From contig CAMYJO010000011.1 of assembly GCA_947258755.1 (NCBI GenBank), forward strand, positions 91,122 to 155,121: a stretch of 64,000 bases of DNA, in the 5' to 3' direction. Source of the DNA: an uncultured Gammaproteobacteria bacterium (GTDB lineage Bacteria > Pseudomonadota > Gammaproteobacteria > JAADHQ01). The position numbers and the translations under genes were made by a program. The notes under the pieces are model-generated. The model made no database searches and had not been told where the DNA came from. It was given only the letters and a program-made list of their open reading frames with translations. Positions 1-64,000 of the stretch are shown here, one piece after another (the first letter of the stretch is position 1; each line of letters opens with the position of its first letter).

Positions 1-185
1 ATGCAGAACAGACTCGGCAGCAGTTGCATGAAGAGATCGAGCAATGTCGGCGGCTTGGTGTTGATAGTTTTCCTGCACTGGTGCTTAACGTGAGTGGCTC
101 TTATTGGCAAATACCGCTAGATTATAATCATGTTGATCCCATGCTGGATTTGATTTCACAAATTATTAAAGAGCAGGACGAATGA
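1..185 (+). CDS. DsbA-family thiol oxidoreductase, 3' end only
   Basis: The reading frame that ends at the TGA at 183-185 is open to the left edge and encodes about 60 residues. It contains LGVDSFPALVL, in which a cis-proline follows a hydrophobic stretch, as in thioredoxin-fold DsbA / FrnE-like proteins. The catalytic CxxC lies off the window, so activity cannot be judged. No signal for a membrane anchor is seen in this part. The next gene starts on the base after this stop, so the two are probably co-transcribed and translationally coupled. The family assignment rests on one motif and the C-terminal pattern, so the exact subfamily is open. Confidence 0.6.
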   Translation, partial: AEQTRQQLHEEIEQCRRLGVDSFPALVLNVSGSYWQIPLDYNHVDPMLDLISQIIKEQDE

Positions 186-542
186 ATGTCGCCGCAACAG
201 ACAAATGACTTAAGCGAGCTACTGTCGGTTTATCTGAATGACGAATTGCTACTGCAATATGATCGCAAGAAGCGAATTCCAGGTCATCAACGTTTGTTTC
301 TCGATAAAATGGATGCCGATATGGATGCTGGTATTTCGATGGCAGGCGAATTTATCGCCAACCCAAATGCACAAGAGCGCCTGCACTATGTGGCGATTAA
401 GCTCGTGCGTGGCTTATTGGCAAAAGAGCAAGCGCTGGTTGCATCGACCAGTACATATTTATCCAGTCGTTATGTCAGCCTGAAAGAAATTCAGGCACAT
501 GAGAGTGGCGAACAGGTGGGGCTAGACTTTGTCTTTGACTGA
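186..542 (+). CDS. Conserved hypothetical protein, paralogue of 548-919
   Basis: I do not recognise this 118-residue family. It is soluble, acidic and probably helical, with no signal peptide or membrane segment. A core reads YDRKK..P.HQ..LDKMDADM, then NP.A..R, TYL..R and a C-terminal VFD. The convergent neighbour at 548-919 shares this core; my hand alignment gives about 40 percent identity over about 106 residues. The ATG directly abuts the stop of the upstream DsbA-like gene (TGAATG), which fits coupled translation. The function is unknown. Conservation of the LDKMDA and NPxA segments between the two copies suggests they are the functional core. Confidence 0.8.
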   Translation: MSPQQTNDLSELLSVYLNDELLLQYDRKKRIPGHQRLFLDKMDADMDAGISMAGEFIANPNAQERLHYVAIKLVRGLLAKEQALVASTSTYLSSRYVSLKEIQAHESGEQVGLDFVFD

Positions 543-547
543 TTCGA

Positions 548-919
548 TTAATGCGTGAACTGCACGGCAACCTGTTTCTTGTAATCTTCATCAAAGACGA
601 GATTGATAGTCACTTCTTCATCGACATCTTCAATACGAACCTGTTTTAGTTCCGGTAAGCGGTCGGCCAGATAGGTGCACATCGAGGCGGCCACGGATTC
701 CTGATCATTTTTTATTGCATGTACCAGATTGGCCGCAACAAATTGTGCGCGTTGATTGGCATCCGGGTTTTTTATCAGTGAGTCACCTATCATGATGCCT
801 TCTTCCATTTTTGCATCCATTTTATCCAGGTATAGCGCCTGGTGGTCAGGAAGTAGCTTGTCGCGATCGTATTCCAGCTGTGCGACCCCGTTCAATAGAA
901 CGGCCATTATATTGCTCAT
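548..919 (-). CDS. Conserved hypothetical protein, paralogue of 186-542
   Basis: This 123-residue protein belongs to the same unrecognised family as its neighbour. It shares YDRDK..P.HQ, LDKMDAKM, NPDANQR, TYLADR and the terminal VFD, then has an extra tail of about ten residues (EDYKKQVAVQFTH). The two genes converge with only five bases between their stops, so there is no room for a terminator hairpin outside the coding sequence. It has no signal peptide or membrane segment. The gene stands alone on the minus strand, with about 100 bases to the next upstream gene that could hold its promoter. No function can be assigned. Confidence 0.8.
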   Translation of the reverse strand: MSNIMAVLLNGVAQLEYDRDKLLPDHQALYLDKMDAKMEEGIMIGDSLIKNPDANQRAQFVAANLVHAIKNDQESVAASMCTYLADRLPELKQVRIEDVDEEVTINLVFDEDYKKQVAVQFTH

Positions 920-1027
920 AGTAGTACCTGTTTAGTCAGCAGAGGCCCGTTACGGCTCTGGGGGATTATCATGACGGCTATTTTAGCGTATATACTGAGC
1001 GCAGAAAAGATGCCGCCAGCACCAGTG

Positions 1028-1801
1028 TTATAGCGGAATGTCCTTATTGTCCAGAATCCAGTCAACGGCCTCGTTGAAATCCTGTGCACAGACTATACCT
1101 GGATCGGTGATACGGTCTTCATCACCATCGCGATATTTACCGGTTTTGACCAGGATAGCCGTCATTCCGGCGCTAATGGCACCATTGATATCGGCGTCGA
1201 CATCATCGCCAATCATAACAGTGCTTTTGACGCTGGTGGACATGCTATGGACCGCATGCCGATAGAATTCACAATCCGGCTTGCCGGTAATAATGGCTTC
1301 AACGTCAGCGGCGTACTCAAGCGCGGTGACAAATGCACCGGCATCGATACTAAGGCCGTCCTGTTGCATGAAATAACGATTCTTGCCCATGGCAATTAAG
1401 GGTGCACCCTCAATCAATAGGCGAAAGGCGTTATTGATATTATCGTAGGTGAATCCTTGATCTGCATCGCCTATGAGGACGGCATTGTATTGGGTGTTGT
1501 TAAAATCGGCGAATTCTTCGAGTAAGTCCGGATGGATTAACTTAAAGGGCGATAGACCGTTCGTTTTCAGATAAGCATGTGCCGCCATGGGAGCTGTAAA
1601 CAGGTCATCACGATTAATAATGAAACCTAGTTCAAGTAGTTGCTGATGGATCTTGTTTGCAGGTTTTCGTGTGGTATTGGTGACATAACGTATGGCTAGT
1701 CCAGAGTTTTGTAAGCGCGACAGGGAGTCGCTAGCGCCTGGGATAGCCTGGTCGTCTATATAGAGTACACCACTCAGGTCCAGAAGTAGACCGGAAATCA
1801 T
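1028..1801 (-). CDS. HAD-IIA family hydrolase, LHPP-like
   Basis: This 257-residue protein is a haloacid dehalogenase superfamily phosphatase of subclass IIA. Motif I is D8-L-S-G-V, where the usual second aspartate is serine, as in phospholysine / phosphohistidine / inorganic pyrophosphate phosphatase (LHPP). Motif II is VTNTT at 40-44, the motif III lysine lies in ITGKPD, and motif IV is MIGDDVDADING. The C2-type cap lies between motifs II and III. The length suits the family. The substrate cannot be read from the sequence. It is on the minus strand between the conserved hypothetical gene and a diguanylate cyclase and is not obviously in an operon with either. Confidence 0.85.
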   Translation of the reverse strand: MISGLLLDLSGVLYIDDQAIPGASDSLSRLQNSGLAIRYVTNTTRKPANKIHQQLLELGFIINRDDLFTAPMAAHAYLKTNGLSPFKLIHPDLLEEFADFNNTQYNAVLIGDADQGFTYDNINNAFRLLIEGAPLIAMGKNRYFMQQDGLSIDAGAFVTALEYAADVEAIITGKPDCEFYRHAVHSMSTSVKSTVMIGDDVDADINGAISAGMTAILVKTGKYRDGDEDRITDPGIVCAQDFNEAVDWILDNKDIPL

Positions 1802-1894
1802 CCGAAGTCCCCTGTTTTGTATGCATACCTGATAATGTAGTGGATACTACGTGATTGTAAATACCCCGGCGGGGATAATGCTGAGCGGAATAAC

Positions 1895-2827
1895 TTAGTC
1901 TGACATTATCGTGCAATTACGGCCGTTATTTTTTGCAGTGTATAATGCCTTGTCTGCACGTTCGAACAGATCAAGTTCCTTATCATCAGCATGTAGGCAG
2001 GCAATACCCTGACTGACTGTGATATTCGTTGTATTACCATTATAGCTGCATTCGAGTTTGGCTATCGCCTGGCGGATTCGTTCAGCCAGTTGCTGTGCGC
2101 CTTTTTCACAGGTATTGCTTAGCAGGATTGCGAATTCCTCGCCACCATAGCGGAACACCATATCCGAATCGCGGACCTGAAGCTTGATGGTCTGGGCAAC
2201 ATCGCGTAATACACAGTCACCGAACAGATGACCGAATTCATCATTGATACCTTTGAACTTATCGATATCAAGAATAATCAGTGCAAATGGACTTTCATGG
2301 CGCTGTGCCAGTGCTATTTCACGATTGATACTGGAATCAAATGTCGAACGATTTTTTACGCCTGTCAGTGGATCAATCATCGATGTGGTTATTGCCTGAT
2401 GATACATCAAGCCATTATGCAGCGGGTTTAATAGGCTGGATAACGTATATTCCAGTGTGATTGTTTCCGACTCGGAGAATTTTCGGCGTCGGCTGAAGAC
2501 CAGCTCACCGAGATTCTGACCACCTATTAATAGTCGATACTGACAGCTGTGGTGTTTTTTCTGGCCAAAATTGTACGTATAGATATCTTCGGGATGTGAG
2601 TAGCTGATGCTGTCATAGTCAATGTATGTCCGTGTTTCCTGCTGGAAAATGGCAAACAGTTCATCCAGGTTTAAGGTACTATGCAAGCGATTGGACAGCT
2701 CAAGAGCACGTACGGCCTCGACCTTTAATGAAAATGCCTTATCTGCTTTTATATGGGTGCCCATAGTCTTGACGCCTTTTGTTAATACCCTGGTATTGCC
2801 CGCATCGATACTCGTATTTAATGCCAT
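1895..2827 (-). CDS. Diguanylate cyclase (GGDEF domain)
   Basis: This 310-residue protein should make cyclic di-GMP from two GTP. The catalytic motif GGEEF is at 228-232, preceded by LDIDKFKGIND for magnesium and guanine binding. An inhibitory I-site RDSD sits at 219-222 with the standard five-residue gap, so product inhibition is expected. Residues about 30-150 look like a divergent GAF-type sensor; no transmembrane helix or signal peptide is seen, so it should be cytoplasmic. The ATG at 2827 has AGAGGA upstream at good spacing. It is divergent from the thioredoxin gene at 3045, with about 215 bases between them. YajQ at 62313, a reported cyclic di-GMP binder, is in the same window but far away. 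Confidence 0.9.
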   Translation of the reverse strand: MALNTSIDAGNTRVLTKGVKTMGTHIKADKAFSLKVEAVRALELSNRLHSTLNLDELFAIFQQETRTYIDYDSISYSHPEDIYTYNFGQKKHHSCQYRLLIGGQNLGELVFSRRRKFSESETITLEYTLSSLLNPLHNGLMYHQAITTSMIDPLTGVKNRSTFDSSINREIALAQRHESPFALIILDIDKFKGINDEFGHLFGDCVLRDVAQTIKLQVRDSDMVFRYGGEEFAILLSNTCEKGAQQLAERIRQAIAKLECSYNGNTTNITVSQGIACLHADDKELDLFERADKALYTAKNNGRNCTIMSD

Positions 2828-3044
2828 TGGATAAATCCTCTGTACAACTGTTAGTTATACCTATGCTAATATCGTGCCGCTTTTTTATAAATTACATATA
2901 ACTAATAAAAACAATAAGATAATGAGCTAGCACCTGGCTTGCGTCAACATTGTGACGGCATTTTGACGGTTTTAGGATGGTAAAAGCGGCAACTTATTGC
3001 TTTAATCGTAAGTCAAACAGTTAGTGTATCGTCAGGAAACAAAC

Positions 3045-4091
3045 ATGAAAAAAGTGCTCTTTAGTTCCATTTGCGTCATGTTGTATGCGCTTTGCGCCAG
3101 TGTGTATGCGGCCACAGAACAGCAAAAACTCGACGCGGGTATGGTCAATCCTGGCTATATTGAGAAGCCGGCCTGGTTCAAATTATCATTATTGGAATTA
3201 CAGGACGATGTCGCCGAGGCCAGCGCAGCAGGCAAACGGCTGATCCTGTATTTCTACCAGGATGGTTGTCCGTATTGTGAGAAATTGATCGTCGATAATT
3301 TCGGTAACAAGGAAATAGCAGATAAGGCGAAAAAGAATTTCGACATGATTGCACTCAACATGTGGGGTGATAAGGAAGTGATCGATCTCCAAGGTAAGGA
3401 AACCATCGAAAAGGATTTTGCTGCCGCAATGAAGGTGATGTATACGCCAACGATGTTATTTCTGGATGAAAAAGGTCAAGTGGCCCTACGTCTGAACGGC
3501 TACTATTTCCCGGAAAAATTCAATGCAGTACTTGACTATGTTGCTGCAGGCATGGAAGCTAAAATGAAATTTTCGGAATATTATCGAGCCAAAACTGCGA
3601 CGCCCACAACCGGTAAGTTGCATATTGATCCAAGCTATTTGCAGCCTCCGTATAATCTCCAACAAACTCTTCAGGCTAACAAGCGTCCTCTGTTGGTTAT
3701 ATTTGAACAGCCTGGAAGTAAACTCTGTGATGAGTTACATCTTGATATCTTACAAAAGCCCGAGTCCAAGGAGGCTATCAAGGGGTTAGATGTTGCTGTC
3801 TTGGGCCAGCATTCGAAAGGTTTTGTGGTTACGCCGGATGGCCAGGCAATGAGAATTTCAGATTGGGCAAAAAAACTGAATATCCAGTATGCACCCAGCC
3901 TTGTTTATTTTGATACTGCCGGTAAAGAGGTTTTTCGTACAGAGGCCTATCTAAGAACCTTTCATATTGCCGGCTCTATGAATTACGTCACTAGCGGGAA
4001 GTATAAAACGCAGCCCAACTTTCAACGCTATCTACAGGATGTTAATAAGGATATGATAAGCAAAGGTATCAAGGTCGAGTTGATGAGGTAA
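3045..4091 (+). CDS. Periplasmic thioredoxin-fold protein, SoxW-like, two domains
   Basis: This 348-residue secreted protein starts with a signal peptide (MKKVLFSSICVMLYALC...VYA) cut near residue 22. The first thioredoxin domain has the redox motif C75-P-Y-C78 and resembles SoxW-type or DUF255-like thioredoxins. A second thioredoxin-like domain from about 205 contains only one cysteine where CxxC would be (PGSKLCDEL), so it is probably structural or binds a partner. I chose the ATG at 3045, not an in-frame ATG at 3024, because CAGGAAA precedes it and the signal peptide begins there. A role in reducing periplasmic or sulfur-oxidising enzymes is inference; no sox genes are nearby. Confidence 0.8.
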   Translation: MKKVLFSSICVMLYALCASVYAATEQQKLDAGMVNPGYIEKPAWFKLSLLELQDDVAEASAAGKRLILYFYQDGCPYCEKLIVDNFGNKEIADKAKKNFDMIALNMWGDKEVIDLQGKETIEKDFAAAMKVMYTPTMLFLDEKGQVALRLNGYYFPEKFNAVLDYVAAGMEAKMKFSEYYRAKTATPTTGKLHIDPSYLQPPYNLQQTLQANKRPLLVIFEQPGSKLCDELHLDILQKPESKEAIKGLDVAVLGQHSKGFVVTPDGQAMRISDWAKKLNIQYAPSLVYFDTAGKEVFRTEAYLRTFHIAGSMNYVTSGKYKTQPNFQRYLQDVNKDMISKGIKVELMR

Positions 4092-4146
4092 GCGCGTGCT
4101 TCCTTTGTGGGCTTGTGCTCGTAGCTTTAAAATCCAATGTTAACCT

Positions 4147-4896
4147 TCAAAGAAAATCTTCCGCCATAAAAGACTGGCCGTTATAGGAGTGGCTGTCAGG
4201 CCCGATTAAATAAAGGAAACCAGGCATAACGACTTCTGGTGCGCTGACTGACTCCGGGTTCTCACCGGGATAAGCTGCGGCGCGCATTCTTGTGCGGATA
4301 TTACCCGGGTCAATACTGTTGGCTTTGATATGCGTGGTGGATTCCAACTCATCCGCAAGGGTCTGCATCATATTCTCCTGAGCGGCCTTGGAGGCACCGT
4401 AGGCACCCCAATAGGCGCTTCCCTGACGACCACAGGCATCCGATACGAACAGGATGCGCGCATCCTCCGACTGATTCAGCAAGGGTATGCAGGACTGGTT
4501 AAGCAGGAAGGGGGCATTCAGGTTGACCTGCATGACCCGATACCAGGTCTGCGGATCATACAACTGCATCGGTGTGATCGGTCCCATCACGGCGGCATTA
4601 TGCACCAGTCCATCAAGCCGTCCGAACTCACGGTCAATTGATTCGACCATGGTTTCATAATCATCGGCCGATGCCCCTTCAAGGTCCAGGGGGTATAGCG
4701 CCGGCTGTGGATATGCCTTGCTGACTATCTCGTCATACAGAGATTCGAGGTTGGCGACATGCTTATCGAGTAAAACCGTAGTCGCGCCGTATTCTGCGTA
4801 TGTCAGCGCCAGGGTTCTGCCGAGACCATCGCCAGCACCGGTAATCAGGATGATGCGTTGGTCTAGAAGCTTGCCGGGTGCTTGGTAATGAGGCAT
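4147..4896 (-). CDS. yciK: Short-chain dehydrogenase, YciK family
   Basis: This 249-residue NAD(P)-dependent oxidoreductase has the SDR cofactor motif TGAGDGLG at 19-26, NAA for the central sheet, a catalytic serine in the SDACGRQGS segment, and tyrosine and lysine in YGASK. Its N-terminus (HYQAP..LLDQRIILITGA) and the MQVN.NA and P.N.RT.MRA segments match E. coli YciK, whose substrate is not well defined. AAGGA precedes the ATG. It is the last gene of a minus-strand operon beginning at mtaD. In Pseudomonas-type genomes yciK follows ubiG-mupP directly; here rmuC-hpnCDE come between. Confidence 0.88.
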   Translation of the reverse strand: MPHYQAPGKLLDQRIILITGAGDGLGRTLALTYAEYGATTVLLDKHVANLESLYDEIVSKAYPQPALYPLDLEGASADDYETMVESIDREFGRLDGLVHNAAVMGPITPMQLYDPQTWYRVMQVNLNAPFLLNQSCIPLLNQSEDARILFVSDACGRQGSAYWGAYGASKAAQENMMQTLADELESTTHIKANSIDPGNIRTRMRAAAYPGENPESVSAPEVVMPGFLYLIGPDSHSYNGQSFMAEDFL

Positions 4897-4910
4897 GTCA
4901 TGTCCTTTAT

Positions 4911-6236
4911 CTATAATATAGTGTTCGCTGAGTGCTCAGTCAGTTGTCGGGCACATTGTAACCCACTTGATACTGCGCCTTCGAGTGTTGCCGGCAAGCC
5001 AGTGTCGACATAATCTCCCGCCAGCCAAATATTATCGCCGATATGACCTGGTTTCGGTCGTAATGGGGTGCTTTCTGGTGTGCATGCGAAAGTCGCCGTT
5101 TTTTCCCGGGTGATATAAGCACTGATGACCGCGGGCCATGTGGGGAATAGGGTACGGGTCTCGGCAATAACTGCCTCGACCAAGGCTTGCTTATCCATCT
5201 GCATATGCGCGCCCTCAGCACTGATGACGGCTGCGATTAGCCCTGCCTGGCCACAGCTGCGACGATCAATAAACCACTGGCTGATGCCATCGCAGAGTCC
5301 CTGCATGTTTCCGTCAAGTTGTATGTGCTCTGGGAATTGCATATACACGGTGGTGATGGGTTGATGTTTCATCGCTGTCAGGGATTTGGCGATACTGGAG
5401 AACTGATCGTGTATAGCGAGTAGCCGCGCGCATTGCTCGAACGGGGTCGCCAGCACAAGTTGGCTGACAGGATAGTTACCCTTGGAGGTTTCTATATCGG
5501 TGACTCCAGTTGCGCCAATATTGATTTTAACTAAGCGTTCTGAGGTTCGAACAATACCGCCTTGTCGTTGAATATAGTCGAGTGCAGGCTGCGGTAATAC
5601 TTTATGCAGACAGGTCCTGGGCAGTAAAACATCGCTATTGCTGCGTGATCCGGTAAAGCTTCTGTTTAATACATTCATGAAGACCTGCATCGAGGCCTTG
5701 TCTATGTCGGTGTTCAGGGCCGCAATACAGATAGGTCGCCAGAATAGTTTGATCAGGCGTGGGCTTTGCTGTTGCAGATAATCTGCAACGGACTGATCGC
5801 GCTTTATGCGAAAGCCTGAACGCATCATGGCGGACCAACAGCGTATGATGCACCATTTTTCTCGCAGTGAAATACCTTTGGCGCCAAGCAGGGCAGTCAG
5901 CATATGCAGAGGGCTGGTCAATTTGGGTACGCTCAGTTGCAGGCCCGGGCCCTGTAGACAGTGCATGTTCAGATGCAGACGCGAGCGCGTAAATAGTTCT
6001 GCCTCATCCAGATCCAGTAGTGACAGTAGCCCAAGCAACTCATGGTAGGCGCCGAGCAGGATATGTTGGCCGTTATCGAGGTCCATGTCGCCATTGTTGA
6101 TAAGACGTGCGCGTCCACCCGCTTGTGCTGAGGCTTCAAATAATTCAATCTTGTAACCTTTGGCAGCGAGGGCCACTGCGCTAGCCAGTCCGGCCCAGCC
6201 AGCACCGATAATGGTGACATTGCTACTGCCAGTCAC
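4911..6236 (-). CDS. hpnE: Squalene-associated FAD-dependent desaturase HpnE
   Basis: This 441-residue flavoprotein belongs to the phytoene desaturase-like amine oxidases. The FAD dinucleotide-binding motif IIGAGWAGLASA is at 9-20, followed by FEA..QAGGRAR, and the C-terminal FAD-binding stretch is WLAGDYVDTGLPATLEGAV. In the HpnCDE pathway it reduces hydroxysqualene to squalene. Its ATG overlaps the hpnD stop by four bases, which indicates coupled translation. The order hpnC-hpnD-hpnE is the classic bacterial squalene cassette. No squalene-hopene cyclase is in the window, so the end product (hopanoid, sterol or free squalene) is unknown. Confidence 0.92.
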   Translation of the reverse strand: MTGSSNVTIIGAGWAGLASAVALAAKGYKIELFEASAQAGGRARLINNGDMDLDNGQHILLGAYHELLGLLSLLDLDEAELFTRSRLHLNMHCLQGPGLQLSVPKLTSPLHMLTALLGAKGISLREKWCIIRCWSAMMRSGFRIKRDQSVADYLQQQSPRLIKLFWRPICIAALNTDIDKASMQVFMNVLNRSFTGSRSNSDVLLPRTCLHKVLPQPALDYIQRQGGIVRTSERLVKINIGATGVTDIETSKGNYPVSQLVLATPFEQCARLLAIHDQFSSIAKSLTAMKHQPITTVYMQFPEHIQLDGNMQGLCDGISQWFIDRRSCGQAGLIAAVISAEGAHMQMDKQALVEAVIAETRTLFPTWPAVISAYITREKTATFACTPESTPLRPKPGHIGDNIWLAGDYVDTGLPATLEGAVSSGLQCARQLTEHSANTIL

Positions 6237-7084
6237 TTTTTTCGCATCTTTTTTTCAATTCGATAGGTTTTCCAGGCAATCCATAGTTTACGTACCGGCG
6301 TGAGTTTGATGCGGTGTTCCAGGACCTGGTATTTATCTTTAGTAATCTCGGTGAGTAGCGCCTGGTAGATGGCGGCCATGATCAGTGAGCTGACCTGGTT
6401 GTAACGGTCGCTTGCAGCCAGGCTGGACAGGGCAGTGTGATAGTATTGTTGTGCACGCTGGGTCTGGAACTCAAGCAATGCTCGCACCGGTTCGGTCGTC
6501 GTCGGCAGCTGCAGGTCACTTTCCTTGACATTGAATCGTTGCAGCTCATCCAACGGGATATAGATCCTGTCGCGACTGGCATCTTCTCTGACATCGCGGA
6601 TGATATTGGTCAACTGTAAGGCCAGGCCAAGGCCTTCAGCAAACTTCAGGGTGTCGCGTTCCTTATAGCCGAATATTTCCACGGCCAGTAATCCGACCAC
6701 GCCAGCGACGCGGTGACAGTATAGCTGCAAGTCTTTAAAGCTTTTATAGCGGTTGATATGCAGATCCATTTGCATACCGTCAATGATTTCCTCCAGGTAC
6801 TCCCGGTGCAGGTCGAAGTGTTGCATGGATTGATGCAACGCCTGGGTGACTGGGTGTTTCGCTTCGCCCTGATAAAGCGCGTTGATTTCCTCACGCCACC
6901 AATTGAGCTTGGTTTCCGCAATACCCGGATCGACACAGTCATCGACAATATCATCCACTTCACGGCAAAAGGCATACAGCGCTGTGATGGCCTTGCGTTT
7001 TTCTGCAGGCAAAAAAAGGAAGCTATAATAGAAGCTGGAGCCACTGCTGGCGGCCTTTTGCTGGCAATATTGTTCGGGGTTCAT
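6233..7084 (-). CDS. hpnD: Presqualene diphosphate synthase HpnD
   Basis: This 283-residue prenyl synthase condenses two farnesyl diphosphates to presqualene diphosphate. The first aspartate-rich motif is DDIVDD at 44-49 and the second lies in LTNIIRDVREDASRDR. YIPLDEL follows, as in squalene/phytoene synthases. The sequence around FYYSFLFLPAEKR is typical of HpnD rather than HpnC. It is soluble, without a C-terminal anchor, and ends in a basic tail (RIEKKMRKK). It lies 11 bases downstream of hpnC and overlaps hpnE by four bases, so the three enzymes are made together. Confidence 0.93.
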   Translation of the reverse strand: MNPEQYCQQKAASSGSSFYYSFLFLPAEKRKAITALYAFCREVDDIVDDCVDPGIAETKLNWWREEINALYQGEAKHPVTQALHQSMQHFDLHREYLEEIIDGMQMDLHINRYKSFKDLQLYCHRVAGVVGLLAVEIFGYKERDTLKFAEGLGLALQLTNIIRDVREDASRDRIYIPLDELQRFNVKESDLQLPTTTEPVRALLEFQTQRAQQYYHTALSSLAASDRYNQVSSLIMAAIYQALLTEITKDKYQVLEHRIKLTPVRKLWIAWKTYRIEKKMRKK

Positions 7085-7095
7085 AATTTATATTG

Positions 7096-7983
7096 TTAGT
7101 GCGTGAGTTTTTTCAAGTATACCGCAAATTTGCTCGAAAGCGCGTGCGTGGCGATCCAAAGCCAGTCGCGTTTAGTCAACCGGCTTGGAATAGACAGGTC
7201 ACCGCGGTTCTGATGTAATTTTTGTAATACTTTCCAGCCCCCGAGGATCATCATGCGTAGTTCCAGTCCTGGCCGACCTTTCAACTTTATCCCCAGTGGC
7301 GCCCCAGATTGTAGTAATCTGAATGCCCGTTGTATCTGGAAATCCATAAACGCGGGAAGCCCCGGCACTGTGTGTTGGCAGTCCAGATCCTGTTCGCGCA
7401 GGTCGAAACGCTGTAATTCATCTGCCGGCATATAGATACGTTGCCTGTCCTGGTAGTCAGTGCAAATGTCTTGTAGGAAATTAATAATTTGCAAGGCACT
7501 GCAAATGGCATCTGCATGGGCAATATTCTTGGTGCTGTCTTGCGCATACAGGATAAGTAGCATGCGGCCGATCGGGTTAGCTGAGTGTCGACAATATTCC
7601 ATCACTTCACCAAAATCGGCATAACGTTGTTTATCGATATCCATATTGAAGGCGATTAACAGGTTTAATAGCGGTTCTAGCAGACTCGGCGTCTTGTGCA
7701 GGGTATCGGCCAGCGCGATATAAACGGGTTCAGCGACAGGTTGGTCAGCGGCCGCCTCTATCAGGTGTGCTTTTGCCTGTTGCAACAATTGTCGACGTTG
7801 TTCGGCATGCAGTTCGCCCTCATCAGCAATATCATCGGCCATCCGTGAAAACGCATAGATAGCACTGACTGGCTTGCGCAAGGCCCGCGGTAACAGAATT
7901 GAGGCTACCGGAAAATTCTCATAATGCTGCTTGACGATGTTCTGGCAATAACGATATGCCTGTTCAACCTTATAAGTAGTCAT
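7096..7983 (-). CDS. hpnC: Hydroxysqualene synthase HpnC
   Basis: This 295-residue homologue of squalene/phytoene synthase converts presqualene diphosphate to hydroxysqualene. The first metal motif is MADDIADE (49-55), and the second region is NFLQDICTDYQDRQRIY. The opening AYRYCQNIVKQHYENFPVAS is characteristic of HpnC. The paralogous HpnD follows directly. It lies eight bases downstream of rmuC on the same strand, which suggests shared transcription with a DNA-metabolism gene; I see no reason for that beyond operon packing. Confidence 0.92.
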   Translation of the reverse strand: MTTYKVEQAYRYCQNIVKQHYENFPVASILLPRALRKPVSAIYAFSRMADDIADEGELHAEQRRQLLQQAKAHLIEAAADQPVAEPVYIALADTLHKTPSLLEPLLNLLIAFNMDIDKQRYADFGEVMEYCRHSANPIGRMLLILYAQDSTKNIAHADAICSALQIINFLQDICTDYQDRQRIYMPADELQRFDLREQDLDCQHTVPGLPAFMDFQIQRAFRLLQSGAPLGIKLKGRPGLELRMMILGGWKVLQKLHQNRGDLSIPSRLTKRDWLWIATHALSSKFAVYLKKLTH

Positions 7984-7991
7984 GTGCCGAA

Positions 7992-9284
7992 TTATTCTTT
8001 ATTCAGCGAACGTACTGATCTATCGAGGGGTTCTGGTGTATCCAGTTTTTTATTGGATTCGATGCCAAGTTCATGTAGTTTGCGCGCGCCCGGGATGACT
8101 TGCCTTTCCAATGAGCCGACGGTTTTATTGAAAGATTCGACGCTGCTGCCCAGATTTTTCCCCAGGCGGGTTAAATGATCGCCAAAGGTTGCCAGACGTT
8201 TGTACAGGTCTTCACCTAATTCGCGAATGACATCGGCATTCTCGGTCAATGCCTCATGTCGCCAGCCATAGGCGATAGCCCGTAGTAGTGCAACCAGACT
8301 GGTAGGGGTGGCGAGGATGATCTTTTGCTTCAGGGCCTCTTCCAGCAAGTTGTGATCCTGCTCAAGTGCGGCACTCAGAAACTGGTCGCCGGGGATGAAC
8401 AGAACAACGAAATCAGGTGAATGTTTAAACTGACTCCAGTAGGATTTACTGGCCAGTTCGCGTATTCTGCCGCGCACATTTTTCAGGTGACGTTGTAGCT
8501 CCTTATTGCGTTGTTCGTCGTCCTTGGCTTCTACCGCGCTGATATAGGCATCCAGTGGTGTTTTTACGTCGACGACGATTTCACGCCCGGCAGGCATGCG
8601 CACGATCATATCGGGTCTGATCGCACCGTCGCTTGTTTGTGTATGTTCCTGTTCATAGAAATCACAGTGCTCGACCATGCCGGCCAGTTCTGCCAAGCGT
8701 TTGAGGGTGATTTCACCCCATTGTCCGCGTACTTCTGGTCGTCTCAGGGCCTGAACCAGGTTGCGTGTCTCGTTTTGTAGTTGTTGCTGTGATTGCGTCA
8801 TGCTTTCCAGATGTCGCGTCAGTGAGCCATAGGCCTGCTTGCGTTCATTTTCCATCAGCCTGATTTGCTGCTCGGTTTTATCGAGTGCCTGCTTGATCGG
8901 TTTAACCAGGTTTTCAACGGATTGTTCTCTTAGCTCAAGGTCCTTTTGTGCATGGATCTGGAATTGGGTCAACTTTTCCTGAGCCAACTTCAGGAAAGAG
9001 TCATTATTATTTTGTAAGGCGACGCTCGATAATGCGCTAAAGGTTTGCGTCATTTCGTATTGCGCTTTTTCATGTTCCTGGCGTCGTTGCAGTGCCAGTT
9101 TCTGTTCCATTTCCAGAGACAGTTCCAGGCGCTCCTTGTCGGATTGCATGGCGTGGATGATTTTCTGGAATTTTTGCGTCGCCAGAAACCAGCCTGCGGC
9201 TATAGCGATGCCGATAATCATGATCAGGTAAATCTCAAACTGGTAATACACCAGGAAATAGATAATGTCTGCTTTAGCGTTCAT
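7992..9284 (-). CDS. rmuC: DNA recombination protein RmuC
   Basis: This 430-residue protein has one N-terminal membrane helix (about 14-34), a long coiled coil rich in Q, E and K (about 40-190) and the conserved RmuC nuclease-like domain (about 200-390). Family signatures RGQWGEITLKRL and VVDVKTPLDAY are present. RmuC limits inversions at short inverted repeats and is thought to be a membrane-tethered nuclease; the catalytic mechanism is not firmly established. It sits between mupP (51-base gap) and hpnC (8 bases). It is not part of the Pseudomonas-type ubiG-mupP-yciK arrangement, so it arrived together with, or next to, hpnCDE. Confidence 0.92.
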   Translation of the reverse strand: MNAKADIIYFLVYYQFEIYLIMIIGIAIAAGWFLATQKFQKIIHAMQSDKERLELSLEMEQKLALQRRQEHEKAQYEMTQTFSALSSVALQNNNDSFLKLAQEKLTQFQIHAQKDLELREQSVENLVKPIKQALDKTEQQIRLMENERKQAYGSLTRHLESMTQSQQQLQNETRNLVQALRRPEVRGQWGEITLKRLAELAGMVEHCDFYEQEHTQTSDGAIRPDMIVRMPAGREIVVDVKTPLDAYISAVEAKDDEQRNKELQRHLKNVRGRIRELASKSYWSQFKHSPDFVVLFIPGDQFLSAALEQDHNLLEEALKQKIILATPTSLVALLRAIAYGWRHEALTENADVIRELGEDLYKRLATFGDHLTRLGKNLGSSVESFNKTVGSLERQVIPGARKLHELGIESNKKLDTPEPLDRSVRSLNKE

Positions 9285-9335
9285 AGTATCTGGATAATAA
9301 CGTATTATCGCTCACGGTGGCAGCGTGTATTCGCT

Positions 9336-9995
9336 TTATTGCTGTGCTTGTAGCCAGCTGATGATGTCTTCCGGTTTTGCAATAATGGCGTCTGCACCCC
9401 AGCGCTGGATGTCATCACCATCCTGGATATAGCCATATAAAGCGGCCAGGGTTGGCATGCCGGCTGCCTTGCCGGCCTCGATATCCCGTTCGGCATCGCC
9501 CACATACAGACACTCTGCAACCTGACTATTCGTTAATTGACAGGCATGCAGCATGGGCTCCGGGTGTGGCTTACTGTTGTTGGTCGTGTCACCACTAACC
9601 ACACAGGCGGATCGATCCATCAATTTTAATTCCTTGAGTAAGGGTTCGGTCAACCAGGCAGGTTTGTTGGTGACAATACCCCAGCGCATTTGATGCGACT
9701 CGATATACTCAAGCACTGCCTGCATGCCGGGAAATAAACAGGATTTTCTGGCGATATTGTCTTTATATATATCCAAAAGACGAGTGCGTAGTGCCATGTA
9801 GCCTTCATCGGTTTCAGTGAGATTAAAACCAAGTTTTATCAGCGCGCGGCCACCATGTGATACTACCGGGCGAATCTGCTCGTAGGGTAAGCTTGTCAGT
9901 GATTGTTCTTCCCTGAGCTGGTTGAGTGCATAAGCGAGGTCGGGGGCAGTATCAAGCAGGGTACCGTCCAGGTCGAACAGGATGGTACGTATCAT
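9336..9995 (-). CDS. mupP: HAD phosphatase, MupP / Gph type
   Basis: This 219-residue HAD phosphatase has motif [10 protein letters not shown] at 8-16, an alpha-helical C1 cap, motif II VTNKP, the motif III lysine in NSKPHPEP, and motif [19 protein letters not shown]. Sequence alone fits phosphoglycolate phosphatase (Gph) or N-acetylmuramic acid 6-phosphate phosphatase (MupP). I favour MupP because it sits directly after ubiG and in the same operon as yciK, as in pseudomonads, where MupP serves cell-wall recycling. The start overlaps the ubiG stop by four bases. Confidence 0.8.
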
Positions 9996-10723
9996 GTTGC
10001 CGTGTCTGACTGTGCTGCGGGCTTTCTGGTATGCATCAGATAATTGACATCGATATCCTTACCCAGGCTATAGATGCGCGTGAAAGGGTTGTAGCTCATG
10101 CCGCTGATGTCCTCGACGACAAGATCGGCCTGTCTCGCCCACTGGTGTAATTCGGATGGACGGATGAACTTGCGGAAATCATGCGTCCCTCTGGGTAACA
10201 TGCGCAGCAGGTATTCAGCACCAACAATGGCGAACAGGTAGGACTTGGGATTTCGGTTGATGGTTGAAAAGAACGCATGTCCTCCCGGTTTCAGCAAATC
10301 ATGGCAGGCCTGTATGACCGAGGCCGGGTCGGGTACATGTTCCAGCATTTCCATACAGGTGACGACATCATAACTGCCAGCCTGTTCACTGGCCATTTGC
10401 TCGGCCGTGATCTGGCGGTAATCGACGTTCAGACCAGATTCCAATAAATGTAGGCGGGCGACACTCAGTGGTGCTGCACCCATGTCAATACCGGTCACCA
10501 GCGCCTCTCTGGCGGCCATGCTCTCGGTGAGGATGCCACCACCACAACCGACATCGATGACCTGTTTTTGTTTGAGGCCGGCGCGTTGATCGATATAGTC
10601 GAGGCGCAGTGGATTGATGTCATGTAGCGGTTTGAATTCGCTGTTCGGGTCCCACCAACGCGATGCCAATTCTTCGAATTTGCTTATTTCCTGGGGATCC
10701 AGATTGTCAAATTGTGTTGTCAT
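9992..10723 (-). CDS. ubiG: Ubiquinone biosynthesis O-methyltransferase UbiG
   Basis: This 243-residue SAM-dependent methyltransferase performs both O-methylations of ubiquinone synthesis. The opening [20 protein letters not shown] is diagnostic of UbiG, and the SAM motif [13 protein letters not shown] lies at about 55-67. [11 protein letters not shown] and [14 protein letters not shown] are further family blocks. It has no membrane segment. Its ATG overlaps the mtaD stop and its stop overlaps the mupP start, both in the ATGA form, so the three genes are tightly coupled. Confidence 0.96.
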
Positions 10724-12045
10724 GTCTTCCTTATTTTCTGTTGCCAGGACTGTGCTTTTGTCAAAATTTCGTGTTGATCCATGCGCGTTAATTGGCGTTG
10801 GTTTAACAAGTGTTGGCCATTAATCCAGACATCGGTGATTTTATCACGACTGCTCGCGTATACCACATGTGATTCAGGGTGGTAGAGTGGTTGAGTTTCG
10901 ATGCTGTTGAGGTTGATGGCTATGATGTCAGCCGATTTACCGGCCAGCAGACTACCGGTTTCCTGGTCCAGACCAAGGGCGCGCGCGCCACGCAAAGTGG
11001 CCATCTCAATGGCCTGCATCGCTGCAAGGCTGCTGGCATCGTTAGCGACAGCTTTCGCCAACAAGGCGGCGGTGCGCATTTCAGCGCCCATATCGAGGTC
11101 GTTGTTACTGGCCGCGCCATCGGTGCCCAGCGCGACATTAACGCCGGCCTGAACCAGTTGATCAACAGGACAGAAACCACTGGCCAGTTTGAGATTGGAT
11201 TCAGGGCAATGGACAACATGCACGCCATATTCGGCAATCATATCGATTTCATCTGCTTGCAATTGAGTCATGTGTACTGCCAACAGGTTTGGCGATAGCA
11301 GGCCCAATTGTTTGAGCCGTTGGATGGGGCGCATGTTGTGTTCTTTCAGACTCTGGCTGATTTCATCAGCGGTTTCATGCAGATGAATATGGATCGGGAT
11401 ATCCAGTTCATTCACCAGTAGTTGGATGTGTTGCAAGGATGCGTCCGAGACGGTGTAGGGTGCATGCGGAGCAAAGGCGGTGGAGATTAGCGCCTCATCG
11501 CGGAAGCGGTCATTGATTTCAAGGCCCTTGTTAATATATTCATCTGCTGTCGCCGCCCACACAGTCGGAAACTCAAGCACGATCATGCCAACGCTGGCAC
11601 GCATGCCGGTATCCATGGCGACCTTGGCGGTAATTTCCGGGAAAAAGTACATATCATTAAAACAGGTGGTGCCGCTACGGATCATCTCGGCGATCGCCAG
11701 TTGCGTGCCGTCACGGACAAATTCTTCACTGACATGCTGGCTTTCCGCCGGCCAGATGTAGTCCTGTAACCACTGCATCAATGACAGGTCATCCGCCAAT
11801 CCCCGCATCAGGCCCATGGCGGCATGCGTATGGGCGTTGACAAAACCGGGCATCAGGACATGATCAGGGAGACGGTGATGGCTGTCGGCCTGATAGCGAT
11901 CGTGCAAATCCGCTTGCGGCAAAATGTCGACAATGCGGCCGTTGTCGATGGCGATGGCAGCGTCGCTGAATAGGCTATTGGCCGGTTCCACCGGGATAAT
12001 CCAGCCGGCCTCGATAATCGTGTCTATTGTTTGTAGGTTCGTCAT
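10720..12045 (-). CDS. mtaD: TRZ/ATZ family amidohydrolase, 5'-methylthioadenosine deaminase MtaD-like
   Basis: This 441-residue amidohydrolase has the metal-binding HxH in [11 protein letters not shown], later histidines in HLHET and the catalytic aspartate in [11 protein letters not shown]. These fit 5'-methylthioadenosine / S-adenosylhomocysteine deaminases. I place the start at the ATG at 12045; an upstream in-frame start at 12150 would add 35 residues unlike the family. With mtnA across the divergent gap, it would channel methylthioadenosine through methylthioinosine to methylthioribose-1-phosphate, as shown in Pseudomonas. It is the first gene of the operon ending at yciK. Confidence 0.88.
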
Positions 12046-12230
12046 TTTCTTAAGTGAATTGAATGGCTTAATAGTCTCATCATAATCGATATGACCTGCG
12101 CCGTCATTGTTTAAATAACCCTGCGCTGTACTTGGCAATAGCCCCAACAATTGCTATTGTTAACATATTTTTACAATTCAACATGTTGTTTTATTTTGAG
12201 ACTGAGCTCTCGGGAATTAAGGGGAATAAT

Positions 12231-12947
12231 TTGCGCATTGCATTAGTTGAAGACGATACGGATCAGGCGGTAGTCATCATGTTACATTTGCAGGAGGCCG
12301 GTTATACCTGTAAACACTTCGCCAATGCCCGTGATTTTATGCGTAGTATCAATAAGGAAAGCTATGACCTGGTCGTGCTTGACTGGGTATTGCCGGATAT
12401 CGGTGGTGACGAAGTCGTCAAGTGGATGCGCAGTGAGCTGGACTGGTATGTGCCAGTATTGTTCTTGACGGTTCGCGATAGCGAAGAAGACATCGTCCAT
12501 GGCCTCAACTGTGGTGCCGATGACTACATGGTCAAACCGGTCAGGGAGCGTGAGTTGCTGGCCCGTGTTGCTGCACTGTCACGAAGAGGGGCCTCATCCA
12601 GCGCATCGGGTAAAATGCTGGAAGTTGATCGTTACGTATTTGACCCAGGCAGTAAAACGGTCAATTTAAATGGCACGCCTGTGGAGATGACGCATAAGGA
12701 ATTCGACCTGGCCTATTTCATGTTTCGTAATTTGGGTAGAATCATGTCTCGTGGATATTTATTGGAGACGATCTGGGGTAAGACCGCGGATATCAATACG
12801 CGCACAGTCGATACGCATATCAGTCGCATACGCAGCAAATTAGAATTGAATAAGGATAAGGGTTGGAAATTGGGTGCTATCTATCAGCATGGTTACCGGC
12901 TGGAAAAGCGGGATACCGGCAACGATGAATTAAACTCAACAATGTAA
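12231..12947 (+). CDS. OmpR/PhoB-type response regulator, orphan
   Basis: This protein is about 238 residues long. The receiver domain begins RIALVEDD, with acidic residues at 7-9, phosphoacceptor D51 in VVLDWVLPD, switch T80 and K102 in MVKPV. A winged-helix DNA-binding domain fills the last 100 residues (MTHKEFDL..., RTVDTHISRIRSKL). The best start is TTG at 12231, preceded by AAGGGGA; ATGs at 12132 and 12183 would add residues not expected before the receiver domain. No histidine kinase is adjacent, so its signal is unknown. It lies between the divergent mtaD and mtnA, where Pseudomonas-like genomes have no regulator. Confidence 0.88.
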   Translation: MRIALVEDDTDQAVVIMLHLQEAGYTCKHFANARDFMRSINKESYDLVVLDWVLPDIGGDEVVKWMRSELDWYVPVLFLTVRDSEEDIVHGLNCGADDYMVKPVRERELLARVAALSRRGASSSASGKMLEVDRYVFDPGSKTVNLNGTPVEMTHKEFDLAYFMFRNLGRIMSRGYLLETIWGKTADINTRTVDTHISRIRSKLELNKDKGWKLGAIYQHGYRLEKRDTGNDELNSTM

Positions 12948-12971
12948 GCCCTACGTTACAAGTTTTTTGCC

Positions 12972-14015
12972 TTGAATACCTTCGATACGATACGTGCCAT
13001 TCGCTGGCAAGATGACAATCTGGTCTTGATAGATCAGCGTTGCCTTCCTTTACGCGAGGAGACTATCGTCTGCACACAGGTAGCCGATGCCATCGAGGCG
13101 ATTCGCGACATGGTCGTGCGAGGCGCCCCAGCCATTGGTATCACCAGCGCCTTCGCCGTAGTCCTGGCGGTCAGGGAACGTTACCGTCAATACGGAGATC
13201 AATGGCAACAACATATTGAAGATGATCTGCAGCGATTGTCCGAAGCCCGGCCGACTGCGGTTAACCTGGGCTGGGCCATTGCCGAAATGCGCCAGCAGTT
13301 CGCGAACCTCGGCGCCGGCGACCCGGTTCCACAACTCTTACAACATGCCCAACTAATCCATCAGCAGGATATTGATGCCAACCAAACCATGGGCCGACTT
13401 GGCTCAGCTTTGATTGATAGCGGCACGCATGTCCTGACTCACTGCAATACCGGTTCGCTAGCAACGGGTGGCTATGGTACAGCCCTGGGTGTGATCCGCA
13501 GCGCCTACCAGGCCGGTCGCATAGAAGGCGTCTATGCCGATGAGACTCGGCCCTGGTTGCAGGGATCGCGACTGACCGCATGGGAATTGGTCCAGGACCG
13601 GATTCCGGTATCCTTGATTGCTGATTCTGCGGCGGCCTACTTGATGCGCCAGGGTCAAATCAGTTGGGTCATCGTTGGTGCAGACAGGATTGCCGCTAAC
13701 GGCGATGTTGCCAATAAAATAGGCACCTATTCTACGGCCATAAGCGCGCGCTATCACCAGGTCAAATTTATGGTCGTGGCGCCAACAACAACCGTTGATA
13801 TGAGTATTGCCCAGGGTGCACATATTCCTATCGAAACCCGCAGCGCAACAGAATTGCTGGAATGTAACCATCAGCGTTTCGCCGCCGAGGGAAGCTCGGC
13901 CTGGAACCCGGTGTTTGATGTGACCCCGGCTGAGTTGATCGATGCCATCGTCACCGAGAAGGGCGTGGTCATGCAGCCCGACAGTGTGAAAATAGCGCAA
14001 ATGATGTCTTCCTAG
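12972..14015 (+). CDS. mtnA: S-methyl-5-thioribose-1-phosphate isomerase MtnA
   Basis: This 347-residue enzyme of the eIF2B-like fold isomerises methylthioribose-1-phosphate to methylthioribulose-1-phosphate in methionine salvage. It shows the substrate-binding RGAPAIGI at 50-57, catalytic C158 in HCNTGSLATGGYGTALG and the aspartate in VGADRIAANGDVANKIGT. The start is probably the TTG at 12972, because the family begins with a short stretch before IRAIRW and no ATG fits; no clear ribosome site is seen. It lies 24 bases after the response regulator. Confidence 0.93.
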   Translation: MNTFDTIRAIRWQDDNLVLIDQRCLPLREETIVCTQVADAIEAIRDMVVRGAPAIGITSAFAVVLAVRERYRQYGDQWQQHIEDDLQRLSEARPTAVNLGWAIAEMRQQFANLGAGDPVPQLLQHAQLIHQQDIDANQTMGRLGSALIDSGTHVLTHCNTGSLATGGYGTALGVIRSAYQAGRIEGVYADETRPWLQGSRLTAWELVQDRIPVSLIADSAAAYLMRQGQISWVIVGADRIAANGDVANKIGTYSTAISARYHQVKFMVVAPTTTVDMSIAQGAHIPIETRSATELLECNHQRFAAEGSSAWNPVFDVTPAELIDAIVTEKGVVMQPDSVKIAQMMSS

Positions 14016-14050
14016 GTCTTTTCTCTCCAGTATATTACTTAATAATATGA

Positions 14051-14233
14051 TGGTTAATTAGGCCATTTTGCCAGCCTGAATTTAGAGTTGCTGATTTTGA
14101 TAATTTCCCGCCAGAGCCCCTCAGAGCCGATTTAAGAGCTTTTATTTATAATGAAGTAGGTGAATGCTTATGGTATCATTTGTGTGATATGTCGCCTGAT
14201 TCTGTGGAATTTACCGCAAGTCGGGATAATTAA
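14051..14233 (+). pseudogene. Coding-like frame without a start codon upstream of gyrA
   Basis: A 60-codon open frame ends at the TAA at 14231-14233, 30 bases before gyrA. Its translation looks like real protein, for example FRVADFDNFPPEP, DLRAFIYNEVGE and YHLCDMSPDSVEF. It has no ATG, GTG or TTG near its 5' end; a TGA at 14048-14050 closes it. Loss of one G in the ATGATGG at 14047-14053 would fuse it to an ATG and give a gene of about 61 codons. It may be a gene broken by one indel, a sequencing error, or the remnant of a longer gene. I do not recognise a family. Confidence 0.35.
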
Positions 14234-14263
14234 TGATTAGAAATGGAAGATTGAAGAATAATT

Positions 14264-16849
14264 ATGGCTGAATTCGCCAAAGAAGTCCTGTCCGTCAATC
14301 TCGAAGACGAGATGAAACAATCCTACCTGGATTATGCCATGAGCGTCATTGTCGGGCGTGCCTTGCCCGATGTCCGCGATGGACTGAAGCCGGTACACCG
14401 ACGTGTTCTGTATGCGATGAACGTGTTGGGAAATGACTGGAACAAGCCCTATAAAAAATCCGCGCGTATCGTCGGTGATGTTATCGGTAAATACCATCCG
14501 CATGGCGACACGGCCGTGTATGACACGATTGTGCGCATGGCGCAGCCATTTTCACTGCGTTACATGCTGGTTGATGGTCAGGGTAACTTCGGTTCGGTCG
14601 ATGGTGATTCACCTGCAGCGATGCGTTATACCGAAGTGCGCATGTCACGCATTGCGCATGAGCTGCTTGCTGACCTGGACAAAGAAACGGTTGACTTCAT
14701 CCTTAACTACGATGAATCCGAAAAAGAACCGCTGGTCTTTCCATCGCGTATTCCAAACCTGCTGGTCAATGGTTCAGCTGGTATTGCGGTCGGTATGGCC
14801 ACCAATATTCCGCCGCATAATCTGGTCGAGGTCATCAAGGCCTGTATTGCATTTACCGATAATCAGGATTTAAGCATTGCCGACTTAATGGAATTCATCC
14901 CTGGCCCCGATTTCCCGACTGCCGGCATCATCAACGGCTCACGCGGCATCCATGAGGCCTATCGAACCGGACGTGGACGTATCCAGGTGCGGGCAGTAAG
15001 CGAAGTCGAAGAGCACGGCAATAACCGCCAACGTATTGTTGTTACTGAATTGCCATACCAGGTCAATAAGGCACGCCTGCTGGAGAAGATTGCCGAGCTG
15101 GTCAAGGATAAAAAGATTGAGGGCATCACTGAACTACGTGACGAGTCCGATAAAGATGGCATGCGCATGGTCATCGAGCTGCGCCGCGGCGAAGTCTCTG
15201 AGGTGGTACTGAATAACCTTTATCAGCATACCCAAATGCAGACGGTATTTGGTATTAACATGGTGGCCCTGGTTGATGGTCAGCCACGGCTGTTGAATCT
15301 GAAGCAGATACTGGAATGCTTTATTCGTCATCGTCGCGAAGTGGTCACACGCCGGACCATGTTCGAATTACGTAAGGCACGAGAGCGCGCCCATGTGTTG
15401 GAAGGCCTGGCCGTTGCCCTGGCGAATATCGATGAGGTCATTGCACTGATCAAGGCCTCGGCCGGACCGGCAGAGGCGAAAGTGGGATTGATGTCGAAGT
15501 CATGGCAATCCGGTATCGTTTCGGGGATGTTGGAGCGTGCCGGTGCATCGACCTCACGACCGGACGAATTGCCAGCAGAATTCGGCTTGCATGAAGGTGC
15601 TTATCGTCTATCCGAAGCCCAGGCCCAGGCTATTCTGGAGCTGCGATTGCAGCGTCTGACCGGTCTTGAGCAGGACAAGATCGTCAATGAGTATAAAGAA
15701 ATACTGGAAAAAATAGATGATCTGCTCGATATCCTCGGTAACCCGGATCGCCTCAAGCGCGTGGTCAAGGAGGAGTTCGAGGAAATAATCGAGCAGTATG
15801 GTGATGATCGCCGAACGGAAATTGTCACCACGCAACAGGACCTGAACCTGGAAGACCTTATTAGCCCGGAAGATGTTGTCGTTACCTTGTCTCACGCGGG
15901 TTATGCAAAATCACAGCCGGTCTCTGCCTATGCGGCGCAACGGCGCGGTGGTAAGGGTAAGGCGGCGACCAAGGTCAAGGAAGAGGATTTTATCGACAAG
16001 CTGTTTGTTGCCAACACGCATGACACCATTCTTTGTTTCTCCAGTCTGGGCAAGGCCTATTGGTTGAAGGTCTACGAACTACCTCAGGCAAGTCGAACGG
16101 CCAGAGGCAAGCCGATCGTCAATTTATTGCCTTTGCAGGAAGATGAACGCATCACCGCCATCTTGCCCGTGACTGAGTTCAGTGAAGAGCAGTTTATTTT
16201 CATGGCTACCACCAGTGGTACAGTGAAGAAAACACCGTTGTCACATTTCTCAAGGCCACGTTCGAACGGCATCATTGCAGTTGAGCTGCGTGATAATGAT
16301 CATCTTGTCGGCGTCGCTGTCACCGATGGCGATCAAGACGTTATTCTGATGAGCAATGCCGGCAAATCGATCCGCTTTAATGAAAAAGATGTGCGTCCAA
16401 TGGGCAGAACGGCCTGTGGCGTTCGCGGTATCAAACTACAAGAGGGGCAGTCGGTCATTGCGCTGATCATCGTCGGCGAAGGTGAGATTCTGGCGACCAC
16501 TGTTAACGGCTATGGTAAACGTACTGCAGTGGATGATTATCCGGTGCACGGCCGTGGCGGCCAGGGTGTCATTGCCATAACCGTCAACGAACGTAACGGC
16601 GAAGTGGTTGGTGCGGACCAGGTCTGTGAAGAAGATGAGATCATGTTGATCAGCAATGCCGGAACGCTGGTCAGGACTCGGGTGCAGGAAATTTCCGTGA
16701 TGGGTAGAAATACCCAGGGTGTGCGTTTGATATCCTTGGGCGAGGGTGAAAATCTGGTTGGTATTGAACGTGTGGCTTCGCTAGAGAATGGCGCGGAAGA
16801 ATCTGGCGAGCAGAGCACTGATGATCAAGGTTCTGGCAAACAAGAATAG
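14264..16849 (+). CDS. gyrA: DNA gyrase subunit A
   Basis: This 861-residue type IIA topoisomerase subunit has the catalytic tyrosine Y122 in [10 protein letters not shown]. The quinolone-determining region reads [11 protein letters not shown], with T83 and D87 in E. coli numbering; threonine at 83 is the wild-type residue in several gammaproteobacteria, including Pseudomonas, so it does not imply acquired resistance. The GyrA box QRRGGKG and the six-bladed C-terminal wrapping domain (from about 520) identify GyrA rather than ParC. The C-terminus ends in an acidic tail. gyrA-serC adjacency is conserved in Pseudomonas-like genomes. Confidence 0.98.
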
Positions 16850-16869
16850 ATTTAATTTAGGAGTAATTG

Positions 16870-17952
16870 ATGTCACGGCTTTATAATTTCAGTGCGGGTC
16901 CCGCGATATTACCGGAACAGGTGTTAGTCAAAGCAAGAGAAGAGATGCTTGATTGGCAAGGTAGTGGTATGTCAGTCATGGAGATGAGTCATCGCGGTAA
17001 AGAGTTTATGTCTATCGCGGCCAAGGCGGAGTCGGATCTACGTCAGTTGATGGCGATACCGGATAATTATAAAGTATTGTTCTTGCAGGGCGGCGCCAGT
17101 AGCCAGTTTGCGATGATCCCGATGAATCTTGCTGTCAGTAAAAAACAAGCGGATTACTTCAACACCGGCGCCTGGTCTAAAAAGGCCATCGCCGAGGCAA
17201 AGCGCTATTGTGATGTCAATGTTGTTTGGAGTGGTGACAGCGGAAATTTCAGTGCGACACCGGAAGAAGGTGATTATCAATTAAATCCTGATGGCGCTTA
17301 CGTGCACTATACGCCGAATGAGACCATTGGTGGCGTTGAGTTCCCCTACATACCGGATTGCGGCAATGTGCCACTGGTCGCTGACATGTCGTCGACTATC
17401 CTGTCGCGTCCTATAGATGTGTCACGTTTTGGCCTGATCTATGCGGGTGCACAAAAGAATATTGGACCTGCTGGCCTGACCCTGGTCATCATTCGTGAAG
17501 ACTTGATTTCGGATGCTATGGATTTTACGCCGAGCATGTTCAAGTATGCGATTCATGCCGAAAATGACTCGATGTATAATACGCCGCCCACCTATGCCAT
17601 GTACCTGGCCGGACTGGTGTTTGATTCACTATTGCAACAAGGTGGACTGCAGGCCATGGCAGACATTAATCTGCGCAAGGCCAGTAAATTATATGCTGCG
17701 ATTGATGGCTCATCGTTCTATGCTAATCCGGTGGAAATCAAGTCACGCTCGTGGATGAACGTTCCTTTCACCCTGGCCGATGCCGAACTCGATAAAGTCT
17801 TTTTGCAGCAGGCTGCGGCAGCAGGCCTGGTCACCTTAAAAGGTCATCGTTCTGTCGGCGGCATGCGTGCGAGTATCTATAATGCTATGCCCGAACAAGG
17901 CGTTGATGCATTGATTGACTTCATGCAGGCATTTGAAAGTCAGCATGCTTGA
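16870..17952 (+). CDS. serC: Phosphoserine aminotransferase SerC
   Basis: This 360-residue class V aminotransferase makes 3-phosphoserine from 3-phosphohydroxypyruvate and also acts in pyridoxal phosphate synthesis. It begins NFSAGPA, has FLQGGASSQF for phosphate and cofactor contacts, and the PLP lysine is in GAQKNIGPAG. HRSVGGMRASIYNA is the C-terminal family signature. I take the ATG at 16870, with AGGAG upstream, over a TTG one codon earlier. It is 20 bases after gyrA and followed by serA and pheA, so serine and aromatic synthesis are probably co-transcribed. Confidence 0.97.
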   Translation: MSRLYNFSAGPAILPEQVLVKAREEMLDWQGSGMSVMEMSHRGKEFMSIAAKAESDLRQLMAIPDNYKVLFLQGGASSQFAMIPMNLAVSKKQADYFNTGAWSKKAIAEAKRYCDVNVVWSGDSGNFSATPEEGDYQLNPDGAYVHYTPNETIGGVEFPYIPDCGNVPLVADMSSTILSRPIDVSRFGLIYAGAQKNIGPAGLTLVIIREDLISDAMDFTPSMFKYAIHAENDSMYNTPPTYAMYLAGLVFDSLLQQGGLQAMADINLRKASKLYAAIDGSSFYANPVEIKSRSWMNVPFTLADAELDKVFLQQAAAAGLVTLKGHRSVGGMRASIYNAMPEQGVDALIDFMQAFESQHA

Positions 17953-17990
17953 ATATTATCTGAGTTAAAATTGAAGAGTAAATTCTGATT

Positions 17991-19154
17991 ATGTACAAAG
18001 TCCTGACACTGAACAATATCGCCATCAAGGGCCTGGAAAAATTGCCACGTGAAAACTATGAAGTGGCCTCAGAGATCCAGCACCCGGATGCCATATTACT
18101 ACGCTCATTCAAGATGCATGATATGGAGATCCCGGATTCGTTGAAAGCGGTCGGGCGAGCGGGCGCGGGCGTTAATAATATCCCTGTAGATAAAATGAGT
18201 GAGCGTGGCATACCGGTCTTTAACGCCCCGGGTGCCAATTCCAATGCGGTAAAGGAATTGGTCATCGCCGGTATGTTGATGGCCTGTCGTAACATCTGTC
18301 AATCATGGAATTTTGCCCGTGAACTCGAAGGCGAAGACGCATTGATTAACCGCAATGTCGAAGCGGGTAAAAAAGATTTTGTCGGTTTTGAGTTGCCGGG
18401 ACGCACGTTGGGTGTTATCGGTCTCGGTGCTATCGGTATCCGCGTTGCCAATGCGGCATTGGCCTTGGGTATGAAAGTGATTGGCTATGATCCGGAGATC
18501 ACCGTGCAGGGTGCCTGGCAATTGTCATCTGAGGTACAGCAGGCATCCAGTGTTGAAGACCTGCTGTCGAAGTCGGACTTTGTCACTTTCCATGTACCGC
18601 TGGTGGATGCGACTCGGCACCTGATCAATCAAGACAGACTTAAAATCATGAAAGACAATGCCGTCATCCTGAATTTTGCCCGCAATGGTATTATTGATGA
18701 TGTTGCCATGGTTGATGCCCTTGATAGTGGTAAGGCCTATGCTTACATTTGCGATTTCCCCAGCAATCTTCTCAAGGATCACCCGCGCGTAATTACCTTG
18801 CCGCACCTGGGTGCATCGACCAAGGAAGCTGAGGAAAACTGTGCGGTCATGGTGGCAGAGCAGGTCAGGGATTATTTACAGGACGGTACTATTCATAACT
18901 CGGTTAATTTTCCCGAGGTCAACATGCCACGTGCAAATGGTTATCGATTGTCGATTGCCAATACCAATACACCGAATATGCTTGGTCAGATTTCGACGGC
19001 ATTGGCAGAGGCTAGTTTGAATATTATTGATATGCTCAATAAATCAAAAGGCGATCTGGCTTATACTCTGGTTGATGTTGAATCGGAAATTCAGCCGGAA
19101 GTCATTGACGAGATCAAGGGTATCGAAGGTGTCTTGTCGGTTCGCGCCCTGTAA
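17991..19154 (+). CDS. serA: D-3-phosphoglycerate dehydrogenase SerA
   Basis: This 387-residue NAD-dependent dehydrogenase performs the first step of serine synthesis. The nucleotide motif is GVIGLGAIGIRVA; the catalytic arginine is in NFARNGIIDD and the catalytic histidine is in LPHLGAST. A C-terminal ACT domain (about 315-387) can bind serine for feedback control. It is shorter than E. coli SerA (about 410) and much shorter than forms with an extra regulatory domain. Placement directly between serC and pheA puts the two consecutive serine steps in one transcription unit. Confidence 0.95.
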   Translation: MYKVLTLNNIAIKGLEKLPRENYEVASEIQHPDAILLRSFKMHDMEIPDSLKAVGRAGAGVNNIPVDKMSERGIPVFNAPGANSNAVKELVIAGMLMACRNICQSWNFARELEGEDALINRNVEAGKKDFVGFELPGRTLGVIGLGAIGIRVANAALALGMKVIGYDPEITVQGAWQLSSEVQQASSVEDLLSKSDFVTFHVPLVDATRHLINQDRLKIMKDNAVILNFARNGIIDDVAMVDALDSGKAYAYICDFPSNLLKDHPRVITLPHLGASTKEAEENCAVMVAEQVRDYLQDGTIHNSVNFPEVNMPRANGYRLSIANTNTPNMLGQISTALAEASLNIIDMLNKSKGDLAYTLVDVESEIQPEVIDEIKGIEGVLSVRAL

Positions 19155-19178
19155 TAACAGTGATCATGGTATACACGC

Positions 19179-20264
19179 ATGAGTAATGAAGAAAAACTTT
19201 CAGCAATACGTGAGCGCATCGATTCAGTGGATGCTCAAATCCAGGAATTGATCAATGAGCGTGCTCGTTGTGCGCAGGAAGTCGCGGAAGTTAAACAGGC
19301 TGAAGGTGAAAAGGCGATTTTTTATCGACCGGAAAGGGAAGCCGCCATCCTCAGGAAAGTGCAGGAACGTAATGCCGGTCCATTGAGCAATGAAGAGATG
19401 GCTCGATTGTTCCGCGAAATTATATCCACATGTCTGGCACTGGAAGAGGTGCTGAAAATAGCATTCCTGGGCCCGGAGGGAACGTTCACACAGGCGGCCG
19501 CGCTCAAACATTTCGGACATGCAGTCGATACCGTTTCACTAGCAGATATTGATGCGGTGTTTCGTGAAGTCGAATCAGGTGCTGCCCATTACGGCGTTGT
19601 CCCGGTCGAAAACTCTACAGAAGGTGTCGTCAGTCACACTCTGGACAGGTTTATGCAAACCAGTCTGAAAATTTGTGGTGAGGTTGAGTTACGTATTCAT
19701 CATCATTTGATGTCTAAAGAGAATGATCTGCAGGCGATTACAAAAATATATTCGCATCAACAATCACTCGGTCAGTGTCGTGAATGGCTGAGTGCTCATT
19801 TAGCAGACGTGGAAACAGTGGCTGTCAGTAGTAATGCTGAAGCTGCCAGTTTGGCAAAGACAGAGCCGGGTAGTGCTGCGATTGCCAGTGACAGTGCTGC
19901 AGAAATTTACGGGCTTGGGCTATTGGCCTCTAATATTGAGGACGAGCCGGATAATACTACACGCTTTTTGATTATCGGTCGCCAGCAGGTAGGTCCCAGC
20001 GGCCATGATAAAACCTCGTTATTGTTATCTACGGATAACCGCTCTGGTTCATTATATCAACTACTGGCGCCACTGGTTGAGGGTAATATCAGTATGACCC
20101 GGATTGAATCCCGTCCTTCGCGCAGAGGGATGTGGGACTATGTTTTTTTTATTGATGTAGAAGGGCATATTTCTAATCCGGCACTTGAGAAAGCCTTGTC
20201 CAGCCTGCAGACAGGATCCTCCTTGTTCAAGATTTTGGGCTCATATCCACGGGCAGTTTTATAA
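19179..20264 (+). CDS. pheA: Chorismate mutase / prephenate dehydratase PheA
   Basis: This 361-residue bifunctional P-protein has an AroQ-type chorismate mutase at about 1-90 (IRERIDSVDAQIQELINERA), a prephenate dehydratase domain from about 93 (KIAFLGPEGTFTQAA, with VPVENSTEG) and a C-terminal ACT domain with ESRPSRRGMWDYVFFID that binds phenylalanine. It gives phenylpyruvate for the phenylalanine branch. I saw no phenylalanine-rich leader peptide in the 24 bases after serA, so control by attenuation here is unlikely. hisC follows within eight bases. Confidence 0.97.
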   Translation: MSNEEKLSAIRERIDSVDAQIQELINERARCAQEVAEVKQAEGEKAIFYRPEREAAILRKVQERNAGPLSNEEMARLFREIISTCLALEEVLKIAFLGPEGTFTQAAALKHFGHAVDTVSLADIDAVFREVESGAAHYGVVPVENSTEGVVSHTLDRFMQTSLKICGEVELRIHHHLMSKENDLQAITKIYSHQQSLGQCREWLSAHLADVETVAVSSNAEAASLAKTEPGSAAIASDSAAEIYGLGLLASNIEDEPDNTTRFLIIGRQQVGPSGHDKTSLLLSTDNRSGSLYQLLAPLVEGNISMTRIESRPSRRGMWDYVFFIDVEGHISNPALEKALSSLQTGSSLFKILGSYPRAVL

Positions 20265-20271
20265 GTTATTC

Positions 20272-21408
20272 ATGAAAAATCCATGTCATAATTTTAGTGC
20301 GCTGGCTGTTGAGGGCGTGCGTACGCTTCAGCCCTATGCACCCGGTAAACCGATCGATGAACTGGAACGTGAGTACGGGGTCAGTAATATCATCAAGCTG
20401 GCGTCGAATGAAAACCCCTTAGGCTCCAGTCCACTGGCGCTGGCGGCCTGCCAGGCTGCCGTGCGTGAGCTGCAACTGTATCCCGATGGCAACGGTTTTG
20501 CGCTTAAGCAGGCACTGGCAGACAAATATCATGTCGATAGCAGCTGTATCACACTTGGCAATGGCTCCAATGATATTCTCGAATTTGTCGCACGGGTGTT
20601 TTTGTCGCCTGGTGCAAATGCGGTGTTCTCACGACATGCCTTTGCCGTGTACCCGTTGGTCTGTCAGGCTGTCGGTGCAGACCTGAACGTCGCTGCTGCC
20701 AATGCTGTAGATGATGTTATGCCCTATGGTCACAATCTCGAGAACATGCGCGCCCAGGTGAATGCGCAAACACGGGTTATTTTTATTGCCAACCCGAATA
20801 ATCCAACCGGCACCTGGCTGGATGCCAGCAGTCTTGAATCTTTCATTCGTGACATACCCGAAACGGTCATTATTGTTCTGGACGAGGCCTATGTAGAGTA
20901 CGTCACTGAAAAGGAATACCCGAAATCACTTAGCTGGCTTCAGAAGTACCCGAACCTGGTTATCACCCGGACTTTCTCCAAGGTCTATGGGCTGGCCGGT
21001 CTGCGTATAGGCTATTCGTTATCACATCCTGATGTTGCCGATTTACTCAACCGGGTCAGACAACCGTTCAATACCAATACGCTGGCACAAGTGGCCGCCG
21101 AGGCTGCATTGGCTGACCAGGCCCACATTGAGCGCAGTGTGACCGCCAATAGCGACGGTATGCAGCAGATCAGCACCGCATTTAAATTAATGGGAGTGGA
21201 ATTCATTCCATCTGTCGGTAATTTTATCAGCTTCAGAACGGCGCTGCCTGAGCAGCAGGTTTATCAGGCGCTGTTGCAGGAAGGCATCATTATCCGACCG
21301 ATCGGCAATTATGATTTACCCGGTTACCTGCGCGTGACCATTGGTTCACACGAGCAGAATGAGCGTTTTTTACAGGCATTGATGAACATTACAGGCACAA
21401 AGGCATGA
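20272..21408 (+). CDS. hisC: Histidinol-phosphate / aromatic aminotransferase HisC
   Basis: This 378-residue class I/II aminotransferase has LASNENPLGSSP near the N-terminus, NPNNPTGTW for substrate and cofactor binding, and the PLP lysine in TFSKVYGLAGLRIGY. The start is the ATG at 20272; an upstream in-frame ATG inside pheA is rejected. In this position, between pheA and tyrA, HisC-type enzymes are thought to serve phenylalanine and tyrosine transamination as well as histidine synthesis. The tyrA ATG overlaps its stop by four bases. Confidence 0.94.
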   Translation: MKNPCHNFSALAVEGVRTLQPYAPGKPIDELEREYGVSNIIKLASNENPLGSSPLALAACQAAVRELQLYPDGNGFALKQALADKYHVDSSCITLGNGSNDILEFVARVFLSPGANAVFSRHAFAVYPLVCQAVGADLNVAAANAVDDVMPYGHNLENMRAQVNAQTRVIFIANPNNPTGTWLDASSLESFIRDIPETVIIVLDEAYVEYVTEKEYPKSLSWLQKYPNLVITRTFSKVYGLAGLRIGYSLSHPDVADLLNRVRQPFNTNTLAQVAAEAALADQAHIERSVTANSDGMQQISTAFKLMGVEFIPSVGNFISFRTALPEQQVYQALLQEGIIIRPIGNYDLPGYLRVTIGSHEQNERFLQALMNITGTKA

Positions 21409-22283
21409 TCAATCGATTAGCTATCATCGGTGTTGGTTTGATCGGTGGCTCGCTGGCGCGTGCATTGCGACGTGCCAATGCCTGCGCGCACATTACCGGT
21501 TGTGGTCGTCATGATGAGCATTTGCAGCGCGCTCTTGAACTGGGTGTTATCGATGAGTACACGACCGATATCGCGCAAGCTATCAAGGGTGCGGATATCG
21601 TAATCCTGTCAGTGCCGTTACGTGCGATGCCAGCGATATTCAGAACCATTGATGCCCATCTCGATGCGCATACGATTGTTACCGATGTCGGCAGCGCGAA
21701 AGCCAATGTCGAACAGGCTGCCAGGGAAAATCTAACGAATAGTATCCAGCAGTTTGTCCCGGGACATCCCATTGCCGGTACCGAGCAAAGTGGGGTGGAA
21801 GCTTCATTCGCCGATCTGTTTACAGACCGCCGCGTTATCCTGACGCCGCTTCAGGAAAATAGTGAGGCGGATGTTGAGCGTATCAAGCAGATGTGGGAGG
21901 CCGCAGGTGCACAAGTACAGATGATGGCAGTTGATCATCATGATGAGGTCCTTGCCGCGACTAGTCACCTGCCGCATATCCTCGCCTTCGGTCTTGTCGA
22001 TACCCTGTCGAACATGAGTGATCGGGACGAAATCTTTCAATACGCTGCCGGTGGTTTTCGTGATTTCAGCAGGATTGCTTCCAGTGATCCCGTGATGTGG
22101 CGGGATATCTGTATTGAGAACCGTACCGCTATTATTCAGATTATGGACAGCTTTCTGCAAGATCTTGAGGTCCTGAAACAAGCCATTAGTTCGGCTGATC
22201 TGGATACGGTTGAGGTGATCTTCAGGCGCGCCAAACAGGCACGCGATCGCTATGCAGAACAATCTGACGCATCGTCAACATAA
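21405..22283 (+). CDS. tyrA: Prephenate (arogenate) dehydrogenase TyrA
   Basis: This 292-residue NAD(P)-dependent enzyme feeds the tyrosine branch. It starts with the nucleotide motif IIGVGLIGGSLARAL and has GSAKANV, the catalytic-region GHPIAGTEQSG and ATSHLPH. It lacks a chorismate mutase domain. In pseudomonads the tyrA and aroA parts of this locus are a single fused gene; here they are two separate genes 21 bases apart. Its ATG overlaps the hisC stop. Confidence 0.94.
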   Translation: MINRLAIIGVGLIGGSLARALRRANACAHITGCGRHDEHLQRALELGVIDEYTTDIAQAIKGADIVILSVPLRAMPAIFRTIDAHLDAHTIVTDVGSAKANVEQAARENLTNSIQQFVPGHPIAGTEQSGVEASFADLFTDRRVILTPLQENSEADVERIKQMWEAAGAQVQMMAVDHHDEVLAATSHLPHILAFGLVDTLSNMSDRDEIFQYAAGGFRDFSRIASSDPVMWRDICIENRTAIIQIMDSFLQDLEVLKQAISSADLDTVEVIFRRAKQARDRYAEQSDASST

Positions 22284-22304
22284 GTCATTATCGAGAACAA
22301 TTTC

Positions 22305-23627
22305 ATGTCAGCACATACGAGTAAGGATATCAGCTTTGTTGTAGAGCCCGGTGGGCGTTTACAGGGGTCGGCACGCGTCCCCGGCGACAAGTCTATTTCA
22401 CATCGATCCATTATGCTGGGTGCCCTGGCCGAAGGAGAAACCAGGATCAGTGGCTTCCTCGAAGGTGAAGACAGCCTGGCCACACTAAAGGCCTTCCAGG
22501 CCATGGGTGTGCAGATCGAAGGTCCGAATAAGGGTCACGTGACAGTGCATGGTGTTGGTATGCAGGGCTTACAGCAAGCTGAACAGGACCTTTATCTGGG
22601 TAATTCCGGTACTTCCATGCGCCTGATGAGCGGATTACTGGCCGGGCAATCCTTCGATAGCGTTTTAACCGGTGACAAATCCCTGTCCGGTAGACCCATG
22701 CGCCGTGTTATCGATCCACTGCGACAGATGAATGCCGTCATCAGTGCTGAGGATGGCGATACCGCGCCATTACGCATCAGCGCTAACAACAGACTAGAGG
22801 GCATCGACTATGATATGCCCGTGGCCAGTGCCCAGGTCAAATCCTGTCTGCTATTGGCTGGTATGTTTGCCGAAGGCAGGACCTGTGTCACCGAGCCGGC
22901 GCCGACCCGTGATCATACCGAACGTATGTTGGCGGGTTTCGGTTATACGCTTGATCGTGATGGATCCAAGGTTTGTCTGCAGGGTGGCGGTACTCTTCGG
23001 GCTTGTTCAATCGACGTGCCGGCGGATATCTCATCGGCGGCCTTCTTTATGGTGGCGGCCAGTATTGCCGAAGGTTCCGAGCTGATTTTGGAACATGTTG
23101 GTGTCAATCCGACGCGTACCGGCGTTATCGATATTCTACGACTGATGGGTGCCAATATCGACATCATCAACGAGCGCGAGGTTGGCGGCGAACCGGTTGC
23201 CGATATTCGCATACAATCCAGCCGACTCCATGGCATCAATATTCCAGAGGAATTGGTGCCGCTGGCCATCGATGAATTCCCGGTACTGTTTATCGCTGCG
23301 GCCTGTGCCAGTGGTCAAACGGTACTGACAGGTGCCAGGGAACTGCGCGTCAAGGAAAGCGATCGTATCCAGGTCATGGCCGATGGATTGCAAACCCTTG
23401 GTATACAGGCGCAGCCAACAGATGACGGAATTGTCATTGAGGGAGGGCAATTACAGGGTGGTACTGTATTTAGCCATGGCGACCACAGAATTTCGATGTC
23501 TTTTGCCATTGCTGCTTTGCGTTGTCAGGGAACTGTTACCATAAAAGACAGTGCAAACGTGGATACCTCATTTCCCGGCTTTGTCGAGCTGGCCAAGGGC
23601 CTGGGTTTATCCATTCGGATAGCTTAA
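22305..23627 (+). CDS. aroA: EPSP synthase AroA
   Basis: This 440-residue 3-phosphoshikimate 1-carboxyvinyltransferase of the shikimate pathway shows PGDKSISHR for phosphoshikimate binding, [11 protein letters not shown], and RVKESDRI with the catalytic-region DEFP upstream. GDHRISMS is near the C-terminus. The residue pattern LGNSGT with an S where many glyphosate-sensitive enzymes have A resembles class II EPSP synthases; inhibitor response cannot be inferred safely. It is flanked by tyrA and cmk in the conserved order. Confidence 0.96.
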
Positions 23628-23644
23628 GTAAACAGGATTTCTCC

Positions 23645-24352
23645 ATGACTGACATTAGACAGGAAGATCATACGGCACCGGTGATCACGATCGATGGTCC
23701 TAGTGGCACCGGCAAGGGTACGATCGCACGGCTTATCGCCGACCAGCTGGGCTGGCATCTGCTCGATAGCGGTGCCTTATACCGCCTGCTGGCCCTCGCT
23801 GTCGTTAACCATGCGGTCGATTTTACCGATATCCAGACCATCACGGCGATGGCCGAGCAACTGGATGTCGAATTCAATCCGGGCAGTGAAGTCGATATGG
23901 AGACCACGATACTGCTGGAAGGCAGGCCTGTCGGCGAGGCAATTCGCACAGAAGAAATGGGGAATAATGCCTCGATGGTCGCCGCTATCCCGGCGGTACG
24001 CGATGCCCTGAAATCGCGGCAGCTGGCCTTTCGGCAGCAGCCCGGCCTGGTCGCGGACGGCCGTGATATGGGCACGGTGATTTTCCCGCATGCTGAGCTC
24101 AAGTTGTTTCTGACCGCAAGTGCCGAAGAGCGCGCCAAAAGGCGGTATAAACAGTTGATAGAAAAAGGATTAAATGTTAATATTCCGGCCCTTTCCCGGG
24201 AGATTGACGAACGGGACAAGCGCGATGCCTCCAGAGCCGTTGCACCATTAGTGGCGGCCGACGATGCCATTATTATCGATACGTCGACGATAGGCATTGC
24301 AGAGGTTATCGACAGGATCAGTCCATTACTTGCCGCGCGTGCGCTGACGTAG
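23645..24352 (+). CDS. cmk: Cytidylate kinase
   Basis: This 235-residue nucleoside monophosphate kinase phosphorylates CMP and dCMP. The P-loop is GPSGTGKGT near residue 17, followed by LDSGALYR, and [13 protein letters not shown] is the CMP-binding signature. The start at 23645 is chosen because AGGA precedes it and the family begins just before the P-loop; an earlier start overlapping aroA is less likely. The order aroA-cmk-rpsA-ihfB is highly conserved in gammaproteobacteria. Confidence 0.96.
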
Positions 24353-24420
24353 TCTATCTGTTCCTGAGTTTTTCTATTTTTAATGGTCGGATGCTGTCCT
24401 GGCAAGGCTGCTACCGACTT

Positions 24421-24506
24421 AAATTTAACAGCCCGTGAAGCCGAATGACCCGATCACGGAGATAACGCAATGACAAAGCCACTTGTGGGCTTGGGAATTT
24501 AAACCA
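24421..24506 (+). promoter_or_regulatory. rpsA 5' leader, possible autoregulatory structure
   Basis: The last 85 bases before rpsA contain a small hairpin, AAGCC (24476-24480) pairing with GGCTT (24488-24492), and no strong Shine-Dalgarno sequence in front of the ATG at 24507. In E. coli, rpsA also lacks a canonical site and folds into hairpins that S1 itself represses. This leader could work the same way; that is inference from position and the weak site. Confidence 0.35.
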
Positions 24507-26186
24507 ATGACTGAAAGTTTTGCACAATTATTTGAAGAAAGCCTAGCTACCAACGACATGCGTCAGGGTACGATCCTGAAAGGATTGATTGTTGATATCC
24601 GTAATGATGCTGTCGTCGTCAACGCCGGCCTTAAATCCGAAGGCAGTATTCCGATAGACCAGTTTTACAATGAAAAAGGTGAACTGGAAATCAACGTCGG
24701 TGATGAAGTCGATGTAGCCCTGGAATCACTGGAAGATGGTTACGGGGAAACACGACTGTCTCGTGAGAAAGCTAAACGTGCAGAAGCATGGAAATTCCTG
24801 GAAAAAGCCCAGGAAGAAGAAGAGATCGTTACCGGTTTCATCAGTGGTAAAGTCAAAGGTGGTTTCACGGTTGAGATTCATAATATTCGTGCCTTCCTTC
24901 CCGGTTCATTGGTTGATGTTCGCCCGGTCAGAGATGCTACTTATCTTGAAGGTAAGGAACTGGAATTCAAGGTCATTAAGCTGGACAAGTTGCGTAATAA
25001 TGTTGTTGTCTCACGTCGTGCCGTGGTTGAGAAAGAATACAGTGAAGAGCGCGAAAGCCTGCTGCAGAACCTCGAAGAAGGCAGTATCACCAAGGGTGTT
25101 ATCAAGAACCTTACTGATTACGGTGCCTTCGTTGATCTCGGCGGCATTGATGGCCTGTTGCATATTACCGATATGGCATGGAAACGCGTCAAGCACCCAT
25201 CCGAGATCGTCAATGTAGGCGACGAGATTGAAGTCAAGATCCTGCGTTTTGATCGTGAAAAGAACCGTGTTTCTCTTGGCCTCAAGCAAATGGGTGAAGA
25301 TCCATGGCAGGGTATTGCCCGACGTTATCCGGAAGGCAAGCGTATGTTTGGTAAGGTCACCAACATTGCCGACTACGGTTGTTTCATCGAACTCGAAGAA
25401 GGTGTCGAAGGACTTGTGCATGTTTCTGAAATGGACTGGACAAACAAGAATGTTAATCCAGCCAAGGTTGTCCATCTGGGCCAGGAAGTTGAAGTTGTTG
25501 TCCTTGATATTGATGAAGAACGCCGTCGTATTTCACTGGGTATGAAACAGTGTCAGACTAATCCCTGGGAAGACTTCTCTAACACCCATAGCAAAGGTGA
25601 CAAGATCAGCGGCGTCATCAAGTCGATCACTGATTTTGGTATATTTGTTGGCCTCGAAGGCTACATCGATGGCCTCATTCACTTGTCCGATATTTCATGG
25701 AATACAACCGGTGAAGACGCTATCAGAAACTTCAAGAAGGGTGATGAAATAGAGGCGGTTATTCTGGCGATCGATCCAGAGCGTGAAAGGATCTCACTGG
25801 GATTGAAGCAAATGGACAAAGACCCATACTCAAACTTCGTTGCAGAACATGCCAAGGGTTCAATCGTCACGGGTACTGTTAAGGAAGTCGATGCCAAGGC
25901 CGCTATCATTGACCTTGGTGACAGCATTGAGGGCATCCTACGGGCCTCTGAATTGACTCGTGATCGTGTCGAAGATGCCAGGACCATGCTCAATGTCGGT
26001 GACGAAGTTGAGGCCAAGTTTATGGGGGTCGATCGCAAGAATCGGTCCATTATGTTGTCCATCAAGGCCAAGGACAATGAAGACGAAGCCAAGGCGATGG
26101 AAGACTATAATCGTTCATCCGAGGGCAGCGGTACAGCAACGCTGGGAGACATATTGAAGGAGCAAATGGACAATCAATCCGAATAA
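24507..26186 (+). CDS. rpsA: 30S ribosomal protein S1
   Basis: This 559-residue protein contains six S1 RNA-binding repeats, close to the E. coli length of 557. Repeated motifs such as [41 protein letters not shown] and [22 protein letters not shown] are visible from about 190 on; the first two repeats bind the ribosome and are more divergent. The start is ATG 24507 ([13 protein letters not shown]), typical of the family, rather than an ATG eight codons upstream. Confidence 0.98.
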
Positions 26187-26190
26187 GGTG

Positions 26191-26219
26191 TTGACTTTCC
26201 ATTGATTTTTCTCTAAAAC
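26191..26219 (+). promoter_or_regulatory. Candidate sigma-70 promoter for ihfB
   Basis: TTGACT at 26191-26196 and TAAAAC at 26214-26219 are separated by 17 bases. They lie in the 109-base gap between rpsA and ihfB. ihfB also has its own promoter in this position in E. coli. The -10 box matches consensus only at four of six positions. Confidence 0.4.
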
Positions 26220-26295
26220 TTGTCTAAGGTGAGAAAGTGGATATCGGAATTAACGAGAGGCCAGGGATGGTCTCCCAGTACGATGGGAAAAAATA

Positions 26296-26607
26296 ATGAC
26301 AAAATCTGAACTGATTGAATCTCTGGCCAGGAAACAGGGGCATCTGGCTTATAAAGATGTAGAGCTGGCTGTCAAAAGCCTATTGGAGCAAATGAGCCAG
26401 GCCCTGGCGACAGGTCAGCGCATCGAAATCCGGGGTTTTGGAAGCTTTTCATTACATTTCAGACCCCCGCGCATTGGTAGAAACCCGAAGACAGGCGACT
26501 CTGTGACGTTACCCGGCAAGCATGTGCCACATTTTAAACCGGGCAAGGAGCTTAGGGAGCGTGTCGATAACAGCAAGGGCGACTATCCGGTATTGGAATC
26601 AACCTGA
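26296..26607 (+). CDS. ihfB: Integration host factor subunit beta
   Basis: This 103-residue DNA-bending protein of the HU/IHF family has the signature [21 protein letters not shown], with the intercalating proline in the R-x-G-R-N-P-K-T-G arm. It pairs with IhfA, which is encoded at 43788 in this window. It is slightly longer than E. coli IhfB (94) because of a C-terminal extension. The position after rpsA supports the beta subunit. A strong terminator follows directly. Confidence 0.96.
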
Positions 26608-26624
26608 TTCTAGGCTGATTTCAG

Positions 26625-26661
26625 CATAAAAAAACCGCCTTTGAATGGCGGTTTTTTTATG
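26625..26661. terminator. Intrinsic terminator after ihfB
   Basis: A perfect 15-base inverted repeat, CATAAAAAAACCGCC at 26625-26639 and its complement at 26647-26661, is separated by a seven-base loop. The GC core CCGCC/GGCGG is followed by seven T residues on the plus strand and is preceded by an A run, so it could stop transcription in both directions. It separates rpsA-ihfB from the lapB unit. Confidence 0.9.
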
Positions 26662-26756
26662 CGCGCTAATGAATTTGCTGCGTAAACTAAGTTATTATAG
26701 ATAAATACCACTAAATTTATTAAGCGTATGATCGAATTGAGAATACAGGTGAATAC

Positions 26757-26935
26757 TTGGAACTGCTTGGCATCATAATCATTACCCTGACAGCCTTACT
26801 GCTAACGCTGTACTCGGTGCGTTATGTTGTGCCTGTGTTCGGTATCGTGTCAGCCTTAAACGTGAAAATGTGCGCATCATGAGCGGGCAGGCAATCATGA
26901 TTAGCATGCGCTTTCTGCTCAGGGATATTGACTAG
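26757..26935 (+). pseudogene. Small membrane-protein frame before lapB, apparently frameshifted
   Basis: A TTG at 26757, with AGGTG upstream, opens a 41-codon frame rich in I, L, T and V (LELLGIIIITLTALLLTLYSV) that ends at a TGA at 26880-26882. A second frame running to the TAG at 26933-26935 overlaps the GTG start of lapB (TAGTG), as coupled genes do. Adding one A to the AAA at 26858-26860 joins the two into one protein of about 59 residues. The slot is where lapA normally lies, but the sequence does not resemble E. coli LapA. It may be a real small gene with a one-base error, or a decayed one. Confidence 0.4.
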
Positions 26936-28095
26936 TGCTGGAGCTATTATGGCTATTGCTACCCGTTGCAGCTGCCTCCGGTTGGATAGCTGCACGCCGT
27001 ATCAACAAGGAAAATAATAAACCCTGTTTTGATGTCAGTTCGGATTATTTCAAGGGTCTGAATTTTCTGCTGAACGAACAACCTGACAAGGCCATTGAGG
27101 TATTTTTGCGCATGGCTGAAGTGAATAAGGACACCGCCGAAACTCACCTTGCCCTCGGTAGTCTGTTCAGGCGCAGGGGAGAGGTTGATCGTGCTATACG
27201 TATTCACCAGAACCTGATTGCCAGGCCAACACTCAGCCCGCAGCAGCGTACACATTCAATGTTTGAATTGGCTGAGGATTATATGCGTGCCGGCTTACTG
27301 GACCGCGCAGAGCACCTGTTTCAGGAGTTGATTGAATTCAATGCAATGGTGCCCAATGCCTTGACCCATCTGATGGATATATATCAGCAGGAGCAGGATT
27401 GGGAAAAGGCCATTGAGATATGTCATCGCTATGACCAGGAAACAGGTAATAACAGCGGTGAAGTGATTGCCCAATATTACTGTGAGTTGGCTGAAAAGGC
27501 TTTGCAAGCAGGGGATAAGCAAGCCTTTACAAATTTTATCAAGCAGGCCTTCGAGCACGACAAGGGCTGTGTGCGGGCTAGCCTGTTACAGGCCGATAAG
27601 GAAATGAACGAAGCGCATTATGATCAAGCCATCCATTCATATCAGCAGATCCTCAATCAGGATGTTGAGTATTTCCCCAAGATTGCTGGCTCCCTGAAAG
27701 AATGTTGTGAGCAGACCGGCAAAGAAAAAGAGATGTCAGCGATGCTGGATGGGGTATTGGATCGCTATGGTGGTATTACACCAGTGTTATACCGCGCGCA
27801 AGAATTACTTTCCGAAGATGAAGGTAAGGCAGTAGAATTTATGATCGATCAACTTAGGCATAAGCCGTCGGTGCGAGGCCTGCAGTGGTTGGTTGAACTT
27901 AATCTTGCTAAAAGTGTAGGTCGTACCCGGGATAATCTAACTATATTAAGGGATCTGATCAACACCTTGCTGGAAAATAAACCGGTTTATGAATGCCAGC
28001 ATTGTGGCTTCAGTGGCAAGTCGATGCATTGGCAATGTCCTAGTTGTAAACAATGGAATACGATCAAGCCGATTAAAGGTGTCGTTGCAGAGTAA
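26935..28095 (+). CDS. lapB: Lipopolysaccharide assembly protein LapB
   Basis: This 386-residue protein has an N-terminal membrane helix (about 2-20), many tetratricopeptide repeats (about 35-330) and a C-terminal rubredoxin-like knuckle with CQHCG and CPSCK. LapB tunes LpxC degradation and so lipopolysaccharide synthesis. The start is GTG at 26935, overlapping an upstream stop. The usual partner lapA is not recognisable upstream. pyrF follows by 20 bases, as in E. coli. Confidence 0.93.
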
Positions 28096-28115
28096 TATCA
28101 GGAGTCATCGCTTTC

Positions 28116-28832
28116 ATGAAACAGAATAACAATACATCACCGGTTATCGTTGCATTGGATTTTTCCGATCAAAACCAGGTGTTGGCATTTGTCGAACAAT
28201 TACCCGCCGGTTCCTGCCGCTTGAAAATAGGTAAGGAATTATTTACCCATGCCGGCCCTGGTTTGGTTAAATCATTGGTCGAGCGCGGCTTCGATGTGTT
28301 TCTGGACCTCAAATTTCATGATATTCCAAACACCGTCGCTCGAGCTTGCGCAGCGGCAGCAGATCTGGGTGTGTGGATGATGAATGTGCATGCGTCGGGA
28401 GGCCGGAAGATGATGACCGCAGCGCGCCAGTCCCTGGATGCTATCGGTGCAGACAGGCCGCTGTTGATCGCCGTGACGGTGTTGACCAGTATGGCGCAGG
28501 AAGACCTGCTTGAGGTGGGGGTGACAGACAATCCCGCGCGCCAGGTGTTGCGACTCGCTGAACTGAGTCGTGCTAGTGGCATGGACGGTGTTGTATGCTC
28601 AGCACAGGAGGCGGCTGAGTTGAAGTCGCAATTGGGCGATGACTTCGTCCTGGTGACGCCGGGCATACGCCCGGCAGGCTCGGCGACTGGCGATCAAAAA
28701 CGTATCATGACACCGCAGCAAGCAATGCAAAGTGGTAGTCATTATCTCGTCATCGGCCGACCGATTACCCAGGCGAAGGAGCCGTTAGCCGTGTTGAACG
28801 AGATCAATGCGCAGCTGCAAGCGATCAGGTAG
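28116..28832 (+). CDS. pyrF: Orotidine 5'-phosphate decarboxylase PyrF
   Basis: This 238-residue TIM barrel makes UMP. It shows the starting [10 protein letters not shown] in LKIGKELF, the catalytic D-x-K-x-x-D in [11 protein letters not shown], and the C-terminal phosphate-binding VTPGIRP and VIGRPIT. The order lapB-pyrF is conserved with E. coli. Confidence 0.96.
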
Positions 28833-28952
28833 CGTAATCAGACTCATAGATTCGAGCAGATGTTATTAAGCATGGTTTGAATTTATGGCCGCGAACGACT
28901 AAGGAATGTCTTCAGGGAAATTAACTGGGTTTGTTTTATAAGGATATAGATC

Positions 28953-29264
28953 ATGAATAAACTGGCCATTGTTTGTTTTACTGCCATGCTGTTTTTTTCT
29001 GCTGCACCGTGGGCGGATACTGTTGACATCAATCATGATAATGCCGCCAAGCTGGCGCTGCACCTGAAGGGAATCGGCAAGACTAAAGCCAAGGCCATCA
29101 TTGCCTATCGAAAAAAGCATGGTGCATTCAAAACCATCAATGAACTGCTAAAAGTCAAAGGCATCGGTAAAAAAACCTTGGCTGCGAACCGTAAAAAAAT
29201 AAGTCTCGGGACGACAAAGCAAACATCAGAGCCATATATAATAGAGTTTCCTGCTCAGGATTGA
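28953..29264 (+). CDS. ComEA-like helix-hairpin-helix protein
   Basis: This 103-residue secreted protein has a signal peptide (MNKLAIVCFTAMLFFSAAPWA) followed by a ComEA-type double helix-hairpin-helix domain: DINHDNAAKLALHLKGIG and LLKVKGIGKKT. ComEA family proteins bind double-stranded DNA in the periplasm for uptake; short Gram-negative forms have only this domain. AAGGA precedes the ATG. It has a basic, lysine-rich surface. No other competence gene is adjacent, so a role in DNA uptake is by homology only. Confidence 0.85.
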   Translation: MNKLAIVCFTAMLFFSAAPWADTVDINHDNAAKLALHLKGIGKTKAKAIIAYRKKHGAFKTINELLKVKGIGKKTLAANRKKISLGTTKQTSEPYIIEFPAQD

Positions 29265-29354
29265 ATCTTTCGCCGACTGACGAATGTTCGACAGTGCAAA
29301 ACATGCCGACAGCCGATATAATCTTCGAATTCCCTTTCTAACCGTATCGATACA

Positions 29355-30581
29355 TTGACTAACGAACAAAATCCCATTGCAGCTGATACTACGCAGGATA
29401 TCCTGCAGGCTGCGGACAAGTGTGTGGCCTGTGGTATGTGTTTGCCACATTGCCCTACTTATCAGGTATCGATGCAGGAAGGGGAGTCACCACGCGGTCG
29501 CTTGTCTCTGATTTCAGCCTATTTCAAAGGTGAGCTGCATTTGGATGCTGTGCTACGTCAGCACCTGGATCATTGTCTGCTATGCCGCTCCTGTGAAAAT
29601 ATCTGTCCGGCCCAGGTGCCATTTGCACTGATTATGGATACTGCGCGGGCTAACATCGGCACTCATGCAGGTTCTGATTCGTGGCTAAAGAAAAGATTGC
29701 TCAATTTTGTCAGCCACCGGCAACGGGCCAGGAAGATGGTGGCAGTCGCCAGTCGTATGCGACTGACTAGCTTGACTGGATTATTACCGTTAGGTCGTTT
29801 TCCCGTCATTGGCAGGTATGCAAGAGCAATGCAGGCTGCGCCAACTTGGCAGGACTACTATCCCGCCAAGGGTGAGCAAAAGTTTTCAGTTGGCCTGTTT
29901 CTGGGTTGTGTTGCTGAGTTTTTTGATAGCAAGAGTCTGCAAGATACTATCCAGGTATTAAATCATCTGGGTGTCGGTGTCTATGTGCCAAAAGAGCAGC
30001 AATGTTGTGGCGCGATGCACCTGCATAACGGTAATAAACAGGTTGCGGATAGCTTGTTGCAACAAAATAGTCGCGCATTTGATCACTATGAAATCGATTA
30101 TGTGGTAAGCCTGTCGTCAGCTTGTACGGTCACATTGATCGAGCAGTCTGGGTTTGCAGCAAAGGTGACTGATATCTGTTCTTTACTCGAGGATATTGAA
30201 TGGCACAAGGGCAGGCAGTTGAATGCAATCCATAGTAATGTACTCATGCATTATCCGTGCACCCAAAAAAATGTGCTCAAGAATACGGGTAGTACTGCAG
30301 CGCTAATTTCACGTATTCCCGGTCTGTCAGTCAGTGATTTTAGCTCATCTAGCCACTGTTGTGGTGCGGCGGGTAGCTATGTACTTGATCAGCCAGAATG
30401 GTCTGAAACATTAAAGAAATCGACCGCGCAGGCGATAAAAATACAGCATGGTATTATTGTCAGCAGTAATATCGGCTGTATTTTACAGTTTCGTCATATT
30501 TGCGATGACAATGATGATCTGCAGGTGTTGTTTCCGATCACGCTTGTGGCCAGGTCTTTGGGTATTTCGTTGGCGGTATGA
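29355..30581 (+). CDS. GlcF-like iron-sulfur protein (CCG domain)
   Basis: This protein of about 408 residues has two 4Fe-4S motifs, CVACGMCLPHCP and CLLCRSCENICP, followed by two cysteine-rich CCG domains (QQCCGAMH and SHCCGAAGSY). This layout is that of the glycolate oxidase iron-sulfur subunit GlcF and related oxidoreductase subunits. No FAD subunits (GlcD, GlcE) lie nearby, so its electron partner is unknown. The start is probably the TTG at 29355; no good ribosome site is visible. Confidence 0.82.
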   Translation: MTNEQNPIAADTTQDILQAADKCVACGMCLPHCPTYQVSMQEGESPRGRLSLISAYFKGELHLDAVLRQHLDHCLLCRSCENICPAQVPFALIMDTARANIGTHAGSDSWLKKRLLNFVSHRQRARKMVAVASRMRLTSLTGLLPLGRFPVIGRYARAMQAAPTWQDYYPAKGEQKFSVGLFLGCVAEFFDSKSLQDTIQVLNHLGVGVYVPKEQQCCGAMHLHNGNKQVADSLLQQNSRAFDHYEIDYVVSLSSACTVTLIEQSGFAAKVTDICSLLEDIEWHKGRQLNAIHSNVLMHYPCTQKNVLKNTGSTAALISRIPGLSVSDFSSSSHCCGAAGSYVLDQPEWSETLKKSTAQAIKIQHGIIVSSNIGCILQFRHICDDNDDLQVLFPITLVARSLGISLAV

Positions 30582-30656
30582 TAAGATATTGTCTGTGAAT
30601 GGATCTCATGTCCACTTGCCTATTGCCAATTTAATTTTAAATGTAGAGAAGGAATT

Positions 30657-31534
30657 ATGAAAATCAAGAAGGCTGTGTTTCCCGTTGGGGGATTAGGAAC
30701 TCGATTCTTACCGGCTACCAAGGCTAGTCCGAAAGAGATGTTACCCGTCGTCGATAAACCGTTGATCCAGTATGCGGTCAAAGAAGCTATTGAAGCTGGG
30801 ACGAGATCATATTTGTGACCGGGCGCGGCAAACGCGCTATTGAAGATCACTTTGATGTCTCTCATGAGCTTGAGGTGCAATTGGAAGCCGCAGGAAAATT
30901 TGATTTGCTCGAAGAAGTCCGCGATATTCTGCCCGAACATGTGACTGCTGTTGCTATTCGTCAACCGCGGCCGTTGGGACTCGGACATGCAGTCTACTGC
31001 GCCAAGAAAATCATCGGTGACGAACCATTTGCGGTACTGTTGGCGGATGACATGATTTATGGTGGACGTAATCCGGTCCTGCTACAGATGGTGGACATGT
31101 TTGACAAGGTGCAAAGCAGTATTGTTGCCGTGGAGGAAGTCGATCCATCAGAGACACACAAGTACGGTATTGTCAGCATGACGCCTGTTGATGACCGCTC
31201 GGGTAAAATGGAGGGCATTGTAGAAAAGCCTCTACCAGAACATGCGCCTTCGAATCTGGGTGTTGTCGGACGTTATATCCTGACATCTGAAATATTTGAT
31301 CATCTGGAAAATATTCCAAAAGGTTCTGGCGGAGAAATCCAGCTCACCGACGGTATTGCTGAACTGATGAAAAATCAGGATGTCTACTCTTATGCCTATC
31401 ATGGCAAGCGCTATGACTGTGGCAGCAAGTTAGGTTATCTGGCAGCAACTGTTGAATACGGAATCAACCACAAAGACCTGGGTGATGACTTCAAGGCTTA
31501 TCTAAAGGAATTTGTCGAAAGCCTAGATCAGTAA
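30657..31534 (+). pseudogene. galU: UTP-glucose-1-phosphate uridylyltransferase galU, frameshifted
   Basis: The frame opens at ATG 30657, after AGAAGGA, with the nucleotidyl-transfer signature ([21 protein letters not shown]) and runs to [12 protein letters not shown], then shifts and stops at a TGA near 30818. The second frame resumes in register at the next expected residues, [18 protein letters not shown], and continues to 31534. Relative to the family (AG, one residue, D/N, E) four bases are missing at about 30799-30803, between GCTGG and GACGAG. The rest is intact, with no further stop, so the lesion is recent, or an assembly error. The enzyme would make UDP-glucose, the substrate of Ugd at 35068. 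Confidence 0.85.
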
Positions 31535-31576
31535 AGATTACGTTGGGGCGTCAATGCGTCAGGCAATTTAAGAAAT

Positions 31577-31652
31577 TGGCTCCCCAACCTGGGCTCGAAC
31601 CAGGGACAAACGGATTAACAGTCCGTTGCTCTACCAACTGAGCTATTGGGGA
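31577..31652 (-). tRNA. tRNA-Asn (GTT)
   Basis: The 76-base gene read on the minus strand folds into a cloverleaf. The acceptor stem pairs TCCCCAA with TTGGGGA, and the discriminator is G. The anticodon loop contains GTT (plus-strand AAC at 31617-31619), reading asparagine codons. The T arm has GGTTCGA, and the 3' CCA is encoded (31577-31579). Confidence 0.97.
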
Positions 31653-31668
31653 TCAGTTCAGGGCGCTT

Positions 31669-31697
31669 ATCTTACTGATTGTTCTGGCTATGGTCAA
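31669..31697 (-). promoter_or_regulatory. Promoter of tRNA-Asn
   Basis: On the minus strand TTGACC (plus 31692-31697) and TAAGAT (plus 31669-31674) are 17 bases apart. The -10 box ends 16 bases before the mature tRNA 5' end. Both boxes are near consensus. Confidence 0.65.
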
Positions 31698-31731
31698 TAG
31701 TGAATTACTATTGGGCCGGAACAATTGGGGC

Positions 31732-32916
31732 TCAGGACAGCGCCTTGCTGATTCTGGCAATCGCCTCTTGCAATACCTCAAGACTGGTGGCAAATGATAG
31801 CCGGATATAATTTTCGGCGCCAAAGGCTGAGCCGGGAACAATCGCAACCTCGGCCTCATTCAGTAGGTACTCGGCGAGATCCAGATCGTTATTGACGCCT
31901 TTGGTTCTGGCGATTACCTCACTGACGTCAGGGAAAGCATAGAAAGTGCCATCACCGTGCAGGCAATTAAAGCCCGGGATCTGGTTTAATGCATTGACCA
32001 GATATTCATGCCGTTCTTTGAAAGCAACCATCATGTTATCGATACAGGACTGATCGCCGTCCAGCGCCGCCAGTGCGGCTGCCTGTGATATGGAACATGG
32101 ATTCGAGGTGCTTTGCGATTGAACTTTTTTCATGTTCTTGATCAGCTCGGCGGGGCCGGCCGCATAACCAATGCGCCAGCCGGTCATTGCATAGGCCTTG
32201 GATACGCCATTGAGGACGATGGTACGGTCATACAGGTCCGGGCAGGCCATCAGGATATTGCTAAAGGGCTCATCCATCCACAGGATATGTTCGTACATAT
32301 CATCGGTCGCGATCATGACGTCCGGATAGTGCCTGAGTACCTCTCCAAGCGCCTCCAGCTCCTTGCGGCTATAAGCGACGCCGGTCGGATTGGACGGGCT
32401 ATTGATCACAAACAAGCGCGTGTTTTTGCTAATGGCCTGGTCGAGCTGTTCGGGACTGAGTTTAAAGCCTTGCTGGCTGCCAGCCAGTACAATCACAGGC
32501 GTGGCGTCTGCCAGCAGTACCATATCGGGGTATGAGACCCAATAGGGGGCAGGGATAATGACCTCATCACCGCTATCCAGCATGGCCTGGCAGAGGTTGT
32601 AGAAGCTCTGTTTGCCCCCCGATGAAACCAAAATCTGCTCGGCCTTATAATCGAGCTTATTATCACGGCTGAACTTGTTTATAATGGCTTGTTTGAGGGC
32701 CGGGGTGCCGTCGACTGCCGTGTACCTGGTCTCACCGCGATGGATGGCATCAATAGCTGCGCTTTTGATATGTTCAGGGGTGTCGAAGTCCGGTTCGCCA
32801 ACACCGAGGCCAAGAATATCCTTACCTGCAGCACGTAATTCGGCGGCACGGGCCGTGATGGCCAGTGTTGGTGACGGCTTTACGCGTTTGACGCGTTCTG
32901 ACTGTTTTACGTCCAC
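31732..32916 (-). CDS. Class I aspartate aminotransferase
   Basis: This 394-residue PLP enzyme belongs to the aminotransferase class I subgroup of thermophilic and alphaproteobacterial aspartate aminotransferases rather than E. coli AspC. It has GVGEPDFDTPEH at the N-terminus, NSPSNPTG for the cofactor, and the PLP lysine in GVSKAYAMTGWRIGY. It converts aspartate and 2-oxoglutarate to oxaloacetate and glutamate; close relatives may accept prephenate. It is divergent from uvrB, with 75 bases between starts, and convergent to nothing; tRNA-Asn lies downstream. Confidence 0.92.
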   Translation of the reverse strand: MDVKQSERVKRVKPSPTLAITARAAELRAAGKDILGLGVGEPDFDTPEHIKSAAIDAIHRGETRYTAVDGTPALKQAIINKFSRDNKLDYKAEQILVSSGGKQSFYNLCQAMLDSGDEVIIPAPYWVSYPDMVLLADATPVIVLAGSQQGFKLSPEQLDQAISKNTRLFVINSPSNPTGVAYSRKELEALGEVLRHYPDVMIATDDMYEHILWMDEPFSNILMACPDLYDRTIVLNGVSKAYAMTGWRIGYAAGPAELIKNMKKVQSQSTSNPCSISQAAALAALDGDQSCIDNMMVAFKERHEYLVNALNQIPGFNCLHGDGTFYAFPDVSEVIARTKGVNNDLDLAEYLLNEAEVAIVPGSAFGAENYIRLSFATSLEVLQEAIARISKALS

Positions 32917-32991
32917 TTTGATTCCTTTATTTGAATTAAAGGTGATTACTGAGTGTAATAATACTGTAAACGGTGGTATGACTGAATCCCT

Positions 32992-35016
32992 ATGAGTAAA
33001 AGATTTTCATTAACGACACAATACACACCAGCGGGAGACCAGCCTGGGGCTATCAAGGGCCTCGTGGACGGAATTCGGGACGGTTTATTACACCAGACAC
33101 TGTTGGGTGTGACCGGCTCCGGCAAAACCTTCACAATAGCCAATTGTATCGAGGAATTGCAGCGGCCGACGCTGATTATGGCGCCGAACAAGACCCTGGC
33201 AGCGCAGTTATATGGCGAAATGAAGGACTTTTTCCCTGATAATGCCGTTGAATATTTTGTCTCATATTACGATTATTACCAACCCGAAGCCTATGTAGCT
33301 GCTTCTGACACCTTTATCGAAAAAGACGCTTCCATCAATGAACATATCGAGCAGATGCGCCTGTCTGCGACCAAGGCCCTGTTAGAACGCGAAGATGCCA
33401 TCATTGTCGCCACGGTGTCGGCCATTTATGGTCTCGGTGACCCCAAATCCTACCTCGGGATGATGTTACATCTGGATCGTGGTGATCAAATCGACCAGCG
33501 CAGTGTGCTCAGGCGCCTGGCAGAGTTGCAATACACACGTAACGAAGTAGAGCTGCATCGCGCCACCTATCGCGTACGCGGTGACGTTATTGATGTTTAT
33601 CCGGCGGAATCCGACGGCGAAGCCGTCAGGATTGAATTATTTGATGATGAGGTCGAGAACCTCAGTTATTTTGACCCGCTGACCGGCGAGGTGCTCAGAC
33701 GCGTGCCGCGACTGAGTATTTATCCAAAATCCCACTATGTGACACCGCGACAAACCCTGCTGGATGCCATTGAGTTGATTAAGGTGGAACTGAAACAACG
33801 TCTTGAGCATTTGCGTGATAATAATTTGTTGGTCGAAGCACAACGCCTCGAACAACGTACCCAGTTTGATATTGAAATGATTCTGGAGCTGGGTTATTGC
33901 TCAGGCATCGAGAACTACTCGCGTTATCTGTCCGGTCGTCAGCAAGGTGAGGCTCCGCCAACCTTGTTCGATTATTTGCCTGACAATGCACTGTTGGTGT
34001 TGGATGAAAGTCATGTGACCGTGCCGCAGATTGGTGGCATGTATAAAGGGGATCGCTCGCGTAAGGAAACCCTGGTGCAATATGGATTCAGGTTACCGTC
34101 GGCACTGGATAATCGACCGATGCGATTTGATGAATTTGAAAAGCGTTCACCACAAACGATATACGTGTCGGCCACACCCAGGGCCTATGAACTGGAACAT
34201 TCCTCGAATGTTGTTGAGCAGGTCGTCAGACCGACCGGACTGATCGACCCTGAGGTCGAGGTGCGGCCGGCGACGGCGCAGGTGGATGACGTGTTGTCTG
34301 AAATCCATCAGCGTACCGCTGTCGCCGAGCGTGTTCTTATTACTACATTGACCAAGAAAATGGCCGAAGATCTGACCGACTACCTGAATGAGCACGGTAT
34401 TCGTGTGCGTTACCTGCATTCAGATATCGAGACCGTCGAGCGCGTAGAAATTATCCGTGACCTGCGCCTGGGGGAATTTGATGTGCTGGTGGGTATTAAC
34501 CTGCTACGCGAAGGACTGGATATGCCCGAGGTCTCGCTGGTGGCAATCCTGGATGCCGATAAGGAAGGTTTTCTGCGTTCCGAAGGTTCACTGATCCAGA
34601 CGATCGGACGTGCAGCACGCAACATACATGGAAAAGCCATTCTGTATGCGGATAAGATTACCGGTTCAATGGAGCGCGCCATCGGTGAAACCGAACGCCG
34701 GCGACTGAAGCAGCAGGCCTATAACGAAGAGCACGGCATCACCCCGAAAGGCGTCGAGAAAAAGATTGCCGATGTCATGGAAGGTGCCTATGGTATCTCT
34801 TCGTCGTCAGCAGGACACTATGCCAAAGTGGCCGAAGAGGTTGTACAGTATGCATCGATGTCGCCTAAACAACTGGCCAGGGAAATCCAGACGCTGGAAC
34901 AGCAAATGTACGAGCATGCGCGCAATCTCGAGTTTGAGCAGGCCGCAGTGCTGCGTAACAAGATTCGGGAAATTAAGGAAGAGAACCTGGGTTTTAGTGG
35001 CAACATGGCCGTCTAG
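32992..35016 (+). CDS. uvrB: Excinuclease ABC subunit B
   Basis: This 674-residue damage-verification helicase of nucleotide excision repair has the Walker A motif [10 protein letters not shown] near residue 40, the beta-hairpin [14 protein letters not shown], Walker [10 protein letters not shown], helicase motifs VSATPRAYE and QTIGRAARN, and a C-terminal UVR motif that binds UvrC. I found no convincing LexA box in the 75-base divergent region before it. Adjacency to an aspartate aminotransferase is seen in other gammaproteobacteria. Confidence 0.98.
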
Positions 35017-35067
35017 GACGGCATGTTGTCATGCGCACCGATGACTTACCAACCAGCTGGGATGGTT

Positions 35068-36387
35068 TCAACGACCGATGGCGTAATAGGTAAAACCGGC
35101 ATCCTGCATGGTCTTTCTATCATAGATATTGCGTCCATCAAATATGACCTTGCCTTTCATCAGGCTGGATAAGCGCTCAAGGTCGGGTTGCCAGAAATCT
35201 TTCCACTCTGTCATTAACACCACGGCATCGGCATTACTCGCTGCCATGTAGGGATCATCGGTCATGACCAGGTCGGGTCGATCGCCATATAAACCACGGG
35301 TGACGTCCATGGCCACCGGGTCATAGGCCCTGACGGTAGCGCCGGCTTGCCACAATGCCTCTAGTAGTACTCTGCTGGGTGCCTCGCGCATATCGTCGGT
35401 GTTCGGTTTGAACGCCAAGCCCCATACAGCGATGTTGCGGCCACGTAGATTATTGTCGAAATGACGCTGCAGTTTTTCAAACATCAGCATTTTCTGGCGC
35501 TGGTTTACACGCTCGACGCTTTCCAATAAGGTCGGCTGGGCATCGTGCTCATGGGCAGTGTGGATCAGGGCCTTGACATCTTTAGGGAAACAAGAGCCGC
35601 CGTAACCTGCTCCAGCATAGATGAAGTGTGGCCCGATTCGCGGATCAGCGCCTATGCCATAGCGAATATGTTCGATGTCGGCACCAACGCTATCGGCGAT
35701 GGCCGCGAGTTCATTGATGAAGCTGATCTTGGTGGCGAGCATGGCATTAGCTGCGTACTTGGTCAGTTCAGCCGAACGTACGTCCATGGCGATGAGCTTT
35801 TCACGATTGCGATTAAAAGGGGCGTACAAGCTATGGATGCGTTCCAGCGCATGTCCATCATCCGAGCCGACCACAATGCGGTCCGGGCGCATGAAATCAT
35901 TGACTGCAGAACCCTCTTTCAGGAACTCCGGATTGGAGACCACGACGAATTCATGTTGGCAATCGCGCCGTGCCAATTCCTCATTGACCCTGGCCTGGAC
36001 TTTTTCCGCAGTCCCCACCGGTACCGTCGACTTGTTAATAATGATCTTGTATTCGTCCATGTGCGTGCCGATTTCAGTTGCCACTTCCAGCACATGATTG
36101 AGGTCAGCGGAGCCATCTTCGCCAGGGGGGGTGCCGACAGCGATGAACAGGAACTCGCCATGTTCGACACCATCGGTGGGTGATGTGGAAAATTTCAGGC
36201 GGCCATTGTCGATATTCGTTCGTACCATCGGCTCCAGTCCCGGCTCATAGATCGGAATCTCGCCTTGTTTAAGTCGTTCAATCTTATCTTGATCCGGATC
36301 AATGCAGAGCACATCTATGCCGGCTTGCGAAAAACAGGTGCCGGTGACTAGTCCTACATAGCCGGTGCCAAAGATTGTTACTTTCAT
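35068..36387 (-). CDS. ugd: UDP-glucose 6-dehydrogenase
   Basis: This 439-residue NAD enzyme oxidises UDP-glucose to UDP-glucuronate. The Rossmann motif [10 protein letters not shown] is at the N-terminus, the catalytic cysteine lies in [14 protein letters not shown], and the central helix and C-terminal domain end with FDGRNIYDR. The product feeds capsule, lipid A or exopolysaccharide sugars. It is convergent with uvrB. It needs UDP-glucose, but the galU of this window is frameshifted. Confidence 0.96.
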
Positions 36388-36926
36388 AATCCACGCCTTT
36401 ATCAGTTTTATAGCTGAATTTGTATATCTTTTCTATGGAAGGGGATTAATAAGATACGACTATGAATTCATGAGTATAAAAAAGATAGCTTGATGATCAG
36501 GGGGTAAATACTCGTGCTACTCAATATGGATGTCATTACAGTCGGTTGTTTTCTCTTCCGTTCGTGTTAATAAACTAGTCATTGCAGGTCGCTGCGATGC
36601 GCATGCTCATCTATTTTATATGTTCAAGCGAATATATCACTGTCTATTTCTAATTCCAATAGGGCGTTAACCGATGCCCAGTCAGCTGTGGGCAGGTATG
36701 ATAAATGCTGTCATCGAATGAAATAGCAGCATTGAGATGATAGGTGAGCGCATTAGCGTGTTGTTAAAGCCAATGGCTAATGCGGATTTTGCAGCCTGGG
36801 CACTGAAATAGAGCCTGGAAATTTGTGATTTCACGTCAAACCAGCGCCTGTGCACTCTTCAGTGGCCAAAAAGGTAGATTTTTACTTGCATCCTGACGTC
36901 TGATTCCGTATCTTACACAGCTCTTC
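36388..36926. other. Intergenic region between ugd and tRNA-Val
   Basis: This stretch of about 540 bases has no credible gene. It holds the tRNA-Val promoter at its right end and a nine-base inverted repeat, CGCATTAGC (36749-36757) against GCTAATGCG (36776-36784), with an 18-base loop and no T run. The ugd promoter must lie near its left end, but I cannot place it. Nothing else stands out. Confidence 0.6.
36886..36914 (+). promoter_or_regulatory. Promoter of tRNA-Val
   Basis: TTGCAT (36886-36891) and TATCTT (36909-36914) are separated by exactly 17 bases. The -10 box ends 12 bases before the mature tRNA, leaving a short leader for RNase P. It may also drive thrS by read-through. Confidence 0.55.
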
Positions 36927-37000
36927 AGGCGCGTAGCTCAGCTGGTTAGAGCACCACCTTGACATGGTGGGGGTCGGTGGTTCGAGTCCACTCGTGCCTA
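36927..37000 (+). tRNA. tRNA-Val (GAC)
   Basis: This 74-base cloverleaf has acceptor AGGCGCG paired with CGTGCCT (one G-T pair), discriminator A, and anticodon GAC at 36961-36963 in the loop TTGACAT. The T arm has GGTTCGAGTCC. CCA is not encoded. A tRNA-Val just upstream of thrS is also found in pseudomonads. Confidence 0.97.
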
Positions 37001-37028
37001 GCGATCTACCTTCGTGGATCGCCGTTTT
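37001..37028 (+). terminator. Hairpin after tRNA-Val, likely terminator
   Basis: A nine-base-pair stem starts on the base after the tRNA: GCGATCTAC (37001-37009) pairs with GTGGATCGC (37014-37022) around a CTTC loop, followed by a short TTTT at 37025-37028. The T run is short, so read-through into thrS is plausible. It could also only protect the tRNA 3' end. Confidence 0.5.
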
Positions 37029-37035
37029 AATTCCG

Positions 37036-37091
37036 GGGCAGTCTTGCGTATGGACTGTCCTAATAAGCAAGCGGCCTTGCGTACAGGTCGC
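37036..37091 (+). promoter_or_regulatory. thrS translational operator: twin anticodon-arm mimics
   Basis: Two hairpins lie in tandem upstream of thrS. Hairpin 1 has stem GGGCAGTCT (37036-37044) with GGACTGTCC (37052-37060). Hairpin 2 has stem GCGGCCT (37071-37077) with AGGTCGC (37085-37091). Each closes a seven-base loop, TGCGTAT and TGCGTAC, with CGT at loop positions 3-5, exactly where a threonine tRNA carries its CGU anticodon. The ribosome site AGGGG (37101-37105) follows ten bases after hairpin 2. In E. coli, threonyl-tRNA synthetase binds two such arms on its own mRNA and blocks initiation. The same control is inferred here. Confidence 0.75.
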
Positions 37092-37113
37092 CACTGAGAC
37101 AGGGGTTTAGATT

Positions 37114-39042
37114 ATGCCAGTCATTACACTGCCGGATGGCAGCCAACGTACTTTTGCCAATCCAGTTAGTATCGAAGAAATCGCCGCCGACATCGGCCCC
37201 GGTCTGGCCAAGGCCGCATTGGCCGGTAAGATCGATGACCATCTTTATGATACTTCCCATGTCGTCGACCAGGATACCAGTCTGTCAATCATTACCGAAC
37301 GCGATGACGAAGGCCTGGATGTTATTAGGCATTCCACTGCGCATTTGCTGGCTCAAGCGGTCAAGGAGCTGTTTCCAAAGGCCCAGGTCACGATCGGCCC
37401 GGTGATTGAGGATGGTTTCTATTATGATTTTTCCTATGAGGAATCATTTAGCCCGGAAGATCTGGAGGCCATTGAAAAAAAGATGCTGGAATTGACCCGG
37501 CAAAATATTAAGGTCGAACGCAGCGTGATGCCACGGGAACAGGCCATTGAATTTTTCCGTGACATGGGCGAGGAATACAAGGCGGAAATCATCGAAGGCA
37601 TTCCACATGGCCAGGAGCTATCCCTGTATCGCCAGGGAGACTTTATCGACCTGTGTCGTGGCCCGCATGTACCCAGTACCGGTAAGATCAAGGCCTTTAA
37701 GCTGATGAAAATCGCCGGTGCTTACTGGCGGGGTAACTCAGATAATGAAATGCTGCAACGCATCTATGGCACCGCCTGGACCGATAAGAAGGCGCTGAAG
37801 GCCTATTTGAAACGGCTGGAAGAAGCCGAAAAGCGCGATCACCGTCGTCTCGGTAAGCGCATGAACCTGTTCCACACTCAGGAAGAGGCACCGGGCATGG
37901 TGTTCTGGCATCAGCGTGGTTGGGAAATTTACCTGGCAGTACAGGCCTATGTTCGCGATAAGCTCAGGGATCATGATTATCAAGAGATCCATACCCCGCA
38001 GATTGTCGATCGCACGCTTTGGGAGAAATCCGGTCACTGGGAAAAATTCAGTGAGATGATGTTTACCACGCATTCCGAAAATCGCGATTATGCGGTCAAG
38101 CCGATGAACTGTCCCTGTCATGTACAGGTTTTCAACCAGGGCTTGAAAAGTTACCGTGATTTACCTTTACGCATGGCGGAGTTCGGCTCCTGTCACCGTA
38201 ATGAGCCCTCGGGTACGCTGCATGGCCTGATGCGGGTGCGTAATTTTACCCAGGATGATGCGCATATCTTCTGTACCGAAGAACAGATTCAGAGCGAAGT
38301 CGATAAATTCATCGAGCTGGTCTATGAGGTCTACCGTGATTTCGGCTTCGAGGATGTCGCCGTGGCCTTGTCAACCAGACCGGAACAGCGGGTTGGCAGT
38401 GACGAACTATGGACCAAGGCGGAGCACGCCCTGGAGCTGGCCCTGAATAACAAGGGGCTGGACTGGAAATTGCAACCAGGCGAGGGTGCCTTTTATGGTC
38501 CCAAGATCGAGTTTGTGCTGCGTGACTGCCTCGGCCGGGAATGGCAATGTGGCACGATGCAGGTCGATTTCTCGATGCCGGGCCGGCTCGATGCCCAATA
38601 CGTGGCCGAGGGTGGGGATCGGCGCACACCGGTGATGCTGCATCGGGCCATACTCGGCTCACTGGAGCGTTTTATCGGCGTCCTGATCGAGCATTATGAG
38701 GGGAATTTGCCGCTGTGGCTGGCCCCGGTGCAGGCTGTGATCATGAATATTACCGATAAACAGCATGATGCCGTGCAAAATACGCATGAATTCCTGAAAA
38801 ATAAAGGAATTAGGGCCATTTCGGACTTGAGAAATGAGAAAATAGGCTTTAAAATCCGCGAACATACAATAGAACGCATTCCGTACATGTTGGTCATAGG
38901 TGATCGCGAGGCGGAAGTGGGTAACGTTGCCGTGCGCACGCGGAGTGGTGAGGACCTGGGCATTATGTCCCTGGAGGCAGTTGCCGATTTCCTCAATACC
39001 GAGATTGCGAGCCGCGGCTTAACTATTTTAGAGGACGAGTAA
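37114..39042 (+). CDS. thrS: Threonyl-tRNA synthetase
   Basis: This 642-residue class II synthetase has an N-terminal TGS domain (1-62, [14 protein letters not shown]), an editing domain with [11 protein letters not shown], and a catalytic core with motif 2 ([20 protein letters not shown]), zinc ligands including MNCPCHV, motif 3 and a C-terminal anticodon-binding domain. Length equals E. coli ThrRS. The ATG at 37114 has AGGGG eight bases upstream. The anticodon-binding domain is the part that recognises the operator in E. coli. infC starts just after the stop. Confidence 0.98.
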
Positions 39043-39044
39043 AA

Positions 39045-39608
39045 ATCGCAGCAAAAAACAAAGTACGTATAAACGATTTGATCACCTATCCGGAAGTCAG
39101 GCTGATAGGAGCAGATGGTGAACAGGTCGGTGTGGTACCCACCTCGGAAGCAAAACAAATTGCGAGTGATGCGAGTCTGGACCTGGTAGAGGTTTCGCCG
39201 AATGCGGAACCACCCGTCTGTCGCATTATGGATTATGGGAAATTCCGCTTTGAGCAGAAAAAAAGTACCCAGTCTGCACGTAAGAAACAAAAGCAGATAC
39301 AGATTAAGGAAATAAAGTTTCGTCCAGGGACGGATGTTGGAGACTATAAGGTAAAGCTACGCAACCTTATTCGTTTCCTCAGTGATGGCGACAAGGCCAA
39401 GGTAACCATAAGGTACCGCGGTCGTGAAATGGCCCATCAGGAACTCGGCATGCAACTGCTGGACAGGATTGAGATTGACCTCGCTGAATATGGCGTCGTC
39501 GAACAACGTCCGAAGATGGAAGGTAGGCAATTAGTTATGGTCTTTGGTCCAAAGGCCCCGACTAAAAAAGGCATTACCCAGAAATCGAAACCAGCGGCCG
39601 ACACCTGA
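39045..39608 (+). CDS. infC: Translation initiation factor IF-3, non-canonical ATC start
   Basis: The protein of about 187 residues has the family opening [22 protein letters not shown] and C-domain blocks such as [12 protein letters not shown] and [12 protein letters not shown]. The first ATG/GTG/TTG-type codon, TTG at 39078, falls inside the conserved N-terminal segment, so it cannot be the start. The codon at 39045 is ATC, two bases after the thrS stop, with GAGGA at 39031-39035. IF-3 genes typically start with AUU, which lets IF-3 repress its own synthesis; ATC would serve the same purpose. rpmI and rplT follow as usual. Confidence 0.93.
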
Positions 39609-39640
39609 TAAATTAAACCTTTGAATGCGGAGTTAGTGAA

Positions 39641-39838
39641 ATGCCCAAGATGAAAACAAACCGTGGTGCAGCCAAGCGCTTTTCGCGCACTGGTTCTGGC
39701 GGTTTTAAAAGAAACCAGTCGCATCGTCGACATATATTGACCAAGAAGCCGACCAAACGTAAACGTCAGCTTCGTTCACCGATGGAAGTCCATGACTCAG
39801 ATGTAGCCATGGTCCGTCGTATGTTACCTTACAGTTAA
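39641..39838 (+). CDS. rpmI: 50S ribosomal protein L35
   Basis: This 65-residue basic protein ([20 protein letters not shown]) has the L35 pattern, with the RHIL..K motif in the middle. It lies between infC (32-base gap) and rplT (14 bases), the universal order. L20 represses this operon in E. coli by binding its leader; no such site was tested here. Confidence 0.98.
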
Positions 39839-39852
39839 GCGGGAGTACTGAT

Positions 39853-40206
39853 ATGCCAAGAGTAAAACGCGGCGTCACTGCTCACGCCAGACATAAAAAA
39901 GTATTAAAGAAGGCCAAGGGTTACTACGGTGCCCGCAGCAAGATCTATCGAGTTGCCAAACAGGCGGTCATCAAGGCGGGGCAGTATGCCTACCGTGACC
40001 GTCGTCAGCGCAAACGCCAGTTCCGTCAGTTATGGATTGCGCGTATCAATGCGGCTGCACGTGAAAACGGTTTGTCATACAGTCGATTGATCAATGGCTT
40101 GAAAAAGGCGGGTGTTGAGCTGGATCGTAAAGTCCTCGCCGATATTGCCGTTTATGACAAGTCCGCTTTTGCGGCTATTGCAGAGAAAGCCAAGGCCTGT
40201 CTGTAA
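39853..40206 (+). CDS. rplT: 50S ribosomal protein L20
   Basis: This 117-residue protein begins [19 protein letters not shown] and has AKGYYGARS and [10 protein letters not shown]. It is very basic and essential for 50S assembly. It has the standard length. A strong terminator follows. Confidence 0.98.
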
Positions 40207-40244
40207 ATAATACTAACCGAGCAGCAGTAAAGCTTAGTGTCAGT

Positions 40245-40281
40245 AAAAAGGGGATAGGTTTGACGGCCTTTCCCCTTTTTT
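40245..40281 (+). terminator. Intrinsic terminator or attenuator between rplT and pheS
   Basis: A stem pairs the strand at 40245-40258 (AAAAAGGGGATAGG) with 40267-40280 (CCTTTCCCCTTTTT), with one T-T mismatch and an eight-base loop, ending in six T residues. It precedes pheS by 29 bases. I see no phenylalanine-rich leader peptide, so ordinary termination is the simpler reading. Confidence 0.85.
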
Positions 40282-40297
40282 ATTTGAAAAATTATAA

Positions 40298-41326
<1,029 letters not shown>

Positions 41327-41405
41327 GCGCTTAACTATCTCAGTTTGGTGATTTAAGCGCGAGCTGTAATATGAATAATGCATCAAGAGTTTATATAGGT
41401 AGACA

Positions 41406-43784
41406 ATGAAAATAAGTGAATCCTGGCTCAGGGAATGGGTTAACCCGACAATTTCAACAACTGAGCTGGCCGAGCAATTGACCATGGCCGGACTGGAAGT
41501 GGATTCAGTCGAATCGGCCGCCCCTGCATTCAGTAAGGTCGTGGTTGCCGAAGTGGTTGACGTTACTCCACACCCGGATGCCGATAAACTGCGTGTCTGT
41601 CAGGTCAATACCGGCGCTGAAGAAAACCTGCAGATTGTTTGCGGTGCCAGTAATGTGCGTGCAGGATTGCATGTGGCAGCAGCGGTCGTTGGTGCACGCC
41701 TACCAGGCGACTTCAAGATAAAAAAATCAAAATTACGCGGCGTGCAATCACTTGGCATGTTATGCGGGGCCAGTGAATTAGGCCTGGAAGAAAGCAGTGA
41801 CGGCTTGCTGGAATTGCCAGACAATGCCCCAATTGGTGCCGATATACGTGAGTATATGAACCTGGATGATCAAATCATCGAGGTCGATCTGACGCCCAAT
41901 CGTGGTGATTGCCTGAGTATCGCCGGTATTGCCAGAGAAGTGGCAGTGCTCAACAGCATCGAACAGTTGCCGCAATCATTCAGTCAAGTCACTGACGAAA
42001 CGGATACACAGTTCCCGCTGACTATTGAAGCAGAGCAGGATTGCCCTAAGTATCTCGGTCGCATTATCGAGGGTATCAATGTTGATGCAACAACACCGGA
42101 CTGGCTGCAACAGCGATTGCAAAAATCCGGTCTACGCCCGATCAGCCCTGTTGTCGATGTAACCAACTATGTCATGCTTGAGCTCGGCCAGCCCATGCAT
42201 GCGTTTGACCTTGCCAAGTTAGATCAGGGAATCATCGTCAGGCGCGCGCAAGACAAAGAGAAGTTGACCCTGTTGGACGAAAAGGAAATCGAACTGAGTA
42301 CTGATGACGTCGTCATTGCCGATCAATCCAAGGTCCTTGCCTTGGCAGGTATTATGGGTGGACTGGAAAGCGCGGTGACGGATTCGAGTACCGATATATT
42401 TCTCGAATGTGCCTACTTTCAGCCAACCTCGATCGCCGGTAAGGCCAGGAATTTCGGTATGCAGACAGATTCATCCTACCGTTTTGAGCGTGGTGTCGAT
42501 CCACAACAATTGGATAGAGCCATGCAACGAGCGAGCGAATTGTTGCTCGATATCTGTGGCGGCAAGGCAGGTCCGATTCAGCAGGTCATTGCCGAACAGC
42601 ACCTGCCGCAAACCAATGCCATTGTATTGAGGCATCAGCAACTGGAGCGTATTTTGGGCATCAGCCTGGAAGCCGACATGGTCGAGGACATCCTGACCAG
42701 GCTCGGCATGAGCGTTAGCCAGCATGCACAAGGCTGGCAGGTTACTGCGCCATCCTTTCGTTTTGATATTGCCATTGAGGCAGACCTGATAGAGGAAGTT
42801 GGGCGTATCTATGGCTACAATCAACTGCCGACCAAGGCCTTTGTCGGTGCCATGCATATGCCGACTGTGTCAGAATTTGAGCAGGACCAGCACGACTTGC
42901 ATCAGCGCCTGTTTGATCGTGGCTACCAGGAAGTCATCACATACAGTTTTGTTGATCCGGACGCACAGCGTGTCCTCGATCCAGATGCCGAGGCTATAGC
43001 ACTGGCCAATCCTATCTCAGCGGACATGTCGGTGATGCGTACGCAGCTGTGGACCGGGCTGGTGCAGACAGTTGATTACAATATCAAACGCCAGCAAGAG
43101 CAACTTAAGCTCTTCGAGTATGGCCTCAAGTATATTCGACAAGATGATGATATTAAACAAATAAATGTATTATCTGGGGCTATCTGTGGAAGCCAGCAGC
43201 AGCAACAATGGGGCGAACCATCACGCCAGGTTGATTTCTATGACCTGAAAGCAGATGTCGAGGCCATCCTGGCGATGACCGCCATGCAGGACCAATTTCA
43301 GTTTATTGTAGACAGGCATCCGGCTCTGCATCCCGGCCAATGCGCGCGTATAGACAAGGACGGCGAGGCGGTTGGCTGGATCGGCATGGTCCATCCTCAA
43401 GTCCTTAATAAATTAGGAATTAAAGCCAATATTTTTGTATTTGAACTGGCCTGGGAGGCGCTCGCTACGGTAAAATTACCCAGCTACAAAGCGTTATCGA
43501 AGTATCCGAGTATCCGTCGCGACCTGGCGATCGTTGTCGATGAGCAGGTCGTCAGTCAGCAGATAATCGATGTAATCAGAGATGAAATCGGCGAAATCCT
43601 GGTCGATCTACGCATTTTTGACATTTATCGTGGAAAAGGCGTAGATTCTGGTCGAAAAAGTGTTGCTTTGGGCTTGATTTTACAGGAATCTTCACGCACT
43701 CTTACAGATCAGGATGTTGAAGATACAACCGCAAAGGTTGTTCTCAAACTAGAAAAAGAACTTGGTGCAACTTTAAGAGATTAG
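41406..43784 (+). CDS. pheT: Phenylalanyl-tRNA synthetase beta subunit
   Basis: This 792-residue protein has a tRNA-binding OB domain (about 40-150), B3/B4 editing domain with DLTPNRGDCLSIAGIARE, B5 domains, the catalytic-like core, and a C-terminal ferredoxin-fold anticodon-binding domain (YPSIRRDLAIVVD). Length matches the bacterial family. It lies 79 bases after pheS and three bases before ihfA. Confidence 0.98.
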   Translation: MKISESWLREWVNPTISTTELAEQLTMAGLEVDSVESAAPAFSKVVVAEVVDVTPHPDADKLRVCQVNTGAEENLQIVCGASNVRAGLHVAAAVVGARLPGDFKIKKSKLRGVQSLGMLCGASELGLEESSDGLLELPDNAPIGADIREYMNLDDQIIEVDLTPNRGDCLSIAGIAREVAVLNSIEQLPQSFSQVTDETDTQFPLTIEAEQDCPKYLGRIIEGINVDATTPDWLQQRLQKSGLRPISPVVDVTNYVMLELGQPMHAFDLAKLDQGIIVRRAQDKEKLTLLDEKEIELSTDDVVIADQSKVLALAGIMGGLESAVTDSSTDIFLECAYFQPTSIAGKARNFGMQTDSSYRFERGVDPQQLDRAMQRASELLLDICGGKAGPIQQVIAEQHLPQTNAIVLRHQQLERILGISLEADMVEDILTRLGMSVSQHAQGWQVTAPSFRFDIAIEADLIEEVGRIYGYNQLPTKAFVGAMHMPTVSEFEQDQHDLHQRLFDRGYQEVITYSFVDPDAQRVLDPDAEAIALANPISADMSVMRTQLWTGLVQTVDYNIKRQQEQLKLFEYGLKYIRQDDDIKQINVLSGAICGSQQQQQWGEPSRQVDFYDLKADVEAILAMTAMQDQFQFIVDRHPALHPGQCARIDKDGEAVGWIGMVHPQVLNKLGIKANIFVFELAWEALATVKLPSYKALSKYPSIRRDLAIVVDEQVVSQQIIDVIRDEIGEILVDLRIFDIYRGKGVDSGRKSVALGLILQESSRTLTDQDVEDTTAKVVLKLEKELGATLRD

Positions 43785-43787
43785 ACT

Positions 43788-44093
43788 ATGGCATTGACCA
43801 AAGCTGATATGGCAGAACGCCTTTTCGAAGAACTGGGTCTCAATAAGCGCGAAGCTAAAGAATTTGTTGAAATTTATTTTGAAGAGATCCGCCATGCCCT
43901 GGAAACAGGCCGGCAGGTAAAACTTTCAGGTTTCGGCAATTTTGATCTGAGAGACAAAAATCAAAGGCCAGGAAGAAACCCCAAAACTGGGGAGGAAATT
44001 CCGATCACAGCACGTCGCGTCGTTACTTTCCGACCCGGGCAAAAACTCAAAGCGAGAGTAGAGGCATATGCTGGAAGCGGGGAACAACAGTGA
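43788..44093 (+). CDS. ihfA: Integration host factor subunit alpha
   Basis: This 101-residue HU-family protein begins [23 protein letters not shown], diagnostic of IhfA, and has the DNA-arm motif [21 protein letters not shown] (split by family consensus at the intercalating proline). It dimerises with IhfB at 26296. It follows pheT as in E. coli and Pseudomonas and overlaps the next gene by 26 bases. Confidence 0.97.
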
Positions 44094-44421
44094 ACTTCCT
44101 GCGATACCGAGTAAGCGTTATTTCACGATAGGTGAAGTCAGCGATCTGTGTGGTGTTAAGCCACACGTACTCAGGTATTGGGAGCAGGAGTTTCCGCAAT
44201 TAAAGCCGATAAAGCGCCGGGGTAACCGTCGTTATTATCAGCGTCATGATGTCATTATGATTCGTCAGATTCGTGGGCTGTTGTATGACCAGGGCTTTAC
44301 TATCGGCGGTGCCCGGCAAAGGCTCTCGGGTGAAGTGGCTAAAGACGATAGTAATCAAAGCCAGCAGATCATCCGCCAAATGCGAGTCGAGCTGGAAGAG
44401 ATTCTGAAGATCCTCAAATAA
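44068..44421 (+). CDS. MerR-family transcriptional regulator
   Basis: This 117-residue protein has one winged helix-turn-helix (residues about 17-80, [20 protein letters not shown]) followed by a short helical dimerisation tail. It lacks cysteines in the C-terminal part that would bind metals. A MerR protein of this kind follows ihfA in many gammaproteobacteria; its target is not known to me. The overlap with ihfA by 26 bases implies coupled translation. Confidence 0.93.
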
Positions 44422-44440
44422 GTGCCTGGCCGGCAAGCTG

Positions 44441-44467
44441 TTCATTAAATACCTTATCTGTTAGAAT
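44441..44467 (+). promoter_or_regulatory. Weak candidate promoter of tRNA-Pro
   Basis: TAGAAT at 44462-44467 is a good -10 box, 23 bases before the tRNA, and is followed by a GC-rich discriminator as in stringently controlled promoters. The best -35 partner, TTCATT at 44441-44446, is only 15 bases away and poor. Confidence 0.3.
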
Positions 44468-44490
44468 CCTGCCTCTGCCTGACAGGGCAT

Positions 44491-44731
<241 letters not shown>

Positions 44732-44892
44732 TATTAATTTCCCCTATGGTTCCCATATTTTATCTATTCTTATCAACTCCAAGCTCTTGTCAGATTGCTT
44801 GTAAAATTATATTTCTAGACTAGGCTAGGGAAGATAGATCGCGCAACAGTATATTCATTCGTTGTTCAATTGGCGATAGCCGGGAGCAGATC

Positions 44893-45114
44893 ATGTTTCT
44901 ACGAGAACGAAGCAGGGGTGAGTTAGTAGAGGTGCTGGATACTAATAATCTGGTCAATCCGTTTACCGATGAATTATTGGGCCGTTACAATCATGGTGAA
45001 GAGGCGCAAGACCCGGAAACATTTAAAAAATCTGAATTAAGTTTCCTCTCCGGTGAATCATTGCCTCAATGCTGGATGGACGCCCATTATCGTGATAATG
45101 AGTTGCAACGCTAG
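44893..45114 (+). CDS. Small conserved hypothetical protein
   Basis: This 73-residue protein begins MFLRERSRGELVEVLDTNNL and contains LLGRYNHGEEAQDPETFKKSELSF..GE.LPQCW.D.HYR. I recall similar short proteins in sulfur-oxidising gammaproteobacteria, sometimes labelled acetyltransferase without support. It is acidic, soluble and has no catalytic motif. GGGAG precedes the ATG. It converges with the SDR gene at 45204. The function is unknown. Confidence 0.7.
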   Translation: MFLRERSRGELVEVLDTNNLVNPFTDELLGRYNHGEEAQDPETFKKSELSFLSGESLPQCWMDAHYRDNELQR

Positions 45115-45203
45115 AGTATAGGCACTTGCTGACGGTAAACTTGACGGGACGAGTGATTGTCCAGTCCGTGTGTAATTGCATGCCTTTTACAGGAGCTAAT
45201 TTG

Positions 45204-45881
45204 CTAGTAAGGGATAAGTTCCAGGTCCCAGCCGACAAAGGCACCGGGTTCATAATCATCTATCTGTTCAATAACCTTGCACATACCCTTGACCGACTCG
45301 CTGGTATCGATTTCGCCCGTCTGTCGTGTCATATCCGTACGTACCCAACCTGGGTGGAGTGTGATTACACGAACACCGTCGGCAGCCAGATCCACGGCCA
45401 TGGACTTGGAGACGATCACCAGTGCAGCCTTGGCGGCGCGATAGGCATAACAGCCGCCACTGCTATTGTCGGCACTGGAACCCATCTTGGAACTGACATT
45501 GGCGATGATACCAGCGGCCTTGATGACCCTGTCCTTAATGGCCTGAACCACACGGATAGCGCCTACACAGTTAATGTCAAATACCTCGAGCATGGCCTTC
45601 GGCGTGATGTTTTCAAGGCTTTGACCGGCCATTTTACTGGGGCCATAGATCCCGGCATTATTGATGACAATATCAATGGTAGCCGGGAGCCTGGATAAGC
45701 TTTCCTCGCTGACGGCCTCGCGCACATCCCACTGAACAGCTTGCAACATGGGTGATGTCAGCGTCGATAAACCGCCTGGGTCTGATCGATAGCATGCGTA
45801 GACATGAGCGCCTTGTTGCAGGTAATACTGTGTGAAGGCCAGACCCAGACCGCGGTTGGCGCCGGTGATAACAACGTTCAT
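45204..45881 (-). CDS. Short-chain dehydrogenase, C-factor-like
   Basis: This 225-residue SDR has the cofactor motif TGANRGLG at 6-13, NNAGIYG, serines in NVSSKMGS, and catalytic tyrosine and lysine in YAYRAAKAAL. The C-terminal HPGWVRTDM is typical of the CsgA/C-factor-like SDRs. The substrate is unknown. AGGAA precedes the ATG. It is divergent from the lytic transglycosylase gene with about 150 bases between them. Confidence 0.88.
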   Translation of the reverse strand: MNVVITGANRGLGLAFTQYYLQQGAHVYACYRSDPGGLSTLTSPMLQAVQWDVREAVSEESLSRLPATIDIVINNAGIYGPSKMAGQSLENITPKAMLEVFDINCVGAIRVVQAIKDRVIKAAGIIANVSSKMGSSADNSSGGCYAYRAAKAALVIVSKSMAVDLAADGVRVITLHPGWVRTDMTRQTGEIDTSESVKGMCKVIEQIDDYEPGAFVGWDLELIPY

Positions 45882-46032
45882 AGTCGATTCCTGTTCAATT
45901 CAGTGGCTAATTCTGTTGCTATAATAACACTATACGTCGCTTGCCTGCTGCCGGCGCATTAGCAACGTGGCAGAGAAGGTGTATAATCAATCAGTACTTG
46001 CCGTATCACGTACAAATAAAGGGTTTTCAAGG

Positions 46033-46635
46033 ATGTTATCTGTGTTGAAATATTGTCTTTGCATCATGTTATTGTGCCTGAGTAATAGCATTACTGCTGA
46101 CATTATGTATGAATATCGCACCCCTAAAGGCGTGACGTTATTTACCGATGTCAAACTGACGCCGCCCTTTAAGCTGGTGCGCCAGCTAAACGTGGGCGCG
46201 AAGAGTCAAATACCTAGAAAGTCCTATCGTGACTATGTGAAAAAAAAACAACAGCAATACGACCCGATAATTCGTAGCATGGCTACCAAATATTCACTAC
46301 CCTCTGAACTGGTACATGCCATTATCGAGGCAGAATCTGCCTATATGCCGGATGCCGTTTCGTCTGCCGGAGCCGTTGGCATGATGCAGTTGATGCCAGC
46401 AACAGCGCAACGCTTTGGCGTCACCGATCGTACCGATGCCACAGAAAATATCGAAGGGGGTGCGCGCTATATGCGTTACCTGCTGGATTTGCATGACAGT
46501 AACCTTGAACTGGCCATCGCATCCTATAATGCCGGCGAAGCGGCGGTAAGGCGTTACAATAACAGCGTGCCTCCATATCCTGAAACGCAGCAGTATGTTA
46601 TTCGGGTGATGAATTACTTTGAGCGTAATCTATAG
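46033..46635 (+). CDS. Lytic transglycosylase with SLT domain
   Basis: This exported protein of about 200 residues has an N-terminal signal peptide (LKYCLCIMLLCLSNSITA), a short DUF4124-like segment (MYEYRTPKGVTLFTD) and a C-terminal SLT lysozyme fold. The catalytic glutamate is in VHAIIEAESAY; GAVGMMQLMPATA and ASYNAGEAAV complete the family signature. It cleaves peptidoglycan. The exact start is unsure: ATG 46033 abuts AAGG, while a GTG at 46042 lies at better spacing behind AAGGA. An upstream GTG at 45967 is unlikely, as it would bury the signal peptide. Confidence 0.88.
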   Translation: MLSVLKYCLCIMLLCLSNSITADIMYEYRTPKGVTLFTDVKLTPPFKLVRQLNVGAKSQIPRKSYRDYVKKKQQQYDPIIRSMATKYSLPSELVHAIIEAESAYMPDAVSSAGAVGMMQLMPATAQRFGVTDRTDATENIEGGARYMRYLLDLHDSNLELAIASYNAGEAAVRRYNNSVPPYPETQQYVIRVMNYFERNL

Positions 46636-46657
46636 CGTTGGCTCGCAGCAATTCGAG

Positions 46658-48829
46658 TTATTCAGTCTGCAGCGGAAACAGGCCGGCCTGTACACAGCGT
46701 AAGATCCCGTAATCATAGGCTTCATCCAGGGCCTCATAGACGGGTTTCAACTGCGGCTTATCATCGCTAACAAGCATTTCCATGGTATTAACAATTTCAT
46801 TGTATTGATCGTCATTGAGAGCCAGGATGTCCCTTGCCTGTAGCAGGCCTGCCTGTATCGCCTCGGCGAGATGGCTGAAAACTGTCGTGGTTTTGAGGCC
46901 TCGTTGTGTGGCAATGCTGGCGACATCCATGCCTTGCAGGTGCAACTGCAAGGTGTCATTAATGGTATCGCTTAAGCGATTGTCCAGCAGTTCTTGCAAC
47001 GGATTGGCGCGGATAACATCGATAAAACGTTGACCGTATTTTTTCAGCTTTTGTTCGCCGACGCCACTTATATGGCCCATGGCCGCCAATGTGTCCGGCC
47101 GGTCACTGGCCATTTGTACCAAGGTGTTGTCATGGAAAATAATGTAAGGCGGTACACCGGATTCGCGGGCGATCGCCAGTCGCAATTCACGCAAGGTTTC
47201 AAACAAGGGTTCGTCGACCGAACGTAGGCCGCGCGCTTTTTGTTTGGCTTTGCTACGCTTTTCTTTTTCTGTGCGGGCCTGATGTCGTAAAGATAATGTC
47301 TGCTCACCGCGTAACAGGGGTCGGGATTTTTCCGTTAACTTCAGCGCACCATAGGCTTCGACATCGGCATCAAGATAGCCCCTGGCAATGAGCTGCCTGA
47401 AAACCGCGCGCCATTCCACGCCGTTGAGTTCCTTGCCAATGGCAAAGGTACTCAGTTGATCATGTCGATTGCGTTGAATACGTTCATCGTCCTTGCCACT
47501 TAGAATATCGATAATATAATTGACGCCGAATCGCTGACCGCTGCGATAGACGCAGGATAACGCCTTTTGCGCGCTTTCTGTACCGTCCCAGGTCTCAGGT
47601 GGCGATACGCAGGTATCGCAATTTCCACAGGGTTCAGGCAGAGTTTCTCCAAAGTACTGCAATAGTGTTTGCCGACGACAGTGGATTATTTCGCATAGGC
47701 CGAGCATGGCATCAAGTTTTTGCTGGGCAATTCTTTTGTATTGTTCTTCGCCGTCAGATTCCTGCATCATTTGCCTGAGACTAATGACGTCTTGCAGACC
47801 ATAGGCCATCCAGGCATTGGCAGGCTCACCGTCACGACCGGCACGTCCGGTCTCCTGGTAGTAGGCCTCGATACTCTTGGGTAGGCTAAGGTGGGCGACA
47901 AAGCGCACATCGGGTTTATCAATACCCATGCCGAATGCAATCGTAGCGACGATGATTACACCGTCTTCGCGCAGGAAACGCTGCTGATGTAGCTGACGGG
48001 TCTCTGCTGCCAGTCCGGCATGATAGGGCAGGGCAATGCGACCTTGTTTACTCAACCACTCGGCCACAGCCTCGACCTTTTTACGCGACAAACAATAGAC
48101 GATGCCGGCATGCTGCGCATGTTCCGCTTCAATAAAACGCCATAGACGGTCGCGACTGTTCTGGCCTTCACTGATGGTGTAGTGAATGTTGGGGCGGTCA
48201 AAGCTGTTGATGTATTGCTGTGCCTGCTGCAATTGCAATTGCTCGATAATTTCCTGACGAGTACGCTGGTCCGCGGTAGCGGTCAAAGCGATGCGTGGCA
48301 CCTGTGGGAACCTTTCATGCAGTAACCACAGTTGTTGATATTCCTTACGGAAATCATGTCCCCACTGCGATACACAATGCGCCTCATCGATAGCAAACAA
48401 GGACAGTTTGCATCGTTCTAGCAGGCCTAGATGGTAATCACTTAACAGGCGCTCAGGGGCGATATAGAGCATATCCAGCTCGCCATTAAGCAAGGCCTGC
48501 TCTGTTTGTCGCTGTAGCTGACTGTCCTGTGTGGAGTTTAGATAGGCCGCTTTGATGCCGAGTTGTGTCAGCGCACTGACCTGGTCCTGCATCAAGGCAA
48601 TTAATGGCGATATGATGATGCCGGTACCTTCGCGCAGCAGAGATGGGATCTGGTAGCACAGTGATTTACCGCCACCGGTTGGCATTAACACCAGGGCGTC
48701 ATCACCGTTACACAGGGTTTTGATAATATCGGCTTGATGATGGCGAAAGCTGTCGTAGCCAAAAGTCTTATTCAGGAGCTCGGTGGCCTGTTGCATACTG
48801 TTTTCATTCCATTTGTTATTGTCACTCAT
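46658..48829 (-). CDS. recQ: ATP-dependent DNA helicase RecQ
   Basis: This 723-residue superfamily 2 helicase has Walker [27 protein letters not shown], motifs IV-VI ending [10 protein letters not shown], a zinc-binding region with CRRQ...CGNCDTC, the RQC winged helix and an HRDC domain (about 530-605). It is longer than E. coli RecQ (about 610) because of a C-terminal HTH_40-like module ([20 protein letters not shown]). It converges with the transglycosylase gene. It is preceded on the same strand by the CPXCG gene. Confidence 0.96.
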
Positions 48830-48865
48830 TTAAGCTTCCTGGCGTTGAGTGTGCTTAGGTCACGC

Positions 48866-49057
48866 TTATTCATTGTCTGTTCTGGCATTGACCTGGATGG
48901 CATCTGGGTCACTACAATTGATGATCAGATTGACAGGCTGGCAACAGACGCTGCAATCCTCAATATATTCCTGTTCAGGCTGGCTGCAATCGACCAGCAA
49001 ATCGATGGTTTCGCCGCAATAGGGGCACTGGATCGGGACGGTTTCTAACAGTGACAT
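48866..49057 (-). CDS. CPXCG-motif cysteine-rich protein
   Basis: This 63-residue protein has the paired motifs CPYCGE and CSVCCQP, as in the small cysteine-rich CPXCG family (PF14255 as I recall), and is expected to bind one zinc. LLVDCSQPEQEYIEDC and INCSDPDA are family patterns. The function is unknown. It lies 36 bases upstream of recQ on the same strand, so the pair may be co-transcribed. Confidence 0.85.
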   Translation of the reverse strand: MSLLETVPIQCPYCGETIDLLVDCSQPEQEYIEDCSVCCQPVNLIINCSDPDAIQVNARTDNE

Positions 49058-49292
49058 GTATCAGGCCAGCGATGCAATTAGGATACCGGGATTATATATT
49101 TCACCCGCTTGTCTCACAAGCTTGTTTGCCAGAATTTGCCATTGTTATTACCTATATTCAACGACCAGTCGCTGACCACAGAGTAATTGTGGCATATTGT
49201 CTAAATTCACTGAATCTTGTTGATTCTATTTTTCATCGAAATACCGCATAATCGGGTTCTTTATCTGTGAGCACAAATCAGGTGATTAAACT

Positions 49293-51911
49293 ATGAAAGG
49301 TGATTCTCCCCAGGCTATTTATCTGGAGCAATATCAAGCGCCGGATTTCCTGATCGATACGGTTGATCTTGAGTTCAAGCTTGAGGAAACGCAGACAACG
49401 GTGACCGCGTCCATTGTGTTTATCAAGCAGGCAGAGGCACCACTAGTGTTGAACGGACAGGAACTGGTGCTGAAATCCGTCAAACTGGATGGCCAAGCCC
49501 TGACAGATGAGCAATACAGCTGCGACCAGGATTCATTGAGCATAGAGCGCGTTCCCGATCGCTTTGAGCTGGAGGTCATTACTGCAATTAAGCCTCACGA
49601 AAACCTGTCACTTGAAGGGCTTTATCAATCAAGTGGTAATTACTGTACACAATGTGAGGCCGAAGGATTCAGAAAAATCACCTATTTTCTTGACCGCCCT
49701 GATGTCATGGCGACCTACACGGTAACCATCATTGCTGACAGGGATCTATACCCGGTCATGCTGTCTAACGGTAATCTGATCGATCAGGGACTGCTCGACA
49801 ATAATCAGCATTGGGTTAAATGGCACGACCCGTTTAAAAAACCCAGTTATCTGTTTGCATTGGTGGCCGGTCAACTACGTTTCATTGAAGACACTTATCA
49901 GGCTATGGATGGGCGCGACATCTGTTTGCGTATCTATGTCGAGCCGGAAAATATCGATAAGTGCGCACACGCAATGCAATCGCTAAAGAAAGCCATGAAA
50001 TGGGACGAGGACAAGTTTGGCCTGGTCTATGACCTCGACATTTACATGATTGTGGCCGTCAATGATTTCAATATGGGTGCAATGGAGAACAAGGGTCTGA
50101 ACGTATTCAATAGCAAGTATGTTCTGGCCAGTCCTGAGACGGCCACCGATATGGATTACGATGGCATTGAGAGCGTGATTGCGCATGAGTACTTCCATAA
50201 CTGGACCGGTAACCGGGTCACCTGTCGCGACTGGTTTCAGCTCAGCCTAAAAGAAGGCCTGACAGTGTTCCGTGATCAGGAATTCAGTTCCGACATGACG
50301 GCACGTGCGGTCAAGCGTATACAGGACGTGCGTACCTTAAGAAGCTATCAGTTTGCCGAAGATGCAGGACCGATGTCACATCCGGTTCGCCCGCAATCCT
50401 ATGTTGAAATCAACAATTTCTATACTGTCACCGTTTATAACAAGGGTGCCGAGGTGGTACGTATGTACCAGTCCCTTTTTGGTGTCGAAGGCTTTCGTCG
50501 AGGTATGGATCTGTACTTTTCCAGGCATGATGGCCAGGCAGTTACCACGGATGATTTTTGCGCGGCCATGGCTGACGCCAACGAGGCAGATTTGAGTCAG
50601 TTTAAACGCTGGTATGACCAGGCCGGTACGCCTGAGCTACAGGTGACGGATACCTATTCAGTCGAGTCGGGTGAGTATACATTGAGCTTTTCCCAGACTT
50701 GTCCATCAGGCCCGGATGAAGCGCCTAAAAAACCATTTTATATCCCGGTACTGACAGCCTTACTGGGCGCAGATGGGCAGGTGCTAATACCACAAACGGA
50801 CAATACTATTAATGTCGATGATGACGGTAATATGATCCTGATCGTCAAGGAACCGGAGCAGGTGTTTACATTTCAGGGGCTCGACAGCAAACCGATTCCA
50901 TCACTACTGCGCGGTTTTTCCGCGCCGGTAAAATTGCATTTTCCCTACAGCGATCAGCAGCTGGCCTTGTTAATGAATCATGATGCCGATAGCTTTAATC
51001 GCTGGGAGGCAGGCCAGAACCTGATCCTGAATACGATTCAAGACATGATGGGGCAGGGAATCAGCGATGATGCGCCCTTGATCAGCAGCTTACGTAATAT
51101 ATTGCTTAAAAAGGACATTGATAAAGGGATTCTGGCTGAGATTTTGACCTTGCCATCTGAACAGTATTTGGCTGAAATTCAGGGTGAGCAAGTGGATGTT
51201 GATGTTATCCACGATACGCTGGAGACCTTGAAAACAGCACTGGCCACAGCGCTGAAGTCAGAGTTACTGGCGTGTTATCAGCACAACCAGGACTCATCGG
51301 AATATAGTTTTGAAGCACAGGCCGTTGCCAGACGACGTCTGAAAAATACCGTGCTCGGTTATTTGATGCAGCTTGATGATCCGCAACTGCTGCAACTCTG
51401 TGAGCAACAGTATCGACAGGCCAATAATATGACTGATGCCATCGCAGCACTCGCATGTCTTGCCGACAGAGAAGGTGAGCTCAAGCTACAAGTGCTTGAT
51501 GATTTCTACCAGCAATGGCGCCATGATCCGTTGGTTATGGACAAATGGTTTATCATCCAGGCACGCTCAAAGGCAACGGATACACCAGAGCGTGTGCGTG
51601 ACTTACTCGAACATGAGGCCTTTTCAATTCAGAACCCGAATAAGGTCAGGTCTCTGATCGGTAGTTTTGCCGCCAATCCGGTTTATTTCCATCAGGCGGA
51701 TGGTGCGGGCTATCGTTTTGTCGCCGATCAGTTGCTGATTCTGGATACCATCAATCCGCAGATAGCAGCACGTCTGTTACAGGCATTCAGTCGCTGGAAG
51801 CGCTATGACAGCCAACGTAAGGCCTTGATGCAGGCGCAACTGCAACGCATCTTATCGCATGAGGGTTTGTCGGCGGATTGTTTTGAAATTGCGTCTAAGT
51901 CACTGGCTTAA
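49293..51911 (+). CDS. pepN: Aminopeptidase N
   Basis: This 872-residue M1 metallopeptidase matches E. coli PepN in length. The exopeptidase motif GAMENKGLNVF is followed by the zinc site HEYFHNW (H-E-x-x-H) with the third ligand E in LKEGLTVFRDQEF. It has the N-terminal beta saddle, catalytic, small beta and C-terminal helical domains. It is cytoplasmic and trims peptides after proteasome-like degradation. A strong hairpin follows its stop. Confidence 0.97.
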   Translation: MKGDSPQAIYLEQYQAPDFLIDTVDLEFKLEETQTTVTASIVFIKQAEAPLVLNGQELVLKSVKLDGQALTDEQYSCDQDSLSIERVPDRFELEVITAIKPHENLSLEGLYQSSGNYCTQCEAEGFRKITYFLDRPDVMATYTVTIIADRDLYPVMLSNGNLIDQGLLDNNQHWVKWHDPFKKPSYLFALVAGQLRFIEDTYQAMDGRDICLRIYVEPENIDKCAHAMQSLKKAMKWDEDKFGLVYDLDIYMIVAVNDFNMGAMENKGLNVFNSKYVLASPETATDMDYDGIESVIAHEYFHNWTGNRVTCRDWFQLSLKEGLTVFRDQEFSSDMTARAVKRIQDVRTLRSYQFAEDAGPMSHPVRPQSYVEINNFYTVTVYNKGAEVVRMYQSLFGVEGFRRGMDLYFSRHDGQAVTTDDFCAAMADANEADLSQFKRWYDQAGTPELQVTDTYSVESGEYTLSFSQTCPSGPDEAPKKPFYIPVLTALLGADGQVLIPQTDNTINVDDDGNMILIVKEPEQVFTFQGLDSKPIPSLLRGFSAPVKLHFPYSDQQLALLMNHDADSFNRWEAGQNLILNTIQDMMGQGISDDAPLISSLRNILLKKDIDKGILAEILTLPSEQYLAEIQGEQVDVDVIHDTLETLKTALATALKSELLACYQHNQDSSEYSFEAQAVARRRLKNTVLGYLMQLDDPQLLQLCEQQYRQANNMTDAIAALACLADREGELKLQVLDDFYQQWRHDPLVMDKWFIIQARSKATDTPERVRDLLEHEAFSIQNPNKVRSLIGSFAANPVYFHQADGAGYRFVADQLLILDTINPQIAARLLQAFSRWKRYDSQRKALMQAQLQRILSHEGLSADCFEIASKSLA

Positions 51912-51920
51912 CAGGATAGG

Positions 51921-51950
51921 CAGTCGGCACAGAACTGTGCCGACTGTTAT
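51921..51950. terminator. Hairpin between convergent pepN and SEL1 gene
   Basis: A perfect 11-base-pair stem, CAGTCGGCACA (51921-51931) with its complement (51936-51946), closes a GAAC tetraloop, followed by TTAT. It lies between two convergent genes, so it can serve both. The T run is weak. Confidence 0.7.
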
Positions 51951-51955
51951 AGTGA

Positions 51956-52399
51956 TCAGGAAAATTCGCTCGGATCGAAACCAGCCATCTTGAACAGGCG
52001 GTCCGCTTCTTCCGGGTTTTTCTCAACGCCGTTACCATCCCGATACATCATCGCCAGCGTGGTCATCGAACCTTGCATGCCGGCATCGGCTGCCTGCTGG
52101 AACCAATGTGCGGCCTGTTTCGGATCCTGTTCGGTACATTCGCCCTGTAAATACATAAAGCCAAGCCCATGCATGGCCAGGGCATGTCCCTGTTTAGCGG
52201 CTGCCATCATATTTTCAAGGGCGACCTTTTCATTGACGACCATGCCGAGGCCATTCTGGGCCATGATGGCCATACGAAACTGGGCCTCGTCATTGCCCTG
52301 GTCCGCCAGTGGTGACAGTAAGCGCGATGCAGTGGAAAAATGTTTGCCCTCAAAGGCGGCTATACCACTGGCCAGATCCTGGTCTGTTTCTGCATTCAT
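51956..52399 (-). CDS. SEL1-like repeat protein
   Basis: This 147-residue soluble protein has two or three SEL1-type (TPR-like) repeats, visible as AKQGHALAMHGLGFMYLQGE and AADAGMQGSMTTLAMMYRDG. Such solenoids mediate protein contacts. The start is ATG 52399 with GGAG seven bases upstream; a TTG at 52420 would add seven residues. No signal peptide is present, so it is probably cytoplasmic. The partner is unknown. Confidence 0.82.
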   Translation of the reverse strand: MNAETDQDLASGIAAFEGKHFSTASRLLSPLADQGNDEAQFRMAIMAQNGLGMVVNEKVALENMMAAAKQGHALAMHGLGFMYLQGECTEQDPKQAAHWFQQAADAGMQGSMTTLAMMYRDGNGVEKNPEEADRLFKMAGFDPSEFS

Positions 52400-52633
52400 G
52401 TCATTCTCCACTGCGCACAATCAATAAGATCGGGGATTATAGTGTGCCGCCAAGGGCTTGAATACCCCTTTCTTATAGGGAATAGGCTAAAACCGGGAGG
52501 AAATCACTACAAGTATTAGGAAAATCCCATAAATAGGGTATGATATGCAGCTTATATCGTCTAGACATAGCTGATACCAGCTTGTTTTAACTGAATTTTA
52601 ACATCAACCGGCAGATTACAGACCATTACCACC

Positions 52634-53731
52634 ATGACCGCAGATAACTTGCATAACATCAATGTCATTTCTCAAGACCTGTTGCCGACCCCGGCAGAGG
52701 TGAAAGCAGACATCCCATTGTCTGAACGAGCAGCCGAAACAGTGCTGTATGGCAGGGAAACCGTACACAATATTCTTAATCGGATAGATCATCGCCTGTT
52801 TGTTGTCGTCGGCCCCTGTTCGATACATGATCTGGATGCGGCCAGAGAGTATGCGCGCAAACTGAAAGCACTGTCGGAAAAGGTCAAGGATACCCTGTAT
52901 ATCGTCATGCGCGTGTATTTCGAGAAGCCACGCACGTCGGTCGGTTGGAAAGGGCTGATCAATGATCCTGACATGGATGATTCTTTCCATATCGAAAAAG
53001 GCCTGCATCTATCTCGTCAAATCCTGATGGAGCTGGCCGATATGGGCATACCGACAGCCACCGAGGCCTTGGACCCAATCACGCCACAGTACCTGTCTGA
53101 CCTGATTACCTGGACCGCAATTGGCGCCAGAACAACCGAGTCGCAAACGCACCGCGAAATGGCCAGTGGCCTGTCGACCCCGGTGGGTTTCAAGAATGGT
53201 ACCGATGGCAGTCTGTCGGTTGCGATCAATGCGCTGCATTCGGTTTCACAACCGCATCATTTTCTGGGGATAAACCAGAAAGGGCAATGCACCGTGATCC
53301 ATACGCGCGGCAATAGCTGTGGGCATGTTGTGTTACGTGGCGGTGGTGGTAAGCCAAACTATGATTCGGTCAATATCGCCTTGTGTGAGCAGGCCTTATT
53401 GAAGGACAAGTTATCTCCCAACCTGGTCGTGGATTGCAGCCACGGTAATTCGATGAAGGATTATAAATTACAGCCACTGGTTGTCGAAAACTGTAGTAAC
53501 CAGATCATTGAGGGTAACCAGTCAATCGTTGGTCTGATGTTGGAAAGTAATTTGTTTGAAGGCAACCAGGCCGTACCGGAGGACCTCAGTCAATTACAAT
53601 ACGGCGTTTCTGTCACCGATGCCTGTATGGGTTGGGATATGACTGAGAAGTTATTGCTGGATACACGCGATAAGCTGAAAGATGTCCTGGCCAAGCGCGT
53701 AAAATCAAGTAAAGACGCCTACGCTGTCTGA
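52634..53731 (+). CDS. 3-deoxy-7-phosphoheptulonate synthase, class I (AroFGH type)
   Basis: This 365-residue enzyme condenses phosphoenolpyruvate and erythrose 4-phosphate at the entry of the shikimate pathway. It shows VVGPCSIHD, FEKPRTSVGWKGLINDP, the phosphate-binding GAR-TTE-S-Q-x-H-R-E segment, and CSHGNSMKDY. I cannot say from sequence which aromatic amino acid inhibits it. The upstream gap has a TATGAT at 52539-52544 with no good -35. Its last 13 bases overlap the end of a convergent ThiL-like gene. Confidence 0.95.
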   Translation: MTADNLHNINVISQDLLPTPAEVKADIPLSERAAETVLYGRETVHNILNRIDHRLFVVVGPCSIHDLDAAREYARKLKALSEKVKDTLYIVMRVYFEKPRTSVGWKGLINDPDMDDSFHIEKGLHLSRQILMELADMGIPTATEALDPITPQYLSDLITWTAIGARTTESQTHREMASGLSTPVGFKNGTDGSLSVAINALHSVSQPHHFLGINQKGQCTVIHTRGNSCGHVVLRGGGGKPNYDSVNIALCEQALLKDKLSPNLVVDCSHGNSMKDYKLQPLVVENCSNQIIEGNQSIVGLMLESNLFEGNQAVPEDLSQLQYGVSVTDACMGWDMTEKLLLDTRDKLKDVLAKRVKSSKDAYAV

Positions 53732-54162
53732 GTAGACACGCAGGTACCCAGTACATGAATGCGCAGGGTTTCTGGCCCACGGCTGCTATCACCACCGATC
53801 AGTTGCACGTCATGTGCGCTGGCATGTTCGAGCAGTCCCTGACTGAACTCTTTTAGCCAAGCTTCATGCAACTGTACAAAACTCAGTGACAAGGTCATCC
53901 ACGTGGGTTTTGCCTGTAGTGCACGCATCTCAACCAAGGCCTGATCAAGGAATCGACGTCCTGTCTCGGCGGCAGGATCCGAGGTATTATAATCGACCCC
54001 CTGTTGCCATTGTAGCAGGCAGGTGACTAGCTGCTGGCCTGCATCAATCCTGATCAGGGCGCTGTCGTCGCCGATCGCCAGCGGAGTATCAGCCCGTTGC
54101 GTGCCGGCGCCGCGAAAATATTTAGCAATCATGTCAAACTCTGATAAAGGCATAAAAGGCAT
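53719..54162 (-). CDS. Half-length ThiL-like protein (AIR synthase N-terminal domain only)
   Basis: This 147-residue protein aligns with only the N-terminal half of thiamine-monophosphate kinase (usually about 320 residues). It keeps SEFDMIAKYF, the metal-site IGDDSALI and QLIGGDSSRGP, but the normally conserved STDTLVEGVHF segment is TCLLQWQQGVDY, and the whole C-terminal ATP-binding domain is missing. It ends inside the convergent DAHP synthase gene (13-base overlap). It may be a functional single-domain protein or a decaying remnant. A complete thiL would be expected elsewhere. Confidence 0.75.
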   Translation of the reverse strand: MPFMPLSEFDMIAKYFRGAGTQRADTPLAIGDDSALIRIDAGQQLVTCLLQWQQGVDYNTSDPAAETGRRFLDQALVEMRALQAKPTWMTLSLSFVQLHEAWLKEFSQGLLEHASAHDVQLIGGDSSRGPETLRIHVLGTCVSTQTA

Positions 54163-54241
54163 CCACTGGTTGCTGATGAGACAGTGAGAACAAGTCTGAT
54201 TATAGAGTGTCTGAATAAAAAAACATAACCAGGAGTTTGTA

Positions 54242-55450
54242 ATCTCAATTTTCTCATCATTACAGCACAGAAATTTCAGGCTCTACTATTTCGGTCAGTT
54301 GATCTCGCTGAATGGCGCCTGGATGCAGAATGTGGCCCAGGCCTGGCTGGTATACAGGTTGACCGAATCGAGTTTCATGTTGGGACTGACGTCATTCTTT
54401 GCACTTTTCCCGGTGCTAGTGCTCAGTCTGTGGGGCGGTGTTCTGGCCGACCACGTCAATCGGCAAAAGCTGCTGATTCTCGCCTATAGTGCCGGACTGA
54501 TACAGGCCCTGACACTGGGTCTGCTGACCTTGACAGGCCTCGTTCAGGCCTGGCATATAATCCTGTTGTCAGCCTTGCTTGGGATTGTGCATGCATTGGA
54601 AATGCCGACGAGACATTCATTTTTGTCCGATATCGTCAGTCGTGAAAATCTGCCAAATGCCATTGCCCTGAATTCAAGTGCCTTTAACACCGCCCGATTT
54701 AGCGGTCCTTTTGTCGCCGGGATTCTGGTGATCTATGTGGGCGAGGGGCCGGTCTTTATATTTAATGCATTAACATTTCTTGTTGTCATCTACAGTTTAT
54801 TCAGTATGCATCTGCCGCCATACCAGGCGCGACACAGTCAGGGTTCTGTTTTGACAAAAATGCGTGAAGGCCTGGGTTTTGCCTGGTCAAATCGATCGAT
54901 CCGCATCAGTCTGTTGTTACTGAGTATATTCAGTATCGTCGGTACCGCATTGACAGTATTGATGCCGGTTTTTACACGAAACACATTTGCCGGTGATTCC
55001 GGAGTACTCGGTATGTTGCTGGGTTGCATGGGAGCAGGGGCATTGCTCGGTGCTCTGACCCTGGCCTATTTGTCCAAAAGCCAAGGACTGCAGTGGTATA
55101 TCGGTGCTGCCGCTCTGGTCGCCGGACTTTGCCTGGTTGTGTTCTCGATGAATAGCGTATTTTTCATCGCTATTCCGGTGTTAGTCCTATTAGGTTTCTG
55201 CCAGACGATTCTGGCCGCATCGACCAATACCTTGATACAATCCCAGGTCAGTGACGCATTGAGAGGCCGTGTGATGTCGGTTTTCTCGACTGTGTTTATT
55301 GGCTTTATGCCCATTGGCAGTCTATTGTCAGGCTATCTGGCTGACATAATAGGAGCCAGTAAAACGGTCCAATTATTTGGCCTCATTAGTATACTGGCAG
55401 CGACCATATTCCTTATCAATCATAGAACAAGGCGCGGCAAGACAATATAA
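54242..55450 (+). CDS. MFS transporter, EntS-like (MFS_3), ATC start
   Basis: This major facilitator protein of about 402 residues has 12 predicted helices and resembles the enterobactin exporter EntS group (NFRLYYFGQLISLNGAWMQ, LWGGVLADHVNRQKLL, DALRGRVMSVFS). The first usual start codon, TTG 54299, would cut off the conserved first helix. In frame upstream lies ATC at 54242, six bases after AGGAG (54231-54235), where relatives have MS.F.SL.. The frame is closed by TGA at 54212. So the gene starts at ATC, or its ATG has mutated. The substrate is unknown. Confidence 0.82.
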   Translation: MSIFSSLQHRNFRLYYFGQLISLNGAWMQNVAQAWLVYRLTESSFMLGLTSFFALFPVLVLSLWGGVLADHVNRQKLLILAYSAGLIQALTLGLLTLTGLVQAWHIILLSALLGIVHALEMPTRHSFLSDIVSRENLPNAIALNSSAFNTARFSGPFVAGILVIYVGEGPVFIFNALTFLVVIYSLFSMHLPPYQARHSQGSVLTKMREGLGFAWSNRSIRISLLLLSIFSIVGTALTVLMPVFTRNTFAGDSGVLGMLLGCMGAGALLGALTLAYLSKSQGLQWYIGAAALVAGLCLVVFSMNSVFFIAIPVLVLLGFCQTILAASTNTLIQSQVSDALRGRVMSVFSTVFIGFMPIGSLLSGYLADIIGASKTVQLFGLISILAATIFLINHRTRRGKTI

Positions 55451-55465
55451 ATACCGATCATCGAT

Positions 55466-56848
55466 ATGAATAATAAGGCCTACATAGAACTACTGGATAG
55501 TGAGTTGCTGATTGTTGAAAAACGCTCGCAACAATTGGCTGGCTGGTTGCTTGCAACAACGATCATATTGATGAATATATTTGCCCAGGCCGACCATGAT
55601 CCAAACATGGCCAAATTTCTAAATTTTACTCATCTACTAAGCGCTGCATTGGTCGTGTGGTTCCTGGGCACTGCGATATTGATTGGAAGAGGCATCTATC
55701 ATCCCGCATTCAAATACCTCAATCTTATTTTGCAGGTATCAACGGTCACTTTTTATATGCTGGCGAGCGCCCGTCTGGTCGATGCAAATTTTGCAATCTC
55801 GTCAACAGCACCATTGTTTTACTTGCTGGTAATTGGCTTGACTAGCCTCTCCATCAATCCCTTATTGTCTTTATTGGCCGGAGGACTCGCTGCGGGTCAA
55901 TTTATTGGTGCCTATGCCATATGGTTGCAGCAGGAAGTCTTCATGCCGGGTATAGAAACTGCAGAGGGGGCCTGGGTGCAAATGTTTTTGAAAGGCACTA
56001 TGTTCATCATGATGGGCATTGCCGCCATGTTTATTGCCCGCTCCTCACGTGGCTTACTGGAAAAAGTGGTAACCCAGGTCCGCTATCAGGAACAACTCAA
56101 TTTTATTACGGAGGATATGGATCAGGCAGCTGAAATCCAGGAGAAATTGATACCGGATAATGAACTTAATCCTGAATACTATAAGTTGGAATCGTTTTAT
56201 AGCCCGGCAAAACAGGTCGGCGGAGATTATTTTGATGTCATTGAATTAGCTGATGGTGAATGTCTGGTTGTGATTGCGGATGTATCTGGCAAGGGCTATT
56301 CCGCAGCGCTGTTGATGTCCAATATTCAGGCCATGGTGAAGACCCTGGCCGATCAGCATTACTCAGTTGATCGTATCGTGCAGTTTATTAATCAATCTGT
56401 TTATCATAACAGCGTACGTGGAAAGTTTGTAAGCATCTTCCTGATGGAGCTTGATCCGCACCAGCAGACCCTCCGCTATATTAATTGTGGACATAATCCG
56501 CCCTTATTGCTGAATAACAAGTCCGAGGTAATAGAGCTTGATCAGGCCTATCCCGTGCTGGGTGTGTTAGCTGAATATCCATGTGAAACAACTACGCTTG
56601 ATTTCGTACCTGGCGAAATCATTCTTGCATATACCGATGGATTGTCGGAGTTACGTGATAGCCAGGGCAGACAATTAGGCGCCGGTAGGATTAAAACACT
56701 ACTGCAATCCACTGAAGAATTGACTCCTTCACTTATCAAGCAAATCTTACTGGCGAAAATATATGATCATGCTGGCGGTACCGAAATGGCGGATGATCTG
56801 AGTTTCATTTGCATGCAGGCCGAAGAACATAAAGCAGTTAAACAGTGA
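55466..56848 (+). CDS. Membrane-anchored SpoIIE-type serine phosphatase
   Basis: This 460-residue protein has about six hydrophobic segments between residues 24 and 195, a coiled-coil linker (about 200-230) and a C-terminal PP2C/SpoIIE phosphatase domain (about 240-450). GGDYFDV, IADVSGKGYSAAL and ADDLSF provide the metal-binding aspartates. RsbU-type proteins dephosphorylate anti-anti-sigma factors to control a general stress response; no such partner gene is nearby. It starts 15 bases after the MFS gene. Confidence 0.9.
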   Translation: MNNKAYIELLDSELLIVEKRSQQLAGWLLATTIILMNIFAQADHDPNMAKFLNFTHLLSAALVVWFLGTAILIGRGIYHPAFKYLNLILQVSTVTFYMLASARLVDANFAISSTAPLFYLLVIGLTSLSINPLLSLLAGGLAAGQFIGAYAIWLQQEVFMPGIETAEGAWVQMFLKGTMFIMMGIAAMFIARSSRGLLEKVVTQVRYQEQLNFITEDMDQAAEIQEKLIPDNELNPEYYKLESFYSPAKQVGGDYFDVIELADGECLVVIADVSGKGYSAALLMSNIQAMVKTLADQHYSVDRIVQFINQSVYHNSVRGKFVSIFLMELDPHQQTLRYINCGHNPPLLLNNKSEVIELDQAYPVLGVLAEYPCETTTLDFVPGEIILAYTDGLSELRDSQGRQLGAGRIKTLLQSTEELTPSLIKQILLAKIYDHAGGTEMADDLSFICMQAEEHKAVKQ

Positions 56849-56865
56849 GCGTTGTTCTATAATGA

Positions 56866-58050
56866 CTAGAAATAATATCGTAGCTCAAGTTGAATGAAAT
56901 CATCATCACGCAGACTATACAGACTGGAACCTGGGTTGATGTTGGAAAATATGCGCGCCTCGACATTCAATTTCCAGTTGTCCGTCAGCCTGGTGCTGGC
57001 CTCCACTGAATAGAATTGTTCACTACTGTCCTGATCAAGGATAACGCCGGCAAGAATCTCACTTGACTGGGTATCATTGAACACCAGGCGCGCGCCCAGC
57101 ATGATATCGCGCTGGAATGGTGTTGTTGCCAATTTGCCGCGCGAGTCATACAGGTATTCGCTGATCAGGCCGAGGTCAATGGCGGAATCATTGACGCCGA
57201 CCCAGGTATACTCAAAGCCAAAGGTGAGCGCATTATGACTGGACTGCTGGATGCGTTGATGTACCGTTTCCAGCTTCCATAGCCAGTCGCCCGATACCCA
57301 TTGCAGGTCCAGTCCGGTCTGGTGTAACAGATCGTAGATGGGTATCAGCACCGGTTCGGCATTACTACCGACACCAGCGATGAAACGGGGATTGCGGTTT
57401 GTACCGTAAAAATACGACAGGCCGATGTCCCAGTCATCGATACTGTGGCTATAGCGCAGGGCATAGTCGATGTGGCGGTCTTTGTCGTCCGAGCTATATT
57501 GTTCAAGATCGGTGTCGACATACGGTTCAGTTCGCAGCCGTCCTTCAGGACCTGGAAAGGTACGTGGCCTGAAACCGGGTAGAATAAAAATATCACTGGT
57601 ACCCCAGTCGCGCACAATACTGAGATTCAGCATCGGCTGGCCCAGTTTTTCCTCGCCATCGAGACTTTCGACCAGATCAGTCTGGTTGATAATATCGACC
57701 AGATGTTGTGACTCTGTCACTCCCCAGAATACTTTGCCGATGCCCGCCCTGAATTCCCAGTCGTCACGGTTGAGATAGTACATTAATTCACGGATATCGA
57801 CATGGCTACGTTCTTCATCGCTGCTGTCATATCGTACAAAGGGATGAAAAACAAAACCCTGGTTCTCGTTATCCCAGTTCCTGAAGTACTCCGGACTCGC
57901 AGACAGGGAGAGGTTGTTGCGCTTTTGTGCCGGGAAGCGGGGTTCATGGCTAAACAGCTGGCCCTCGATCGCGATATGCCCGGACCATTCGCCGGTCGCT
58001 AACAGACTGCCGGGCATACACAGCAATAGCGCCAAAAGTCGAGCACGCAT
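56866..58050 (-). CDS. Outer-membrane beta-barrel of TetR-RND-LolA-like operon
   Basis: This 394-residue protein has a signal peptide (MRARLLALLLCMPGSLLA) and ends LELRYYF, with the C-terminal phenylalanine used for barrel assembly. Alternating aromatic strands run through the sequence (FRAGIGKVFWGVTESQ; WKLNVEARIF). It resembles porin-like proteins found beside MMPL permeases. It is the last gene of a four-gene operon, two bases after the LolA-like gene. It may form the outer-membrane exit for whatever the permease exports. No family number can be given with confidence. Confidence 0.78.
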   Translation of the reverse strand: MRARLLALLLCMPGSLLATGEWSGHIAIEGQLFSHEPRFPAQKRNNLSLSASPEYFRNWDNENQGFVFHPFVRYDSSDEERSHVDIRELMYYLNRDDWEFRAGIGKVFWGVTESQHLVDIINQTDLVESLDGEEKLGQPMLNLSIVRDWGTSDIFILPGFRPRTFPGPEGRLRTEPYVDTDLEQYSSDDKDRHIDYALRYSHSIDDWDIGLSYFYGTNRNPRFIAGVGSNAEPVLIPIYDLLHQTGLDLQWVSGDWLWKLETVHQRIQQSSHNALTFGFEYTWVGVNDSAIDLGLISEYLYDSRGKLATTPFQRDIMLGARLVFNDTQSSEILAGVILDQDSSEQFYSVEASTRLTDNWKLNVEARIFSNINPGSSLYSLRDDDFIQLELRYYF

Positions 58051-58052
58051 CG

Positions 58053-58829
58053 CTAACGTGCCCGTTTCAATCCGTTCTTGGTGAAATCACTGTCACTAAA
58101 GCCATTTCTGAAATTGATATTGATCCACACCAGGTCGGTCGACTTGCCGGACTGGTGGTTGGTCATCAGCATTTTATTGGCGCGCCAATAGCGATCGAGG
58201 TATTGATGATAATCCTTGAAGAGTAGTGTCTTGTACAAGGCGTTTTTACGGTCATAAAACACGACTTTATGTGGTTGGTACATCTCTTTGTCCATGTAGA
58301 CTTCCTGGCGCTTATAACCCGAATTTTTATCTGTCGGATACCTTTCGACGACATATACATCGCGGCCATCCAGCTTATCATCCTTGATATATTTGTAGGT
58401 ATATTTCTCCACTTCCTGTGAAGACAGGTCTTCATAGGCGAATTCACTGCCCATGAAGGGCCCTGATTTATTGTTTGATGAGATCCTCTTGATACGTTTC
58501 AAGGCGGGTAAGTACAGCCACTGATCATCGGCTCGGGTAGCATGTGTGAATGTCAGAAAGGCGGTGCCTTTGACATCCTTCGGGTGGTCGAACACGATCA
58601 TGGATTTGTCACCATCATTGTCCACTTCGAGTGAGCGGTTGTGCATTTTGCGTTCACTGGTCTGCCCATGTTGGTTGCGAAGTATCATGCGCGTGTCTGA
58701 TTTCTGATCGCCCCAACCGATGTCCCTACGATCGGCCTCCATTGCTATTTCCAGGCCACGTTCCTCGGCACTTTGTGCATATAACAATGTCGGTGACAGC
58801 AATAACAGGATAGGTATCAATTTACGCAT
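58053..58829 (-). CDS. Outer membrane lipoprotein-sorting-like protein (LolA-like)
   Basis: This 258-residue secreted protein has a signal peptide (MRKLIPILLLLSPTLLYA) and a LolA/LolB-like fold of the type annotated outer membrane lipoprotein-sorting protein (PF17131 as I recall): AFLTFTHATRADDQWLYLPAL, RIKRISSNNKSGPFMGSEF and YEDLSSQEVEKY. Such folds carry lipids or acylated proteins through the periplasm. ATG 58829 has AGGAG seven bases upstream; it overlaps the permease gene by eight bases. It is clearly different from the housekeeping LolA. Confidence 0.85.
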   Translation of the reverse strand: MRKLIPILLLLSPTLLYAQSAEERGLEIAMEADRRDIGWGDQKSDTRMILRNQHGQTSERKMHNRSLEVDNDGDKSMIVFDHPKDVKGTAFLTFTHATRADDQWLYLPALKRIKRISSNNKSGPFMGSEFAYEDLSSQEVEKYTYKYIKDDKLDGRDVYVVERYPTDKNSGYKRQEVYMDKEMYQPHKVVFYDRKNALYKTLLFKDYHQYLDRYWRANKMLMTNHQSGKSTDLVWININFRNGFSDSDFTKNGLKRAR

Positions 58830-61122
58830 TTCTTTTCTCCTCAAGCTTCATCAATAACGGAGGTAACAGGAAGAAGTCGGCGAGCAGGGCAAAGGCGATG
58901 ATAATTGCTGTTAACAGCCCCATGCCGGAATTCAGTTTGAAACTCGATAATGCCAGCACCAGGAATCCGGCCACCAGCACCAGCGAGGTGATGACCAGGG
59001 CCCTGCCGACGGTATTAAAGGCATATTGAATCGAGTCGCTGGGTTTCAGTGCCTGTTCACGACGGGCACGCAGGTATTTACTCATCAAGTGCACAGTGTC
59101 GTCAACGACGATACCCAGGGTCATGCCGGTAACGACCGCCAGTGCCAGACCCACTTCGCCGACAAATATTCCCCATAGCCCAAAACCCATACCGGCGGGG
59201 ATCAGGTTGGGTATCATGCTGATCAAGCCCATTTTCAAAGACCGGAATGCGAAGATAAGTACGATCGATATCAACACCAATGCCACGGTTGTGCCCAGTA
59301 ACATACTCTGGATATTACGCTTGCCAATGTGCGCGAACATGATGGTTGGGCCGCTGCCCTGAGCCGCGACAATATGGCTGGTATTGCTCTGCAGCCATGC
59401 ACTGGCGCGTTGTTCCAGTTCAAGCATATGATTAGTCGACAGGGTCTTGAGTGTAACCACAAAACGGGTCGACGATTTGTCGACATTGATCTGGTTATTC
59501 AGATCGAGCCCTAATGGCAATGACATTTCATACAGTAACAGGTACTGTGCCGCTAAATCCCGGGCGTCTGGCAGACGGTACCAGGCCTGCTGGTCTGCAT
59601 GCATATTGCGATTCAGGCGTTTCATGATGTCGGTAATGCTATTGACGTGTATGGTTTCATCTTGCGCACGAAACCAGTTAGCGAATTTTTCTACATCAGC
59701 AAGGAACTCGGGATTACTGATGCCGCCGGATTGGCCGGATTCCAGGGAATAATCGAGGATGTAGGTACCGGTGAGGTGCTCGGTGGCATAATCGACATCC
59801 TGTCTGAAGGTAACATCTTTATCAAAGTAGTGAATGAATATGTCGTTTAATTCGTTGCGCGGAATAAATGCCAGCAATAACAATACAAAGGCTGACATGC
59901 CGTAGAGCAGGGGCCTGCGGTAGTGGATCACGAACCCGGAAAAAGTGATCATTAGCGGGTCATTGTTACTTTCTTTCAGTTTTGGCCGTAATGGGATGAA
60001 AGACAGGATGGCCGGCATCAGAAAGATAACCAGGAAAAAAGATGCGATGACGCCGATAGAGACCATATTGCCTAATTGTCGGAATGGCGGTACTTCGGAA
60101 AAATTCATGCTCAGGAAACCCAGGGCTGTGGTGAAGCTGGTCAGGGCGATAGGCTGAAAATTGATCCGCAGTGATTCACTGATACTGGCGAAGCGGTCCT
60201 TGCCCCGATGCAGTTCATGAAAAAAAGTCACCAGTAAATGTACCGAGCTGGCGATCGCGATTGTGAGTATGATGACCGGAGTGGATGTTGTTGGCGGCGT
60301 GATCGGATAGCCAATCCAGCCACCTGTTCCCATGGCAATAATGACAGACAGGATGATCACCATCAGGGTAATCAGCGTGCCGGTGATGCTGCGGATTAGC
60401 AGGGTCAGAAATATCAGCATCAAGCCGTAGCTGACCGGTACCAGTAGCTTGAAATCATTGACAGAGGCCTCGGTAAAGGCATTGTTCATCATGATCATGC
60501 CGGCCAGGTGGACGCTGACGTCAGGATAACTCTGACGTATCCTGTCCGCAATCTCACGTGCCGATTTGACTACGGCCGGGTTCTCTGCGGTCGGGTTTTC
60601 TCCTGGCAGACGGATGGTGACGTTGATACCGGTGACGTCGGCCGTCGGGTTAATCAAACGATTGATCAGCAAAGGTTCGGCGAGGGCAATACGTTGAATT
60701 TGTTCCAACTCGGCAGCAGAAAGCGTTGCCGGCTCGCTGACCAGGTCTGCTACCACCAGTTCATCGCCATCGGCACGCGTGTACTGGAAGTTGGACAGGG
60801 AATCGACCCGCGATGAATGGGTAATTTGCCAGGCCTGTTCCGTCAGGTCGACGACAGCAGCCAGTGCTTGATTGCTGAATACCTTGCCATCTTTAGGTGT
60901 CAGTACAAACAGGACATTATCATTTTTTGCATAGGTCTTCTCCAGTGCCTCGAAAGCGAGCAACTGGGGATTATCATCACTGAAAAACACCCGATAATTG
61001 GTCGTCATACTCAGATGACTGGCGCCCAGGATGGATATATAAGTCGCCACGATGGTCAGCAAAATTATCCATAACCGATGGCGTATGATCCATGCGCCTA
61101 ATCCATTTTCAAAGTCCTTCAT
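58822..61122 (-). CDS. RND-superfamily permease, MMPL / HAE3 type
   Basis: This 766-residue inner-membrane protein has twelve predicted helices in two repeats, each with a first helix (about 13-35; about 408-425), a large periplasmic loop and five more helices. GMTLGIVVDDTVHLMSKYL and VIILTIAIASSVHLLVTFFHEL are the conserved TM4 segments. The HAE3 group includes hopanoid and mycolipid transporters such as HpnN and MmpL3, but this protein is shorter than HpnN. AAGGA precedes the ATG. It is second in an operon after a TetR repressor and before a periplasmic lipid-carrier-like gene. Confidence 0.9.
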   Translation of the reverse strand: MKDFENGLGAWIIRHRLWIILLTIVATYISILGASHLSMTTNYRVFFSDDNPQLLAFEALEKTYAKNDNVLFVLTPKDGKVFSNQALAAVVDLTEQAWQITHSSRVDSLSNFQYTRADGDELVVADLVSEPATLSAAELEQIQRIALAEPLLINRLINPTADVTGINVTIRLPGENPTAENPAVVKSAREIADRIRQSYPDVSVHLAGMIMMNNAFTEASVNDFKLLVPVSYGLMLIFLTLLIRSITGTLITLMVIILSVIIAMGTGGWIGYPITPPTTSTPVIILTIAIASSVHLLVTFFHELHRGKDRFASISESLRINFQPIALTSFTTALGFLSMNFSEVPPFRQLGNMVSIGVIASFFLVIFLMPAILSFIPLRPKLKESNNDPLMITFSGFVIHYRRPLLYGMSAFVLLLLAFIPRNELNDIFIHYFDKDVTFRQDVDYATEHLTGTYILDYSLESGQSGGISNPEFLADVEKFANWFRAQDETIHVNSITDIMKRLNRNMHADQQAWYRLPDARDLAAQYLLLYEMSLPLGLDLNNQINVDKSSTRFVVTLKTLSTNHMLELEQRASAWLQSNTSHIVAAQGSGPTIMFAHIGKRNIQSMLLGTTVALVLISIVLIFAFRSLKMGLISMIPNLIPAGMGFGLWGIFVGEVGLALAVVTGMTLGIVVDDTVHLMSKYLRARREQALKPSDSIQYAFNTVGRALVITSLVLVAGFLVLALSSFKLNSGMGLLTAIIIAFALLADFFLLPPLLMKLEEKRNA

Positions 61123-61155
61123 GTTTTATCTCGTCCTTTATGATAAATGGGAGTG

Positions 61156-61755
61156 TTATTGCTTGCTTATACCATTCAATATTAACTCTACCGTGGTTGG
61201 TATCATGTCTTGCAGTGTTTCCAGGTCATAGATTGTCATTGCCAGTGGCAATTGAAAAATATGCATCGAGGTATGAACGGCAATGGTCGTTCTATCGATG
61301 TCATTAAAAGCAAAAAGACCTTCTTCTTTTCCTTGTTCCAAAATGCGTTTGATCAAGCTGCGTTCGACCTTGTTTTTGTCCATGACAACATCTTTGTATT
61401 TTTCGGCAATGATGTTGACCAATTCATTGATCCTGGGATTGGATGATACCTGTTCGTAGGTATACGACAGGATTTCGGAAAACAGGTTGTGGATCTTTGT
61501 GTCTGCGGCTTGTGTGGAGTCTACAACTGTGCGCAAACGTCTGCTGCGCTCATCCAGGCAACGTCTGGAACAGGCGACCGCGATATCTTCTTTATTACGG
61601 AAGTAGCGATAAAGATTGGCGGTCGACATATCCACATCGGTGGCAATATCAGCCATTGTGGTTTTACCAATGCCGAAATGCTGGAAACGTTCTACCGCGG
61701 CATTCAAGATCAGTGCCTGAATTTCAGTGGTTTTATCTTTCTGGTTAGCCTGCAT
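61156..61755 (-). CDS. TetR-family transcriptional regulator
   Basis: This 199-residue repressor has an N-terminal helix-turn-helix (about 28-58, TTMADIATDVDMSTANLYRYF) and a variable ligand-binding C-terminus. It heads the operon that runs through the permease, LolA-like and barrel genes, 33 bases before the permease. The palindromic operator upstream overlaps its promoter, so autorepression is expected. No Shine-Dalgarno is seen, and the promoter places the transcript start at or next to the ATG, so the mRNA may be leaderless. Confidence 0.92.
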   Translation of the reverse strand: MQANQKDKTTEIQALILNAAVERFQHFGIGKTTMADIATDVDMSTANLYRYFRNKEDIAVACSRRCLDERSRRLRTVVDSTQAADTKIHNLFSEILSYTYEQVSSNPRINELVNIIAEKYKDVVMDKNKVERSLIKRILEQGKEEGLFAFNDIDRTTIAVHTSMHIFQLPLAMTIYDLETLQDMIPTTVELILNGISKQ

Positions 61756-61761
61756 AGTGGA

Positions 61762-61802
61762 TTTATAACACCTGAATAATGAATATTCAATTAAATATTC
61801 AG
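61762..61802 (-). promoter_or_regulatory. Promoter and palindromic operator of the TetR operon
   Basis: On the minus strand TTGAAT (plus 61785-61790) and TATAAA (plus 61762-61767) are 17 bases apart, with the -10 ending six bases before the TetR ATG. The perfect palindrome TGAATATTCA (61780-61789) covers the -35, and outer half-sites CTGAATA (61772-61778) and TATTCAG (61796-61802) flank it. The layout fits binding of a TetR dimer pair that blocks RNA polymerase. Confidence 0.65.
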
Positions 61803-61929
61803 CTTTTATCTTAACAAAGAACAGTATACGCTCGCAGTTTTATGGAAATGGCTATTTATGTTGTAAAAACAGTAGGATAGCGCTTAATATGAAGGACTGC
61901 TTAGCTCGCCAGGCAACTGTGCGTGACCG

Positions 61930-62205
61930 TCACGGCTTCCAGATGCCAAAGGCTTCATCATTCGCAGGGGCTGCCGTCTTTTCTTCGCTGTTATCGTTCA
62001 TGACGTGTTCGGCAAATCCATACAATTGCTGTAACAACTGCTGTTTTTGCGCTTTATCATGGGATTTGAAATTGGCCAGGAGCAGTCCGGTGATGGCTGA
62101 TAGGTATTGTACGGCGACACCCATATCCTGTGCATCTTGATCATGTTTGATCAATGTTTTCTGTATGTCTACTAATAAGTCCTCGGATAATTGAATGCTG
62201 CTCAT
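61930..62205 (-). CDS. Small hypothetical helical protein
   Basis: This 91-residue protein, starting MSSIQLSEDLLVDIQKTL, is predicted to be almost entirely helical, without signal peptide or membrane segment; its last 20 residues are low in structure. I do not recognise a family. The ATG at 62205 is preceded by AGGTGGAG; an ATG five codons upstream is less likely. It stands alone between the TetR operon and yajQ. The function is unknown. Confidence 0.65.
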   Translation of the reverse strand: MSSIQLSEDLLVDIQKTLIKHDQDAQDMGVAVQYLSAITGLLLANFKSHDKAQKQQLLQQLYGFAEHVMNDNSEEKTAAPANDEAFGIWKP

Positions 62206-62312
62206 GTCGCTCCACCTCATAAATTGCTTAGATGATTTAAATTATATGACATTATAATATTGTTTTGCTCTAGACGTATAATAAAACATCACTATTTTCA
62301 GGAGTACTACCT

Positions 62313-62795
62313 ATGCCTTCATTTGATGTCGTTTCAGAGGTAGACAAGCATGAGCTGAATAATGCCATCGACCAGTCTAACCGGGAAATTAATACGCGTT
62401 TTGATTTCAAAGGCAGTAACGCTAAAATTGAACATAAGGATAATGAAATGACGCTGACAGCTGCGAGTGATTTTCAGATCAAGCAGATGCTGGATATTTT
62501 ATATAATAAAATGGCTAAACGCAGTCTTGATGTCAAAAGTCTTAAGGAAGGAGAGATCGAAGAGCGCGGTGGTAAAGTGGAACTAAAAATGCTTATTCAG
62601 GAAGGCCTGGACAAGGACCTGAGCAGAAAAATCGTCAAATTGATTAAGCAGAGTAAACTGAAGGTCCAGGCGGCCATCCAGGGTGAACAAGTGCGTATCA
62701 CCGGCAAGAAACGTGATGATCTGCAAGAATGCATGAAACACATCAAAGAACAACAATATGATATTCCTTTACAGTTCACTAATTTCAGGGACTGA
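62313..62795 (+). CDS. yajQ: YajQ-family nucleotide-binding protein
   Basis: This 160-residue protein begins MPSFDVVSEVDKHELNNAID and contains REINTRFDFKGS, the hallmark of the family, with two ferredoxin-like folds. In Xanthomonas and Pseudomonas YajQ-type proteins bind cyclic di-GMP and modulate gene expression; in E. coli binding of nucleotides and tRNA is reported. AGGAG precedes the ATG. nudF follows eight bases later. Confidence 0.95.
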   Translation: MPSFDVVSEVDKHELNNAIDQSNREINTRFDFKGSNAKIEHKDNEMTLTAASDFQIKQMLDILYNKMAKRSLDVKSLKEGEIEERGGKVELKMLIQEGLDKDLSRKIVKLIKQSKLKVQAAIQGEQVRITGKKRDDLQECMKHIKEQQYDIPLQFTNFRD

Positions 62796-62803
62796 CGGAT
62801 AAC

Positions 62804-63418
62804 ATGGATTATAAGTTCACCATCAAACAGCAGCAGCGTAGCTTTAGCGGTTTCTTTACGCTCGATACCTTAATACTGACACACGCGCTGTTCAGCGGTG
62901 GTGTCAGCAAGCCGCTGCAACGAGAATTGATCTATCGTGGTAATGCCGTCGCAATCTTATTGTACGACCCTGATAATGATACGATCGTCATCATCGAACA
63001 GTTCCGCGTAGGTGCTATCCATGACCCGCAGGGGGCATGGGTGTTGGAATTAGTGGCGGGTTTTCAGGAGCAGGGCGAATCTATCGAGGATGTGCTGCAT
63101 CGGGAACTTGAAGAGGAGGCCGGCCTGGTCGCCACTCGCCATGAAAGTATCTACAGCTATTATTCGAATCCGGCTAATTCCTCTGATCGCGTGCAACTGA
63201 TCTGCGCCCAGGTCGATTCGACCAAGGCGGGTGGTATACACGGCATCGAATCGGAAGGTGAGGACATCAAGGTCCATGTCATCCCGTATCAGCAAATCGA
63301 CGACCTACTGACGACAGGGCGATTGTCATCAGCGACGCCCATTATTGCCATACAGTGGTTACAATTGAATCATGAACGCCTGCGCACTGCATGGTCAGAT
63401 TCTGATGGGCGGCAATGA
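62804..63418 (+). CDS. nudF: ADP-ribose diphosphatase NudF
   Basis: This 204-residue Nudix hydrolase has a full Nudix box, G-x5-E-x7-REUxEExGU, reading from GFQEQGE to RELEEEAGL. The N-terminal region (FSGFFTLDTLILTHALFSGG) and EQFRVGA before the box identify the ADP-ribose pyrophosphatase branch. It clears ADP-ribose. It is probably co-transcribed with yajQ. Confidence 0.93.
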   Translation: MDYKFTIKQQQRSFSGFFTLDTLILTHALFSGGVSKPLQRELIYRGNAVAILLYDPDNDTIVIIEQFRVGAIHDPQGAWVLELVAGFQEQGESIEDVLHRELEEEAGLVATRHESIYSYYSNPANSSDRVQLICAQVDSTKAGGIHGIESEGEDIKVHVIPYQQIDDLLTTGRLSSATPIIAIQWLQLNHERLRTAWSDSDGRQ

Positions 63419-63833
63419 ATCCTGTCGAACTTACTTGTTCGCCACTTCTTATTTCTACGTCTGCTTATGCCTTGGAGCTGGCGTTAAGGCCATTGAGGGA
63501 TTAGGCTGAAACCGGCTAGGAGCGGTCATTGAGCACCAGATTCACAGACTCCTACCTACCTATTGCGGACTCTTGAGGCGTTTAGCCTGGGAGGCAGTCA
63601 CCGATTGAACCCGCAGCCAGAAGCGGTCATTCAGATCCATGCTTACTGATTAAAAGCAGACACTCAACGTCCGCAATATCCGACAATTTTCAGCAGTCAT
63701 AAAGTTGTACTAGCGTAGCTGCTTGCACATTTTAAGTGCCGCGGAAAATGTTCAAGTTGATAGTGTTTGTTAGGCAACTTTATGCGTTTAGCATGTTACG
63801 CCCCCAGGGACCATAATACGAAGAAATATCTAG
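63419..63833. repeat. Repeat-rich intergenic region after nudF
   Basis: No gene is convincing in these 415 bases. Two copies of a 15-base element, GGAGCGGTCATTGAG (63519-63533) and GAAGCGGTCATTCAG (63620-63634), match at 13 positions, and TTGCGGAC/GTCCGCAA-like words flank them. A ten-base inverted repeat, CATAAAGTTG (63698-63707) with CAACTTTATG (63775-63784), encloses a smaller one (ACATTTT with AAAATGT). Such words recur between genes in some marine gammaproteobacteria, from memory. Their origin is unclear. Confidence 0.5.
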
Positions 63834-64000
63834 TCATTTGCTATCTTTGTTAAGTGCTTCACTTATCAGTGCTTTCATTTCAACAAAGCTTCTTTTTCCA
63901 CGCACAATTTTTCCATTTATGAAAAAGGTGGGTGTTCCGGTTACATCCAAGTCTCTCTTCGCTGCTTGCTGCTGATTTAATATGTCATCTAAGAGCTTTT
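63834..64000 (-). CDS. DsbA-family thioredoxin-fold protein, C-terminal fragment
   Basis: The frame ending at the TGA (plus 63834-63836) runs off the right edge. Its 54 or so codons include DVTGTPTFFINGKIVRG, the cis-proline GTPxFFxNG motif of DsbA-like disulfide oxidoreductases (thioredoxin_4 type), then FVEMKALISEAL. The catalytic cysteines would be off the window. It is separate from the DsbA-like fragment at the left edge. Local sequence is more AT-rich than its neighbours. Confidence 0.75.
   Translation of the reverse strand, partial: KLLDDILNQQQAAKRDLDVTGTPTFFINGKIVRGKRSFVEMKALISEALNKDSK

Follow-up and report, generated by a model that had tools for sequence, protein, structure and literature searches.

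The closest described system is the thrS operator of Escherichia coli (domains 1-4), in which threonyl-tRNA synthetase (ThrRS) represses its own translation through two anticodon-like hairpins, keeps the 30S subunit away in a manner that needs its N-terminal region, and is competed for by tRNA-Thr (passages of PMC11088916, PMC7373986, PMC9976931, and PMC3858243). An earlier note on the locus studied here had named the binding of two such arms by E. coli ThrRS, and reviews indeed state this (passages of PMC11088916, PMC7373986, and PMC9976931). A split ribosome site is also described for E. coli (in a part of PMC3858243), and both E. coli stem-loops are said to contain CGU (in a part of PMC7373986), a statement that we could not match to the E. 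coli leader used here (L085), in which CGT occurs only at -33 and -168 within the 200 bases before thrS. Yeast AspRS likewise recognizes a tRNA mimic, an anticodon-like arm in the leader of the mRNA that encodes it (in a part of PMC7373986), although RNA and enzyme are both unrelated to those considered here.

We analyzed a 64,000-nt stretch of DNA from an uncultured gammaproteobacterium (hereafter the window), in which two hairpins with tRNA-Thr-like loops precede thrS. Judging from the sequence, these very probably constitute a ThrRS operator, through which the enzyme is predicted to block translation of the mRNA that encodes it. A tRNA-Val gene, a terminator-like hairpin, the two arms, AGGGG, and the thrS start are packed into 200 bases, as follows:

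36927..37000, + strand: tRNA-Val (GAC) gene, directly upstream (ARAGORN; Rfam RF00005, 64.8 bits)
37001..37022, + strand: terminator-like hairpin after tRNA-Val, nine pairs and then CGTTTTAATT, also present in the RNA fold
37035..37061, + strand: putative distal anticodon-arm mimic, loop TGCGTAT with CGT at loop positions 3-5, no collar (fold, shuffles, genus)
37062..37070, + strand: inter-arm linker AATAAGCAA, 9 nt, its final CAA being the 5' side of the proximal collar
37068..37096, + strand: proximal element, consisting of CAA, a 7-bp stem, loop TGCGTAC, and CACTG (model R2, collar counts)
37071..37091, + strand: putative proximal anticodon-arm mimic proper, 7-bp stem and 7-base loop (sequence, fold)
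37101..37105, + strand: Shine-Dalgarno (SD)-like AGGGG, ten bases past the proximal arm (sequence)
37114..39042, + strand: thrS, threonyl-tRNA synthetase, 642 aa, full length with N-terminal domains

This layout shares with the E. coli operator the gene, the position, an SD directly downstream, and a full-length ThrRS, as well as a proximal arm homologous to domain 2; a second arm upstream is the candidate counterpart of domain 4. In contrast to E. coli, both arms of the window are plain, with seven-base loops sharing TGCGTA; a scan of the E. coli leader gave a single arm of this kind at operator distance, and its second strict match is 111 nt further upstream with loop GAGGTTA. The window further differs from E. 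coli in having G33 for U33, in being packed behind tRNA-Val, in a distal arm with an uninterrupted 10-bp stem and no collar of near-invariant flanking bases, and in its 9-nt linker, which leaves little room for the upstream half of an E. coli-type split ribosome site.

A re-check of the sequence bore out the coordinates and loops given in the earlier note for the twin hairpins before thrS. At 37036-37060 the distal arm shows the claimed nine pairs, extended to ten if G-U at 37035/37061 is counted, around loop TGCGTAT. Seven pairs, again as claimed, and loop TGCGTAC make up the proximal arm (37071-37091), and AGGGG follows, as described, ten bases downstream of the proximal arm. CGT occupies the place of the threonine tRNA anticodon in both loops, so that the proposed likeness to tRNA-Thr holds at the anticodon, but both loops carry G where the tRNA has U33 and hence are not full copies of the tRNA-Thr loop. 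This G33 may weaken the tRNA-like turn. Two tRNA-Thr genes were found in the genome (GGU and UGU, with loops ending GTAA), and a DNA search of the genome with tRNA-Thr(UGU) found no further tRNA-Thr gene; the genome-wide tRNA search gave 34 matches, 30 of them typed, and the tRNA list is incomplete, since no His or Trp tRNA is among the typed ones, which leaves no ground for calling tRNA-Thr(CGU) absent. Residues 1-640 of the window's ThrRS align to residues 1-641 of E. coli ThrRS 1qf6 (910.8 bits), and eight of ten E. coli C-terminal positions compared are identical, among them N575, E600, and R609, which we take to be anticodon-contact residues.

RNA folding of 37001-37130 gives both arms (MFE -45.3, z -2.38); the stretch 37032-37113 by itself shows no unusual stability (z -1.03), with 30 of 200 shuffles equally good. 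On the forward strand of the window, no hairpins other than the two arms have both a ..CGT.. seven-base loop and seven or more pairs; one further such hairpin lies on the reverse strand. If these were chance hairpins, single ones would come as no surprise, single-strand dinucleotide shuffles yielding a mean of 1.2 per 64 kb, but two of them 25-45 bases apart occurred in none of 200 dinucleotide shuffles. The pair is not explained by base composition, and with its conservation in the genus and the class refuting a chance origin, we give that explanation virtually no weight.

In Bacillus, thrS is a T-box target, and the leader in the window likewise precedes an aminoacyl-tRNA synthetase gene, as would be expected of a T-box or another tRNA-sensing leader whose hairpins bind tRNA instead of mimicking it. 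However, no Rfam family except tRNA matched in the window at gathering score, a search of 37001-37200 at E up to 5 returned only two chance-level matches, neither of them a T-box, and the loop carries an anticodon-like NGU. T-box and other Rfam families were rejected on this search, and a tRNA-sensing leader is exceedingly improbable.

The proximal arm could be followed across Gammaproteobacteria. Leaders drawn through the ThrRS protein came from the best 80 of 586 confirmed ThrRS-encoding stretches and from 29 relatives' loci (the relatives search matched 53 of 56 genomes, the window's own counted, and loci were given for 29 of the other 52); E. coli and the window bring the total to 111 leaders, 109 of them unique. 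Model R1 was built from 51 unique proximal arms picked for stem pairing and GT, and model R2 from 34 rows with this genus and E. coli left out. R2 scored the window at 37.0 bits (37069-37098), its three congeners at 32.8-36.9 bits, and E. coli domain 2 at 33.6 bits (L085:1944-1973), the next-best match reaching 10.6 bits in the 83,549 bases searched. These scores show the proximal arm of the window to be homologous to domain 2 of the E. coli thrS operator.

R1 matched 87 of 232 genomes (E 0.01) and, in a class search, 120 of 368 (E 1e-4), two overlapping draws, with one of the 120 (G356) a chance match. A ThrRS ORF starts directly behind the arm at 115 of the 117 model-drawn loci examined, the exceptions being L251 and L257. 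Covariation in class alignment A1 does not count as evidence, since pairing and GT were the grounds on which its rows had been selected. Among the 109 unique leaders not drawn by model (the window, E. coli, and 107 drawn through the ThrRS protein), a stem-plus-flank rule finds the arm in 56 and does not find it in 53. Among 18 named loci, those of Pseudomonas, Marinobacter, Marinomonas, Marinobacterium, Halioglobus, a Solemya symbiont, and others carry the arm, and the rule finds none in three Legionella loci or in single loci of Methylophaga, Methylococcaceae, Nitrosomonas, and Azoarcus. Seven Methylophaga-type leaders (L002, L003, L005, L009, L049, L059, and L094, the last identical to L002) carry GGCCCTTTGTATSGGYCRCAACC, a diverged arm with a TGT loop and an altered collar that the rule misses. 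In a phylum search, 48 of 299 genomes matched and every match listed belongs to the same class (loci examined: L143 and L262-L265, beside genomes already covered above), although this is no clean outgroup control, 231 of the genomes being unlisted.

R1 matches away from thrS were considered as further ThrRS targets, and none stood up among those examined. L257 (G356, 27.4 bits) lies inside an infB-like coding sequence, and the match in G015 (25.3 bits) is on a contig other than that of its thrS. In L251 (G309, 34.4 bits), some 40 bases of that genome's thrS leader recur as a stray copy, not followed by any ThrRS match. The copy lies at about 994-1035 of G309:C18, on another contig than thrS, and may be either a relic or a decoy that is transcribed. 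Nine further matches, outside the examined set, are weak (19.7-22.7 bits).

In a total of 222 leaders (213 unique), 159 have a proximal arm by stem and CACTG with the loop left unconstrained. G35 and U36 are present in all 159, of which 103 were drawn by a model favoring GU; the same GU occupies loop positions 35-36 in 56 of 56 arms that were not model-drawn (the window, E. coli, and 54 protein-drawn). Position 34 varies, with C (92 arms), G (46), A (13), and U (8) all represented. The invariant CGU loop anticipated in the earlier note is thus upheld for its GU, conserved class-wide in the proximal arm, and not for its C. This invariant GU agrees with the tRNA-Thr identity bases, which include G and U (in a part of PMC7373986). 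Position 33 is U and position 37 is A in 143 of 159 arms each. Of the 16 proximal loops that lack U33, 15, the window's included, have C34 (Fisher p 0.002, uncorrected for relatedness).

The collar round the proximal stem, CA(H) and CACTG at 37068-37070 and 37092-37096 of the window and in homologues, is near-invariant, with A at -2 in 159/159, C at -3 in 144/159, and CACTG after the stem in 143/159. It would form a 2-bp lower stem around a 1x3 internal loop, and the fold of the E. coli leader shows the same arrangement with a longer lower stem; covariation cannot test this pairing because the collar is nearly invariant. An extension of the lower stem past the collar is left out of the element, positions -4/+6 pairing in 83 of 159 arms, only a little above shuffles (mean 67.5, maximum 84). 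Arm and ATG are 12-28 nt apart in 156 of the 159 leaders (22 nt in the window, with AGGGG in between), and an SD-like tetramer stands between arm and ATG in 145 of 159 by a loose rule without control.

The distal hairpin of the window is best read, on its sequence, as a second, plainer arm. We weighed this reading against one that confines ThrRS binding to the proximal, domain-2-like arm and takes the distal hairpin for an unrelated structure behind tRNA-Val, for instance another terminator, a stabilizing hairpin, or an RNase site. Such an unrelated hairpin would fit the missing collar of the window's distal arm and the terminator-like hairpin just upstream of it, but no T-run follows the distal arm (CTAATAAGC), and the four available genomes of the genus (the window, L086, L087, and L088) also count against this alternative. 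Both arms are kept in all four, with loops carrying CGTA or CGTG and changing stems, and the distal CGTA persists throughout despite stem change: the distal stem is GGGCAGTCT/GGACTGTCC with loop TGCGTAT in the window, GAACAGTCT/GGATTGTTC with TGCGTAT in L086, GAACAGTCT/TGATTGTTC with CGCGTAT in L087, and GGACAATCT/GGATTGTCC with GGCGTAG in L088. The comparison with related genomes proposed in the earlier note therefore came out in its favor, with both arms kept, stems varying, and the proximal arm conserved class-wide. Its observation that the two arms carry the same loop extends only partway, TGCGTA being shared between arms in the window and L086 while the loops differ within L087 and L088. 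Over both arms of the four sequences, 63 of 64 cells pair, against 28-48% in slid controls, and two pairs changed on both sides. The covariation score was, however, reached by 29 of 500 shuffles and the count of both-side changes by 204 of 500, so that with only four sequences the genus covariation is weak on its own.

Evidence from other lineages bears on the distal hairpin from both sides. Upstream of the 159 proximal arms, we counted hairpins with a perfect six-pair stem and a seven-base loop and classed them by the dinucleotide at loop positions 4-5. GT was the commonest (18 of 83), followed by AC (10). At 28-40 nt from the proximal arm, GT occurs in 12 of 21 such hairpins, where 6.3% would be expected from the local GT frequency (binomial p 7e-10), and still in 8 of 17 with this genus excluded (p 3.7e-6), although these p-values overstate independence because several of the 12 come from one genus (L170, L215, and L237 being one other genus). 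This enrichment at the same spacing in other lineages, and the full collared second arm in L215 and L237, count against an unrelated distal hairpin. On the other side, most of the 159 leaders have no clean second arm at that spacing; strict GT distal arms occur in only 12, two of them doubtful (L007, where a T-run follows, and L172). In sum of these points we consider it unlikely that the proximal arm is the only ThrRS site.

Taking the distal hairpin as a second arm, the ten remaining twin leaders have a pitch of 33-38 nt, with stems of 6-14 pairs and linkers of 4-17 nt that vary inversely. More broadly, tandem leaders with two or three NGU-loop arms at a pitch of 31-38 nt were found in L215 (G357), L237 (G269), L170 (G234), L021, L139 (G058), and L097 (G039). 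In L215, L237, and L021, CACTGA is found on the second arm too, which points to duplication, and the two L215 arms are identical; the origin of the distal arm in the window's genus, with its different stem and no collar, is not visible. L170, of the same genus as L215 and L237, has a long-stemmed second arm without collar, and L146, from another genus of L215's family, has a single arm. With arm types differing and a single arm occurring within one family, arms appear to have been gained or lost. Three arms are present in L139 (at -117, -81, and -45, with looser stems), L097, and L087. The order of G058 is represented by one genome and that of G039 by three, and R1 found no match in the other two genomes of the latter.

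Two further hairpins lie upstream of known arms. In L087, a hairpin with loop TACGTAA replaces the tRNA-Val terminator at about -117 to -97 from the thrS ATG, 36 nt upstream of that leader's own distal arm, and is a third arm in register, perhaps merged with the terminator. In three Pseudomonas leaders (L068, L079, and L080) and in L157, which has a like leader, a CTGCC-NNNGTRN-GGCRG hairpin precedes the proximal arm by about 58 nt. These hairpins keep GT in a varying loop (ACTGTGA, ATAGTAA, ACCGTGC) and are perhaps domain 4 of those leaders.

All sequence parts of the E. coli system are present in the window, namely a domain 2 homologue, a second arm, an SD ten bases behind, and a full-length ThrRS, from which we infer the same control. 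Each subunit of a free ThrRS dimer would hold one of the two arms by its anticodon-binding domain, and the N-terminal domains of the enzyme would keep the 30S subunit off AGGGG. tRNA-Thr would compete for the enzyme and lift repression, so that ThrRS output would follow tRNA-Thr supply. By bridging the dimer, the distal arm would make binding tighter; that one dimer holds both arms is suggested by the pitch, which is near-constant, and by the example of E. coli.

Alternatively, ThrRS binding might alter mRNA stability or transcription past the tRNA-Val terminator and not ribosome access. Because tRNA-Val and its terminator-like hairpin immediately precede thrS, and a search for a sigma-70-like promoter in 36700-37200 gave no match, read-through or processing could be regulated, and the hairpin at the terminator's place in L087 has the arm-like loop TACGTAA. 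However, the narrow arm-to-start distance noted above is kept though upstream contexts differ widely, and E. coli ThrRS acts on 30S binding (in a part of PMC11088916). We thus hold an effect on stability or transcription to be quite unlikely, and prefer repression of translation.

This kind of control is already known from E. coli. What is new is its class-wide extent, the varying number of arms at a near-constant pitch, G33 for U33, and the lack of an Rfam family, the E. coli thrS leader stretch itself giving no Rfam match even at E up to 5. Searches of open-access papers, judged by title and start of abstract, turned up no description of a class-wide element or of tandem arms. A textbook case of E. 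coli translational control thus appears to be a widespread class-level RNA element. Its natural variants, with any base at position 34, invariant GU, one, two, or three arms, and G33, form a ready mutational series that makes it testable whether the strength of autoregulation depends on arm number and spacing and whether both ThrRS dimer subunits are needed. More tentatively, and with somewhat less than even confidence in the whole, the thrS operators of Gammaproteobacteria may be modular arrays in which a single collared domain-2 arm is joined by at most two more anticodon-arm mimics at a near-fixed pitch of about 31-38 nt, the terminator-replacing arm of L087 included. If so, arms would have been gained and lost repeatedly, arm number would tune capture of the ThrRS dimer, and the third arm of L087 would let ThrRS act on tRNA-Val read-through as well as on translation.

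Downstream of thrS, the infC frame is open from ATC at 39045, immediately past the thrS stop, with no ATG or GTG ahead of TTG at 39078. E. coli infC starts at AUU, and the infC start in the window is likely a rare codon.
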